Source: Russula earlei (taxonomy: Eukaryota; Basidiomycota; Agaricomycetes; Russulales; Russulaceae). From it: 64,000 nt of DNA. Both the position numbers and the translations under genes were made by a program. Under the pieces are notes generated by a model that was given only the letters and a program-made list of their open reading frames with translations, was not told where the DNA came from and did no database searches. The stretch covers positions 1 to 64,000 of the forward strand of contig JAGFNK010000108.1 of the NCBI GenBank assembly GCA_025769875.1, in the 5' to 3' direction. Shown here in pieces: positions 1 through 64,000 of this stretch (position 1 is the stretch's first letter; each line of letters opens with the position of its first letter).

Positions 1-137
1 CAGCACGATGAAGGGATTCATTGTCACCATTGTTGTCTGCACATGCCAGTGCAAGGTGCCAGTGTCGCTCACTCAGACAGTCGATGTGACCATAGAAAAC
101 TTGAATTGTTTTCCAGTGTGCTTCATGATGTCTACCA

Positions 138-182
138 GGTTTCCCAGTTTCTGGGTTTTCGGTTTCCGGAAACTGGGAAACC
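138..182. repeat. 14-bp perfect inverted repeat (hairpin)
   Basis: GGTTTCCCAGTTTC at 138-151 is the exact reverse complement of GAAACTGGGAAACC at 169-182, with a 17-base spacer that itself repeats GGTTTCC-like words. It lies just downstream of the small minus-strand gene, so it could be a 3' stem-loop or the remnant of a terminal-inverted-repeat element. No matching second end was seen. Confidence 0.6.
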
Positions 183-291
183 AGCGGAAACCAACAAAAA
201 CCCGGGAATTTTTTTTGTGGTTTGCTGATGTAGCACATTCACTCAGCAACGAATATAATCTATTTTGCCTTTTCAATAAACTACCAATTTT

Positions 292-561
292 CTACACGAT
301 GGACACCTCGAACGGTCCTATATTCGTATCTGGCCTAATGGCCCTAGGCTGCAGGAACGCCACATCTCCCGGTATTGGATAATCGACGCCTGACGAAAAC
401 AGCGCAAGCAAATAGGTCCGAATCAGCGAGTGCATCGAGAGAACCGTAAGAGAAAGAAATCTACCTGGTGGCGGATTGGCGGGTGTTGGCACGGCGTCAG
501 AGGAGCGGAGAGACCTGCGCAAGAGGCTAACGAACTTGGATGAGGTGGGCGTACCAGACAT
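292..561 (-). CDS. Small spliced hypothetical protein, 64 aa
   Basis: Exon 1 is 561-465 (ATG at 561-559) and exon 2 is 389-292, ending in TAG. The 75-nt intron (464-390) has a GTAGAT donor and a TTCGTCAG acceptor. Joining them in phase 1 gives a 64-residue product. The N-terminal half is basic and Ser/Pro-rich (KFVSLLRRSLRSSD), resembling a mitochondrial presequence, and the C-terminal half ends in GPFEVSIV. No family was recognised. Support comes from the clean intron, the real ATG and a TATAAAG motif about 115 bp upstream. It could instead be the 5' part of a longer gene, but the stop follows directly in frame. Confidence 0.55.
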   Translation of the reverse strand: MSGTPTSSKFVSLLRRSLRSSDAVPTPANPPPGRFLSLTVLSMHSLIRTYLLALFSSGVDYPIPGDVAFLQPRAIRPDTNIGPFEVSIV

Positions 562-1126
562 TGCCGTGTCCTTGTTGATCGTACGGACCCCTCAAGGTTG
601 GGGTGCGATCGTACTGTGCCACATCCTCACACCACACGACAGACCAACCCCAATTCCACTCGCACTGGCGCAGCCTTTATATCCCAGGTATCAAACCGTT
701 CCATCTGTTATATAAGTCAATTGTAGATTATACACATCGTGCACCGTACATATAAATACTGTCGAGTTCGTTGGGTTTGGAATAGACGACGTGTCCTCTA
801 TCTGTATTACACTGGAACAGGATGAGAGGAGAAAAGACATCAGTGATATACACAGTGAGCAAGTCTGTCGTGCTTGTCATGTCCAATCGTGATGGGAAAC
901 ATGCATGAGTCTTGGAGGTGCTGGTGCTGGTGCTGGTGAGAGGAAAGTCCAGGGGAAGGGATTGCGATGGGGTGATGATTGCGAATATTGCATGCAATGC
1001 GGGCAAAGCGATGAAGACCAAACCAAACCGGAGGAGAGTAGAGTATGCCAAAAATCGCGATCAAATACGCGGCCAAATGAGACGCAGGTGCGGGTAGAGG
1101 GCCGTCGAATCACGATGACAAGGTCG
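562..1126. promoter_or_regulatory. Intergenic region with candidate TATA box
   Basis: This 565-bp gap separates the 3' end of the OTU gene from the start of the small gene, both on the minus strand. TATAAAG on the minus strand at 681-675 is about 115 bp before the ATG at 561. An open frame at 728-1051 (-) has only a TTG start and no splice support, so it is not called. A short CACCAG-type microsatellite lies at 915-940. Nothing else was recognised. Confidence 0.35.
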
Positions 1127-3063
1127 CTAGATGCGCAATTCGCGAAAGCCGCGCACGTCCACCCGTCCAGTCCCATTGCGCACCCATTCACCGTCTGCGT
1201 TCTCACTACCTTGAGTGGTGGCGGAGGCACCGCGAAACCGTCCACCAGGGATCACGATCTTCCCCGCACTACCGCGGTGCCGAGGTAACCCCGCAGCCTT
1301 GCGTTCTCTCTTCGTCAGCCGCGGTGGAGCGGGGGCTGGAACGGGCGGTGGTGATGGAGACGACGACGGAGAAGAGATAGGGCTTAGAGAGGCCGTCTCG
1401 GATAGTGCCGGTGTGTCCGCATCATCCGCGTCTGCATCTGCGTCCACATCGGCATCCCCGTCACCTTCGCCGTTATCGCCATCAACATCTACATCCGCGT
1501 CCATATTTACATCCACGCCCCGCGGCACAGCAGGGAGCCCCCGCGCTGTCCCGCGCCGCGTGCGTTTCGCAGCGCTCGTACTCGTTGCGGAGACCTCAGA
1601 CGACCCAGATGATTCATCAAATGAGCGTTTTGGAGAACGGTGGTATTCACGCTCGCGTGCGTATAGTCCTGGTGGTAGCGACGGTAATGCTGGAGGTGAG
1701 GATGATCGCGAGCTTGGGAGAGGGATATCAGCTGGTGTCGGTGGTGCTACTACCACAGGGATGGCGGTGGACGAAGATGCGGATTGTCGGTGCGCACGCG
1801 AGCTCCGCCGCGGACGTGAAAGTGGTTTCGGCGCCGAGACGTGAACAAGGGGTAGCTTGGTTGCAGAGGCCGACCCTGCACGTGCACGTGCCTTGCTTGG
1901 GGGTTTGGGGGATAGTTTAGGAGTCTGTGGAAGGTCACGGAGTGATGAATCTGCAGGGAGTTCGCAAACGTTTGGCGGGCCGGAGTGCGGTCCGCGGAGG
2001 TTTCGGATTGATGAAAAGTGTTCCCAATCATGATAGCTGCGAATGTGGGGCGTGAGCGATATGAGAATCGCGCGAGACGAGGGGAACGCTCACGCCACGT
2101 AGATTGTGGGTGTTTCGGCACCGTCATCGTCATCATCTTTATTAAACATTGCAGCCTTCTCTGAACGGGTTTTCACCCTATCGGCTCGCCTGCTTTCCCG
2201 GCGTGCTGCCCGTCTTGATCGATCGTTCATGACGGGATCTCGTTCGATGAGGGTTGTGGCGAGAGATGATGTCGATGACGTGGGTGCTTCCTTGGCCACT
2301 GCGACCGCTACAGGATCCCAGCCGGCAGCCCACTCTATGAGATAGATGAGACCGGGTTGGATGACCTTGACATTACACTTCTTCATATGGGCGAACGCGG
2401 AGAGTTCGAGATGCCCTCCGTAGGTGGCTGAGATTACGAAGCAGTTCGGGCGCTTAAGTAAGCCAATTATAGCAACCAGGTGGGGGCCTCACCAGGTTGA
2501 CGCATGAGGGAAAGGTGAACATCCAAGCCACGCTCATCGTCAACGAAGGGGGCATAACGGACGCTGTGTGACTGTATCCAATCACAAATATCCTTGCGAA
2601 GCTGGAGGTGGCGAGACTCGGTGCCAAATAATTGATCCGAGAGCGCGCGAAAAAGGCAATTTCCGTCGCCGACTGTGTCGGCGGCGTAGAGACCGAGCTG
2701 ACGGAGCTGTTCCGTGAGCTGTTGTGTGTTGGTGTCCGGATCTGAGAGGAGCTGGCGATAGCGAACAAAGAGGAAATGATGGGAAGGGAAAGCACGTGAG
2801 GGGGCGGGAGAGGAGGGGGGGAAAGGGTGAGGGAGAAAGATGTGCAACGATCAGGATGATGGGCGGACAAGAGAAGTGAGATATGAGGCTCACCTTGCCC
2901 TTGCTAGAGCGAGTCGTGCGCGAGCGCACTGCAAGCACGTTGGTGCCATCAGTAACCGCAGTAGAAAGTTTCTCCAAAACAAAAACGCAGGACGCGAGAA
3001 AGAGTCAAACATACATGGTAAAAGAGCCTTTGGGCCACGCCTGTGACTCCTAGGAGGGCCCAT
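1127..3063 (-). CDS. OTU-domain cysteine protease (OTUD3-like), 5 exons, 528 aa
   Basis: This is a predicted deubiquitinase of the OTU family, which hydrolyses ubiquitin isopeptide bonds. Exons are 3063-3015, 2928-2894, 2751-2493, 2427-2094 and 2036-1127; introns are 86, 142, 65 and 57 nt, all GT-AG, and every phase closes. The catalytic motif TVGDGNCLFRALSDQ places Asp57 and Cys60 as catalytic. TYGGHLELSAF follows at about 116, and the catalytic His is in WEHFSSIRN (about 232), created exactly across the last intron. The N-terminus is basic. The C-terminal ~290 residues are low-complexity Pro/Ser and Asp/Ala-rich, ending in a basic TKRERKAAGLPRHRG segment. The start in the 49-nt first exon is inferred from splice phase: the longer open frame upstream of exon 2 has no ATG. 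It is transcribed divergently from the gene at 3308. Confidence 0.88.
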
Positions 3064-3307
3064 GTGGATTGGACAAAAGGGAAATAATAAGGAATAGTTC
3101 GACAGTTGCGTTTTGACTTTGCCGGGGTTCGGGGCTGAAGGGATTGACTGAATCAACCCGCTTTCGGGGTCCCTTTCATATGGATGCGGACCCCGGATGC
3201 ATGGCATTGCCCCTCACCCAATGGCACTTTACCACATTTGCTTCAATGTACCCTAGGACCTAGTACCTAGGCAATCTTGCTTTTTACCTTGACGCCGTAT
3301 ATCAGCC
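3064..3307. promoter_or_regulatory. Shared divergent promoter region
   Basis: This 244-bp gap lies between the start codons of the OTU gene (-) and the F-box-like gene (+). It is long enough only for a compact bidirectional promoter. A short near-palindrome around CCTAGGACCTAGTACCTAGG sits at about 3251-3270, close to the plus-strand start. No clear TATA box was found. Confidence 0.45.
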
Positions 3308-4200
3308 ATGGTCGTTATTGATGAGAAGACGATGCTTCCCCCTCCGCCCGCCTACTCCCTTCCACGAACGAACCCGAACATCCCTACTCCCCTTCCTGTT
3401 CCCGAATCCCTTCATCCCCCCCCATTCTCAGCCCCATATCGTACACTTGCGACTCTTTCTGATCTGCCCTCCCACCTGTTGTTGCATGTCGTCCATCGGA
3501 CATTCCCCCAGGCTCCAGATAAAAGCTACAACAAGGTGGAAAGGCAGAGGAAGACGCTTCGTTGGCTCACTGCGTCCCTGAGGCTGGTTAATCGCACCTT
3601 CTACATAGGTATGCTCCTTCCTTTCATCCATGAAGGAAGCAAGGGCCAAAGTCTCTGCTCCAATCTTTTTCCCTCCTCCTACTTGCGTCGTCCTACCAGA
3701 GTGCTGACCACTGAATCTTATCTCGCCCAGCTTGCATGCACGTGCTGCGCTCGACCTTTCTCCCCTCGTACACCTCCCTTATCCGGCCCCCATACACCTC
3801 CGATCCCTTCCCGCTTCAGACGCCCCCAGGTAGCGTTGGCACGGCACTCAACCGGAGTCGCGAGACTGTCGTCCTGGATCTGTTCATCGCGCTCAAGGTG
3901 CATGACGACGTCTTTGCGGACGAGTCCGAGCTGCATCTCGGACAGCCGGAGGCTTTTCGCGACCTCTTCGACCTCATGCAACCCCGCGCGCGCCTCGACG
4001 ACCTCCTTCGCGCTTACCTCGCCCCCACGCGTGTCAACCTCTCTGCGTACAGCGTCACGTTCGCCCCGAGGCGCGTCGGCGTTATAGGTCCCTCGCGCCG
4101 GACGATCGTTGATGTCGAACGGGCGAAGGACGAAAGACTCGAGGTCGCGGCCAAGCGCCTCGCCAGGAAGCTCCAGGAGTATTTAGCTGCCAGATGTTGA
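3308..4200 (+). CDS. F-box-like conserved fungal protein, 2 exons, 256 aa
   Basis: Exon 1 is 3308-3608 (ATG) and exon 2 is 3731-4200 (TGA). The 122-nt intron has GTATGC and CGCCCAG signals and joins in phase 1 to read TFYIACMHVLRSTF. A Pro-rich N-terminus is followed at about residues 48-66 by TLSDLPSHLLLHVVHRTFP, which has the look of an F-box-like helix start (LxxLPxxLLxxV). The rest is predicted helical, with ETVVLDLFIALKV and a Leu/Arg-rich C-terminus. If the F-box assignment is right it would act as a substrate adaptor of an SCF ubiquitin ligase, a role related to its deubiquitinase neighbour. The gene model is firm; the function is tentative. Confidence 0.75.
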
Positions 4201-4252
4201 CATCGATGTAACCATCTGAAATATTTTCTTTGCAAACATGAACTTTACTACT

Positions 4253-4685
4253 CTAGCTACCAAGACTCCTAATGTAAATGTATGCGTTGTACTCACTGTA
4301 CTGCCTAGGACGAATGGATTGAACTGAAACGATTATCGGGCCATAAAAGATGTCTTCTGCGATTTCCCGTGAGAATATCAGACATCTTCCTCCCGTCGAG
4401 TGGAACAGAAGTTTCTTGATGGAATTATCGCCGGCCTTGAATATCTTGAACGCTTGCCCCGGATCATTGCTATTAATTAGATCTTGCCCCGTTCCCGTCG
4501 CCTTTAATGGGTCGTGTTTCACCTTCAGTTCGCCGTGCAACGTTGTTAGCAAGCAAATAATCCTCACCTGGGCCGCCGCGGACTCGGGCTTGTACTGGTA
4601 TTAACGTATCACCTCTTGCAGTGGATTCTCGCACGCAAATCAAAGGCCATTCGTCAGCCACGAGTGGATAACTGGTGGTGTGCAA
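4253..4685 (-). pseudogene. Possible exon or gene remnant, unknown
   Basis: On the minus strand a protein-like stretch (DPGQAFKIFKAGDNSIKKLLF, about 4500-4400) is preceded by plausible splice sites: acceptor GAACTGAAG at about 4528 and donor CAGGTGAGG at about 4569. The upstream exon would need an unusually short intron and a phase that does not close, and I found no ATG that fits. It is therefore either one exon of an incompletely seen gene or a degenerating one. No family was recognised. Confidence 0.3.
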
Positions 4686-5356
4686 TCAAGACGATGTAAT
4701 GTACCCGTTGCAGTAGTAAGCGGGAATCGGGTTATTTCTCATCGTCGCCCCATGATGCACAGCTTTTGATATATTTGATTTAGATTTATCTTCAATATCG
4801 AAGAAAGAAGGCTCCACCTCCATCCGTGCGCCATACGAAACGCACGGGCACGGGCTGCCTGAGAACGGAATCGTTTCGCCTCGACAGATCTGCTAAAAAC
4901 CCCGAAGTTGAGGGGAAGAACGGAGGCATCTATGAAAATAGAAATAAGTTGACGTTGACGGATCACTACGTAGTGCCTGCTACCGTACTTGTTCGACATC
5001 GGGAACCCCGCTTCAAAAAGTGACGGACGGATGCGTATCGATACGTAAGGCGATCAGCCTAGGCGCGGACCGGGCCGGACCGGGCATCACGAAAAACGCG
5101 ACCCGCGTCGACTCGTCAAAGTCAAACACTCGAACATGCACCCCGCCCGACACCTTCTCCTTCCGCCCACCACCGCCCTCTTTCACTCGTCGCCCGCCCA
5201 GCGCATACGCCCGTCACCCACCCAAGGCGAGATCACCACCACAACCACATTGGGTAAAGCCTGACGCATCCTAACTTCTGCCGAAGAGACCCACTCGACG
5301 ACACCACCGTGCCTTGTTGCCCAATGCCACGCATACCCAATCCCTTAGTCTCAGCT
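4686..5356. other. Gene-free stretch
   Basis: No supported gene. Open frames here lack splice signals or ATG starts. The part after about 5090 is C-rich on the plus strand and runs into the degenerate repeat block. Confidence 0.4.
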
Positions 5357-5770
5357 CTTCGTATGTTCTACTATGTTTTCGGACTCTCCTTTCTTCTCTT
5401 TCAGTTTTAGTCTTGATGCGAACACACTTGGTCTTAATACAATTGACGACTCGGCCACATCACTGAACGCGCGCACCAACGCCCACGCCCCCGTCGTCCA
5501 ATACTACACATATCCGCCCTCTTAGACTCGACCCCTCTCACGATGCGAACACACTTAGTCTTGATACAATCCACGACTCGGCCACATCGCCGAATGCGCG
5601 CACCATCGTCTACGCCTCCGTCGTCCAATACCACACATATCCGTTCTCTTTGACTCGGCCCTTCGTATGTTCTACTACATTTTCGGACTCTCCTTTCTTC
5701 TCTTTCAGTTTTAGTTGCGATACGAACGCATTCAGTCTCGATATGATCGACGACTAGGCCGCATGCTCAA
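5357..5770 (+). repeat. Degenerate direct-repeat block
   Basis: CTTCGTATGTTCTACTA followed by TTTTCGGACTCTCCTTTC occurs at 5357 and again at 5661 (304 bp apart). A second unit starting GATGCGAACACACTT is found at 5415 and 5542 (127 bp apart), with a diverged copy at about 5719; each continues into ACGACTCGGCCACATC. The copies are imperfect, so this is an old tandem or nested duplication. No coding capacity is apparent. Confidence 0.7.
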
Positions 5771-5974
5771 ACGTGTGCACCCTCACCCAATACCGTACAC
5801 ATCCGTTCTCTTAGACTCAGCACGGACACTACGAACTAACGTACAGCTCTTCGATTCCGCGCATATCCGTTCTACGCCCCCATTTCTCTAAAGTCCACCA
5901 CCCAGCTATGCGCTAGCATCGGTAGGATATCGACCGGTTCGGTACAATACACCTCTGAGTACTTACGATCGACA

Positions 5975-6329
5975 CGTATATAAAGCCCCGCTTTGCCTTA
6001 GAAGGGGGGCAGACAAATAAACCCCAAAGTCTCCTTCTCGTTCCCCCTTTTTCTATCCTTCGTCAACCGACCTTGAGCGCGCCGCCGCCTTCGTTCGACA
6101 AATTAGTTTCGTTATGTCTCACTCGTGTTCAAGGATCCCAATCGCACCTGGCTCGTTTGACCTCGCAAGCGATTGGACTTCTCGCTCGCTCATTCCGCCC
6201 TCGCGTACCACCGCACACTACCGCGTCCCCTACGTCATTGATTCCGGCCGCCATCGCTTTCTAACTCGCGCCCCAACCCGTACACCATCATGCTGCCGGG
6301 AACTGCCGCTGTTCCCCGCTCCCTTATGA
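5975..6329 (+). promoter_or_regulatory. Promoter-like TATA and pyrimidine-rich leader before a short ORF
   Basis: A TATATAAAG-like box at about 5978 is followed by a C/T-rich leader at about 6030-6060, then an ATG at 6114 opening a 71-codon ORF to 6329. This arrangement is typical of fungal core promoters and of LTR promoters. The ORF product is Pro/Ser/Arg-rich and matches no family I know, so I annotate the promoter-like signal and not the gene. It could be part of an old LTR. Confidence 0.3.
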
Positions 6330-7364
6330 GTACTCGCGTCCCACTAAGTTTTCCTCGCCTTACGCCTCGCGCTCTTGCGTCCCTCACCAGAGCGCCTCCT
6401 GCGCGCCGCGGCAACTTCGCTGATCTGGGATAACACTACGTCTTCGCCGTGCCGCCTTCTTGCCTTGTTTTTCCATCTGCTACTCCATTTTCCCTTCCTT
6501 GGTCTACACGTTCCCCTTGGGCGAACACTACTTTCTCTCGCACCACATTCGCACACTAGTGCCGACATACAATACGATACGATGCGTACCATGACCCGAT
6601 AAGGTACGGTCAACTTGAACGCGGCCCGATTTCTTGTTTTTATATTAATTTTTATTGGAACTAACTCGGACGTCGTTGCTTGCTGACCTCCAAGCCATGG
6701 TTTGCAGCTCCCGCGGTCGCGACGCAGCACGAACTACACAGCACGGTACTCATGGGAAGGTCCGCAGCGGTTGCAATGCCTGGAACCAACTCCAACTCAG
6801 ATAGGATGGTGCGCTTACACCGGGCGTAGGCAAGCGCGCAAGCAGCAACACCGCACCCACCATGACCACGATGAGAGGGAGGTGCGCAGCCGTGTTGTGC
6901 CTGGCTCGGGCCACTGTCACTGTCGTGTCAAAAAAAGGCTGAGCGTCACTTGACCGCGATCCGAGTCGCCCTTTAATTGGCCGGAAGCTACTTATTCTTG
7001 CAAATGAAAAAGGGACTGATCTAAGACTTGCGAATTCTATCAATGCAACCTTTGGGCAGGAATCGACTAATTGGGGTGACTCGAAGCAAATTGCTGACAA
7101 TTACCTTCAATTTGCAAATGCAGTTTTTCCTGATGTCCCAGGTGCAGAGTGGGGTACATGGTGGTGATGTCGAAGAATTGGTGCAAGAGGGAAGGAGAAT
7201 ATGAAGGGACGTGCGACATGGTGGCAAGTGCAAGTCATGTGAGTTTCCCGGTCAGCAGGCTCACATACCTTACAACAGTAAGGCAAATCCAGATGGCCAT
7301 AAGGACCCAGAAGGATGGCGCATTCGCAAGACGAATGGCCCCACGTAACAAATCTTGTCCCGGC
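6330..7364. other. Gene-poor stretch with possible downstream exons of the 7.4-8.0 kb remnant
   Basis: No complete gene. On the minus strand a good donor (TAAGGTATGTGAGCC, about 7284-7270) and a short ORF beginning ATGTCGCACG (about 7219) lie downstream of the remnant at 7365-7966 and may be its decayed later exons. Sequence at about 7228-7275 resembles 9065-9105 inside the hAT-like element. Confidence 0.3.
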
Positions 7365-7966
7365 TCAAGCAGGTGAGCCTGCCTCAACAGCAGTAAATCG
7401 CACCTTCACGTCTGGAGGCAAGCAACTCTTCGCACCTTTGCGCCCATACATGCGTAGCTCGCCGTTCTCGCACACAAGACTGAAGCTGCCTGCGGGGCCT
7501 GGCCCGCGCGAGATCGCAAGCTGCTGCACGTCCCTGAGCACGCGGGCGAGCCGCACGAGCCGAGCGACTGTCATGCTGAGCTGTGCTGAGAGGTAGGCAG
7601 GCGCATTTGCGTGCATCGACGCGCCATTCTTTCCATTCCGTGAATGTGCCGCGTTCGTGAACACCGAGATGCAGGCCGCAACGTGGGCGTCTGCGAGAGC
7701 ACCGGCTGCGGGTAGAGCTCGTTCCAGTCCAGCCGGTTGACGTGGTAGTGCGCGGATCGCGCGGTCAACTCGAGCAGTGCGTCTTGCGGCACTTGAGTAC
7801 TTGAGTGCCCGTGCGAACAATGTTGATGATGGGTTCTGGTGACTGAGCGCTGAGCCGCCGTCTGCGTGCTGGGAGAACTGGCGAGGCTTATGCTCCCAAG
7901 TTTGTCTCTGAGATCGTCGACAGAATGTGCAGGTCTGTTCTTCACTGACTGTGTCATGTCAGACAT
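7365..7966 (-). pseudogene. Frameshifted hypothetical protein gene
   Basis: A real ATG at 7966-7964 opens a frame reading DALLELTARSAHYHVNRLDW and continuing to SQTPT near 7690. After that the protein-like sequence moves to a second frame (LHLGVHERGTFTEWKEW, about 7684-7630) and then to a third (VARLVRLARVLRDVQQLA, then SFSLVCENGELRMYGRKG) before a donor-like GGCAGGTGAGCC at about 7370. Needing three frames indicates at least two indels. I do not recognise the family. The hAT-like element sits only 60 bp upstream of the start and may have disturbed the promoter. Confidence 0.45.
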
Positions 7967-8025
7967 TCTGGGTTTAGTGGTCGTTGTGCCACCCTTCGTA
8001 GATGAGCACGCATCGACCCCTAAGC

Positions 8026-9259
8026 TAGGGATGTGCCCGGCCCGGCCTCAGGCCGTGAGCCGGGCCGAGCCAGGCCGAAATAGGCCGGGCCGAGCCGGGC
8101 CAAAGTGACGGCTTCGTGACGGCTTTGGCCCGGTTTGAAAAGCCAAAGCCGGGCCGTCAAGCCCCGGCTTTGATCATTTGGGGTAATCATCAAACTTTAA
8201 TTTATCAACTTTGCATGGATATGGACATGGACACCATCGTTCCCTGTCGTTTTTCATCGTATCTGTGCTTCCCTCTCGACCTTCCTTTTTGCTTGAGTCA
8301 AGTACATGTACAAGGTAAGCCTTGGTGGCCTATATGTCAATGTGCAATGCTCAGTCGCGTTGATTGCTTGTAATCCCTTTCCTCAGTCTTAGATCGCTTC
8401 GTCCCGCAGCGTACCATGTTATACATTGGACTTCACTCATTCCACATGTATAATCCATGCTCTTACCATGCTCATCATGCTCTCCAGAACATAACGACTC
8501 CGTGATATATTTGATATTTAAATACAAAAGTGCTATTCTAAAGTCCTCCTACTGCGAATCCGCGAGCGCGAGGCGATGCGGCGATGATGTTGGGGGCGAG
8601 ACGCTATGGGCAGCGAGCCCTCAAATAGGGCGGCAATGACGATGGGCGAGGCGCTGTGGGCAGTGAGCCCTCATGTAAGGCGATGGTGATGATGACAAAC
8701 GTGTCATACGGGTCCATGCGTAGACGTGTGGCGGACGTGAGGACGATGCTTGAGGGACGGTCTTGGGAGGGCGCGAGGCACAGCCGGACGGCGATGGTGT
8801 CGTGCCGTAGGTCGAAGTGTGGGGAGGAGCCATGCTCCAACTTGAAGACCGAAGAGATGAAGGCGTTGAGCGGCAAGGCGAGTGACGTCGACGGCGATCG
8901 AATTGAGCTGTTGTCGTAGTCTGCTGACATGGAGTGGACAACGCGGTGGGGATGACGTCGAGAGTGGGAACACGAGGAAAGGAGAGTGAGGTGAAAGGAA
9001 TGATGATAGTTGGAAGGAGGGATGTGAGTGGGATGAAAGACAAAGGGAGTGGCGCGCAAGGGGCCTGTTACAAGTCATGTGGCCAGCGGGCTCACATACA
9101 GAAAATCTTACGTACAAAAGCCGTGGCCTAGGCCAGGCCAAGCTGGAGCCAAGCCGGGGTTGACGGCTTGACCCGGCCTGGGGTTTTAGAAAGCCAAAGC
9201 CGCCTCGGGCCGAGCCAAAGCCGGGGCTTTCAGGCCAAGCCGGGCCGGAAAAAACCCTA
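8026..9259. mobile_element. hAT-like non-autonomous DNA transposon, 1,234 bp
   Basis: The exact 8-bp duplication CCCTAAGC flanks the element (8018-8025 and 9260-9267), the target-site length of the hAT superfamily. The 21-bp terminal inverted repeats (8026-8046 and 9239-9259) match at 17 of 21 positions; both begin TAGGG and end CCGGCCCGGC. Subterminal regions (about 8035-8165 and 9120-9245) are packed with GGCCCGG/CCGGGCC words in inverted orientation, as expected for transposase-binding arrays. No transposase is encoded. Instead the centre (about 8541-9112) has sequence also present, heavily decayed, at 12940-13427, and weak similarity to 7228-7275, suggesting captured host sequence. Confidence 0.85.
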
Positions 9260-9587
9260 CCCTAAGCGGACGATCATCTTTTTGTCGTGCATATGTTATG
9301 TTCAAGGGACGCTGAATCGCACACAGTTCTGACGCACATATGAGACGACACGATGGCGGCCCGAGTCTGGATGAAGCCGTACCCGAAGCCCCACGTCCTA
9401 GGGGTATGTCCAACATATTGAGAAACTCGGGCGCTTATGGCGCACGCATCAAGGATTATCGGGTAACGTCTCATCTCAGTCAAGGTATACAATGCCTCGC
9501 TTAATACGTCGCTGCATCCACGTCGCATCAATTAAAATGATCCGACGGATGTAATGTATAGACCTGCCGTCATGATCCTGATCAGCC

Positions 9588-10052
9588 TTGTTTTCACAAA
9601 TCCATATTCCCAATCAACATGCGAACCTCCTCTGTTTTTGCAATATGTTGCCTTGCTGTTGGCATCACTTCATCGTTTGTGTTTCTTCAAGTCCTCTTTC
9701 TCCTCAGAGATTGACTTCACCTCGAAGAAATGCGCAGCCCAGCCAGCCCCTTCCTTCGATAGACCTGTCTCCACACCAAGAGGCATTGTCATCAACAAGT
9801 GAGGAGTGGGTACAGCACTGTAATGCATGCCAAACGCACTTAAGGATGCTCCCAAGCGACCCAAGCTTTGCTCATGTCGCTACGATAGACCATTTTCTTC
9901 GGACCACTAGACCACTGAGGAATAACTTGGCAAGGTTGCACGAGAATGACCCGAATGACTGGAGCGTTTCCCGTCATTTGGAAGTGGTGGATAAGACGCG
10001 GAAGCATTTGAGTAACGATCGTGAATACATGCGGAAACACCTTAGTTCATAA
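9588..10052 (+). CDS. Possible terminal exon of an unknown gene
   Basis: The open frame has no ATG at its start (TTG), but its second half reads like coding sequence: SSTSEEWVQHCNACQTHL then DPNDWSVSRHLEVVDKTRKH, ending EYMRKHLSS and TAA. It is hydrophilic and predicted helical. It may be a last exon whose upstream part was displaced by the hAT insertion or by the decayed block to the right. No family was recognised. Confidence 0.28.
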   Translation: MFSQIHIPNQHANLLCFCNMLPCCWHHFIVCVSSSPLSPQRLTSPRRNAQPSQPLPSIDLSPHQEALSSTSEEWVQHCNACQTHLRMLPSDPSFAHVATIDHFLRTTRPLRNNLARLHENDPNDWSVSRHLEVVDKTRKHLSNDREYMRKHLSS

Positions 10053-10569
10053 TTCCAGTATATTATGGATGTTCAAACTTGGATGCTTCCTGCTTTCATG
10101 AAAAGTCTCTCTTTTCGTGTACCACAAGTTTAAATAACATTTTTTTTGAGTCTCTGCTTGTTGGCTGTCACCCTGCATATTAGTAGAGGGGCTACCAGTA
10201 GTAGAGCTGCATATATTCTGAATGCCAATCATCTCTCTGCATGCCATTATGGCATATGTGTTGTCTATGATTCCAAGTAAGGAATGTGTTGATGCCAGGC
10301 AATGTAGATTGACATGATGAGGCCAACCCAAATGTGATTGGATAATGTCACACCAAGCCAACCAGAGTCTTTGGAATTTTGCAAAAATGTGGCACCCAAA
10401 TCCAGACTGTTGGACTTTGTCAGCAGAGCTGTGCTTGAACATCTTTAGAATTCAGAAAATCAATATAACTATTTAATAATAAGAATAAACTACTTGAAAA
10501 CAGAAGTTGTTGTACTCAAAATGGAAATTGTGGCATAACAGAGGGTCAATGTTGCACCATGCTCTTCCT

Positions 10570-11020
10570 TCCACTGCAATGATGCCCACCCACTACATCC
10601 TGCTCCCTTGCACCTCTGCCATCCTCCCAGCAACAGACATCATGCCTTTGCAATCACAACAGGGATGCCCTCCCAACCAATCAACACACCACACAAAGGT
10701 TGAACAGCCCTGCCAATGCCACTCCCTTGCCCCCTCCATCATCCTGCCAACACATGCCATGCAACTCTGATCACCTTTGCACATGCATTCTCCTGACAAA
10801 CCAATGCACATGGTGGCTGGATGGTCCCACCCAACACCACTCCCCCACCATCTCACCCTCAATGCATGCTGTGATGTCATGTGCACCCTCCTGACAAGTG
10901 ACAAATTGACACACCACATGAAGGCAGAATGGCCCTGCCCAATGCCACTCCCTTGCCACCTCCATCATGCCAGCACATGCTCCACAATCACAATTGCCTT
11001 TGTGAGTGCGTTCTCCCAAC
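10570..11020 (+). repeat. About 112-bp degenerate tandem repeat
   Basis: Units sharing ACACACCACA-(C/T)-(A/G)AAGG and GCCACTCCCTTGCC begin at about 10684 and 10909, 225 bp apart, with an intermediate more diverged unit at about 10797 and a fourth at about 10570. All are CpG-free, so they decayed together inside the depleted block. Confidence 0.55.
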
Positions 11021-12939
11021 AAACTGGATCAACAGAAACTATATCCATTTTTGTCTGTTGGGTCAGGGATACTAGTCCAACAATCTGCTGTTTATGATCA
11101 TGACTGATTATGATGGTGCACAGATTGCTGCCCACAAGGTTGCCTATCCAAGGAGTTGGTTTTGGTTTTGTGAGTGGCATGTGTTGTGTGCAATGTGATT
11201 GCACTTCAATACTACCAAATTTCCTGATCTGTGGGATAAGATCAAGAGATACTAGTACATACAGATGATCAGACTGACTTTCTACAAATCTGGTTGGAGA
11301 TCTCCACTGATCCTCAGGTTCCAGAAAGCTTCTTGAAATACCTCAGGTCTGAATGGATGCCAGAGGTGCATATGTAGTCCAGAGTCCACTGTAAAAATCA
11401 CCATATCCACATCTTTGAGGGAGGTGATACCAATATGTTGATCTAGGTGTATGTGATCCAGCCCAATCTGAAGATAAGATGACTCAATCATTTTAGATAT
11501 TATCATGTCCTTAAATCACACTGTCTCAACAGCAAGCACAATTGGTGGATCAATCAAATGTTATTCATGCTAGTGTGTGTTATGATTCCTCCATTCTGGT
11601 TTGTTCTAGGCTCTTGTTACCTTACCAACAATCATTATGACACCCTCTATTGTTCTGCCAAGTACTATACAGCCCCAAATAGTCTCAGTATCTAAGCACA
11701 TGGAAAAGCAAGGGAATACCTCAATATTAGTTTTGTATTATTCCCTGCTGCATCTTCTTGTCTTGTACTCTCCCAATTACAAGTCTCTTGTGCTGGCTCT
11801 GACTTTGCTCAACATTGTTGGAGGACTCATCATCTTCCTTTTTTCTTGTGCTCTCCCTCTCTTCTGTGGAGTAATCATGTTAAGATTCGCTTAATCTTAT
11901 TAGCTTCTAAGTGATAGAGTTGCTTGATATAGTTCAAGCACTAGACTTTGAGAGTCTTTGATATTATCTCAGACAAGAATGTATATGTATGAGATGAGAG
12001 GGGCCTCTTATCACTTTAGAAGTAGAGTTCTGAGAGATTGAAAGAATATATGAGAATTCAAAGAGTAAGTTGAGCATAAGGCTCAACCCTTGATACATCA
12101 GAGTATTTATATCATAACTTGATAACCACTGATCCAATTTGTATGAAACCTAGGGAGCACATAGCTGAGACCATCTACTATCTGCAAAGAGAATTTTCAA
12201 AACAAAAATATCAATAACAACTCACATGTGAGTCATTCCTTTCCTAGTATCAGTCAGCTAGCCAGAAAGCAATCAGTAAGCAACAGTCAGCAAATCCAAG
12301 GGGGTGGTGGAATGGGAATCCTGAACCTTGGGTAGGGGGGGGGGTCCAGCCAGAGGCCAAAAAAAAAGTTTGGATCTGGTGGTGGTGGGCCACCATCTGA
12401 TGAGGCAGAGCTGCTCTCCCAACTCTGCATAGCAATTGAGTGAATACCAAGTGAAACCCCTCTAGTGATGGTGGGAAATCCACTCAGCAAGTTCTCAAAA
12501 GATCCTTCAACCCTTGTCCGAGGTCCCACAGATGACAACTGGGAAGAGGTGCTGAACCCAATTGTAACATGCCCCCACAGGCATGCAGAGTCCATTGACT
12601 TGATCTGAGTGCAGGTATGGACAGGGAAGAAACTGAGAGGAGAACAAGCAAGAGTTGAGATGTGAGGCTTGATGTCTTGGAGGCAATGAGCTTGATGTCT
12701 TGGAAGCATGGGCACGAGCACAAGACCAGATGTGTGTGTGCATGTGTTCTTGAAGGAAAAGAGGAAGATCTTGGGGGAGTCAAAGTGTTCTTCAGGCAGA
12801 CGTAGATGATAATGAGGACACAAGGAAGCCGGAACTGCTGGTTCAATTCACTGAGCTGTGAAGGACTCATATTCAAAACCATAAAGCTATTGGGCATTAA
12901 ATATTGTACCTAAGACAAACTGGAAGACAATCTACACTG

Positions 12940-13427
12940 AAGTCCTATTCATACTACTGCAATGTCCAAGAGCATGAGGTGGTGTGGTGATGATGTAGGG
13001 GTGACATGCTACAGGCAGTGAGCCCTCAGGTGAGGCAATGATGACAATGCATGTGTGTCATCTGAGTTTGTGTGTAGACATGTGGTGGGGGCAAGGATGA
13101 TGCTTGAGAGTTAGTCAGAGGGGCAAGAACATAATGCTGAAGGGGGGAGAATGTGAAAGGAGCCTAGTGGCACAGGGGATAGATGTAGGTGAGAGAGCAT
13201 GAGGAGTTGGGTGGCAAGGTGAGTGATGTTGATGGCAATTGACTTGAGCTGTTGTTGCAGTTCTTGAGTGCAGAGTGGGGAATGTGAGGGGATAACATTG
13301 ATAGGAGTGTGCAAGATGGAAAGAGAAGGAGAGGGAAGGAGCAATGACAGTTGGAGGAAAGGGGGGAAAGGAAATGAAAGGCAAAGGGAGGACATGTGGC
13401 ACAGTTGTGTGGTGCACCTGCACTGAC
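12940..13427 (-). pseudogene. CpG-decayed copy of the sequence inside the hAT-like element
   Basis: Alignment by eye to 8541-9075 shows extended similarity. For example, GCAGTGAGCCCTCA is shared, and GTGACGTCGACGGCGATC in the hAT copy corresponds to GTGATGTTGATGGCAATT here. Most differences are CG changed to TG or CA. Neither copy has a convincing intact ORF. The copy is cut on the right by the L5 LTR. Confidence 0.65.
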
Positions 13428-13859
13428 TGTCATGAACCATTTCCTGGAGAGGGCCCTTGAAGGACCATTTCATATTAGAGGAAACCGAGCCTCTATGATG
13501 CCACCCTGTTCACACAGGCAAAAGGGGTGAGTAGAGGTGTCCACAATATTGTGCGCCCATTGTCGCGTGATTGATTCTAGGCACAATTGACATACAGCAA
13601 GCCCTACTTTGCAGCAATCCTTCTAGCAGTAAAAGACAGTATTAAAGGCTTCCTAAGGATCCTTTAAGACGACCTCAAATGCCTTACATTGGGTGTTAAC
13701 AAAGATACTATAGGCCCTAAAGCACATTATTAGACTAACTCTAATAACCTTAGAACGAACTATAAGGCAATACTAAGGACCCTAATAGAACCTTATAAAG
13801 GGGCTTATAGGAAACACTACTTCACTGTCAAATACCCCAAGTCCCCAAATGACCGGCCC
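13428..13859 (+). repeat. L5 LTR, 5' part
   Basis: It begins TGTCATGAACC, as do 51358 (+) and, inverted, 17253 (-). It is cut at 13859 within GACCGGCCC by the Gy2-a LTR; in the other L5 copies the same sequence continues into CTAAACTAACTAAC. GGCCC (13855-13859) is the expected target duplication of Gy2-a, and its partner lies outside what I can see. Confidence 0.8.
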
Positions 13860-14742
13860 TGTCATGGTAACTAGCCATGTCAGTTCTCAAGCCTGAAGAC
13901 GCATTTGATAGTAAAGGTGTTTTCAGAGAATGGGCTGGTTCCCTTTGTAAAGAATAAGGATCCCTGCAGTGGTCAAAGTGTTTTATGCTAAACAGGTTAT
14001 GGCCAATGGACCCTTCCTAGTATGACTCGGTCTGTTGAGAAGCTAGGGTACATTTGTAATAGGATAGACTAGTGCTGGTTCCACTAGCTATAGGCATTCA
14101 AGTCTGTTGTAGACCTTGAACATGCAGAGAGAAGAGGAAGGTAGGTCTTTAAGACGGAGAGCTCTTCTCAGTAGAGTGAAGAGAGACTCTTAGGGGAGGA
14201 AGGGATAGGTAGGATAGATGGTAGATGGTGTGTGTGTGTGAGGAGTTGATGAAATGGAGAGGTGGATGTGGTTTGAGGATTAGGAGTGGAGTGGGTTGCA
14301 GGTGAATATGTTGGACAAGAGTAGGTTGGATTCTACAAGAGACCTAGCTTAGGGCTTTGGTCACAAAGTACTGAGCTTATATATACAGGAGAAGTGCAGC
14401 AATAGCTGTGCTTTGACTGTGCTACTAGTATAGTAGGAGTCATAGTAAGTAGGAGTCATAAGAATGAAGCCATGAATGAGTCAGAACCAAGTTACTGAGC
14501 TGCACAGTAAATGCATGGCATTGCACAGTTAAAAATAAGAAATGAATATAAATGGGAAGAGAACCAAACAAAGGGAAAGTAACAGCAATCCAGTGTTACC
14601 TGGATGTGTATGGATCACATGATAACACAGAAGGGATCACAAGATGTAAGAGATCTCAAGACCAGTAAGTAAAGGGATGTATAAAGGCAAGCAGTCTGTA
14701 GCAAAAGGTAAGAAGTAAACGTAAAAGGAAAATGGTGTAACA
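13860..14742 (-). repeat. Gy2-a 3' LTR (inverted)
   Basis: This 883-bp sequence is the inverted counterpart of the Gy2-b 5' LTR at 24942-25825. It reads TGTCATGG... to ...GTGTAACA on the plus strand. The adjacent internal sequence, read on the minus strand (GATGGGGGGGTGA at 14755-14743), is a polypurine tract, which marks this as the 3' LTR. A (GT)n run lies at about 14230. Confidence 0.88.
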
Positions 14743-15421
14743 TCACCCCCCCATCAAGGCCCCTAGAAGTGAGAACAATGATAAGGCCAACCTACTTTTC
14801 TCCAGGATTCATCTGACTTCAAAGATTATACCCTTTTTGTTGCATGATCCAGTCTGTGGGGACAGACTGGTCATATGTGCCCCAGTTCACCACAATGAAA
14901 GCAGGTTTTTCTGGGGTGATGGGTGGAGATGAAGGTTGATCTGGGAGGAGTTGGCTCATCAGAGGTGAAGGATGATCTAGGAGGTTGGAAGGAGTTGGCA
15001 GAGGAAGACAAATCAAGTCGCATAAGTTCCTGTAGGTGACTATCATCATCTTCTTCAGAGTGGTCTTGCCACCAGAGGTTGAGGGTAACCCTATTGAGAG
15101 TATTGATGGCAGCAAGGGTTTGTTTCACCTCCTTGAGGTGGCCTTGATGTTCAAGTATTTGGGCGAAGAGGAGGCATATGGTTTGCCTCCTCTTGAGGAT
15201 CTCTGATGTTCTGAACTTGTAAGACTTGACCCTGCTGTAAGGGAGGGGTCATTGTCATCCTCAACAGCCCTGGTGACAAAGTTGGTGTTAGGCTGGTCAG
15301 CAAGGAGCATGTCCCACTGCTTCTCATTGTGGACAGAGATGGGCCAGGCAGTGGGGATTTGTGTGAATACTTGAGAGACAATGGGGGCTCCCTTGTCAAG
15401 GGTAGCATGGATGAGGTGTTC
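14743..15421 (-). pseudogene. Gy2-a ORF3 3' part, with zinc-knuckle remnant
   Basis: On the minus strand it begins HATLDKGAPIVSQVFTQI at about 15410, matching HATLAKGAPIFSHVLAPI at the end of the Gy2-b ORF3 (41274-41330). It continues through an acidic/Ser-rich stretch, and after a frame change through TLNRVTLNLWWQ to CFHCGELGHI (about 14905-14873), the first half of a CCHC knuckle, before a stop and the polypurine tract. Because it lies directly before the 3' LTR, it belongs to a protein encoded after integrase, not to gag. It is truncated on its 5' side by the Gy1-a LTR at 15422. Confidence 0.65.
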
Positions 15422-16035
15422 TGTTATGGCATCGCAGCCATAAGAGTGTTAGCTCAGGGTTCAGTGGGGCCAAGTCCCTGTGACTTGGTTCAAGGGTTCA
15501 ATGGGGCCGGCTCAGAGAGACCGGATCAAGGGTTTAGCATCTCAAGGCTGAGTCAGAGAATGATGACTCAGTCCGCAGACAGAGTCGATCTCCTGGTTTT
15601 ACAGAAGAGGAGAATGATGAGAGAGAGGCAGAGGAGGAAGAGGAACTTGAGGGTTCCTTGAGGTGTGCTCAGGTCAAGCAGAGTGTAGGCCAGCACAAGC
15701 AAGTTGTGATTTGAGAGAGAGTACAGGGCAAGGGATGCAACAGGAAATGGGACAAAGCTAAGCTTGGGGCATTCCCCAGCTTCTACAGGTGCTTAAATAC
15801 TGTATGTAGTGAGGCTGTACAGTACTATATGCAGAACAATAGATAAAGGTGAGCCAATAGCAGAAGAGACTCGAACAATAGGTGAAACACAATAGGCGAA
15901 ACAATAAGAGACCATCAGCATCAAGGGGTAGGATGGTAGGTAAGGGAATGAGGGTGACAGGAGAGAACAATGGTAGAAGTAAAACAATAACAGAAAAGGT
16001 TAGAGAGGAACTGACAAGGGGGGTAATTCATGACA
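15422..16035 (-). repeat. Gy1-a 3' LTR (inverted)
   Basis: This 614-bp sequence matches the 622-bp Gy1-b LTRs inverted; for example, GGTTCAGTGGGGCCAAGT matches the reverse complement near 52250. The internal edge at 16036 is a polypurine tract on the minus strand (AAGCATGAAGGGGGCATGA), equivalent to 58911-58929 in Gy1-b. The left flank TGTTC (15417-15421) is the expected target duplication. Confidence 0.88.
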
Positions 16036-16289
16036 TCATGCCCCCTTCATGCTTAGTTCTCCGAACTAATTGGTTTTGGGACCCGACTCATGGAGTTCAT
16101 CGCCTTCAACTTCTGGCCACAGGTTCTGGGACCCCATTGCCCTGGGGCAGAAACCCCTGTAGCTTTGGTGAGTTCTCCTAAGAATACAGTCCACTTGACT
16201 GCTACAGTTGGTGTGAGGGGTGATCCCATAGGGGCATCATTTTGGGACTGGTCAACCGCATGAGGGAGGTATTCAAGAGGGGGGGTCAG

Positions 16290-17253
16290 TGTCAAGACTC
16301 ACTGTTGAACTATCCAGTTCAAGAGCGAGGAGTAAGCTCGAAGACGAGTTGATAAATGTCCAAGATGGCGTGGGCAAGGAGTAGAGTCCGAAGCAGTAAT
16401 AAATACCAAAGAGGTATAGTTACTGGTAGAGTCGAGCAGGTACACAGGGAAGAGGCCAGAATGGTCACAAGGGGATGGTCCTTAAAGGAGTATCCCAGGG
16501 ATAGAGAGTGCCATAAACAAATGGACAGTCTGAGGACTGTCCGCTACTTTATTGAGTGCTTATATACTACAAGAGAACTGCTAAATAGGGAACAAGTCAT
16601 AACCTTGTTATCAAGCACAATAGAGCGATGAGTAAGAAGTCAGAGTGCGCTTACTGAGCATGCTCCGTCATGCTCAGTAAGCTGCTGAGTAAGAAGGTTT
16701 CTCTTGATGAGTAAGAACCTTCACTGCCCACGTGTTCACTGCTTTAGTACACGTGCAAGCACCTGATTCATTTTCTGTTAGTTAGTTTAGGGCCGGTCAT
16801 TTGAGGACTTGTAGTTTGCTTTAGGGAATAGTGTTATCTTATAAGGCCCCTTATATAGTTCTATTAGGGTCCTTAGAGTCGACCCTAATACTTCTATTAA
16901 GGTCCTTAGTATTGCCTTGTAGTTCATTCTATAGTTATTAGAGTTAGTCTAATAACACGTTGTAGGGTCTTCAATACTGTGTCAGTGCTTATTGTAGGGC
17001 ACCTAGGGTCGTCCTAAAGGGTCTTTAGGAAGGCCCTAATACTGTCCTTTACTGCTAAAAGGGTTGCCATTAAGTGGGGCTTGCTGTATGTTGATTGTAC
17101 CGAGAATTGCTTGCACGACAATGCGCGCGCAATATTGTGGACACCTCTACTCACCCCTTTTGCTTGTGTGAACAGGGTGACACCATAGAGGCTGGGTTTC
17201 CTCTCATAAGGAAGGGTCCTTCAAGGGCCCTCTCCGGAGAATGGTTCATGACA
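16290..17253 (-). repeat. L5 solo LTR (inverted)
   Basis: This 964-bp LTR has TG...CA ends and an exact target duplication GTCAG (16285-16289 and 17254-17258). It is the only uninterrupted full-length L5 LTR here and serves as the reference. No internal region is present, so it arose by LTR-LTR recombination. It still has many CpG sites, unlike the block at 10-13 kb. Confidence 0.93.
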
Positions 17254-17876
17254 GTCAGAGAGAGAGGAGGGTGAGTGGGTAGTTGGGGAGAAGAAGGGGT
17301 GGGTGGTTCTTTTGACTCCTCAATTTTGTTGTAGCTCCCTGCTGGTGAGTAATATGGCCCAGTGCTGCAGGTGAGACCCCCATCAGTCATCAGGTTATCG
17401 AGTTGGTGATGGACTTGGACAGAGGTGTTGTTGGCTTGGAGGTGGCTGTGGATGGCGGCGGTTTCCTTGGTGTGAGACTGGATCTCATGAAGTCAATCAG
17501 CAAGTTGTCCTTGAAGGATGTTTAGGGCCCCTTGGATAGAGATGCGCTTGCCCTCAAGAACCTTTAGGTGAAATGAACTGACACACAGGTGGTAGATGTT
17601 GGCAAGAGCACCTGGGTCATGGAGGTTTTTGAGAGCCTGAGCAACATCAAAGTGGAAAGGGTGGTCCTCAATTAAGAGGTGGAGGTCAGAGGCAGTGGTG
17701 GAAGGATGGGGGGCAGAGATGATGGGCCGGGCAAGGAGCTTTTCTCTATAAGTGGGTTCTCCTCAACCCATAGTCCCTAGAAGCATGGGTTCGTCATTGT
17801 ACAAAGCGATATGTAAGTATGGAAGCAGGTGTCGTCGCCCATTAATGTTAATGTAAAAAGGGGGAACATGTGTGTG

Positions 17877-18413
17877 TGTCACAAGTACTGGCCCATCGGA
17901 CCGGACAGGCAACCGGACAAGCCTACCCGGACAGACCTCACGATTTCCACGCGTCCTTATGACTCATTCTGCCTCACATGTACCACCACTTTCCAGCGTG
18001 TTCTAGTCTCGATTGCCTCACATGTACCACCACTTTCCAGCGTGTTCTAGTCTCGATCGCCTCGCTATTACCTCATGGTCACTATTTGATATAGGACAAA
18101 ACTGTCTATATAAACCTGTCAGTAAGAGAGAACAAGCCTTAAGCTTGTTCTCTTGTGAATATCACTGGATTCTAGCTTCGGGACTGTAGGCTTGCAGGGA
18201 ATCAAGCAATCGACTCAAAAATCTTTTCTACTCTTCAGGTCTTTGAATGTGAAGACATATCATTTGTATTTCCTCTCCGCAGTACACACTAGCCTTCGCT
18301 GTGTTGTCACCAAGATCCCCGAATCTCGCGAGAACTTGTCGTCTCGCTCGACTCTGTGCGCACATCTCGCGCGTGAAACAATTTGTCAGCGACACCACCC
18401 CCAGTTGGTGACA
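17877..18413 (+). repeat. L6 solo LTR, 537 bp
   Basis: It begins TGTCACAAGTAC and ends CAGTTGGTGACA, with target duplication GTGTG (17872-17876 and 18414-18418). TATATAAA at 18107-18114 is followed 34 nt later by AAGCTTGTTCT (18141-18151), in the position of the self-priming seed in the other families. This seed lies in a perfect 11-bp inverted repeat (arms 18127-18137 and 18143-18153). A 44-bp unit is tandemly duplicated at 17971-18058. It is CpG-rich, hence younger than the Gy1-a sequence around it. Confidence 0.92.
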
Positions 18414-19032
18414 GTGTGAGGTTCGTAAACAAACCAAGGGGGGCCAGGGTGAGTGGGATCTGCTTTGGTTGGGGTTGGTGAGGGCATTCCTTCTTGGATG
18501 GCGAGTGGATTGAGGGTAGCGGCAAGATCCTGGAGCTCAGCCTTGTCCAGGACAATGAAGGTGCAATGGTCAATGATATGTTGGATAACTTCAGGTGAGA
18601 GGGGTTCTTGTTTGATGGTGGGGGAAGGGGTGAGAATAGGTAGAGGGGATGAGCTAGGAGCAGGGGATGACATGGGAGTATTGTAGGTGGAGGTAGCATG
18701 TTTGTGATGCCAGGCCGACCACTCTGAAGGAGTGGGGGTATTTGTGGAGGCTGATCATATGACATGGTTCCATACCAAATCTGTAAGTACTGCTCTCCGT
18801 ATAGATAAATGAAACTCAGAGAAATGGGGGTCCATCATAAGTAATTGAAATCCATGGAAGTTGCCAGGGGAGAGAATTCCAGAAAAGAGTTGTTCCCTGG
18901 CAGCTATGTTAAAAATAGTGTGTCTGCGGTTGGGGATAGTGGGATCATTGACTGAATACGAAGGGGGGTTATGTGAATTGACTCGGGGGAGTAAAGTATG
19001 TTGTTGTATCGTAAGTCTTTGAAACTGGTGTG

Positions 19033-22000
19033 TCAGGTTGTCTGGACTTTTGTCTGAGTGGTGAGATTCTGTGGGGTTAGAGTTAGTGGTAGACATGGTG
19101 TGGAGTTTAGTGGGTTGTTGTAGGTGAAAGATGGTGATGGCATCTTGGGTGTTTTTAAGGTTTGAGAGGGGTTCCCAGGTGTCTTCTGCTGTGGAGTACC
19201 CTTTCCACTGGACTCTGTACTGGAGTTGGTTCCTATGGAGACATTGGGCAGTAATCTTCTCAACCTCATATTATCCCAAGAGGAGGTCAGGGGGGGTTTG
19301 GGGAAGTTAGGACCATGTTTGGCTGTTTCAGTGACGGGTGATAGAAGGGAGGCATGGAAGATGTCGTGGATACTCCATTGAGGGGGAAGGCAGAGTTGAT
19401 AGACAATGTGGGAAATGTTTTTGATGATGACAAAAGGTCTGAACTGTTTAGGATGGAACTTCTGAAACTGATGGGGGGTTTTTAAGTTAGTCCCCTCCAA
19501 CCAAACCTTTTGTCCTTCTTTGAACCCCTTGAATTTGGTTTCTTTGACCCAGTGGCTTTGTGCCTTTTTCATTGCTTCTTGGGCTGATTCTTGCATGTCT
19601 TTTAGAGCCTGGAGGCATTTTTGGACTCCTGGGAACTTGGACTTTAGCTGGGTGCCGAGTCCCTGTGGGTTAAAGCTGATGAGCAACTCATAAGGGGTTT
19701 GTTTGGTGGTTGTGGACTTGTGAGTGTTGAAATGGTACTGGGCTATAGGAAGCCAGTGTATCCATTCTTCTTGCTTCTCTCCAGTGTAGATATGGAGGTA
19801 CATTTCCAGGGTTTGATTAGTTCTTTCTGATTGTCCATTGGTTTGAGGGTGATAGGCGGTACTTAGATTTTGATTGATCCCCAAAATTTGAGAGACTTCT
19901 TTGAATAGATCAGAGGTGAAGTGAGAATCATGATTGGAAATGATTTTGGAAGGGACCCCAGTCCAAGGGAAGGCATGTCGTAAGAATAGTTTGGCCATTT
20001 CTAGGGTTCCCATGTCCTTATGACATGGTATGAATATTGCCACTTTGGTAGAATCATGATTGGTGATGGTCATGATGGTGTTGCTTTCTTTTGACAGCGG
20101 GAGATTGACGATCCAGTCAATCGCTATGGTTTGAAATGGTTTCTGAAATTTGGGGGGGATTGGGTGAATTGGGGGATGAGTGGGGTGCATGGAGGATTTA
20201 TTGGCCTGACAGGTGGCGCAACCCTGAATGTAGTCTCAGATAAAATAGCCCATTTTGGGCCACCAGAAGGACTTTTAGATCGAGTACAAGGTTCGGGCGT
20301 TTCCTGTGTGTCCTCCAAGAATGCTGTCATGATATGTGTGTAAAATCTTTTGTAGTAGGGGTTCTTGATATGGTACAACCAATTTTTCGTCTTTGAACAG
20401 TGTGCCATCTTCTTCTTGTAGACTGTGTTTGGTTTTCCACATAAGCAGGTCCGATCGCCACCTCTTTTGTTCTTTGAATACTTGCTTGTATAGATCTTCC
20501 ATGTAGAGTGTGCGAATGAAGAGCTCATCAGGGAGTGCCGTGATGTTTTGGTTATCTCCTGACCCATCATTGTGATCAGGTCATTGTGAGAGAGAGTCTG
20601 CACAATTAGAAGTCCCAGGTTTGTGGTGGATTTCAAAATGATAATCTGCCAGTGTGGAAATGTAACCTGCAATTCTTCGATTAATTTTATGGGGGAGTCA
20701 GTAGTGGGCAAGGTTGGCATGATCGGTAAAAATCTTGATGGGGTGTTTTGTTCTGACCAATAGGTATCGCCAGTGTTGGAGTGCAAGAATCAAAGCTAGG
20801 AACTCCCTGTCCCAAACTGGGTAGTTCCTTTCTGCTTTGTTAAATGCGTGTGGCATATTGCCAATCATTTTTATTTTTTCTCTTGGGTCCTTCTGAAATA
20901 GGATCGCTCCAGTGGCAAATTGCAAGGCATCAGTTTCTTATTCATATGGGAGATCAGGATTGGTGGTGTAGAGTTCAGGGTCATTGCGGACTGCCAATAT
21001 CAAGGTTTTTAGGGCTGTGGTCACTTCTGGGATCCAGAGAAAGGGGGTTCCTTTCTTGATTGTAGAAAAAATGGGGTGAGCTATTTTAGTGAAATCTCGG
21101 ATAAATGGTTGTTGGTAATTGAGGGCGCCCATGATTTGCTGTACTTGTTTCAGATTACTGGGAGGTCTCGGCCAGTTTTTGAGGCTGTCCATTTTGACTG
21201 GGTCAATTTTGAGGGTCCCCTGGTTGATTTGGAAGCCCAGGAAGCTGATTTCTTCTTGTTCAAAGGCACATTTGGATGCCTTTAAAAAGTAAGAGTCTCT
21301 CTTGAGGAGGTCAAGGAATTCATGTGTGATTTGTTGGTGAAGGTGTTCTTCTCCCAACCCTGTGGCTATTGCTACGTCATCTAGATAGTTGCAAGTGTTT
21401 TCTGGTTATTTTAGAAGCCAGGGTTGGAGGGTGTGGTTCATTGCCCGTTGGAAGGCTGCCAGGGCATTGGTAAAGCCAAAGCCCATTACCATGGGGATGA
21501 AGGTGCCAAACTGAGTTTTGAAGGTGCCTTTGTGTTGGTCTTCTGGGTGGATCAGGATATTGTTGTAACCAGCTCTGACATCAAACTTGCTAAAGGTGGT
21601 TTTGCCCCTTAGCTGGTGCAACTGTTCTTCCATGTTTGGTAAGGCATGATAGTCAGGAACTGTGGTGTTATTGAGTTTTCGGTAGTTGACTACCATCCAC
21701 GGGGCAGTGCCATCCTTCTTCTGGACAAAGAAGACAGGAGATACAAAGTCCAAGACACCATCCTTATAAAACCATTGGCTAAATCTTCCTGTATTTGTTT
21801 TGATAATTCTTGTTTCTCATTTTGGGGGAGAGGGTAAGTTCGGCAATCAAGGAATTTGGGGGTGTCTGGTCTCAGGGTGATTCTGAAGTCAAGTTCTCCC
21901 TGACTGGGTGGGAGTCGTTTGGCTGCTTCTTCTGAGAAGACTTTCTGATGCCGTGAATATTCAGAGGGAATGATGGTTGATCTTATTTGTGCAATTTGGA

Positions 22001-22466
22001 TCTTTGGTGGGTTCATCGGTGATACAGGGGTGAGAAGAACCCCTAGGTGGTTTCTAAGGCAGCTGGTGCTCCAATTAACAAGGGGGTTTAGCGCTTTTAG
22101 GAAGGGGTAGCCTAGGATCATCCTATCTTCTCCTAAATTCGTAACATAAAAGGTGAGGAGTCATGTGGTGGGTCCATGTCGCACAGCTATGTGGGCATAG
22201 TGAGTTAGCGCTCCGCCCTGGTTACTGGTGCCATCTATGTTGATGATGGGTCTGGGGTTTTTGAGGGTTCAAAGTGGGATTTGTAGTTTTCCCACAATTC
22301 CTTGGCTGATGAAGTTTTCCATTGCTCCACTGTCTAGGAGCGCTTGGCCAGTCTTTCCATTTGTTGTAATTATAAAAGGAACTTTCATTGAGTTTTCTTT
22401 ATGTTGAACAATGGTATCTATGTGGGCCTCAGTACCGACTGTCGTACCTTGGCCTAGAGAAAATCC
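19033..22466 (-). pseudogene. Gy1-a pol: PR-RT-RNase H-IN-chromodomain
   Basis: Fragments on the minus strand cover protease (about 22460-22130, no long frame left), RT (22121-21690, 21753-21406 with VVNYRKLNN and FSKFDVRAGYNN), the catalytic YLDD (about 21386-21375) just after an in-frame TAA, the thumb (21357-20938), RNase H (20925-20698, FTDHANLAHY), the integrase zinc domain (about 20343-20200) and the integrase core (20190-19033). In the integrase core the expected ISDRD reads ISNHD, so a catalytic Asp is lost. The chromodomain is frameshifted. At least six disruptions make it non-functional. Confidence 0.88.
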
Positions 22467-24816
22467 TCTTTGAGGATGAGGTCCCAGAGTTTGGCTCTAT
22501 CTTCTGCTGGTAGTGTTTTCATTCGGGCCACCATTGTGGAGGCTTCTTCCTCCTTGGGTGGTTCTGGGGTTGGTTCGGTAGTGCATGCCTTGGAAGTGGT
22601 GGGGGCCGTGTTTTTGGGGCATTTCTGGCTGAGGTGGCCTTTTTCCCTGCAATGGAAGCAATGCCCTTCTTTTGCCAATTGTTTCCTTTCTTCTTCAGTA
22701 AGCTTCTTAAAGTTGGACTTGGTGGCGTCCACTTGCATTTGGTCAGGGTGATGGGACTTGTGTTCCAAGGGGGAGTGTGTAGTTTTTCCTTTAAGTTTCT
22801 CTCTGATGGTGATGAATCATTGATGTTGCCTTCTGGCCTCCTCCTTCCATTCTTGAAGAGTGGTGGGCCAGACATCTCTGTTTAAAATCGCGTGGTAGAG
22901 TCTGGTCTTTAGTCTGTTTTTGAAGCTCTCAATAGCAATAATGTCTGTTTCTAACCACCCAGTTTTGGTCAGAAGCTGTTCGAAGGTGGAGATATAGTCA
23001 TCAAGGGAGTCCTTCATTACATGTTTGACAAGAGCCGCTTGGGCATCTTCTTTCTCCGCAGTGTTGGTGAACTTGAATGTGAAGTCTGTGACAAAGTTAT
23101 TCCATAATGCTTTGTCCAATCTGTTGACAGGGTTTTGGGCCCTGTTTACCTTTTCCCTGAGTGCAGTTGCCTGTGAGTTGACCCATTCTTTGACCTTTTC
23201 TCCTTGAATGTAGGAGAGGGCCAACATTACTCGTTTGAAGGGGGAAATCATCACTGCTTTGTCATTGTTGAGACCCCAGTACAAGTTGAACTCCATGATG
23301 AAGCATTTTGTTTTGTTCCTTTCCCCTGTGAAAGCTGTGGGCTCTTTGCCACTTGTTACGAACCAAGGCCAGACCCTGACCATAGATTGTCCTATTTCAC
23401 TCAAGAGAGACCTCTCTCACTTTGCATTGCTGACTCCCTTCCATTCTTTGGGCTAACCCTCCTGCGGTACAAGATATCGCTATTGCAAGGGCACTATAAC
23501 ACGACCAGGCACCCGTTTCCTAATCGGGTAATCATCGCGTGGCAGCCACATGGCCACCCAGCCACCAAGGACCCGAAACAGTGGCACAAACTCTTAGAAA
23601 CTGTTGCATAAATCATCTGACATCATCAAGGCTCCAAATGACATCATAGCTGACTGAGCAACTCCACAATGACCTCATAGGCTCACTAAGCGCTCCACAG
23701 TGACATCATAATGATGTCATCGCTCCACAATGATCAGTAATGCGCTCAGTAAGCCTGAAACTTGACACAAGCGAGTTTATGCCTCTGTAGTCCTATTGGA
23801 TGGTACCAAAGAGTCTAGAATAGTCCCAGTTCTTTGTAATCGACCTTGTACACTGTATATAAGCCCCAATGAAGCATGGCAGTCGTCAGGCTGTCCATTT
23901 GTGATACTCTCATCCTCCTGGGTACTCCCCTGCGACTGCTCAGTTTAAAGTCTACTCTCGTCTTCAAGGTACTCTTCAACGAACCGCCTTGTTTAAAGCC
24001 CCTCGCTACACTGGCCTCTAGCCTTCGCCTTTGTCTCTTGAAACACCTACCAGTCCCCATCTGGTACCTCCTCGTCGTTTGGCTCGTCCTCCTGTTCAAC
24101 GCCGCCTTCGCCGCGTACCATCTGTTCCGACCCTTGCCCACCTGCTCCTGAGTCCTTAGTGATCAGTAGTACGTGTCTTGACACCACTGAGGGACCCATT
24201 AGCACCTTGTGGTGCTGCAGCGGGTACCTGAGGGAGTGGGGCAATGATTGGGGGGGCCTGAGCGGCCATCCAGGGAGCTTGGGCGGCAACCTGGGGTGGT
24301 TGGATAGCAACTTGGGGTTGGGCTGCCATAACAGGTTCTGGGGAATTCTGTGGTTGAAGTTCTAGGGTTTCAATGGGCTCCTGATTTTTAGGGGGGGTCC
24401 TCTGAATCTAACGCAGGGGATTCAAAGGGTGTCTGAGTTTCAACAGTGTTTTCTGGTTCAGGGGGGTTGCCTTCTGAAGAGGAGGCTTCTGATTCTGATG
24501 GCGGTTTGTAGAGAGGGTCATTTTCCCTCCAGTAGCCTAGTCCAAGGCTATTTCTGACAAGTTCTAGGTCTTGGTGAGTGTAGAGTTGTCCTCTTCTCAG
24601 TTGTAGTTCAAACCAATGGTTGTTGATAAATTCGACAGGTAGTTCTTCATCGTTTTCTGTGATGACATAGCAGAGAAAGGTGTGGAAGCTATCCCAAGTG
24701 GCAGTTCCTACAACATGTTGGGGGAGGTCTAGGGAGGATCTAGGTTGGACACGGATCCAGCGGTTTGATGGTAGTTCAAGGTTGATCTCCAGAATGGAGT
24801 AAGAAAGCTTAGCTTG
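22454..24816 (-). pseudogene. Gy1-a gag, interrupted by a Gy4 solo LTR
   Basis: The N-terminal gag module (ENDEELPVEFINNHWFELQ, about 24670-24600) and a Pro/Ala-rich linker precede the LTR at 24183-23354. The capsid-like part (KEPTAFTGERNKTKC, EKVKEWVNSQATALREK, 23349-22817) and a CCHC knuckle (CFHCREKGHLSQKC, about 22680-22635) follow. Gag ends LKEDFL-stop with the slippery heptamer GGATTTT (22466-22460). Frameshifts separate the last three blocks. The two residues flanking the LTR are Ser and Gly in one codon pair, so removing the LTR and one CCACT restores the frame. Confidence 0.85.
23354..24183 (+). repeat. Gy4 solo LTR 1, 830 bp
   Basis: It begins TGTTACGAACCAAGG and ends ACGTGTCTTGACA, with target duplication CCACT (23349-23353 and 24184-24188). 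It is near-identical to copies at 26366, 41331 and 48041. It is inserted in Gy1-a gag in the opposite orientation. Confidence 0.95.
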
Positions 24817-24941
24817 TGTTACGGCATCATGGCTGTAAAAGCCTTAGCTCAGGGTTCAGTGGGGCCAAGTCCCTGTGACTTGGTTCAAGGGTTCAATGGG
24901 GCTGGCTCAGAGAGACCGGATCAAGGGTTTAGCATCTCAAG
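24817..24941 (-). repeat. Gy1-a 5' LTR fragment (125 bp)
   Basis: It begins TGTTACGGCATCATGG and matches the U5 end of the Gy1 LTR inverted. The adjacent GTAAGAAAGCTTAGCTTG (24799-24816) contains the primer-binding site AAGCTAAGCTT on the minus strand. The LTR is cut at 24941 by Gy2-b; TCAAG (24937-24941) is the expected target duplication. Confidence 0.85.
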
Positions 24942-25825
24942 TGTTACATCATTTTCCTTTTATGTTTACTTCTTACCTTTTGCTATGGACTGCTTGCTTT
25001 CGTATGTCCCTTTACTTACTGGTCTCGTGATCTCTTACGTCTTGTGATCCCTTCTGTGTTATCATGTGATCCATACATGTCCAGGTAACACTGGATTGCT
25101 GTTACTTTCCCTTTGTTTGCTTCTCTTTCCATTTATACTCACTTCTTAGTTTCGACTGTGCAATGCTGCGCACTTACTGTGCAGCACAGTTACTTGGTTC
25201 TGACTCATTTGTGGCCTCATTCCTATGACTCCTACTTATTATGACTCCTACTATACTAGTAGCACAGTCAAAGCGCAGCTATTGCTGCACTTCTCCTGTA
25301 TATATAAGCTCAGTACTTTGTGACCAAAGCCCTAAGCTTGGTCTCTTGTAGAATCCAACCTACTCTTGTCCAACATATTCACCTGCAACCCACTCCACTC
25401 CTAATCCTCAAACCACATCCACCTCTCCATTTCATCAACTCCTCACACACACACACCATCTACCATCTATCCTACCTATCCCTTCCTCCCCTAAGAGTCT
25501 CTCTTCACTCTACTGAGAAGAGCTCTCCTTCTTAAAGACCTACCTTCCTCTTCTCTCTGCATGTTCAAGGTCTACAACAGACTTGAATGCCTATAGCTAG
25601 TGGAACCAGCACTAGTCTATCCTATTACAAATGTACCCTAGCTTCTCAACAGACTGAGTTGTACTAGGAAGGGTCTATTGGCCATAACCTGCTTAGCATA
25701 AAACACTTCAACTGCTGCAGGGATCCTTAACTCTCTATACATGGGAACTGGCCCATTTCTTGAACACATCTCTACTATCAACTTGTCTTTACACTTTAGA
25801 ACTGACACGGCTAGTTACTGTGACA
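24942..25825 (+). repeat. Gy2-b 5' LTR, 884 bp, with promoter
   Basis: It begins TGTTACATC and ends CTGTGACA. TATATATAA at 25299-25307 precedes AAGCTTGGTCT (25334-25344) by about 35 nt, the predicted transcript start. Directly after the LTR, AGACCAAGCTT (25828-25838) is its exact 11-nt reverse complement and is read as the primer-binding site. Confidence 0.92.
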
Positions 25826-25849
25826 TAAGACCAAGCTTAACCTTTCACC

Positions 25850-28497
25850 ATGGCTTCTACCTCGAATACTCTTGTCATCCCTGAACCCTCTATCACACCA
25901 GCTTCCTCATCAAACCCTCTTCTACACTGAACTGTCACTCAATGTAACCAAGACAATCTACCTGAACGAATCACTGGTAAAGCCTTTTGGCACCCTGACA
26001 AACCTGAAGTAGGATACTACCTTTGCATCGAAAATCTTTACCATCCTATCAAATTTATCAATGGATGTTGGTATAAACTTGATAGACGAGAAGTCGGACT
26101 TAACCTTGAATATGCCACTCATGAAGGCCTTGTTCTTGACAACAAAGAACATGGTTTAGGAACTTGGGATCAATCAGACCCCCAGTACCAACTCTTTCAC
26201 TATCAACCTTCACCCTCTCTTGGAAGACATTGTTTATCTTTGGCAGAAGAATCTGAATGACCTTCCTCTCGACCTCGAACCAGACAACCTTCACCTAGGT
26301 TATCTCCTATACAACTAGCTGTAGAAGCCGCGCCAGCACCTGAACCACTTCCTGTACCACAAAGGTGTTACGAACCAAGGCCAAGTCCTGGCCGAGGATT
26401 GTCCTATTTTACTCAAGAAAGACCTCTCTCACTTTGCATTGCCGACTCCCTTCCATTTTCTGGGCTATCCCTCCTGTGGTACAAGATATTGCTATTGCAA
26501 AGGCATTCTAACACGACCAGGCACCGGTTTCCTAATCGGGTAATCATCGCGTGGCAGCCACATGGCCACCCAGCCACCATGGACCCAAAACAGCGGCACA
26601 AACTCTTAGAAACTGTTGCATAAATCATCTGACATCATCAAGGCTCCAATGACATCATGGCTGACTGAGCGACTCCACAGTGACCTCATAGGCTCACTAA
26701 GCGCCCCACAGTGACATCATAATGATGTCATCGCTCCACAATGATCAGTAATGTGCTCAGTAAGCCTGAAACTTGACACAAGCAAGTTTATGCCTCTGTA
26801 GTCCTATTGGATGGTACCAAAGAGTCTAGAATAGTCCCAGTGCTTTGTAATCGACCCTGTACACTGTATATAAGCCCCAATGAAGCATGGCAGTCATCAG
26901 ACTGTCCATTTGTGATACTCTCATCTTCCTGGGTACTCCCCTGCGACCGCTCAGTCTAAAGATTCCCCTCACTTCCAAGGTACTCTTCAATGACCGCCTT
27001 GTTTAAAGTCCCCTCGCTACACTGGCCTCCAGCCTTCGCCTTTGTCTCTTGCAACACCTACCAGTCCCCATCTGGTACCTCCTCGTCGTTTGGCTCGTCC
27101 TCTTGTTCAACGCCGCCTTCGCCGCGTATCATCTGTTCCGACCCTTGCCCACCTGCTCCTGAGTCCACACGGATCAGCAGTACGTGTCTTGACAAAAGGA
27201 TCTTTGGTATCGCTCACATACCCACTCCTAGACCTCCTACTCCTCCTACTCCACCCACACCTCCAACTCCACCTCCTCCAGCTATGGCTGCCATAGTCCC
27301 AATCCCTTCTAATGGAGCGGTCAGGGGAAACCCACCATCTATCTTTGATGGAGATCGCTCCCAATCCTCCAAATTTATGAGAGAGTTTGCCATCTTTCGC
27401 AATATGAATGATGAAAACTCTCTCTTCAACAATCCCTATAGACAAGTTAATGCTTGTCTATCCTTTATAAGAGGCCCTAATGTGGACCATTGGGTTGATA
27501 CTCAACTGGAAACAGTCAACAATAGTGTCAACACTCTTGGAATACTCAGGACTGACAAAGTTCTATGGAATGACTTTAGAACTGTGTTTAACAACACCTT
27601 CACTGATACTAATAAAAGGCAAAACATGTTCAATAAACTAGCTGTTCTAAGGCAACAAGGACCTGACCTTGACTCTTATATTGCCTATTTTACCCACCTT
27701 GCAAATGACGCAGGATATGACCTAAACGCAAACAGATCTCTAGACTATTTTGCTAGAGGTCTTAGTAGGCCACTCCTTAACAACGTCTTATCAAGGGAAA
27801 CCCTACCTACCAATTTTGCGGAATGGACCGAAGTGGCTAGAAAGGAACACAACAAATATGCCATTAGGCAAAGCTATATGGGAGATATATGCAACATCGC
27901 GCACAATCCCCAACGTTTCCTAAACTTCCACCCTACCAACACTACATTCTGCCCTCCTCCTGGACCGCCTCCTAGGGTTAATCCTACCTTTGTACCAAGG
28001 AACCCTACTGGTCAATTTATTCCTAGGGGCAACAATCAAGTTGTTCCAATGGATGTTGATCATGCTAGAGTGGCCACTACTGAGCAAGAGAAGAAACAAC
28101 ACCAAGTTGAAGGTCGTTGCTTCTTTTGCTCTAAACAAGGACATGTTGCACGCAACTGTCCTAACAAGTTGACCACCTTCAAATCAATTCCAATGAAAAC
28201 ACTTCTGGTTGAAGTTATAGAACCAGATGAATACCAGGAACTGTACTACCCTGAAGAACAGGTCGACACTCATGTTTGTTTAGCTCAAACTGATGAACAA
28301 CCAACCAAGTATTATTAGGAAAGTCCTCCTGATGATCAACCAGTCCAACAACCTACTGAACAGGAGACACAAACTTATAATGAAGAACCATCTCCTGAGG
28401 AGGTTGCGGCTATAATGTCTGGATATTCTGAAGAACAACGTTGCTCATGGGCTACTGCCATGGTCAATAACGGTGTGGATTTTCCCCCAGCTTGAAT
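25850..28497 (+). pseudogene. Gy2-b gag, interrupted by a Gy4 solo LTR
   Basis: ATG at 25850 opens MASTSNTLVIPEPS. A TGA follows near 25928, then the N-terminal module (GKAFWHPDKPEVGYYL, HPIKFINGCWYKLD), a second TGA near 26260, and PVPQR up to the LTR at 26366. After the LTR the frame resumes at IFGIAHIPTPRP and runs through a (PPT)n linker, the capsid-like region (PPSIFDGDRSQSSKFMRE, about 27330) and the CCHC knuckle CFFCSKQGHVARNC (about 28117-28158). A TAG at 28316 precedes an acidic tail that ends at TGA 28495-28497, just after GGATTTT (28477-28483). Nucleic-acid-binding capsid/nucleocapsid precursor. Confidence 0.85.
26366..27194 (+). repeat. Gy4 solo LTR 2, 829 bp
   Basis: It starts TGTTACGAACC and ends CGTGTCTTGACA, with target duplication AAAGG (26361-26365 and 27195-27199). 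It lies inside Gy2-b gag. A long open frame starting at 26990 is an artefact joining LTR sequence to gag. Confidence 0.95.
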
Positions 28498-31400
28498 TAC
28501 CCGGCCTTAATTCAAGCTGTCTTCCCTAGTGATGTATTTGTAGCAAGACTCAATTCAATCAAAGTTCCTGTTCAAATACGCACTAGTGGACAAAGGGCTG
28601 ATCTCATTGCTCTACTTGATAGTGGAGCAACTGACAATTTCATCCACAAGAATATCATCACTCATTATAAACTCCCAGTTACCACTCTACAAAAGCCAAA
28701 TGTCATGTGCAATGTAGATGGTACTCACAACAAAGCCAGAACTGTCACTGAAGCAGTCAATCTTTACATTCAATTCAAAGGACAAGAACATCGAATGTGC
28801 TTCTATATCGCTGAAATATCAACCAATGACATGCTTCTTGGCTTCCCATTCCTCCGTACTACCAACCCTGCTGTTGATTGGACCAAAGGAACCCTTGAGG
28901 ATATTGTTGTAGCCTCTACTTGGGATGCTGACAAATGGATCAAGTGACTTCCTATACCCCCACACTTTGATCCTACTCCAATCAGAGTAGCAAAGATTAG
29001 CACTTCTACCCAATTAGCTGCACAAGCAGCTGATCAAGACAAGGAGGACTGGAAGGATTTAGTTCCTCCCGACTATCATCATTTTGAAAGGGTCATTTCA
29101 GAAGAAGCCTCTCATTGCTTTCCTACTTCCAAACCTTGGGATCATGCCATAGACCCAATCCCTGATGCTCCATCTATGCTCAACTGCAAGATCTATCCCC
29201 TTGCACCAGTGGAACAACAGGCCTAAGATGAATTCCTAAAGGAACATTTGGAAAAAGGATATATATGTCCTTCAAAGTCACCATATGCCTCTCCTTGCTT
29301 CTTTGTAGGCAAGAAAGATGGTAAATGATGCTACATCCAAGACTATAGATGTCTTAATGCAATCACTGTTGAAAACAAAACCCCTCTTCCTCTCATTCCT
29401 GAAATCATCACTCGCTTAGGAAGTAAACAATACTTCACTAAGTTTGATGTACGAGGGGTTATAACAACATACGCATTAAAGATGGTGATCAATGGAAGGC
29501 AGCATTTAAAACAAATAAGGGCTTATTCGAACCTATGGTGATGACCTTCAGGCTCACCAATGCCCTTGCCACCTTCCAGTCTATGGTCAATGATATCTTT
29601 AGAGAAGAACTCAATCATCATGATATGGAGTTCCACATCTACATGGACGATGGCATCATTGCCACACAAGCATCTAAAGGATGGGACTATCACAAAGACC
29701 TTGTTACTCGCATCTTTAAGAAGCTTCAAGATAATGACCTCTTCCTTAAACCTGAGAAATGTCAATTCCACAAAGAAGAAATTGACTATCTTGGCATCAT
29801 TATCGGCAAAGGAATGATTAAGATGGACCCAATCAAAGTCAAGGGAATTCGTGGTTGGAAAGCCCCTACCAATCTACATGAGCTATGCTCTTTCCTTGGA
29901 TTTGGGAACTACTATCGCAACTTGATTCCAAAATATTTGGATATTGTTCAACCCCTAGTCTGGCTCACTAAGAAGAACAAACCTTGGGTTTGGGATAATT
30001 ACACAGAATCTTCATTCAATATTCTCAAGAATATCTTCACCCATTACCCTGTTCTTTGCAACCCAGACTTCAACAAACCTTTCATTGTGGATGCTGATGC
30101 CTCTTCTTTTGCTCTGGGAGCCACTATATCTCAGCAATTTGAAGATGGTATCCATCCTCTGGTATATTTTTCAAGATCTCTACTACCAACAGAAAGGAAC
30201 TACGACATCCATGACAGAGAACTACTTGCTATAGTATCTGTCCTTAAAGAATACTGACACTGGCTACTTGGGGCACATCATGAAGTAACTATTTGCACAG
30301 ATCATGCCAATCTGGCCTACTTCCGCAAACCCCGGGACCTTTCACCACGTCAAGCAAGGTGGATGGCCCTTCTCCAGGAGTACAATTTCAAGTTGACGAC
30401 TATCCCTGGAAAGTCCAACACTGTTGCTGATATTCTATCACGACAACCTGATCACAAAGGAGAAAACATCCATAACAAAGCTATCACACTCCTACTTGAT
30501 CATGTCCTCAATGAGCACTTGCAAATGGCAAACATCCCTGAAGCTCATGCTCCTACCCTTAACCATACCTTAGGTGATAACCAGGAAGCTTTTGCACGCA
30601 AAGCTTACTCACACAAGTCACTCCCCTTATGTACTTACCTACCTGATGACCCCGTTTTATGACAGGAAGTCTTGAAGGAAGTCCATGATTCCCCAGTGGG
30701 AGGACACCCTGGCATTGCTAACACCTGGGATCTTATAAGAAGAAAATATGAAGGACCTAGACTCTGTCTCTTTGTGGAAGAATATGTCAAGGGATGTGCT
30801 AAGTGTCAAGAATCTAAAGCCATTACCACCCTGAAACATGCGCCACTCCAACCATTTGATACAAACGTGTCAGCTGGCCCCTTCCAATATGTTTCAATGG
30901 ACCTTATCATGGATCTTCCAAAGTCTGGATCATATGATTCCATTCTCACCATCGTTGATCAAGGCTGTTCAAAGGCCGCAAAGTTTATCCCTTGCAATAA
31001 AACTATAGATGGTCTGGGCATCGCCATCAAGTACCTGGCTAATCTATTTCCATGGTTCGGAATTCCCAAGAGAATTATCTCTGACAGGGATCCCTGTTTC
31101 AAAGGAAACTTCACCAGGGCCATCTGTAAAGCCACAGGGATCAAACAAAACTTGAGCACCACCTTTCACCCATACACAGATGGACAAACCAAGTGGATGA
31201 ACCTCCTGGATAGAGACTTATCTAAGGGAATTTGTAAACGAATGGCAAAATGATTGGCACACACTACTTCCTATTGCTGAGTTTGCTCACAATACTTGGT
31301 GACATGAAGGCACCAGGCACACACCACACAAACTTCTCCTTGGTTTCAATCCAACTGCCAAATGGACAACAATGGACATATCTGTTCCTGAGGCTGAAAC

Positions 31401-31890
31401 ACGTCTCAAAATCATGGAACAGGTACGATCCAGGGCACAGGAAGAACTTCTGAAATGTATCAAACCATCAGAAGAACCAAGGAAGCTCAAAGAAGGACAA
31501 CTCATGTGGCTGGATGGATGTAATCTGGTGGTTAAGGCCCCATCAAAGAAGCTTGCCCCCCGGCGTTATGGACCATTTGAAGTGATACAACAAATCACAC
31601 CAGTGGCATACCACATCAAATTGCCCCCATCAATGAAAATCCACAATGTGTTTCATGTGGATCTTCTCATGCCATTCACTGAAACAGGGGCATACGGCAA
31701 AGCTTTTACCTGACCACCACCTGACATTGTACAAGGAGAAGAAGAATATGAAATTGCTGCTATTATCAGAGACAGAAAGTACCGAGGAAGGACACAATAC
31801 CTTGTTCATTGGGAAGGATACACAGTTTCGGAGCACTCATGGGTCAATTCTGCTGACCTTCATGCTCCAGCTCTACTCAAAGAATACTTG
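28478..31890 (+). pseudogene. Gy2-b pol: PR-RT-RNase H-IN-chromodomain
   Basis: The protease has ALLDSGATDNFI (about 28608) and LLGFPFL. RT has FFVGKKDG, then FTKFDVRG with a one-base deletion near 29455, and an intact YMDD (about 29640). RNase H has DADASSFALGA and TDHANLAYF. The integrase has a zinc domain (CAKCQ), VSMDLIMDLP and ISDRDPCF, but the catalytic Glu region reads GQTKWMN where Gy1-b has GQSERTN. The chromodomain spans about 31740-31880 (EEYEIAAIIRDRKY, YLVHWEGYTVSEHSW). Stops at 28945, 29224, 29326, 30256, 30660 and 31711 include several TGA where CGA (Arg) is expected. Confidence 0.88.
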
Positions 31891-32073
31891 AACTCAAAGA
31901 CAAATTCCCCTATGGGTGGATGAGCTCATGTATAAAAACCCTCCTCCAGAACTTGAGACGGCAGAGCATCTTCTACAACTTGCTTGCCATCTCATCCACT
32001 CAACCTACCAAACTCCTTCATCACCTTCTTCACCTTCCCCATCTTCTAACTCAACCTCTTCCCATTATTGCCA

Positions 32074-32230
32074 ATGTCTCAATCCCCAGTTTATATTCCA
32101 TCCTCACCTGTCCAAACCTACTCATCCCCTGTCTACTGTCCTTCGTCCCCAGTCCCCACTTGTGCCTCCCCCATTCTCACCTACCCTTCCCCCACTCTTT
32201 CCTATGCCGACGACGTTACCGTCGCCTCCC
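32074..32230 (+). pseudogene. Gy2-b ORF3, first part
   Basis: ATG at 32074 opens a Pro/Ser-rich, Tyr-dotted leader (MSQSPVYIPSSPVQTYSSP) ending SYADDVTVAS, where Gy3 is inserted. It lies after the chromodomain and about 180 bp past the pol stop. When Gy3 and one CTCCC are ignored, the reading frame continues without a break into 40888-41330, which is good evidence that this is real coding sequence and that Gy3 arrived later. Confidence 0.7.
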
Positions 32231-32818
32231 TGTTAAGGCTCCAAAGTGCCTTAAATAAGATCAATGGTTGCGTCTATAAATGCGTCCTACCAATGCAGAT
32301 ATGCTTGAGTCAAGCAAGCAATACTTGTGGAGGGGAAGGAGTGTTAGATCCTTCTAGAGTATGACAACAAGATGAGAGGGGCTCTGCAGATGGGGTAGGA
32401 GTCAACTGTTTGGGATTGGCAAACTAAGTTGAGCTTAAGGCCCAACTGTTTCTACTGGAGGCTTTATATAGCCCTACAGGAATAAGGTTCATGCTACTGT
32501 AGTACTGGTTGGTGCTATAGAAGCAAAAGGCGGCTCATAGAAGTGAGGTTGCTTCTATGTAAATGATCTTGGTGCTGGAAGCATTAAGTGCTTCCCCAAT
32601 CAAGGAATCGATGTACATGGCAGTACAGGAACATCTGGGACAGAAGCAATGCTACTCATTGCTTCTTCAGTACATCCTCTGAAAGATACGATCAATGCGT
32701 TCCGAATGTGATGTCAATGAACATAAACAATCAAGATCTGACGCACGCATAATGGAAACAGTGCAGTCCATAGTTCAGGTGTTCCGGCATCTTCCAGACC
32801 CCAAACCACTCGGTGACA
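32231..32818 (-). repeat. Gy3 3' LTR
   Basis: It reads TGTTAAGGCTCC to CGGTGACA on the plus strand. The adjacent internal sequence on the minus strand, GAAGGAGGGGTAA (32831-32819), is the polypurine tract. It differs from the 5' LTR at about a dozen positions, nearly all being CG in the 5' LTR and TG or CA here. Confidence 0.95.
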
Positions 32819-32859
32819 TTACCCCTCCTTCAGATTGGTGGTCCCACACACCAACGATT

Positions 32860-34577
32860 CTAAAATCGAGTGGTGGGGTCAACGCCATCATCATCAAGGG
32901 GAGGAGGTGATGCGGTGAAGGTGTATCGGCCTTCTTCTGCTGCCTCATAGGCAGCCAATGCTAAGGCCACTATTGCCTCTGACTCCTTAGCTGTGGCTGA
33001 AGGAGACATGATCTGTGGGAGTCTGTCAGAGTCCCTAGGTAACCTCCGGACTGGAGGTGTGTCTGAGCGAAGAGGAGTTGTAGTGAAAGGTTCTTGAAAG
33101 GTCCTGGACCCTTCTCCTTTCGCTACCTGCAAAATGCGTGGGTTAGCAGTGTCCTCCCTCTCCTGGTCGGACTTCCTCTTCCTGCTCGGGTGTGCCTGTT
33201 CCCATCCTCGGTGGAAAGGGCATGATCTGATTGGTGTATAGGAACGATGATAGGGAGGCACTAGGCAATGTGAGGCAGCGTCTGCTGCCAGTTGGTCATG
33301 GCAATACTGGTGGGGCAGTGGACAGTACTTGTTAAAATGTCCTACCTTGCCACAATACTTGCATCGGTTCCTTTTCCTCCTCCCTTCTATCATGTTCAGT
33401 TGCTGAGGCTCCAGAATGAAGTCAGTCGTTGCAGTAGACGCTTCTCCACTGCTGCTATAGGAATGGTAATAGATGGAGCTCTGGGGGGAAGGGTTTGGTG
33501 ACGCTTCCGATCCTGCTCCTCCTTGAAGGCGCATACCGGACATGGTTTGGAGGACGTTCATCTCTTCTTCCAAATACCCTTGCACCGTCGTAGGTGTGGG
33601 GCTGGCTGGTACTGGTTCTGGGTCGGGGGTAGCATACCCCTGAGCAATGTCTGCCAAAGGCAGCTGAGGGACAAAGATGGGTAGAGGGGGAGTGGGCTGC
33701 CCAGGCCGATAGTTGGTGAGGAGTTCTTCAGCCCAGACACCTGGAGGGGTTTCTCCCTGGCTACAGCCTGCTTCAATGAACTCTCAACAACGTGAGCGTA
33801 CTTTGGCTGCCGCCATTCTTTCCTTGGCTTCAGCCCTGTCTCTCTCTACTCCTCGCTTCTCAGCTAGGTATTTGCTGAGCTTGTAGTGCAGCTGCTTCTC
33901 CTCTTCTTCGAGCACCTTATAGTTAGCTTCCAGCGTCTCTTGTAAGGTGTAGAGATGGTCCAAGCGGTAGAGTTCTGCCTGCAGCCCATAGTCGCCTAGC
34001 AGGTAGAGGGTCTGTCTCCAGCGCCCTTCGAACTGCCTCTCTGTGTCGAAGCAGTCTAAGTCATGTTCAGTCTTGGCCGTAGTTATAGAGGTTATAGCAA
34101 GGGGTGGCCTGGAGGATCTCGCCATAGTCTGCATGGCCTTCTCCATTCTTCCCCCTCACTCTCGGTTCTCCCAAGGCAACGTCATAGGCCACATACCTGG
34201 CTGGTTTGTTGCCCCAAGTCATGCCATCAGGGATGTCAATCCCTGTGTGGTGTCTGTCAGCGTCCCATCGTACCCAAGGCTCTCCAGGGTTGGCATCCTG
34301 GTCAAGAGTGCTGGTGGGGGACGTCACATCCCACTCCCCAGGCTGAACGTCGACTTGGTCAGCAGGGGGTCCAAATTCGAGAGGATGCATATCTGCTTCT
34401 CCTTCTCCAGTGTTATGTTCATCCATTCCTTGGAAGAAAGGCAAGGAGGGAAGCATCGGGAGTGGTGATTTCAAGTGGCCCCTCTGCACCAGAGAGGTTG
34501 GATTGGGGAACGATTTCATTAGTGGGAGTTTGGGACATTTGTGAGCGACGATATGGGGATGAGGAAGTAGAGGACAT
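32860..34577 (-). pseudogene. Gy3 ORF3: coiled-coil and zinc-knuckle protein after integrase
   Basis: ATG at 34577 (MSSTSSSPYRRSQMSQ) is in frame with the chromodomain. A frameshift near 34430 leads to an acidic segment (34519-34067, MHPLEFGPPADQVD, WVRWDADRHHTGIDI). A second leads to 34146-33784, a long predicted coiled coil (LEANYKVLEEEEKQLHYK, AEKRGVERDRAEAKERMA). One TGA at 33786-33784 separates it from the C-terminal part (to 32860), which has a classic CCHC knuckle CKYCGKVGHFNKYC (about 33362-33321), a basic stretch (SRKRKSDQERED) and an Ala-rich end. It is not gag, which lies at the other end with its own knuckle. Function unknown. Confidence 0.75.
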
Positions 34578-37500
34578 CTTTCGCTGGACTTTTATAACCC
34601 GTATGGCCATGGGGTTCTTTCTGTGATATTCCTCTATTAGTCTAGACGCTTTGATGTTCTCTACTGGCTCCCAAGAGTCATGGGCTTCGGAGTACCCTTC
34701 CCACCAGGACTTGATACTCCAGTTGTTTCCTCCTTCCAGTTCGTCTCGAACCTAAAATCGTTGCTACTTCATATTCCTCTTCTCCTTCCACCAATTCTGC
34801 TTCTGGATTGGTGTAGTTGGCCCCATGCTCCTCGGTTTCCTTGTAAGGTGTCAATAAGGAGGCATGAAACGTGTTATGGATCCTCCAGCGGCTAGGGAGA
34901 TCCAATCTGTATGTCACCGGACTAATCACCTCCGTGATTTCAAAGGGCCCATATCAGTTTTGGGCGTAGTTTCACTGTAGGATGTGTTGTTTTTAGGTTG
35001 GTGCTGTCAAGCCATACCCTTTCTCCTTTCTGATAAGGTTGGAAACTACTTCTTCGCTTCCACATTAGGGAAGCGATCTTCATCGCTTCTTGTGCCTGTG
35101 ATCTCGCTTCCTGGATCCGGACTTTCCAATTGTCTATTCTTGGTATCTTGCTTCCCCGATTTGGCTGGTGTGCTTTGGGCGTAAAGCCCATCCATAAGAA
35201 GAAAGGGGATTGTCTGGTTGTCTCTGAAACGTTAGAATTCATCGTGTATTGCACCAGAGGCAGCCAATCCACCCAATCATCTTGTTGGTGGTTGCAAAAG
35301 ATTCTTAGCGATGTTTCCATCGTCTGATTCGTTCTTTCTGATTGTCCATCTGTCTGGGGATGGTAGGCAGTGCTGATATTCTGTTTGATATGCAGCTGGT
35401 CGCAAAGTTCCCTAATGAACTTGGAACTTATTAGTTTATCTCGATCGGATATGATCTTGCTTGGTACTCCCACAAATGGGAATATTCTGTCCTTGTAGAG
35501 CTGTGCTAGCTCTTCTGCGTCCATTTCTTCTTTGCAAGGAAGCAAGATGACGCCTTTAGTACAATCGTGGTCAGTGACAGTCAATATACTGTCATATCCC
35601 TTCGACTTCGGCAATTTGACCACAAAGTCCATGCTGACAGTCGAGAAGGGAGTAGCCCCTTCTTCTGGTGGAATGGGATACAAGGGAGGTCGATTTGGAT
35701 GAGTGTTTGACTTGTTACTTTGGCAAATTGCGCATCCTTCCACATATCGATCGACAAAGCGTCTTATGGTGGGCCACCAGTAGTATCGCATCATTCCCAG
35801 TAATGTTTTAGCTTTTCCTGGGTGTCCTGCTGTGGGACTGTCATGATACTGTTCCAGTAACGTCCTGTGGGTTCCTTCGTCGCCTGTAACCACCAAGGCT
35901 TCATTCTTCCACCATAAGTTATGTCGCTTCTCCAGTCGGTGTCTCTGTACCCAATCAAGTAACTTTAATCGGTGTCTTTCTTCCCCTTGTTGGTTCTTTA
36001 TCCGTTCTTCCAATGCAGTAGTGTGCATTACTCGAATAAAAAGATGGTCAGGTAGCGCGACCACTTCTTCTTTATCCCCTTGTCCATCGTCAAGGTCAGG
36101 TCTCCTTGACAGGGCATCTGCTTTATTCCTTGCCCCTGCCTGATGTTTCAATTCTAAGTCGAAGTCCGCCAAGAAGGTAATGTATCTTGCCACTCGACCA
36201 TTTATTCGCTGAGGGTGTCGGTAATGCAACAGGTTCGCATGGTCTGTATAAACCACCACCTTATGCTTTGCTCCCATGAGTAGGTGTCGCCAGTGTTTCA
36301 AGGCTCGCACCATGGCTAAGAACTCTTTGTCCCATATGTCGTAGTTCTTCTCTGCTTGTTTCAAGGCTGCTGAGAAGTAACCTATTGGCCTCCTCTTTCC
36401 TTGTTCGTCCTTCTGGAATAATACTGCTCCAATGGCATAATTGGACGCGTCTACTTCCAGTTCAAAGGGTCGCTCCTCATCAGGATGGAGCAGGACAGGG
36501 TCAGAAGATACTATCTGGATAAGTCGTTCCAGAGCATCTTTGCATTCTTGGGTCCATTCAAATGGCACCCCTTTCTTTGTCAAGGCAATAATGGGTCGAG
36601 CAATCTGACTGAATCCTCGAATGAAAGCCCTATTGTAACTGAGGACTCCCATGACTTTGCGCACTTCGTGTATGTCCTTGATTTCCCGAGGCCAGTCCGT
36701 GATTCCTCGGACTTTGGAGGCCTCAATCTTCATCTTCCCTTCGTCTATGTCCCATCCTAGCATGGTTAGTTTTCGCACCATGAACTGGCACTTCTGGGGT
36801 TTCAGGAAGTATGACTTCTTCTGCATCAGCGTGAGTAGTTCGTTGACACATTGCTCATGGATTTCTAGTTGTTCAGGACTGTCCCCCGTGGCAATTCCAA
36901 AGTCATCCAGATAGTTGACCGTGTATTCTGCCCATCGGTCCAGCCAGTCACCGAAGTCTCTTCTCATCAGCCTAGTAAAGAAGGCTGGTGCGTTCTTGAG
37001 CCCAAAATACATGACGTTGGGCAGGTAGGTTCCATATGGCATCTTGAAGGCTGCCTTCCAGCGATCTCCTTCTGCCAGTCGCACATTATTGTATCCCCAT
37101 CGTATATCGAATTTGGAGAAGACCTTTTTCCCTCGGAGTCTTTCCACCTCTTGTTCCAGATGTGGTAAAGGTTCATTGTCTCGTCTGGTCCACTGATTTA
37201 GTCGTCGATAGTCTACAATGATCCTCTTCTCCTTGCTGTCCTTCTTGCCAATGAAGAACACTGGAGATGTGTAGCTGGATGGACCTGGAGTGATGTATCG
37301 CTTCTCTACTTCATCAGCTAGGAATTTCTTGAGGTATTCTTGCTCATCTCGTGTTAGGGGGTACACTTTGCAGTTTAGTTCCTTTGGTGCGTCAGGTAAC
37401 AGCTCTATCTGCATGTCTGGTTCCCTTGGTGGTGGGAACCTCTGGGACTTCTCTTCTGAGAAGACATCTGCAAAGCGGTGGAATTGCTTTGGAACATTGG

Positions 37501-38114
37501 CAAGGGGATCCTCTCCTTCCTGTGGTTTAATCGACTGCTGGGCCCACTTCTGAGCAATAGTCGTCTTTTGTAGGTAAATGGCTTCCCCTTTCTTCAATTG
37601 TCGGTTTTCATCTCTTGCTCGCTTTTGGAGTTTTGTGACATAGAGATCCAGGTACTTGTATCGAGCAGTCTCAATCTGTACCGTTCCTTCCATCAGCTGT
37701 CCTTTCTTCCAGTTGATGGTGGGGTCGAATTCATATAGGAAGGGATATCCCAGGATGACCCGATCCGTTCCTAAATCTGTGAGATAGAACCTTTGCAAGC
37801 TCTCCTTCTCCTTAGTATCGGACGCGAAGCCAGCAGTAATGGGTGAGTTCCCCTTGCCTATTCTGGGTTCCGTCGACGTTTCGTACTACCATGGGTTCAT
37901 GTAGTTCTTGTTTCCCAATCTTCAGTCTTTTCCAAGCTGAGTGATCGATGAAGTTCTCTGTTGCTCCACTGTCCAGTAGAGCAGATTCCTCGGCCATTGT
38001 GTGTGCAGTGACGAAAGTGAACGGAATATTCATAGCATTCAGTCTTCTAATGTACACTTGCAACACACTATTCTTCCTAAGCCAGGCCGTCGACTTAGGT
38101 GTTCCTAAAAACCC
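34578..38114 (-). pseudogene. Gy3 pol: PR-RT-RNase H-IN-chromodomain
   Basis: The protease (about 38066-37812) has ALLDSGATENFID. A one-base shift at about 37813 separates it from the 952-codon frame 37798-34940. That frame contains RT (VDYRRLNQWTRRD, FSKFDIRWGYNN, YLDDFGIATGD with the catalytic DD intact), RNase H (EVDASNYAIGAVLFQ, YTDHANLLHY, NKADALSRRPD), the integrase zinc domain (HDSPTAGHPG ... CAICQ) and the integrase core (VSMDFVVKLP, IISDRD, DGQSERTNQ). Another shift at 34940 leads to the chromodomain (34929-34678, [14 protein letters not shown]) and a last shift leads to [18 protein letters not shown]. Few changes separate it from an intact polyprotein. Confidence 0.9.
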
Positions 38115-40190
38115 TGTTCCATCAGTTCTTCCAATAAGTCCTCCTTCTGTTTGGTGGACATCTTCTTTATGGACGCCGAGGAGGAGCTCTTGTTATAGGT
38201 AGGAGGAGGAGATGTAGATCGCCCGGAGACAGTGCTTTCATTTCCACTGTCCCCTGAGTCGTCCTCCTTCTCTGTTTCCAGAGCTCGAGCTTTCCCTTTG
38301 TCCCTTGAGTTACTTGATTTCTTCTTGACTCTGTCCTTGTCAGGACAGTTCCGACTGATATGTCCTGCTTTCTTGCAGATGAAGCATTTCCCTTCTGCTT
38401 CTGCTAGCAGTTTCTTCTTTTCCTCTGTCAGAGGAGGACTGTCGCTTGGTCCTTGCTGCATCAGTGGATACTGAGTCCACTTCCATTGCATTCGGATCTC
38501 TTTGGTTTCGCCTTTTCCCAACCTGTAGGGATTTCATGCGATTTTCCCTGGTGGTCAACGATCCACCTCCAGATCCAATATTGGCTTTCATGAGCTGGTC
38601 TCTGGCCTGTTCTTCCCTAGCAGCATTGATCCATGCTCGTAGATCATTGATGGCAGGTATGTCTCTGACTGGTCGATTGTAGATTCGTCGCACCAGCCAG
38701 GTGATTAGGCCAGCCTTGTAGGCTTCTACTGCTCCTGGTGAATTCTGGTCCCATCCTGCTTTACTGAGCAGAACAAGGAATTTGCTGGTATAGTCATCCA
38801 GCTGACTGCTGCTTTAGACATGGACAATTGTTGTAGCTCCATGAAAGCGTCTTCAGGCTCTGTGGTGTCTTTGAATTCTCTGAAGAAGTCATCCACAAAT
38901 TCGGTCCAAAAGAGCATGTCAGTTGGATCTAGCTGCACTGGTGCATAAGGAGACGGTGGGTCCCCATTTCTTTTTGCTTCTACCAGGTTCATTTGATTGA
39001 CCACCCATTCATGTACTTTCTCTCCTTTGATGTAAGTGAGAGCTAGGGCTACTCGCTTCATTGGAATAGTCATGGTCGGATTGTCGCTAGTTGAGCAGAT
39101 TCCATAGATTGAAATCCTGGACAAAGTACTTCGTCTTTTTCCTGTCTCCTTTGAAGACTTCAGGAGGGTCTCCTTTTAGAGATCCAGTTGCCCCCATGGG
39201 GGCCTGGTGCTGGCTGAGGTGCCAGATTCGCCCCTGGTCCTACAGGAGGTGCTGCCGGTGGTCCCCCTGCTGGAGGGCCTCCTCCAGGTGGGCCTCCTCC
39301 TGGTACTGGTGGACCTCCAGGTCCGAAGGGGACTCCTCCACCTCCAGGTGGTCCTCCTGCTCCAGGTGGACCACCTCCAGGGTTTACTACGATGGTGGGC
39401 CCTGCTCTTCCACCTGCTGTCTGGGTGGCAATGGTGGCTGTCTGCATTGCTGCAATGGTAGCCATTTCAACTGATTCTTCTGGCTCTTCAACAATTGTTG
39501 GTTCAATGGGCGAGACGTGTACTGTCTGCTCTAGTCTTTCAGCTAGCTCCAATACTTCTGGTGCTTCTGCTTTCTGATCTGTAGTTGGAGGGTCCGACTG
39601 TTCTGTTTCTCCACTTGATGACTTTTGTATCAATGGAGCTGGGTCGTCTACTACTGAGCTTCTGGGTTCCCAATGAGTAGTATAAGGATCTGTCTTGGTT
39701 CCTAAACCTAGGACCTTATATTCGTCGATGTCTTCGTCCTCTCCTGCATAGGGACGTCCTTTGTGGTAATCAACAAAGTACCACTGATCGTTGATGTATT
39801 CACAAGGAAGGTAGCTTCCTTTGTATTGGACCTCGTATCTGTTAGGCCCTTCCTGGTCTGCCCAACACCAGATGGCAGTTCCTTTGATTCCTGAGGGTAG
39901 ATCGTCCCTCTCTCTAGCTTTGAACCAACCAAATTTAGTTCCTTGCTTTGATTTCTGGTTGAACTTTACGCGTATGCTATGTTCTCCTTCAATTTCCAGT
40001 TTGTCCACTCGCCACTGCCTTTCCTAGGGAGTCAGGACTTGTCTGCCCTCTTACCACTGTCTATGCCAATGACAGTAGGGGTCTTTACAGAAGTATGCAT
40101 GTGTCCAACCATGTTGCTCATCGAGAGTCACGTAGTACACCTTCTTCTTGTCGTGGAGAGGTCTGTATAGATTCTCCCCCTTGACTACTT
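38105..40190 (-). pseudogene. Gy3 gag
   Basis: The frame can be followed from about 40190 (VKGENLYRPLHDKKKVYYV, then CKDPYCHWHRQW) through two stops to the open stretch 40008-39160, which has no ATG (GTG). It holds the N-terminal module (YLPCEYINDQWYFVDYH), an acidic linker and a Gly/Pro-rich tract (about 39410-39240). Frameshifts follow near 39180 and 39090, then the capsid-like region (MKRVALALTYIKGEKVHEW) and CCHC knuckle CFICKKAGHISRNC (about 38385-38344). Gag ends EELMEQGF-TAG with the canonical -1 slippery site GGGTTTT at 38114-38108. Confidence 0.82.
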
Positions 40191-40282
40191 CAGCGTAGGT
40201 TGCTGACCGTATGATGACTAGATCCTAGTCTTTAGACTTCCTGCCTATTTCTGGTTCGCTTTCACAGCGATGTCTGTGATAG

Positions 40283-40882
40283 AAGCTCGACTTATGTTAA
40301 GGCTCCAAAGTGCCTTAAATAAGATCAATGGTCGCGTCTATAAATGCGTCCTACCAATGCAGATATGCTTGAGTCAAGCAAGCAATACTCGTGGAGGGGA
40401 AGGAGTGTTAGATCCTTCTAGAGTATGACAACAAGATGAGAGGGGCTCTGCAGACGGGGTAGGAGTCAACTGTTTGGGATTGGCAAACTAAGTCGAGCTT
40501 AAGGCCCAACTGTTTCTACTGGAGGCTTTATATAGCCCTACAAGGATAAGGTTCATGCTACTGTAGTACTGGTTGGTGCTATAGAAGCAAAAGGCGGCTC
40601 ATAGAAGCGAGGTTGCTTCTATGTAAACGATCTCGGTGCTGAAAGCATTAAGTGCTTCCCCAATCAAGGAATCGATGTACGTGGCGGTACAGGAACATCT
40701 GGGACAGAAGCAATGCTACTCATTGCTTCTTCAGTACATCCTCTGAAAGATACGATCAATGCGTTCCGAATGTGATGTCAACGAACATAAACAATCAAGA
40801 TCTGACGCACGCATAATGGAAACAGTGCAGTCCATAGTTCAGGTGTTCCGGCATCTTCCGGACCCCAAACCACTCGGTGACA
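40283..40882 (-). repeat. Gy3 5' LTR and self-complementary primer-binding site
   Basis: The LTR is 40295-40882. On the minus strand, TATATAAAG lies at about 40530 and AAGCTCGACTTA at 40500-40489, about 30 nt downstream, at the predicted RNA start. The first 12 internal bases (40294-40283 on the minus strand, TAAGTCGAGCTT) are its exact reverse complement, so the RNA could fold back to prime reverse transcription. Confidence 0.93.
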
Positions 40883-40887
40883 CTCCC

Positions 40888-41330
40888 CCACTCCCCAACT
40901 GGCAAGAAGGTCTTTACCCTTCAAGAACCCTCCTGCCTATGAGTGCGATGAGGATGACAACAACACTGCCACCCAAGTCTGTCTATCCCCTCTTTCACCT
41001 TCCATCTCCCTCGCCTCAACCCTTCTTGGATCTGAGTGCAACGCCCTGGGACTTGACCTTTTCCCAGCATGCACTCCATCCCCATTCTCCCTTGCTGAGC
41101 AGTTCAAGGCTGCTAAATTCTTCGATGCCCCTCGCCTCCCACAACCCAGCCCTGACTGGATCCCCTCCTCTGACTACACCCTCATTGACTTCACCATCCC
41201 AGAATACCCAGGAGGAACCGGCTACAGGGCCAACTGGTTTCTTATCGAGCTGGAGGCCTGACCAGAACCCCTCATCCATGCTACCCTTGCCAAGGGAGCC
41301 CCCATCTTCTCTCACGTACTTGCACCCATC
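40888..41330 (+). pseudogene. Gy2-b ORF3, second part
   Basis: It continues the frame from 32230 after the Gy3 insertion: PTPQLARRSLPFKNPP, YECDEDDNNTATQV, SLAEQFKAAKFFDAPRLPQ, FTIPEYPGGTGYRANWF. One TGA near 41259 stands where CGA (Arg) would fit, then HATLAKGAPIFSHVLAPI up to the Gy4-a LTR at 41331. The same C-terminal segment is found in Gy2-a (15410-15360, -), so two Gy2 copies support this ORF. No known domain was recognised. Confidence 0.72.
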
Positions 41331-42159
41331 TGTTACGAACCAAGGCCAGGCACTGGCCGAATATTGTCCTATTTCACTCAAGAGAGATCTCTCTCACTTT
41401 GCATTACCAACTCCCTTTCAATTCTTGGGGTATCCCTCCTGTGGTGCAAGATATCACTATTGCAAAGGCACTATAACATGACCAGGCACCTATTTCCTAA
41501 TCGGGTAATCATCGCGTGGCAGCCACATGGTCACCCAGCCACCAGGAACCCAAAACAGTGGCACAAACTCTTAGAAACTGTTGCATAACTCATCTGACAT
41601 CATCAGGGCTCCAATGACATCATGGCTGACTGAGCCACTCCACAGTGACCTCATAGGCTCACTAAGCACTCCACAGTGACATCATAATGATGTCATCGCT
41701 CCACAATGATCAGTAATGCACTCAGTAAGCCTGAAACTTGACACAAGCAAGTTTATGCCTCTGTAGTCCTATTGGATGGTACCAAGGGGTCTAGAATAGT
41801 TCCAGTTCTTTGTAATCGACCCTGTACACTGTATATAAGCCCCAATGAAGTATGGCAGTCGTCAGACTGTCCATTTGTGATACTCTCATCTTCCTGGGTA
41901 CTCCCCCGCGACTGCTCAGTCTAAAGATTCCCCTTGCCTCCAAGGTACTCTTCTACAACCGCCTTGTTTAAAGCCCCCTCGCTACACTGGCCTCCAGCCT
42001 TTGCCTTTGTCTCTTGCAGCATCTACCAGTCCCCATCTGGTACCTCCTCATTGTTTGGCTCATCCTCTTGTTCAACGCCGCCTCCGCCGCGTACCATCTG
42101 TTCTGACCCTTGCCCACATGCTCCTGAGTCCTTAGTGATCAGCAGTACGTGTCTTGACA
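41331..42159 (+). repeat. Gy4-a 5' LTR, 829 bp
   Basis: It starts TGTTACGAACC and ends TGTCTTGACA. GTATATAAG at 41831-41839 precedes AGACTGTCCA (41864-41873). The internal sequence just after the LTR contains TGGACAGTCT (42162-42171), its exact 10-nt reverse complement, taken as the self-priming site. The left flank CCATC (41326-41330) has no partner in view. Confidence 0.92.
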
Positions 42160-42205
42160 TCTGGACAGTCTCTCATCATCCTTGTATTGACCAGCCAATG
42201 CTCAA

Positions 42206-43129
42206 GTGTCCACTCCCAACTCCCCCACTTTTGTCAACACTTCCCTGCGTCTCCCTTCTCCTCTCCAACCCACTCCATGCACTGCCCTTCGTCTCCTCAC
42301 TGAAGACCTCGAACCAGTTGACATGTCCTCGCCCCTCAGCATCCTGTACTCCCCAGAAGCCCCACCAACATCTCCCAATGTTCCCCAGCCTGTCCCAGGC
42401 AACTTTGTCCCTGTCGGCACTCCCCCTCCAGTGGAGAACGAGCAACAGCAAGTGGATCGTCCTCCCTTGCCTGAAGGCTTCCTCAACCATCCCCCCTGCA
42501 CAGCATTTTGCTTCCACCCGCACCAATACTTCATCCTCCCTACCACCAACCGTTCCCGCGAACAGTGGCGTCCCCTCCACAACTTAAATCACCAAGACTA
42601 CCTGTTGCGCATCCCTACTGCAGACCAGTTATCTCGTCGTACCTTCACAGACACTTACACCACCGCCTTTCGAGCACGCGTCGTCCACACTTTTGTGGTG
42701 GAACCCTCCAACACTGCCCTCGCCACTGAGTACAACCTCACCCCCTTCGGCATTTGCTCTAATGTCGGGATATACGCCCCGGACACTGACTTTCCCCTTG
42801 GATGCATCGCATACATTTTTAACTCTTCTTTGTTTAGGAAACTACTTACCTTGCCTGCTATCTACCATCCTGCTTACGAGGGCTCATTTTGCTTATCTAT
42901 CATACATGACTTCATGGACGGACACCTCGCTTTCGCTTACGGTTACTTACATTTCGAGGAGAACAGTAACCGCGTATCCCTACATCATTATTCGACTTAC
43001 ACAGTCGACACTGTATGCTTCAACCCCCAGTTACTTCGCTTCTGTTTCACACCTCGTATTCCCCCTAACCCTCTTGAAATAATTGAGAGGTACCACCTCG
43101 AAACGATAGATCTTGTGCACAGTTCTTGA
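42206..43129 (+). CDS. Gy4-a ORF-A, unknown protein, about 307 codons
   Basis: This is an uninterrupted frame between the primer-binding site and gag. The N-terminal ~100 residues are Pro/Ser-rich. The rest looks globular: CTAFCFHPHQYFILPTTNRS, HLAFAYGYLHFEENSNRVS, then LLRFCFTPRIPPNPLEII near the C-terminus. There is no ATG at the start of the frame (GTG at 42206, also GTG in Gy4-b); the first in-frame ATG is 42323. In 67 aligned codons against Gy4-b (42659-42859) I count 15 silent and 9 replacement codons, a silent excess that implies selection on the protein. AATAAAG occurs twice about 20-40 bp after the stop. No homologue was recognised. Confidence 0.72.
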   Translation: MSTPNSPTFVNTSLRLPSPLQPTPCTALRLLTEDLEPVDMSSPLSILYSPEAPPTSPNVPQPVPGNFVPVGTPPPVENEQQQVDRPPLPEGFLNHPPCTAFCFHPHQYFILPTTNRSREQWRPLHNLNHQDYLLRIPTADQLSRRTFTDTYTTAFRARVVHTFVVEPSNTALATEYNLTPFGICSNVGIYAPDTDFPLGCIAYIFNSSLFRKLLTLPAIYHPAYEGSFCLSIIHDFMDGHLAFAYGYLHFEENSNRVSLHHYSTYTVDTVCFNPQLLRFCFTPRIPPNPLEIIERYHLETIDLVHSS

Positions 43130-43194
43130 AAAGTAAGAACCACCCTTGTAACACTTCAATAAAGATCGAATAAAGATCATCCTTTTGCTTTGAT

Positions 43195-44116
43195 TAAAGT
43201 GCCTCGTGAATATGCCTTAGAAGAAGACGAAGAAGAAGATGCTATCACTTGACACGTCTTAAGCCTAAATCATTATCGAACTTGGACCTCCGTCGCGTTC
43301 CCTGTCTCTACTTCAACCAACTTACACGACGTACCAGAAATTGAACCGCCTCACGAAGACTTCCCCCACCTTATTGTTAAAGAGTTCCTTGAAGTCTTAC
43401 CTTTTGGACAACTCTTAAGCCACGATGAACATGCACTATATCTTGAAACCCTTAGTTGACTCCTGCCACCAGCATGACAACAACTATTATATTGGCACCT
43501 TGCTCAAGCGAAGAACATCCAAGGACAGCCAGTTGACTACCAATCCTTATGCACCAGTGAATTAAACCTCTGGACCAGAGTCATTCAACCATGTCACCAC
43601 ATCGTTATCCACTCCTTGAGAATGGGATATCGCTTATTCTACTTAGCTTGGACCTATATCAGCTACTATCAGCTCACAGTTCAGTTCTACCATCTATGCC
43701 TTAACAGAATACAAAGAGAGGATCGACCTTACATTCAACTTGCAATTGTACCAGGAATACACAATACCTTTGACTGGGAAACTAACTCCTGGTTATATGA
43801 TGTAGATTACAATCAACCTTGGGCGATTACCAGCCCAGATGCCTCATATACTGGTCCCCCTACATATTATTCAGCCCCAGCAGTCCTCGAAGCCTCAAGC
43901 CTCGTCCCTTGACCCCTCACACCAATCCAAACCACTGTCCCAACCAGTCAAGAACGTTGGTCCACCAGTACAGAAGGTACTGAGACAGATCCATGGATTA
44001 CCCAGTGTAACTGCAAAGCAGAGTATTGCACATGCGGTTATTGACCAGACACACCTCCCACTCCTAATGGAATCACCCTGTGGACACCAGGCAATTATCA
44101 TCTCCCAATTCAGTAG
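43195..44116 (+). pseudogene. Gy4-a ORF-B, unknown protein, about 305 codons
   Basis: One frame runs from about GTG 43198 (VPREYALEEDEEED) to TAG 44114-44116. Features: HEDFPHLIVKEFLEVLPFGQ, an aromatic-rich predicted helix (RLFYLAWTYISYYQLTVQFY, about 43630), VPGIHNTFDWETNSWLYD, and a C-terminal Cys cluster CNCKAEYCTC (about 44010). It contains in-frame TGA codons; those at 43457 and 43910 are CGA in Gy4-b, so they are secondary losses. No ATG lies near its start in either copy. No family was recognised. Confidence 0.65.
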
Positions 44117-44700
44117 TCCTGGCTCCTCGACACAGAAGACGTGCAACACCTCAGCAAGCTCCCTCTAGAGAAACAGTTCCAAACGCAAGAGGATTCCTTG
44201 TTGAAAGACCATTACCTCCTACTCCCCCTGACACCTACGTACCCCTGTTTACCAGTCGTATTCCTACACCTGTCGTACCTTCTCAACCCTTTGCATCACC
44301 ATTAGTCGAATCCCCTGATAGTATCGACATTAGAAATACTGAACTACATCTTTATTTGCCAGAACAATCCTTCTTAGCTCTGAACCTACCTACGCAATCG
44401 AAAAGAGAATTACTTGAATTCAAGAACTATTGTATGCAGGCTTGGCATTTAAGGACGACACACTTTGTGGTGTATCAACATCCCACCTGAGAGATAAATG
44501 ACTTTGCTATCTCAGCAGCAGAATTCGAAAGATACTTGTGGAAAACCCAAGTAGTCTTGACCCAAAGTAGCATCACTAAAGAATACTCCTGAATCCACTT
44601 AAGAAAACACCAAGGAAGACCGACACCATTCGACTGAAACCAGCCTACACCATTGCATATCCTTGGAACAACGACCATTGGACTATAACTGCCATCTAGA
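44080..44700 (+). pseudogene. Gy4-a ORF-C, unknown protein, about 205 codons
   Basis: It overlaps the end of ORF-B in the -1 frame. A basic N-terminus (VVLAPRHRRRATPQ) is followed by Pro-rich sequence and a predicted helical part (QSFLALNLPTQSKRELLEFK). TGA codons at about 44488 and 44590 and a one-base deletion near 44618, relative to Gy4-b, break it. Its natural C-terminus, readable from both copies, is YTIAYPWN...WT with TAG at 44698, five bases before the gag ATG. It may be expressed by frameshifting from ORF-B, since it has no ATG of its own at the overlap. Confidence 0.58.
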
Positions 44701-44703
44701 TCT

Positions 44704-46212
44704 ATGAGCACTAGGGGAGACATCACTGACGAAGAAGAAAATCTAATCCCACTCCTATTTGAAAACCTCAGCTATGACACCCAAGATCACTGTTATCGAG
44801 GAAGATTTGCGGGTACACCTATTATCAACCACAGAAATCTTTCTGACACTTGGTTATACGAAGACGAAAACAACGAAGTTACCACCGAACAACTTAAAGC
44901 AGCAGCCCCAGGGGCAGAGCACGTTCAAGACTTCAATCCCTATAACTACACAGGCCTCTTCCTAGACAAACCAGTCAAGTGGAGCCATTCTAGAAAACAT
45001 TGGGTTTACTATAACAATCGAGAAGTCGATTTTACAGCCAGAACAACTCAAGAAGTTACCGCTATCTTAGGAACTGCTCAGAGCACTCGAAGCACTACTC
45101 CAGGACCTTCCACCCGATGTAATACCCAACAACCTACCCCTCATACAATTAGCAACGTACCACAAGCAGTCCCTCAAACACTTACTCCAACTAGAATCCA
45201 ATTACAAGGATCAGCCCCACCTATTGTTACAGCTGCAACAACTCAGAACCCCACCATGTCAAGCAATCCACGCCTCATCGGAACTGCACCAGAACCCTTT
45301 GATGGAAAGGCTGATAATGCAGAAGCCTTTTGGGCAGCTTTGGCCAATTATTACTACATCAATGGTGACTCCTTGACAGATGAAAGCAAGAAAGTCGCCG
45401 CTGCACTAACCCACTTTAAAGTAGGAACACCCGCCGGAGCATGGGCTAGAGAACAAACCACTAAGGCTATGGCTCGTACAGGAGCAGACTATGGATCATG
45501 GGAAGATTTCAAGAAAGCCTTTGCCGATCACTTCATCCCTGCAGAAGCAGAATTGGCCTCCGCTAACACCATGCACACCTATTATCAAGGGAAATTACCA
45601 TTTAATGAATGGTATCAGAAATGGTTGCACCATGCATCACAAGCTACCACTGACAAAAGAACAAAGATGTATGCATTCAGGAAGAACATTAACCCGGCCC
45701 TACATCAGAAAATACTAGGGATCACACCGACACCAACATCACTTGCAGCCCTTGTCAAAGCAGCAAGAGAATTTGACAACCTTTTCCACCTCTACAATTC
45801 CACTGCTTTTCGAGGAGGACGATCTGTCCATGCCCGAGGATTAAACACTCAAGGATCAGACAATCCATTGGAAATTGACTTGTACCAAGGAGAACCTAAT
45901 GAACGACCCTGGGAATCCAGAAGTGAAAGGAAACCCCTCACAGATGCAGAGAAAGAGTTTCGATGCAAGAACAACCTCTGTTATTATTGTGGAAAGAAGA
46001 ATCATATGGCAAATCAATGTAGAGCAAATAAAGCAGCCCAAGGATGCCAATGACAAGGATCTTGCCCCCAAACAGTCAGAGCTACAACCATCCAAGATGA
46101 AAACATCAAACCTATGCAAGAAGAACCTGTTCCTGTTGCATCACTGACAACTTGGAGAGAAACACTTGCAGGCTCAATCCTCCGCCCAAGATCTGCTCCT
46201 ATGGATTTTTAA
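44704..46212 (+). CDS. Gy4-a gag
   Basis: The true ATG at 44704 (MSTRGDITDEEENL) opens 449 codons to TGA 46051, then the same frame continues to TAA 46210. Residues 1-130 form the N-terminal module (HCYRGRFAGTPIINH, DTWLYEDE). Residues about 195-345 are a typical retrotransposon capsid domain (EPFDGKADNAEAFWAALANYY, WEDFKKAFADHF, FNEWYQKW). A CCHC knuckle CYYCGKKNHMANQC lies at about 426-439. The stretch after the TGA is acidic/basic linker ending MDF, where GGATTTT (46203-46209) is the slippery site into pol. It is the best preserved gag in the window. Confidence 0.88.
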
Positions 46213-47733
46213 TTGGACCCCCTTCTGCACTGAGAAGGGATGCGGTCCAAATCAGTATGATACAAAGAGAAATCAATTACCCCAAGGTTTTTACCAAGAA
46301 TATTCGCTCCCCATCTATTGCCTTGAAAGTTACTTTAGTGGGAAAGACAAGTGGCAAAGAACTCGGTGCAAGAGCCCTGCTCGACAGTGGAGCAGAAGGA
46401 ATGATAATCCATGAATGATTCGCACGAAGACACCACCTGCACCTCTGAACTATGATCAAACCATTGCCAGCACAAAATGTAGATGGAACACAAAATGCCA
46501 ATGGACTAATACACTTTAGCACCATCCAAAGACTTTGCATTCAAGCACACACAGGCGCTACTCATGATGAACAAGCAGAATTCCTTGTCACTAACATTGG
46601 AGATCATGACATCATCTTAGGAACAGATTGGGTATGACACCACAACCCAGATATTGATTGGGCAAATGACACAATCACACTGAGGAATTGCCACCGAACC
46701 TGCCTTACCATGCACCCAAGCATAACCATTGCATCTGCATCTGGAACGCGGAATTACCAAATACAAGCGCTTACTTTCCCCGAAGAAGAAGAACCTGAGT
46801 TTGCAAATGTGTCTGCACTAATCTTCCCAGATACTGAAGGACCATTGAACCCATGTGTGGATGAACAAATCTACAACGCATTTCAACCAGTGACAATCAG
46901 CATAAGAGCCAAATCAACCACAGCTACGAAACTAGCCCATGCAGAAATGCCCCCCAAGACATTAGACGAACTTATCCCTGTCCAGTTCTTGAAATGGTGA
47001 AAGGTTTTCGACGAACAAGCCTCTCAACGCCTTCCTGCTCACCAACCATGGGACCATACAATCAATCTGAAACCAGGGATCGCCCGACGCAATTCTGGCA
47101 TCTATCGACTTACCCCCAAAGAACTACAAGCCCTAAAAGAATACTTAGATGAAGACTTGAAAAGAGGCACTATCCAACCATCAAAAGCAGCTATTGCCAG
47201 TCCATTCTTCTTTGTAGAAAAGAAAGGAGGGAATCTACAACCAGTACAAGACTACAGAGCCCTGAATACAGCAACTGTCAAAGACGCATATCCCACTACC
47301 TTTGATTCCTGAACTAATCGACAAACTCCAAGGAGCTCAATATTTCACCAAGTTTGACGTACGATGGGGATACAACAATATCCGCCTAAGAGAGGGAGAT
47401 GAACACCTTGCAGCATTCAAGACACCATTAGGACTCTTCGAGCCATTGATAATGACATTTGGTCTCTGCAACGCCCCAGCCACATTCCAACGCTTTATGA
47501 ACACCATCCTAGCAAAATACATTGCCACTGAACAAGTGGTCGTTTACCTAGATGATATACTAATCATGGCACAAACCTTGGACACATTAGACGACTGGAC
47601 ACACAAGGTCCTAAAGACACTCCAAGACCATGGCTTATACTTGAAACCAGAGAAATGCGCTTTTCGACAAACCTCTATTAGTTACCTAGGCATCAATATC
47701 TCCCAAGGATGAATATCGATGGACCAAGACAAG
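46204..47733 (+). pseudogene. Gy4-a pol, 5' part (protease and most of RT)
   Basis: In the -1 frame from the slippery site: FLIGPPSALRRDAV, protease ARALLDSGAEGMIIHE (about 46365; the family signature is DSGA), HDIILGTDW. RT begins near 46990 with FFFVEKKGGNLQPVQDYRALN, then FTKFDVRWGYNNIRL (47342), NAPATFQRFMN and an intact YLDD (about 47546). Stops at 46416, 46447, 46635, 46998 and 47710 are all TGA, and the first base of a CGA Arg codon is the likely origin of most. The frame ends after ISMDQDK where X begins. Confidence 0.82.
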
Positions 47734-48040
47734 TTATTGCTGTTTTCAGCGCACTTGGCGGAGCTTGAATTCCACCCAAATCGGCGCAGAAACCCCCTCA
47801 AACATGCGGGATGAATATCTCCCTCAAAACAGCTTTAACTTATATGAAATTTATTGTCCCTGAATCGCCTGAATGAGGGCTAGGCAGCCCCATTGTTTTC
47901 ATGAGATTTGAGTGAGAATTGGTGGAGCTGGACTCAAGCCACCTCCACATGTGTATTAGATGAATTACAACTCAAAATCATGGTCTATATCTATTATTTT
48001 TCTCTCATGTTGTACCCATGGGCTGTCTTGAGGCAGCCCC
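47734..48040 (+). mobile_element. Sequence X, copy a (307 bp)
   Basis: From TTTTCAGCGCACTTGGCGG (47742) to AGGCAGCCCC (48040) it is near-identical to 61565-61862. Its left edge follows TTA in both places. It starts abruptly inside Gy4-a pol and ends abruptly at the Gy4-b LTR. It contains the repeated word AGGCAGCCCCAT and a hairpin GGGCTG-TCTTGAGG-CAGCCC (about 48020-48040). Type unknown: it could be the end of a DNA transposon or Helitron, or an LTR fragment. Confidence 0.6.
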
Positions 48041-48869
48041 TGTTACGAACCAAGGCCAGGTCCTGGCCATAGATTGTCCTCTTTCACTCAAGAGAGACCT
48101 CTCTCACTTTGCATTGCCAACTCCCTTCCATTTTCTGGGCCATCCCTCCTGCGGTACAAGATATCGCTATTGCAAAGGCACTATAACATGACCAGGCACC
48201 CGTTTCCTAATCGGGTAATCATTGCGTGGCAGCCACATGGCCACCCAGCCACCAAGGACCTGAAACAGTGGCACAAACTCTTAGAAACTGTTGCATAAAT
48301 CATCTGATGTCATCAAGGCTCCAATGACATCATGGCTGACTGAGCGACTCCACAGTGACCTCATAGGCTCACTAAGCGCTCCACAATGACATCATAATGA
48401 TGTCATCGTGCCACAATGATCAGTAATGCACTCAGTAAGCCTGAAACTTGACACAAGCAAGTTTATGCCTCTGTAGTCCTATTGGATGGTACCAAAGAGT
48501 CTAGAATAGTCCCAGGTCTTTGTAATCGATCCTGTACACTGTATATAAGCCCCAATGAAGCATGGCAGTCATCAGACTGTCCATTTGTGATACTCTCATC
48601 TTCCTGGGTACTCCCCTGCGACCGCTCAGTTTAAAGACTCCCCTCGCCTCCAAGGTACTCTTCAACGACCGCCTTGTTTAAATCCCTCTCACTGCACTGG
48701 CCTCTGCTCTTCGCCTCTGCCTCCTGCAACACCTACCAGTCCCCATCTGGTACCTCCTCGTCGTTTGGCTTGTCCTCCTGTTCAACGCCGCCTTCACCGC
48801 GTACCATCTGTTCCAACCCTTGCCCACCTGCTCCTGAGTCCTTAGTGATCAGCAGTACATGTCTTGAGA
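48041..48869 (+). repeat. Gy4-b 5' LTR
   Basis: It is 829 bp, near-identical to 41331-42159 except that it ends GTCTTGAGA. It is followed by the same internal sequence (TCTGGACAGTCTGTC) with primer-binding site TGGACAGTCT at 48872-48881. The left flank is GCCCC (48036-48040), the expected target duplication within X copy a. Confidence 0.9.
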
Positions 48870-48915
48870 TCTGGACAGTCTGTCACCATCCCTGTATTGA
48901 CTAGCCAACCCTCAA

Positions 48916-49827
48916 GTGTCCACTCCTAACTCCCCCACCTTGGTTAACACTTCCTTGCGCCTCCCTTCTCCTCTGCAACCTACCCCACGACTTCTCACTG
49001 AGGACCTCAACCCAGTCGACACATCCTCACCCCTCAGCATTCTATACTCCCCAGAAGCCCCACCATCGTCTCCTGTCATCGCTCAGCCTGTTCCAGGCAA
49101 CTTTGTCCCTATCGGCACTCCCCCTCCAGCGCAGAACGAGTAGCAGCAAGCGGACCGTCCTCCCTTGCCTGAAGGCTTTCTCGATCGCCCTCCTTGCACA
49201 GCATTCCGGTTCCACCCTCATCAGTACTTCGTCCTTCCCACCACCAATCGTTCCCGCGAGCAGTGGCGTCCCCTCCACGACTTAAATCACCAAGACTACC
49301 TGGGACGCATCCCTACTTCAGACCAGTTGAGTCGTCGCGCCTTCACAGACACCTACACAACCGCCTTTCGTGCATGCATCGTCCACACTTTTGCTGTGGA
49401 ACCTTCCAACGCTGCCCTTGCCACCCAGTACAACTTAACCCCCTTTGGTATCTGTTCCAACGTCGGGATATACGCCCCGGACGCTGACTTCCCCCTCGGA
49501 CGCATCGCATACATCTTTAACACTTCTTTATTTAGGAAACCACTTACCTTGCCTGCTATTTACTGTCCTGCTTACGAGGGCTCGTTTTGCTTATCTATCG
49601 TACACGACTTCTTGGATGGACGTCTCGCCTTTGCTTACAGTTACTTACATTTTGAGGAGAACAGTAACTGCGTCTCTCTACGTCACTATTCAACTTATAC
49701 AGTCGACACCCTACGCTTCAACCCCCAGTTACTTCGCTTCTGTTTCACACCTCGTATTCCCCCTAACCCCCTCGATATAATCAAGAGGTACCGCCTCGAA
49801 ACCATAGATCTTGCGCACGGTTCTTAA
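48916..49827 (+). pseudogene. Gy4-b ORF-A
   Basis: It is homologous over its whole length to 42206-43129. One TAG at 49141-49143 breaks the Pro-rich N-terminal part; the globular part (49165-49827) is open. The first in-frame ATG of Gy4-a is changed to ACA here. The reading frame is otherwise kept while third codon positions differ freely, supporting past coding function. AATAAAG follows the stop, as in Gy4-a. Confidence 0.68.
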
Positions 49828-49887
49828 AAAGTAAGAACCATCCTTGTAACACTTCAATAAAGATCGAATAAACCTTTCTCTTTTTGC

Positions 49888-50806
49888 CTTAACTAAAGTG
49901 CCTCAAGAATACGCCTTAGAAGAAGACGACGCTATCACTAGACACGTCTTAAGTCTAAATCACTATTGAACCTGGGCCTCCACTGCATTTCCTGTTATCA
50001 CCTTAACAAATCTACACGACATACCAGGAATAGAACCACCCCACGAAGACTTTCCTCATCTCATTGTCAAAGAGTTCCTTGAAGTCTTACCATTTGGACA
50101 ACTCCTAAGCCACGATGAACACGCATTATATCTTGAAACCCTTAGTCGACTCCTGCCACCAGCATGACAACAACTATTATATTGGCAACTCGCTCAGGCA
50201 AAGAACATCCAAGGACAACCAGTTGATTATCAATCCCTGCGCTCTAGTGAATTGAATCTTTGGACCAGGATCATCCAGCCACATCACCATCTCATTGTTA
50301 ATTCTTTAAGAACAGGGTATTGCCTGTTTTACCTGGCTTGGACATACATCAGCTACTATTGTCTCACTGTCCAGTTCTACCACCTACGCCTCAACAGAAT
50401 ACAAAGGGAAAATCAATCTTATGTCCAACTTGCTGTTGTACCAGGAATACACAACACCTTTGATTGGGAGACTAATTCTTGGTTATACGACGCAGACTAC
50501 AATCAACCTTGGGCAATTACCAGCCCAGATGCCTCATATACTGGTCCCCCTGCATACTATTCTGTCCCAGCAATCCTAGAAGCCTCGAGTCTTGCCCCTC
50601 GACCCCTCACACTGATTCAAACCACTGTCCCAACTAGCCAAGAACGTTGGTCTGCCAGCATAGAAGATACTGAATCTAATCCGTGGACAGCAAGGTGTAA
50701 CTGCAAAACAGAGTATTGCACGTGCAACTTTCAACCAGATACACCTCCTACTCCTGACAGAATCACCCTGTGGACACCAGGCAATTATCACCTCCCAAAT
50801 CACTAG
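49888..50806 (+). pseudogene. Gy4-b ORF-B
   Basis: It matches ORF-B of Gy4-a, ending with the Cys cluster CNCKTEYCTC and a TAG at 50804-50806. CGA codons at 50157 and 50600 are intact here but TGA in Gy4-a. A shared TGA (50165-50167, after LLPPA) is present in both copies, so it was inherited or is read through. From 50252 to 50806 the frame is open. Confidence 0.65.
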
Positions 50807-51357
50807 TCCTGGCTCCTCGACACAGAAGACGCGCAACGCCTCAGCGAGCCCCCTCTAGAGAAACAGTTCCCAACGCAAGAGGATTCCTTGTTGAAAGACC
50901 ATTACCTCCTACTCCCCCTGACGCTTACCTACCCCTGTTTACTAGTCGCATTCCTACCCCTGTCATACCTTCTCAACCCTTTGCATCGCCATTTGTTGAA
51001 TCACCTGATAGTATCGACATTAGAAATACTGAACTTCACTCCTACCTACCAGAACAATCTTTCTTAGCTCTAAACCTACCTACACGTTCAAAAAGAGAAC
51101 TACTTGAATTCAAGAACTATTGCACACAGGCTTGGCATCTTAGAATGACACACTTTGTAGTATATCAACATCCCACTAGAGAGATAAACGACTTTGCCAT
51201 CTCACCAGCAGAATTCGAAGGATACTTGTGGAAAACCTGAGTAGTCTTGACCCAAAGCAGCATCACCAAAGAATACTCCCGGATCCACTTGAGAAAGCAC
51301 CAAGGAAGACCCAACACTATTCGACTGAAACCAGCCTACACCATTGCATATCCTTGG
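50770..51357 (+). pseudogene. Gy4-b ORF-C, cut by the L5 insertion
   Basis: An open frame of 156 codons to TGA 51238-51240, then the same frame continues (VVLTQSSITKEYSRIHLRKH) to YPW at 51357, where L5 is inserted. The end of the ORF resumes at 60213 after the CTTGG duplication and stops at TAG 60244, just before the gag ATG at 60250. Confidence 0.58.
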
Positions 51358-51668
51358 TGTCATGAACCATTCTCTGGAGAGGGCCCTTGAAGGACCCTTC
51401 CTTATAGGAGGAAACCCAGCCTCCATGGTGTCACCCTGTTCACACAAGCAAAAGGGGTGAGTAGAGGTGTCCACAATATCGCGCGCGCATTGTTGCGCGA
51501 GCGATTCTCGGCACAATCGACATATAGCAAGCCCCACTTAAAGGCAACCCTTCTAGCAACAAAAGACAGTATTAGGGCCTTCCTGAGGACCCTTTGGAAT
51601 GACCCTAGGAGCTCTACTGTAGGCACTAACCTAGTATCAAAGGCCCTACAACGCGTTATTAGACCAAC

Positions 51669-52302
51669 TGTTGTAATCTACCCCCTTTTTTGGTTCGTCC
51701 ATTATTGTTCTTCTTTGATTATCCTTGTCTCCGTGGTTACTGTTTCATCCCTTGATGGTGATCCCCTATTGTTTTATCTATTGTGTTTCACTTGTTGTGT
51801 TTCATCTATTGTGTTTCACTTATTGTGTTTCACCTATTGTCGAGTTACTTTTGCTATTGGTCTACCTTTATCTATTGTTCCGCTTATGGTACTGTACAGC
51901 CTCGCCACATACAGTATTTAAGCGCCTGTAGAAGCTGGGGAATGCCCCAAGCTTAGCTTTGTCCCATTCCCTGTCGCATCCCTTGCCCTGTACTCTCTCT
52001 CAATCACAACTTGCTTGTGCTGGCCTATACTTTGCTTGACCTAAGCACACCTCAAGGAACCCTTGTGTTCCTCTTCCTCCTCTGCCTCTCTCTCATCGCT
52101 CTCTTCTTCTGTGAAACCAGAAGATCGACTCTGTCTGCGGGCTGAGTCATTGTTTGACTAAACCTTGAGACGCTAAACCTCTGAACCGGCCTTCTTGAGC
52201 CGGCCCCCATTGAACCCTTGAACCAAGTCACAGGGACTTGGCCCCCACTGAACCTTGAGCTAACGCTCTAACGGCCACGACGCCGTTACACAAGCTAAGC
52301 TT
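51669..52302 (+). repeat. Gy1-b 5' LTR and primer-binding site
   Basis: The LTR is 51669-52290. TATTTAA at 51915-51921 precedes AAGCTTAGCTT (51949-51959) by about 34 nt. AAGCTAAGCTT (52292-52302), one base after the LTR, is its exact reverse complement. TTGTGTTTCA-type units are repeated at about 51783-51840. Confidence 0.93.
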
Positions 52303-52776
52303 TCTACTCCATTCTGGAGATCAACCTCGAACTACCACCAAATCGTTGGGTCCGCAGTCCAACCTAGACCATCCCCAGACCTCCCTGAACACGTTGTAGG
52401 AGCTGCCACTTGGGACAGCTTTCACACTTTCCTCTGTTACATCACCACTGAAAACAACGAAGAACTACCAGTTGAATTTATCAACAATCATTGGTTTGAA
52501 CTACGACTTAGGAGAGGACAACTCTACACTCACCTTGACCTAGAACTCCTCAGAAATAGCCTTGGACTAGGTTACTGGAGGGAAAACGACCCCCTCTACG
52601 AACCACCATCAGAATCAGAAGCCTCTTCCACAGAAGGCAACCCCCCTGAACCAGAGAACACCGTTGAAACTCAGACACCCTTTGAATCCCCTGCACTAGA
52701 ACCAGAGGACCCCCTTGAAAACCAAGAAACCATCAAAACCCTAGAAATCAACCCACAGAACCCCCCAGAACCTGAT

Positions 52777-53859
52777 ATGGCAGCCCAACCCCAAGTCGCT
52801 GTACACCCCCCCCAAATGGCCGCTCAGGCCCCCCAGGTGGCCGCTCAGGCCCCCCAGATGGCCGCTCAGGCCCCTCATGTGGTTGCCCAGGCCCCTCCAG
52901 TCGTCGTTCCACCCCCTCAAGCAGCTGCTCCAGCACCACAAGGCACTAATGGGTCCCTCAGCGGTAAAGAACCCACTGCCTTCACAGGGGAAAGGAACAA
53001 AACAAAAAGATTCATCATGGAATTTAACCTATTCTGGGGCCTCAATGATGATAAAGCAGTGATGATCTCCCCTTTTAAACGAACAATGCTGGCTCTCTCA
53101 TATATCCAAGGGGAAAAGGTTGAAGAATGGGTCAATTCACAAGCGACCGCACTCAGAGAAAAGGTTAACAGGGCCCAGAACCCCATCAACAGAATGAACG
53201 AAGCATTATGGAATGACTTCGTCACAGACTTTATGTTCAAATTCACTAACACTGCGGAGAAAGAGGACGCCCAAGCAGCCCTCGCCAAACACACAATGAA
53301 GGAATCCCTTGACGATTACATTTCCACCTTCGAACAACTCCTGAATAAAACAGGGTGGCCAGAAACGGACGTTATCGCTATCGAAAGCTTCAAAAATGGT
53401 CTAAAAATTGGGCTCTACCGTGCAATCCTAAACAGAGATGTCTGGCCCACCACTCTTCAGGAATGGAAGGAAGAAGCCAGGAGACAACATCGACGTTTCA
53501 TCACCATCAGAGAAAAGCTCAAAGGGAAAACTACACACTCCCCCCCAGAACACAAGACCCATCACCCTGACCGAATGCAAGTGGACGCCGTCAAGTCCAA
53601 TTTCAAAAAACTCACTGAAGAAGAAAGGAAACAATTGGCAAAAGAAGGACGATGCTTCCGTTGTAGAGAAAAGGGACACCTTAGCCGAGAATGCCCTAAA
53701 AATACAGCTCCTACCACTTCCAAAGCCCGAATCACCGAATCACCCCCAGAACCAGCTAAAGAAGAAGAACCAGCCTCCATGGTAGCACGCATGAAAACCC
53801 TACCAGCCGAAGAACGAGCCAAAATCTGGGATCTCATACTCAAGGAGGATTTTCTCTAG
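52777..53859 (+). CDS. Gy1-b gag, 360 codons from first ATG
   Basis: The frame is open upstream as far as the primer-binding site and includes the N-terminal module (LPVEFINNHWFELRLRRGQ, about 52465), but no ATG precedes 52777; a one-base insertion near 52360 relative to Gy1-a may have removed the original start frame. From the ATG: a repeated Ala/Gln/Pro linker (AAQAPQVAAQAPQ, residues 8-40), a capsid-like domain (KEPTAFTGERNKTKRF, EKVEEWVNSQATALREKV, about 65-250) and a CCHC knuckle CFRCREKGHLSREC (about 293-306). It ends KEDFL with GGATTTT (53847-53853) and TAG. It packages element RNA. Confidence 0.88.
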   Translation: MAAQPQVAVHPPQMAAQAPQVAAQAPQMAAQAPHVVAQAPPVVVPPPQAAAPAPQGTNGSLSGKEPTAFTGERNKTKRFIMEFNLFWGLNDDKAVMISPFKRTMLALSYIQGEKVEEWVNSQATALREKVNRAQNPINRMNEALWNDFVTDFMFKFTNTAEKEDAQAALAKHTMKESLDDYISTFEQLLNKTGWPETDVIAIESFKNGLKIGLYRAILNRDVWPTTLQEWKEEARRQHRRFITIREKLKGKTTHSPPEHKTHHPDRMQVDAVKSNFKKLTEEERKQLAKEGRCFRCREKGHLSRECPKNTAPTTSKARITESPPEPAKEEEPASMVARMKTLPAEERAKIWDLILKEDFL

Positions 53860-56800
53860 GCCAAAGTGCAACAGTCGGCACAGAGGCCCAAATAGATACC
53901 ATTGTCAACCATAAAGAGAACTCAATGAAAGTCCCTTTTATGCTAACAACCAATGGGAAGACTGGACAAGCGCTCCTTGACAGCGGAGCAACAGAAAATT
54001 TCATCAGTCAAGGAATTGTGGAAAACTTACAAATCCCACTCCGGACTCTTAGAACCCCCAGGCCCATCATTAATGTAGATGGTACCAATAACCAAGGAGG
54101 AGCACTAACCCATTATGCTCATATGGCCATACGACATGGCCCCACCACACGACTCCTCACCTTCTACGTCACAAACTTAGGAGAAGATAGAATGATCCTC
54201 GGTTACCCTTTTTTAAAGGCGATTAACCCCCTTGTCAACTGGAGCACTGGTTCGCCTAAGAAACCACTTAGGAGTCCTTCTCACCCCCATCCCCCTAACC
54301 AAACCACCAAGAATCCGGATCGCACAAATAAGGACAACCACCATCCCCCCTGAATACTTACGACATCAGAAGGTCTTCTCCGAAGAAGCAGCCAAACGAC
54401 TCCCACCCAGTCGAGGAGAACTCGATTTTAGAATCACACTGAAACCTGATGCCCCCAAGTTCCTAGACTGCCGAACTTACCCACTCCCCCAGAATGAAAA
54501 ACAAGAGCTATCAAGGCAAATACAAGAGGATCTAGCTAAGGGTTTCATCAAAGATGGCGTTTCAGACTTTGTATCCCCTGTTTTCTTTGTTCAGAAAAAG
54601 GATGGCACCGCCCCACGAATGGTAGTGGATTACCGAAAACTTAATAATGCCACAGTCCCCGACTACCACGCTTTACCCAACATGGAAGAACAATTACACC
54701 GACTAAGGGGCAAAACCACCTTCAGTAAATTTGACGTCCGAGCCGGTTACAACAACATTCTAATCCACCCCAAAGATCGACATAAGGGTGCCTTTAAAAC
54801 CCAATTTGGTACCTTCATCCCCATGGTAATGGGCTTCGGCTTTACCAATGCCCCAGCTGCCTTCCAACGAGCAATGAACCATACCCTCCGACCATGGCTT
54901 CTAAAATACCCAGAGAACACCTGCAACTACCTAGACAATGTGGCAATAGCCACAGGGGAGGGGGAAGGGCTCCTCCACCAACAAATTACACACGAATTCC
55001 TTGACCTACTTGAAAAGGACTCCTATTTCCTGAAAGCGTCAAAATGCGCCTTTGAACAACACGAGATTGATTTCCTGGGTTTCCGGATCAGCCAGGGAAC
55101 CCTCAAAATTGACCCAGTCAAAATGAACGGTCTCAGGAACTGGCCGAGGCCCCCTAATAATCTGAAACAGGTACAACAAATCATGGGCACCCTCAATTAC
55201 CAACGACCTTTTATCCGAGACTTCGCAAAAATAGCTCGTCCTATCTTTTCCACAATCAAAAAAGGAACCCCCTTCCTCTGGACCCCAGAAGCAACCACAG
55301 CCCTAGAGATCTTGATATCAGCAGTCTGCGATGACCCTGGAGCTATACACTGCCAACCCTGACCTCCCATATGAGTTAGAAACTGACGCTTCACAATTTG
55401 CCACCGGAGCAATTCTGTTTCAGAAAGATCCAAGAGGAAAAAGGAAAATGATTGGCAACATGTCACATGCTTTCAATGAAGCAGAGAGAAACTACCCAGT
55501 ATGGGATAGGGAGTTCCTAGCCTTGGTTCTAGCACTCCAACACTGGCGATACCTATTGGTTGGAACAAAGTACCCCATCAAGATCTTTACTGATCATGCT
55601 AACCTTGCCCACTATCGACTCCCCCACAAAATTAATTGAAGAATTGCAGGTTACATCTCCACACTGGCGGACTACCATTTTGAAATCCACCACAAACCCG
55701 GAACCTCCAACCGTGCGGACGCCCTCTCACGACGACCTGATCACAATGATGGGTCAGGAGATAACCAGGATATCACGGCACTCCCTGACAAACTTTTCAT
55801 TCGCACGCTTCACACTGAAGATCTCTATACCCAAGTACTAACTGAACAAAGGAAGCGGAAGTCAGATCTCCTTATGTGGAAAATCAAACATGATCTTCAA
55901 GAAGAAGAAAACGCACTATTCAAAGATGGGAAATTGGTGGTACCCTATCAAGAACCCCTCTTACGAAAAATCTTGCACGTCTATCACGACAGTATTCTTG
56001 GGGGACACACAGGAAACGCCCGAACCTTGTACTCAATCCAAGAATCCTTTTGGTGGCCAAAGATGGCCTACTTCATACGAGACTACATTCGAGGGTGTGC
56101 CACCTGTCAAGCCAACAAGTCCTCCACACACCCGACTCGCCCCCCAATTTACCCTATTCCCTCAGAATCTCAAAAACCCTTTCAAACTGTTGCCATTGAT
56201 TGGATTGTCGACCTTCCATCATCAGAAGGGAACAATGCCATTATGACCATCACCGATCACGACTCCACCAAGGCAGCCATATTCATACCCTGCCGTAAAG
56301 ACATGGGAACTCTGCAAATGGCCAAACTATTTTTACGCTACGCCTTCCCATGGACCGGAATTCCCTCCAAAATTATCTCCGACCGTGACCCCCGTTTTAC
56401 CTCCAACTTGTTTCAAGAAATTTCCCGAATCCTCGGGATCAATCAAAATCTAAGTACTGCCTACCACCCCCAAACTGACGGACAATCAGAAAGGACCAAT
56501 CAGACCTTAGAGATGTATCTACGCATCTACACAGGAGAGAAGCAGGAAGAATGGGCGCACTGGCTCCCTATAGCTCAATACCATTTTAACGCCCACAAGT
56601 CTACTACCACCAAAAGAACCCCTTACGAACTCCTCATCGGGTTTAATCCTCAAGGACTTGGCACCCAACTCAAGTCCAAATTCCCCGGGATCCAAGAACG
56701 ACTCCAAGCATTAAAAGACATGAGGGAATTGGCACAAGAAGCAATGAAAAAGGCACAAAATAACTGGATCAAGGAAACCAAGTTCAAAGGTTTCGAAGAA

Positions 56801-57220
56801 GGACAGAAGGTTTGGTTGGAAGGCACTAACTTAAAAACTCCCCATCAGTTTCATAAGTTCCGCCCCAAACGATTCGGCCCTTTTACCATTACCAAGCGAA
56901 TCTCCCACGTTGTTTACCAGCTCCAATTACCACCCCAATGGAACATCCACAATGTGTTTCATGCCTCCCTCTTATCCCCAGTCACAGAAACAGCCGAACA
57001 TGGACCAAATTTCCCTGAACCACCACCTGACCTTCTCTCGGGAGAATATGAAGTTGAAAAGATTACCGCCCAACGTCTCCATAGAAACCGACTTCAATAC
57101 AGGGTCCGGTGGAAAGGGTATTCCGCAGCAGAAGATACCTGGGAACCTCTCTCAAACCTTAAAAACGCTCAAGATGCCATCACCATGTTTCACCTCCAAC
57201 AACCCACCAAACTCCGTACC
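53848..57220 (+). pseudogene. Gy1-b pol: PR-RT-RNase H-IN-chromodomain
   Basis: The -1 frame from the slippery site is open through GQSATVGTEAQ into the protease (ALLDSGATENFI, about 53968) and MILGYPFL. A one-base insertion near 54258 moves RT to another frame (54232-55362: VDYRKLNNATV, FSKFDVRAGYNN). The catalytic motif reads YLDN (54928-54939) instead of YLDD. A shift near 55330 leads to RNase H (FTDHANLAHY), then a TGA at 55637-55639 where Gy1-a has CGA. The integrase (55640 on: HDSILGGHTG, CATCQ, AIDWIVDLP, IISDRDPRF, TDGQSERTNQ) and chromodomain (57040-57190, EYEVEKITAQRLHRNR, VRWKGYSAAEDTWEP) are open. Confidence 0.9.
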
Positions 57221-58742
57221 ATGACCACCACTAACTCTGACCCTGCAGAATCCCATCACTCAGATGAAAGCCTGGACGACTTAGAACATTGATTCCGAAC
57301 ACTTACAATACAACAACGTACATTACTCCCCCGAATTAACTCTCATAACCCCCCTTCTTATTCCGTTAACGACCCTGCTATCCCCGACCGTGGATATACA
57401 ATTTTCAACTTAACCGCCAGAGAACAACTTTTTTCTGGAATTCTCTCTCCTGGCGACTTCCGCGGTTTTCAATTACTCATGACGGACCCCCGTTTTTCCA
57501 AATTTCATCTATCCGTACGAAGAGCAGTACTTACAGATTTAGTATGGAACCATATCACACGCTCAGCCTACATAAATACCCCCACCCCTTCCGAGTGGTC
57601 AGCCTGGCACCACGAACACGCTACCTCTACATACAACACCCCAATGTCGTCCCCCATCTCTAGCTCATCCCCTCTCCCTATCCTTACCCCTTCCCCCACC
57701 ATTAAACAGGAACCCCTCTCACCTGAAGTCATTCAACACATCATCGACCAACGAACTTTCGTCGTCCCAGACGAAACCGAAGTCCAAGACCTTGCAGCTA
57801 CCCTCAACCCACTCGCCATCCAAGAAGGAACACCCTCGCCAACCCCGACCGAAGCAGACCCCACTCACCCTGGCCCCCCTTGGTTTGTTTACGAACCTTA
57901 CACGCATGTTCCCCCTTTTTACATTCACGTTAATGGGCGAAAACGCCTGTTACCATACTTACGTATCGCCTTATATAATGACGAACCCATGCTTCTTGGG
58001 ACTATGGGTCGAGGAGAACCCACTTATGGAGAAAAACTCATCGCCCGGCCCGTTGTCTCTGCCCCTCATCCCGCTGTCTCTGCCTCTGACCTCCGCCTCC
58101 TCATTGAGGACCACCCCTTCCATTTTGATGCTGCCCAAGCCCTCGAAAACCTCCATGACCCTGGTGCTCTTGCCGACGTCTACCTGTCTCCGTACCAGCT
58201 CTTTCAAGTTGAAAGTCTTGGAGGGCAAGCGCGCCTCTATCCAAGGGGCTCTAAGCATCCTTCAAGGGCAACTCGCTGATCGACTCCATGAAATCCAGTC
58301 CCACACTAAAGAAGTCGCCGCCATCCGCAGTCGCCTTCGGGCCAACAACACTTCCGTCCGAGTCCGCCACCAACTCGACAACTTGATGACTGATGGGGGA
58401 CTCACCCACGACACTGGACCATATTACTCACTGGCAGGGAGCTACGATAAAATTGAGGACTCAAAGGAATCATCCACTTCCCCTTCACCGTCCATTCACC
58501 CTCCTCTCTCCCTGACCCCTCCACTCCAGTACCTCCCTCCCCGTGTCGTCAACCAGTCCCAAAACGACGCCCCCATGGGGTCACCTTCCCACTTTCCTCA
58601 AATGTTCTCTGATGACGCCAGTACCCCCAACACCCCTCTCACCCCCGCACGAATGACTAAAGCACAGCGTCACCAACTTCAGAAACTGGCAGCACGTCTG
58701 CAAACACTGCAACACCAGGGGGCACTGGAACAAGGACTGTAA
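57221..58742 (+). pseudogene. Gy1-b ORF3 after integrase, unknown
   Basis: ATG at 57221 is in frame with the chromodomain, so ORF3 could be a C-terminal extension of Pol or a re-initiated protein. A TGA stands at 57290 (Gy1-a reads CAG there). Then REQLFSGILSPGDFRGFQLL, RAVLTDLVWNHITRSAY, a Pro/Ser linker, GPPWFVYEPYTHVPPFYIHV and a helical region. A one-base insertion near 58225 shifts to a frame with a predicted coiled coil (QGQLADRLHEIQSHTKEVAA, about 58265) and a basic/Gln-rich end (KAQRHQLQKLAARLQTLQ) before TAA 58740. No CCHC knuckle is seen here. No family was recognised. Confidence 0.72.
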
Positions 58743-58910
58743 CAGACCTCATACTAATTGCAGCGGACAAGTGGATTGCATCCTCAGGAGAACCCACCGG
58801 AGCTACAGAGGCTTCTGCCCCAGGGCAATGGCACCCCAGAGCGCATGGCCAGGAGTCGAAGGCAATGAACTCCGCGAGTCAGGCCCTGAGACCGATTAGT
58901 TTGGAGAACT

Positions 58911-59551
58911 AAGCATGAGGGGGGCATGATGTTGTAATCTACCCCCTTTTTCGGTTCGTCCATTATTGTTCTTCTTTGATTATCCTTGTCTCCGTGGTTA
59001 CTGTTTCATCCCTTGATGGTGATCCCCTATTGTTTTATCTATTGTGTTTCACTTGTTGTGTTTCATCTATTGTGTTTCACTTATTGTGTTTCACCTATTG
59101 TCGAGTTACTTTTGCTATTGGTCTACCTTTATCTATTGTTCCGCTTATGGTACTGTACAGCCTCGCCACATACAGTATTTAAGCGCCTGTAGAAGCTGGG
59201 GAATGCCCCAAGCTTAGCTTTGTCCCATTCCCTGTCGCATCCCTTGCCCTGTACTCTCTCTCAATCACAACTTGCTTGTGCTGGCCTATACTTTGCTTGA
59301 CCTAAGCACACCTCAAGGAACCCTTGTGTTCCTCTTCCTCCTCTGCCTCTCTCTCATCGCTCTCTTCTTCTGTGAAACCAGAAGATCGACTCTGTCTGCG
59401 GGCTGAGTCATTGTTTGACTAAACCTTGAGACGCTAAACCTCTGAACCGGCCTTCTTGAGCCGGCCCCCATTGAACCCTTGAACCAAGTCACAGGGACTT
59501 GGCCCCCACTGAACCTTGAGCTAACGCTCTAACGGCCGCAACGCCGTTACA
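58911..59551 (+). repeat. Gy1-b polypurine tract and 3' LTR
   Basis: AAGCATGAGGGGGGCATGA (58911-58929) directly precedes the LTR at 58930-59551. The three differences from the 5' LTR are one C/T in the T-run near the start and two reciprocal changes in the final CCACGACG/CCGCAACG, all involving CpG. Confidence 0.93.
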
Positions 59552-60249
59552 CCAACTCTAATAACTATAGAACGAACTATAAGGCAATACTAAGGACCTT
59601 AATAGAAGTATTAGGGTCGACTCTAGGGACCCTAATAGAACTATATAAGGGCCTTATAAGATAACACCATTCCCTAACCAAACTACAAGTCCTCAAATGA
59701 CCGGCCCTAAACTAACTAACAGGAAATGAATCAGGTGCTTGCACGTGCACTAAAGCAGTGAACACGTGGACAATGGAAGCTCTTACTCATCAAGAGAAAC
59801 CTTCTTACTCAGCAGCTTACTGAGCATGACTGAGCATGCTCAGTAAGTGTCCTCCGACTTCTTACTTATCACTCTACTGTGCTTGATAACAAGGTTATGA
59901 CTTGTTCCCTATTTAGCAGTTCTCTTGTAGTATATAAGCGCCCAATAAAGTAGCGGACAGTCCTCAGACTGTCCATTTGTTTACGGCACTCTCCATCCCT
60001 GGGATACTCCTTTAAGGACCGTCCCCTTCTGACTATCCTGGCCTCTTCCCTGTGTGATTGCTCTACTCTCACAGTAACAGTACCTCTCTGGTATCTGTTA
60101 CTACTCTGGACTCTACTCCTTGCCCACGTGGTCTTGGATGTCTATCGACTCGTCTTCGAGCTTATTCCTCGCTCTTGAACTGGATAGTTCAACAGTGAGT
60201 CTTGACACTTGGAACAATGGCCATTGGACTATAACTGTCATCTAGATCT

Positions 60250-61558
60250 ATGAGCACTAGGAGAGACATCACTGACGAAGAAGAAAATCTAATCCCACTC
60301 CTATTTGAAAACCTTAGCTACGACACCCAAGATCACTGTTACCGAGGAAGATTTGCGGGTACACCTATTATCAACCACGGGAATCTTTCTGACACTTGGT
60401 TATATGAAGACGACAATGACGAAGTTACCACTGAACAACTTAAAGCGGCAGCCCCAGGAGCAGAGAACATTCAAGACTTCAATCCTTATAATTACACAGG
60501 CCTCTTCCTAGACAGACCAGTCAAGTGGAGCTGTTCTAGAAAACATTGGGTTTACTATAACAATCGAGAAGTCGACTTTACAGCCAGAACAACTCAAGAA
60601 GCTACCGCTATCTTAGGAACCGCTCAAAGCACTCGAAGCACTACTCCAGGACCTTCCTGTTAAGGCTCCAAAGTGCCTTAAATAAGATCAATGGTCACGT
60701 CTATAAACACAGTCCTACCAATGCAGATATGCTTGAGTCAAGCAAGCAATACTCGTGGAGGGGAAGGAGTGTTAGATCCTTCTAGAGTATGACAACAAGA
60801 TGAGAGGGGCTCTGCAGACGGGGTAGGAGTCAACTGTTTGGGATTGGCAAACTAAGTCGAGCTTAAGGCTCAACTGTTTCTACTGGAGGCTTTATATAGC
60901 CCTACAAGGATAAGGTTCATGCTACTGTAGTACTGGTTGGTGCTATAGAAGCAAAAGGCAGCTCATAGAAGCGAGGTTGCTTCTATGTAAATGATCTCGG
61001 TGCTGGAAGCATTAAGTGCTTCCCCAATCAAGGAATCGACGTACGTGGCGGTACAGGAACATCTGGGACAGAAGCAATGCTACTCATTGCTTCTTCAGTA
61101 CATCTTCTGAAAGATACGATCAACGCGCTCCGAATGTGATATCAACAAACATCAACGATCAAGATCTGACGCATGCATAATGCAAACAGTGCAGTCCATA
61201 GTTCAGGTGTTCCGGCATCTTCTGGACCCCAAACCACTCAGTAACACTTCCACCCGGCATAATACCCAACAACCTACCCCTCATACAATTAGCGACGTAC
61301 CACAAACACTCCCTCGAACCCTCACTCCAACTAGAATCCAATTACAAGGTTCAGCCCCACCTATTGTTACAGCTGCAACTACTCAGAACCCCACCATGTC
61401 AAGCAACCCACGCCTCGTCGGAACTGCACCAGAACCCTTTGATGGAAAGGCTGATAATGCAGAGGCCTTTTGGGCAGCTTTGGCCAATTATTACTACATC
61501 AATGGCGACTCCTTTACAGATGAAAGCAAGAAAGTCGCTGCTGCACTAACCCACTTTA
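60250..61558 (+). pseudogene. Gy4-b gag, interrupted and truncated
   Basis: ATG at 60250 (MSTRRDITDEEENL). The frame is open to PGPS at 60657, resumes after the Gy3 LTR as STRHNTQQPTPHTI (61247 on) and reaches AAALTHF at about 61556, where X begins. About 93 percent of residues match Gy4-a. The capsid C-terminal half and the zinc knuckle are missing. Confidence 0.85.
60658..61246 (-). repeat. Gy3 solo LTR
   Basis: It reads TGTTAAGGCTCC to CTCAGTAACA on the plus strand, 589 bp, with target duplication CTTCC (60653-60657 and 61247-61251). It is the same orientation as the full Gy3 element and is inserted in Gy4-b gag. Confidence 0.94.
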
Positions 61559-61960
61559 TTTGCCATTTTCAGCGCACTTGGCGGAGCTTGAATTCCACCC
61601 AAATCGGCGCAGAAACCCCCTCAAACATGCGGGATGAATATCTCCCTCAAAACAGCTTCAATTCATATGAAAATTATTGTCCCTGAATCACCTGAATGAG
61701 GGCTAGGCAGCCCCATTGTTTTCATGAGATTTGAGTGAGAATTGGTGGAGCTGGACTCAAGCCACCTCCACATGTGTATTAGATGAATTACAACTCAAAA
61801 TCATGGTCTATATCTATTATTTTTCCCTCATGTTGTACCCATGGGCTGTCTTGAGGCAGCCCCATAGTTTTTTTGACTCAAGTGTTGTGGTGTGCAACAT
61901 TGTTTTCAGTGTGATTGGAGTGACGGCCAGCCACTCATTGCCCCTCTTACCTCTCCATTC
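61559..61960 (+). mobile_element. Sequence X, copy b
   Basis: It begins TTTGCCATTTTCAGCGC directly after CCACTTTA of Gy4-b gag and matches X copy a to 61862. It then continues past the point where copy a is cut: CATAGTTTTTTTGACTCAAGTG. No right boundary or target duplication was found, so X may extend through the low-complexity tract or beyond the window. Confidence 0.5.
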
Positions 61961-61984
61961 TGACCATACACATACCCTGCGCCC

Positions 61985-63060
61985 ATGCCCGCTCCAGCCT
62001 CCGTCCCTACATCGTGCACCATCGCCTCCGCCTCGCCTGCCTTGCCCATCGTCCCTGCGGTTCCCACCTCGTCTGCTGTTCCCGTCACCTCGTTCACCGC
62101 TGCCATCCTCGACTCGCCAGCCATCATCGCCTCAGCTCCACCTGCCCTCGCCATCCCAGCATCGCCCGCATTCGCCATCGTCGCCACCTCATCTGTCCCC
62201 TGCCGCCGTAGCCTCAGCTGTGACATCGCCTATCGCCACTGTCCCCGTCTTAGCCCAACCAGCTCCCGCGCCCTCAGTGTTGCCTGCTATGGCCACTGTC
62301 TCAGCTCCATGCACAACCACCATCTCAACCTCGCCCACCGACGTTTTAGCGCCGCCCGCCACTTCAGCCCTCGCAGCCTCGTCTGCCACCCCCGCCTTCG
62401 TCTCATCCGCTCCTGCGCCCTCAGTCGTCTCGTCACCCTCAGTCTTGTCCGTCGCCTTGTCCGTTGCCACAGTAGCCTCAGTCGTGCCAGCCGCCGACTT
62501 CGCATCAGTCTCCGTCTTAGCCTCGCCCGTACTCGTCAGTTCAGCCCAGTCCATCATAGCACCAGCATCGCCAGCCGCTGCCATCTCCACCCTGCCCTCA
62601 GCCTCAGCCTTCTCAGTCTCAGCCGCTGCCACCATGCCCCTAGTTTTGCCAGCCGTCTCCATTGCCCCAGCTTCAGATCAGTGAACCGCCGCCACCGTGC
62701 TCTTAGCCTTGCCAGCCGCCTTAGTCTCGTCAGCCGCCACCGTAGCCTCAGCCTCAGCCACCGACTGTCTTAGCGCCACACGCCGCTGTCTCCACCACCA
62801 TCTCACAAGCCACCGCCGCCACGCCCTTGTCAGCCACCGCCGCCATCACCCCTGCGTCACCCTCAGTCGTCGCCTCCGCCCCGTCCGCCTCCACCGTCGC
62901 ACCAGGCTCAGTCCGCCGCCACCTTCTCAGTCTCAGCCTCAGTCTTCTCAGTCTCAGCCGCTGCTTTAGTAGTTTCGCGCGACACCAGCACCGCCGCACT
63001 GTCGCAACCCCTCGCCACCAGCACCACCCCAGAAGACCAAGAAGGCCTCGGCCACGAACT
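61985..63060. repeat. GC-rich Ala/Ser/Pro-biased low-complexity tract
   Basis: Dense repetition of GCC, TCAGCC and CCGCC words yields long open frames in several frames on both strands (for example 61731-62684 +, 62189-62662 -). Their products are just Ala/Ser/Val or Arg/His/Leu strings. Because several frames are open at once, this is compositional and not evidence for a gene. It is CpG-rich, unlike the decayed block at 10-13 kb. Confidence 0.6.
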
Positions 63061-63183
63061 TAGCCATGACATGCCACAACAGGAGCAGAAGCCGCCGCCG
63101 CAGGAGAAGCAGTCGCGGACGCCAACAGCACACCGCACACCGCCTCCCACATCGCCTCCCCATCCGTTTCGCGCGCTCTCGCC

Positions 63184-63430
63184 CACGTCTGCTGCTGACA
63201 CCTGCAGTGGAGACGACCCTGCCACCGCCACCGCAAGACGACAGATCCCACCCCCGCACAAGCCGCCCCACGCATCCTCTTTCTCGAGTCCTCGCCACCT
63301 ACGTCTCTATCTACGAACTCACACTCACCGCCTACGCCTTCGCTCCTCGTCCACGCCTGCTGCCACCACCTGCAATGGAGACGACCACGCCACCACCGCC
63401 ACAAGACAACACCACCACCACGCAGCTGCC
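63184..63430 (+). repeat. 168-bp tandem duplication
   Basis: CACGTCTGCTGCTGACACCT at 63184 recurs as CACGCCTGCTGCCACCACCT at 63352, each followed by TGCA(G/A)TGGAGACGACC and a CCGCCACCGC run. Two diverged units are visible. Confidence 0.65.
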
Positions 63431-63956
63431 ATCTCGTCACCGCCGCCCTCGTCTCTATCGCCTCTGTTTCCCATCGCCCTCGCCTCTTTCGTCATCGCCA
63501 TCGCCGATCGCCACCTTCACGTCTTCCGCAGCACAAGCAACCGCGACCGCCGCCTCAATTCAGACATGAAAGGCTCAAAACACTCGCATTCAGATGCTTG
63601 ACCGAGGACGGTCAAAGTTTCAAGCCCCTGGGAGGTGTAAGGAAGATTATGGCTGGCCTCGAAATCACATGCGAAAATGCGACACGACACGACATGAGAC
63701 TGACACCTCAGCTCCCTTTCATCCCTTGCCACCTCCCTCTTGTTCCAGGCAGTCCACCTGACCGCACACCACAAGCCATCTTGCGTGCGACATCAAGACC
63801 TCGATCGCATCGCCCAGCCCTCACCACCGATCACGCGCCCATGCACGCCTCGGCACACTAGACACGTTCGCGTCTCAAGCCTTTCACGACCGCCTCAACC
63901 GTCTCAACCAGTCTTGATTCATTTTCATGCCATTCATCTCTAGTACCTCTCTCCTG

Positions 63957-63966
63957 TATATAAAAA
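63957..63966 (+). promoter_or_regulatory. TATA-like box at right edge
   Basis: TATATAAAAA lies 34 bp before the end of the window. Spacing and sequence resemble the LTR core promoters here (TATA to RNA start about 34 nt), so the window may end just inside another LTR or at a host gene promoter. About 63600-63950 shows no supported gene. Confidence 0.4.
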
Positions 63967-64000
63967 CACCCTAGCTACTCTGTAGTAGAAAGAGTTCAGA

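What the first reader, a model, noticed from the sequence alone, without database searches (positions are those of the whole stretch)
41331..51357. Gy4 retrotransposons carry three unknown ORFs between the 5' LTR and gag
Seen directly: two independent copies (42206-44700 and 48916-51357) share about 2.5 kb of protein-like sequence in three consecutive frames (ORF-A, -B, -C) before gag. In a 67-codon alignment of ORF-A I count 15 silent versus 9 replacement codons, so protein function was selected while the family was active. Known Ty3/gypsy elements normally start gag close to the primer-binding site. I recognise no domain; ORF-B has an aromatic helix and a Cys cluster. Inference: acquired accessory proteins, perhaps acting on host defence or RNA.
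Basis: partly seen in the sequence, partly recalled or inferred. Interest (0 to 1): 0.88.

Follow-up and report, generated by a model that had tools for sequence, protein, structure and literature searches.

The report
AUG-free accessory genes before gag
A mushroom retrotransposon carries three conserved proteins of unknown function ahead of its gag gene, in a stretch of about 2.5 thousand bases that appears to have been kept free of the normal start codon AUG, which suggests that these proteins start at other codons while most ribosomes scan past them to reach gag.

Summary
Both window copies carry about 2.5 kb of coding-like sequence between 5' LTR and gag (85% identical), in a genome that is Russula earlei or very near it. 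Variants shared by several copies are strongly purified: omega A 0.16, B 0.09, C 0.20, gag 0.12, against about 1 in LTR U3. Part of the region was found upstream of each of 40 gag loci scored.

ATGs in the other copies mostly replace ACG (170 of 217). Each ORF begins instead at an invariant non-AUG codon: A GUG, B GUG, C CUG, plus a CUG-started hydrophobic mini-ORF inside the LTR. ORF-B has 66 relatives; 62 of them hold 18 internal Met in 17,619 residues. No Pfam family or clear PDB fold match was found.

Best reading: a polycistronic leader read by leaky scanning from weak non-AUG starts, with gag at the first AUG, as in rice tungro bacilliform virus but about three times longer. Translation is inferred; protein functions are unknown.

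The parts
41331..42159 (+). 5' LTR of copy 1 (TG...CA, 829 bp); TATA-like box near 41833; conserved ATGs at 41845 and 41852, none downstream within the LTR
41987..42127 (+). Mini-ORF inside the LTR: CUG start (CTG in 49 of 49 rows, purine -3 and G +4 in all), hydrophobic 46-codon product in 38 of 49 rows (39 codons in this copy)
   Evidence: (omega 0.30)
42143..42194 (+). Possible short intron (GTACGT...TTGACCAG) across the LTR end and the likely primer-binding region; untested
   Evidence: read from sequence and alignments
42206..43129 (+). ORF-A, candidate GUG start 42206 (GTG in 43 of 43 rows with letters there), stop 43127-43129
43121..43141 (+). Hairpin around the ORF-A stop (exact 21-mer in 25 of 37 rows, not in this copy)
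43199..44116 (+). ORF-B, candidate GUG start 43199 (48 of 48 rows with letters, A at -3 in all), stop 44114-44116; broken in this copy
44119..44699 (+). ORF-C, candidate CUG start 44119, 2 nt after the ORF-B stop (45 of 45 rows; G +4 in all, purine -3 in the 43 where visible), stop TAG 44697-44699; broken in this copy
42160..44703 (+). Region with no ATG in any frame in 8 of 32 copies; this decayed copy has 26
44704..46053 (+). gag; its AUG is the first conserved AUG downstream of the two LTR ATGs, 4 nt after the ORF-C stop (TAGATCT in 28 of 37 rows)
47266..47712 (+). RT fragment (RVT_1); the pol frame is lost after this and was not traced further
48041..48869 (+). 5' LTR of copy 2
48697..48699 (+). 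CUG start of the LTR mini-ORF, copy 2
48916..49827 (+). ORF-A copy 2, GUG start, TAA stop; interrupted by TAG 49141-49143
49898..50806 (+). ORF-B copy 2, GUG start, TAG stop; interrupted upstream of 50168
50809..51357 (+). ORF-C copy 2, CUG start; TGA at 51238-51240; truncated at 51357

Best explanation
This is a Ty3/gypsy-type LTR retrotransposon of a Russula genome with an unusual polycistronic front end. Shown: between the 5' LTR and gag lie three protein-coding frames (A about 307 codons, B about 305, C about 193) under purifying selection. Shown: in the least decayed copies the 2.5 kb from the LTR end to the gag AUG hold no ATG in any frame, and with the LTR part after 41853 this makes 2.85 kb (7 of 7 such copies that have an LTR row). 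Shown: each frame begins at an invariant near-cognate codon (A GUG, B GUG, C CUG), and a CUG-started hydrophobic mini-ORF lies in the LTR. Inferred: ribosomes scan the full-length RNA from the 5' end; a few start at each weak non-AUG codon and make small amounts of A, B, C and the membrane peptide; the rest pass to the first AUG and make Gag. The close joints (B stop, 2 nt, C CUG; C stop, 4 nt, gag AUG) may add some reinitiation. Inferred more weakly: A, B and C are low-abundance accessory proteins acting in trans in the element's life cycle; B is a compact alpha/beta domain with a C-terminal, perhaps metal-binding, Cys cluster.
For: Coding. ATG absence: 8 of 32 copies have 0 ATG against 19.7-21.5 expected from dinucleotides; CpG and ATG counts correlate at -0.93 (32 copies); gag has 19.5 against 16.6 expected (27 rows). 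The same 8 copies: 0 ATG also from LTR 41853 on in 7 of 7 with an LTR row. Synonymous-codon shuffles of A+B+C of four copies keep 13-16 ATG on average (minimum 5-6 of 2000), observed 0. ATGs in the 20 other full-length copies sit on ACG of the CpG-rich copies in 170 of 217 cases. Starts: GTG 43/43, GTG 48/48, CTG 45/45, CTG 49/49, where only 22/293, 29/290, 12/156 and 5/45 codons are invariant; the start is the only invariant Val codon in A (of 11) and B (of 14) and the only invariant Leu codon in C (of 15). The LTR CTG is the only conserved near-cognate of R/U5 with purine -3 and G +4 among the seven codons scanned. Wider family: 62 ORF-B relatives have 18 internal Met in 17,619 residues; 16 of 62 start with V, 13 of them V-S. 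Precedents, passages read: PMC5902531, PMC5778647, PMC5487733.
Against: No RNA or ribosome data; the transcription start is unknown, and if it lies above 41845 two short uORFs precede the region. The ORF-A GUG has a poor context (C -3, U +4). GUG is a weak start in eukaryotes (recalled), and the scan is long. Good context is not special to the starts: 17 conserved near-cognates in 42160-44700 have purine -3 and G +4 and only one is an ORF start; of three such CTGs (41987, 43851, 44119) two are starts. 24 of 32 copies have 1-30 ATGs, the window copies 26 and 7; in the LTR only 18 of 34 rows have none after 41853. 14 of 62 relatives have internal Met (P0047 four), and two of three long Lactarius gene models have Met upstream. 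V as first residue partly reflects gene callers that accept GTG. The LTR mini-ORF rests on 22 shared variants (binomial p 0.006, one of several segments and frames looked at; omega 0.48 with CpG columns kept). An intron-like stretch at the LTR end could change the leader. Rows are related and were picked as best matches to the window, so counts are not independent events.
Confidence: 0.75

Rival explanations
1. Splicing: A-B-C is removed as an intron to make gag mRNA, and A, B and C are translated from other spliced RNAs that bring an AUG from the LTR.
For: GTACGT (42143) to TTGACCAG (42194), and GTAAGA after the ORF-A stop, look like fungal splice sites (recalled consensus). Plant Ogre is partially spliced (title of Neumann 2003 seen in the reference list of PMC2533021).
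Against: ATG avoidance in all frames over 2.5 kb would serve no purpose if gag RNA lacks the region. The GTAAGA site lies after the ORF-A stop, so it cannot fuse A with B in frame. Only 2 nt separate the B stop from the C start. No systematic intron search was made.
Confidence: 0.1
2. Termination-reinitiation or frameshifting: A, B, C and gag are read in series by the same ribosomes, with reinitiation at the close stop/start joints or a -1 shift from B to C.
For: B stop to C CUG 2 nt, C stop to gag AUG 4 nt, hairpin at the A stop; the open C frame overlaps the end of B by about 45 nt.
Against: Reinitiation normally needs an upstream ORF shorter than about 50 codons (PMC5902531). CCCAAAT at the B/C joint occurs in 1 of 37 rows; 22 of 37 read CTCCCCATTCGATAA. 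Serial reading does not explain absence of ATG in wrong frames.
Confidence: 0.1
3. Composition artefact: the region simply encodes Met-poor proteins, or its base make-up makes ATG rare.
For: The three proteins contain no Met in the four copies tested.
Against: Synonymous shuffles keep 13-16 ATG; dinucleotides predict about 20; gag next door is not depleted.
Confidence: 0.03
4. A-B-C is a host gene fragment carried along, or a decayed env-like or gag-like relic without function.
For: No known domain; both window copies are broken.
Against: Omega 0.09-0.20 on shared variants, like gag; part of the region lies upstream of all 40 gag loci scored; ORF-B relatives are found in many other records.
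Confidence: 0.02

Closest known systems
Rice tungro bacilliform virus and badnaviruses (Caulimoviridae)
   Same: ORFs ahead of the main polyprotein are free of internal AUG; RTBV ORF I starts at AUU; ribosomes leak through about 900 nt (PMC5902531, passages read)
   Different: Plant pararetroviruses; RTBV ORF II starts at AUG and the leader uses a shunt; here A, B, C and the LTR mini-ORF all lack AUG over 2.5-2.85 kb, in a fungal LTR element; no protein comparison with Caulimoviridae was made beyond the library searches
Gammaretrovirus glyco-Gag
   Same: CUG start in good context upstream of the gag AUG; the extension generally lacks AUG (PMC5778647, passages read)
   Different: glyco-Gag is an in-frame extension of Gag; here there are separate ORFs with their own stops
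Plant Ogre (Tat clade) extra ORF
   Same: In an Ogre family of Medicago an ORF of 1527 bp lies upstream of gag (PMC2533021, passages read)
   Different: One ORF; its AUG content and any similarity to A, B or C were not tested
Retrosat2, RIRE3, RIRE8 ORF0 (grasses)
   Same: ORF without assigned function upstream of gag-pol, Ka 0.26 and Ks 1.65 (PMC3485330, passages read)
   Different: Plant elements with LTRs of about 3 kb; one ORF; AUG content not examined here
Fungal chromoviruses with additional genes
   Same: Additional genes are mentioned for one fungal chromovirus clade (PMC2774666, passages read); additional ORFs of unknown function also in PMC2864245 (passages)
   Different: Those passages give neither start codons nor AUG content; membership in that clade not tested

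Membership tests
Ty3/gypsy LTR retrotransposon | LTRs with TG...CA ends | tested here: met
   829-bp LTR, 34 aligned rows; 41331-42159 and 48041-48869 in the window
Ty3/gypsy LTR retrotransposon | Gag with CCHC knuckle and retroviral-type RT | tested here: met
   PF03732, PF00098; PF00078 E 3.8e-30
Ty3/gypsy LTR retrotransposon | Integrase downstream of RT/RNase H | not tested
   pol of copy 1 is broken after RT; whole elements were not fetched
Polycistronic leaky-scanning leader (RTBV type) | Upstream ORFs free of AUG in all frames | tested here: met
   0 ATG in 8 of 32 copies; no ATG at any position in half or more of the copies
Polycistronic leaky-scanning leader (RTBV type) | Non-AUG or weak start of upstream ORFs | tested here: met
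   No conserved ATG; invariant GTG, GTG, CTG, CTG at ORF starts; use by ribosomes not shown
Polycistronic leaky-scanning leader (RTBV type) | Measured passage of ribosomes to the downstream AUG | not testable with these tools
   Needs ribosome profiling or reporters
Gammaretrovirus glyco-Gag | Non-AUG start in frame with gag and no stop between | tested here: not met
   ORF-C ends TAG, ATCT, gag AUG in 28 of 37 rows, in another frame; of the other 9, most alignments end short of it; one copy with indels, L022, reads through
Ogre/Tat | tRNA-Arg primer site, intron between gag and pol, dual RNase H | not tested
   pol not fetched; primer tRNA not assigned
Known protein family for A, B or C | Match to a Pfam, NCBIfam or PDB sequence profile | tested here: not met
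   No match over a curated cut-off; none in PDB sequences
Known fold for ORF-B | Structural match in PDB or viral models | tested here: inconclusive

The most novel reading that the evidence does not exclude
A eukaryotic mobile element whose genomic RNA carries four separate non-AUG-initiated cistrons (two GUG, two CUG, one of them inside the LTR) in a 2.5-2.85 kb AUG-free leader, with Gag made from the first AUG; its ORF-B is a broad, nearly methionine-free protein family that AUG-based gene finders would miss.
Probability: 0.6. Interest if true: 0.9.

Novelty: new variant of a known kind. Interest (0 to 1): 0.82.

Why it matters
If translated as proposed, this is a very long natural AUG-free coding leader (RTBV, the longest documented case I came across, is 900 nt) and a test bed for how far eukaryotic ribosomes can scan and how weak starts set protein ratios. 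It also points to a blind spot: proteins that do not start with AUG and contain almost no Met are easily skipped or mis-joined by gene callers (the two R. earlei models that match ORF-A carry N-terminal stretches that my copies do not show in frame). The ORF-B family, with a confident model and no clear structural match, is a concrete target.
Full report
Source. The window lies in a 66.6-Mb genome of 1374 contigs. Contig C1233 has the same length (12,569) as the contig of R. earlei protein P0002 and encodes it at 99% over residues 192-477, so the genome is Russula earlei or very near it. Counts of copies are lower bounds because searches score only the best candidates, and the copies studied were picked as best matches to the window.

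Observation. Copy 1: LTR 41331-42159, region 42160-44703, gag 44704-46053, RT fragment 47266-47712, after which the pol frame is lost. Copy 2: LTR 48041-48869, region to 51357, where another, apparently LTR-type, element begins. In the genome 40 of 624 candidates were scored and gave 43 matches to the region. Of 373 gag candidates 40 were scored. Upstream of these, 26 have A, B or C matches by coordinates (9; 10 by ORF-B; 7 by ORF-A only, of which C3 and C74 with 0.8-0.9 kb more spacing), 13 were confirmed as ORF-C by short fetches, and one (L068) keeps only about 20 nt of the end of C next to a nested insertion. No scored gag locus lacked the region altogether.

Selection. Variable sites, CpG columns excluded, show codon periodicity from just after the LTR to the gag AUG, in one frame for A and B and another for C (37 copies). 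Variants shared by at least 3 rows: A omega 0.16 (49 rows), B 0.09 (49), C 0.20 (45), gag 0.12 (30), wrong frames of these 1.6-3.8, LTR U3 0.9-1.3 (43 rows). Private variants: A 0.88, B 0.63, C 0.72, gag 0.33. With CpG columns kept, shared omega is A 0.28, B 0.20, C 0.28, gag 0.14 (all). So the proteins were under selection while the family was active and decay after insertion. Variants present in exactly two rows were left out of both classes, and each variant is classed against the majority codon, so these are ratios and not codon-model estimates.

ATG-free region. No position in 42160-44703 has ATG in half or more of the copies, nor does the LTR after 41852; gag has 20 such positions. Of 32 copies of at least 2400 nt, 8 have 0 ATG (19.7-21.5 expected); the other 24 have 1-30, the window copies 26 and 7, the most CpG-poor copy 30; CpG and ATG counts correlate at -0.93. 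Of 217 ATGs in the 20 copies outside the 12 CpG-rich ones, 170 replace ACG, so most look like decay products. Synonymous shuffles of A, B and C in four copies keep 13.4-15.9 ATG on average, minimum 5-6 in 2000; observed 0. Of the 8 copies with no ATG, 7 have an LTR row and all 7 have none from 41853 on; over all 34 LTR rows it is 18.

Starts. No ORF has a conserved ATG, yet one near-cognate codon at each start is invariant: ORF-A GTG 42206 (43 of 43; 6 rows have no letters there), ORF-B GTG 43199 (48 of 48; 1 row without letters), ORF-C CTG 44119 (45 of 45), LTR mini-ORF CTG 41987 (49 of 49). Invariant codons are otherwise 7-11%; in A and B the start is the only invariant Val codon and in C the only invariant Leu codon. 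Both CTGs have G +4 in every row and a purine at -3 in every row where it can be seen; the B GTG has A -3; the A GTG context is poor. Against this, 17 conserved near-cognates in the region have purine -3 and G +4 and only one of them is an ORF start. C starts 2 nt after the B stop, and gag 4 nt after the C stop (TAGATCT in 28 of 37 rows). The mini-ORF encodes a hydrophobic segment (38 of 49 rows with 46 codons, hydropathy maximum 1.98-2.24 in those), omega 0.30 on 22 variants, p 0.006; this part is the weakest.

Protein family. ORF-A: two R. earlei models only. ORF-B: one relative by single sequence (29%), 66 by profile from 4000 candidates, mostly ENA and JGI records without organism names, plus four Lactarius sanguifluus gene models. 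In the 62 of at most 345 aa there are 18 internal Met in 17,619 residues; 48 of 62 have none, and P0047 has 4. Four longer records (P0028, P0037, P0039, P0048) were left out of that count; they have 2, 0, 0 and 2. First residue V in 16, M in 45, L in 1; V-S in 13 and M-S in 21. That M records may also be GUG starts is a guess; I could not see their DNA. ORF-C was not searched in the protein collection. No Pfam match in five family members tested. AlphaFold of P0003 with 56 rows: pLDDT 86.8, 95-98 per block for residues 11-200, below 50 at 259-277. No clear structural neighbour. A second set of ORF-B-like places, 28-35% identical to P0010, is present in the same genome; its letters could not be read.

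Mechanism. Shown: coding, selection, ATG absence in the least decayed copies, invariant non-AUG codons at starts. Inferred: scanning of the unspliced RNA with leaky initiation, Gag from the first AUG. The nearest documented system is RTBV, where about 90% of ribosomes pass the AUU of ORF I and leaky scanning covers 900 nt of AUG-free ORFs (PMC5902531). Gammaretroviruses generally lack AUG in the glyco-Gag extension (PMC5778647), and fungi use near-cognate starts in the cpc-1 leader (PMC5487733). These papers were read by passages, not in full.

Novelty. Extra ORFs before gag are known in plants (PMC2533021, PMC3485330, passages), and additional genes in one fungal chromovirus clade (PMC2774666, passages). 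In some searches I found no LTR retrotransposon with an AUG-free leader. I class it as a new variant of a known kind, because each ingredient has a precedent while the combination and length do not, as far as searched.

Noticed in passing
43121-43141 and equivalents: The ORF-A stop sits in a hairpin (8-bp stem, -7.7 kcal/mol; exact 21-mer in 25 of 37 rows) followed by two AATAAA-like motifs; role unknown.
   Followed up: partly
42143-42194: Intron-like stretch (GTACGT...TTGACCAG) that would remove the LTR end and the likely primer-binding region from an mRNA.
   Followed up: no
G000:C19:26823-27686 and about 30 other places: Apparently a second, distant ORF-B family in the same genome (28-35% identical to P0010; open frames mostly 300-353 codons).
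   Followed up: partly
copies of 42160-44703: CpG decay: CpG per copy ranges from 128 to 25 and seems to produce TGA from CGA and ATG from ACG; it could serve to rank copies by age.
   Followed up: partly
51358-53859: Apparently a different LTR element (own gag-like ORF 52264-53859) inserted into copy 2; a similar sequence, reversed, interrupts the copy at L068 just before gag (by eye).
   Followed up: no
P0028, P0037, P0048: Lactarius sanguifluus gene models join ORF-B to a shared upstream stretch; two of the three have internal Met there, so some relatives may have another front end.
   Followed up: no
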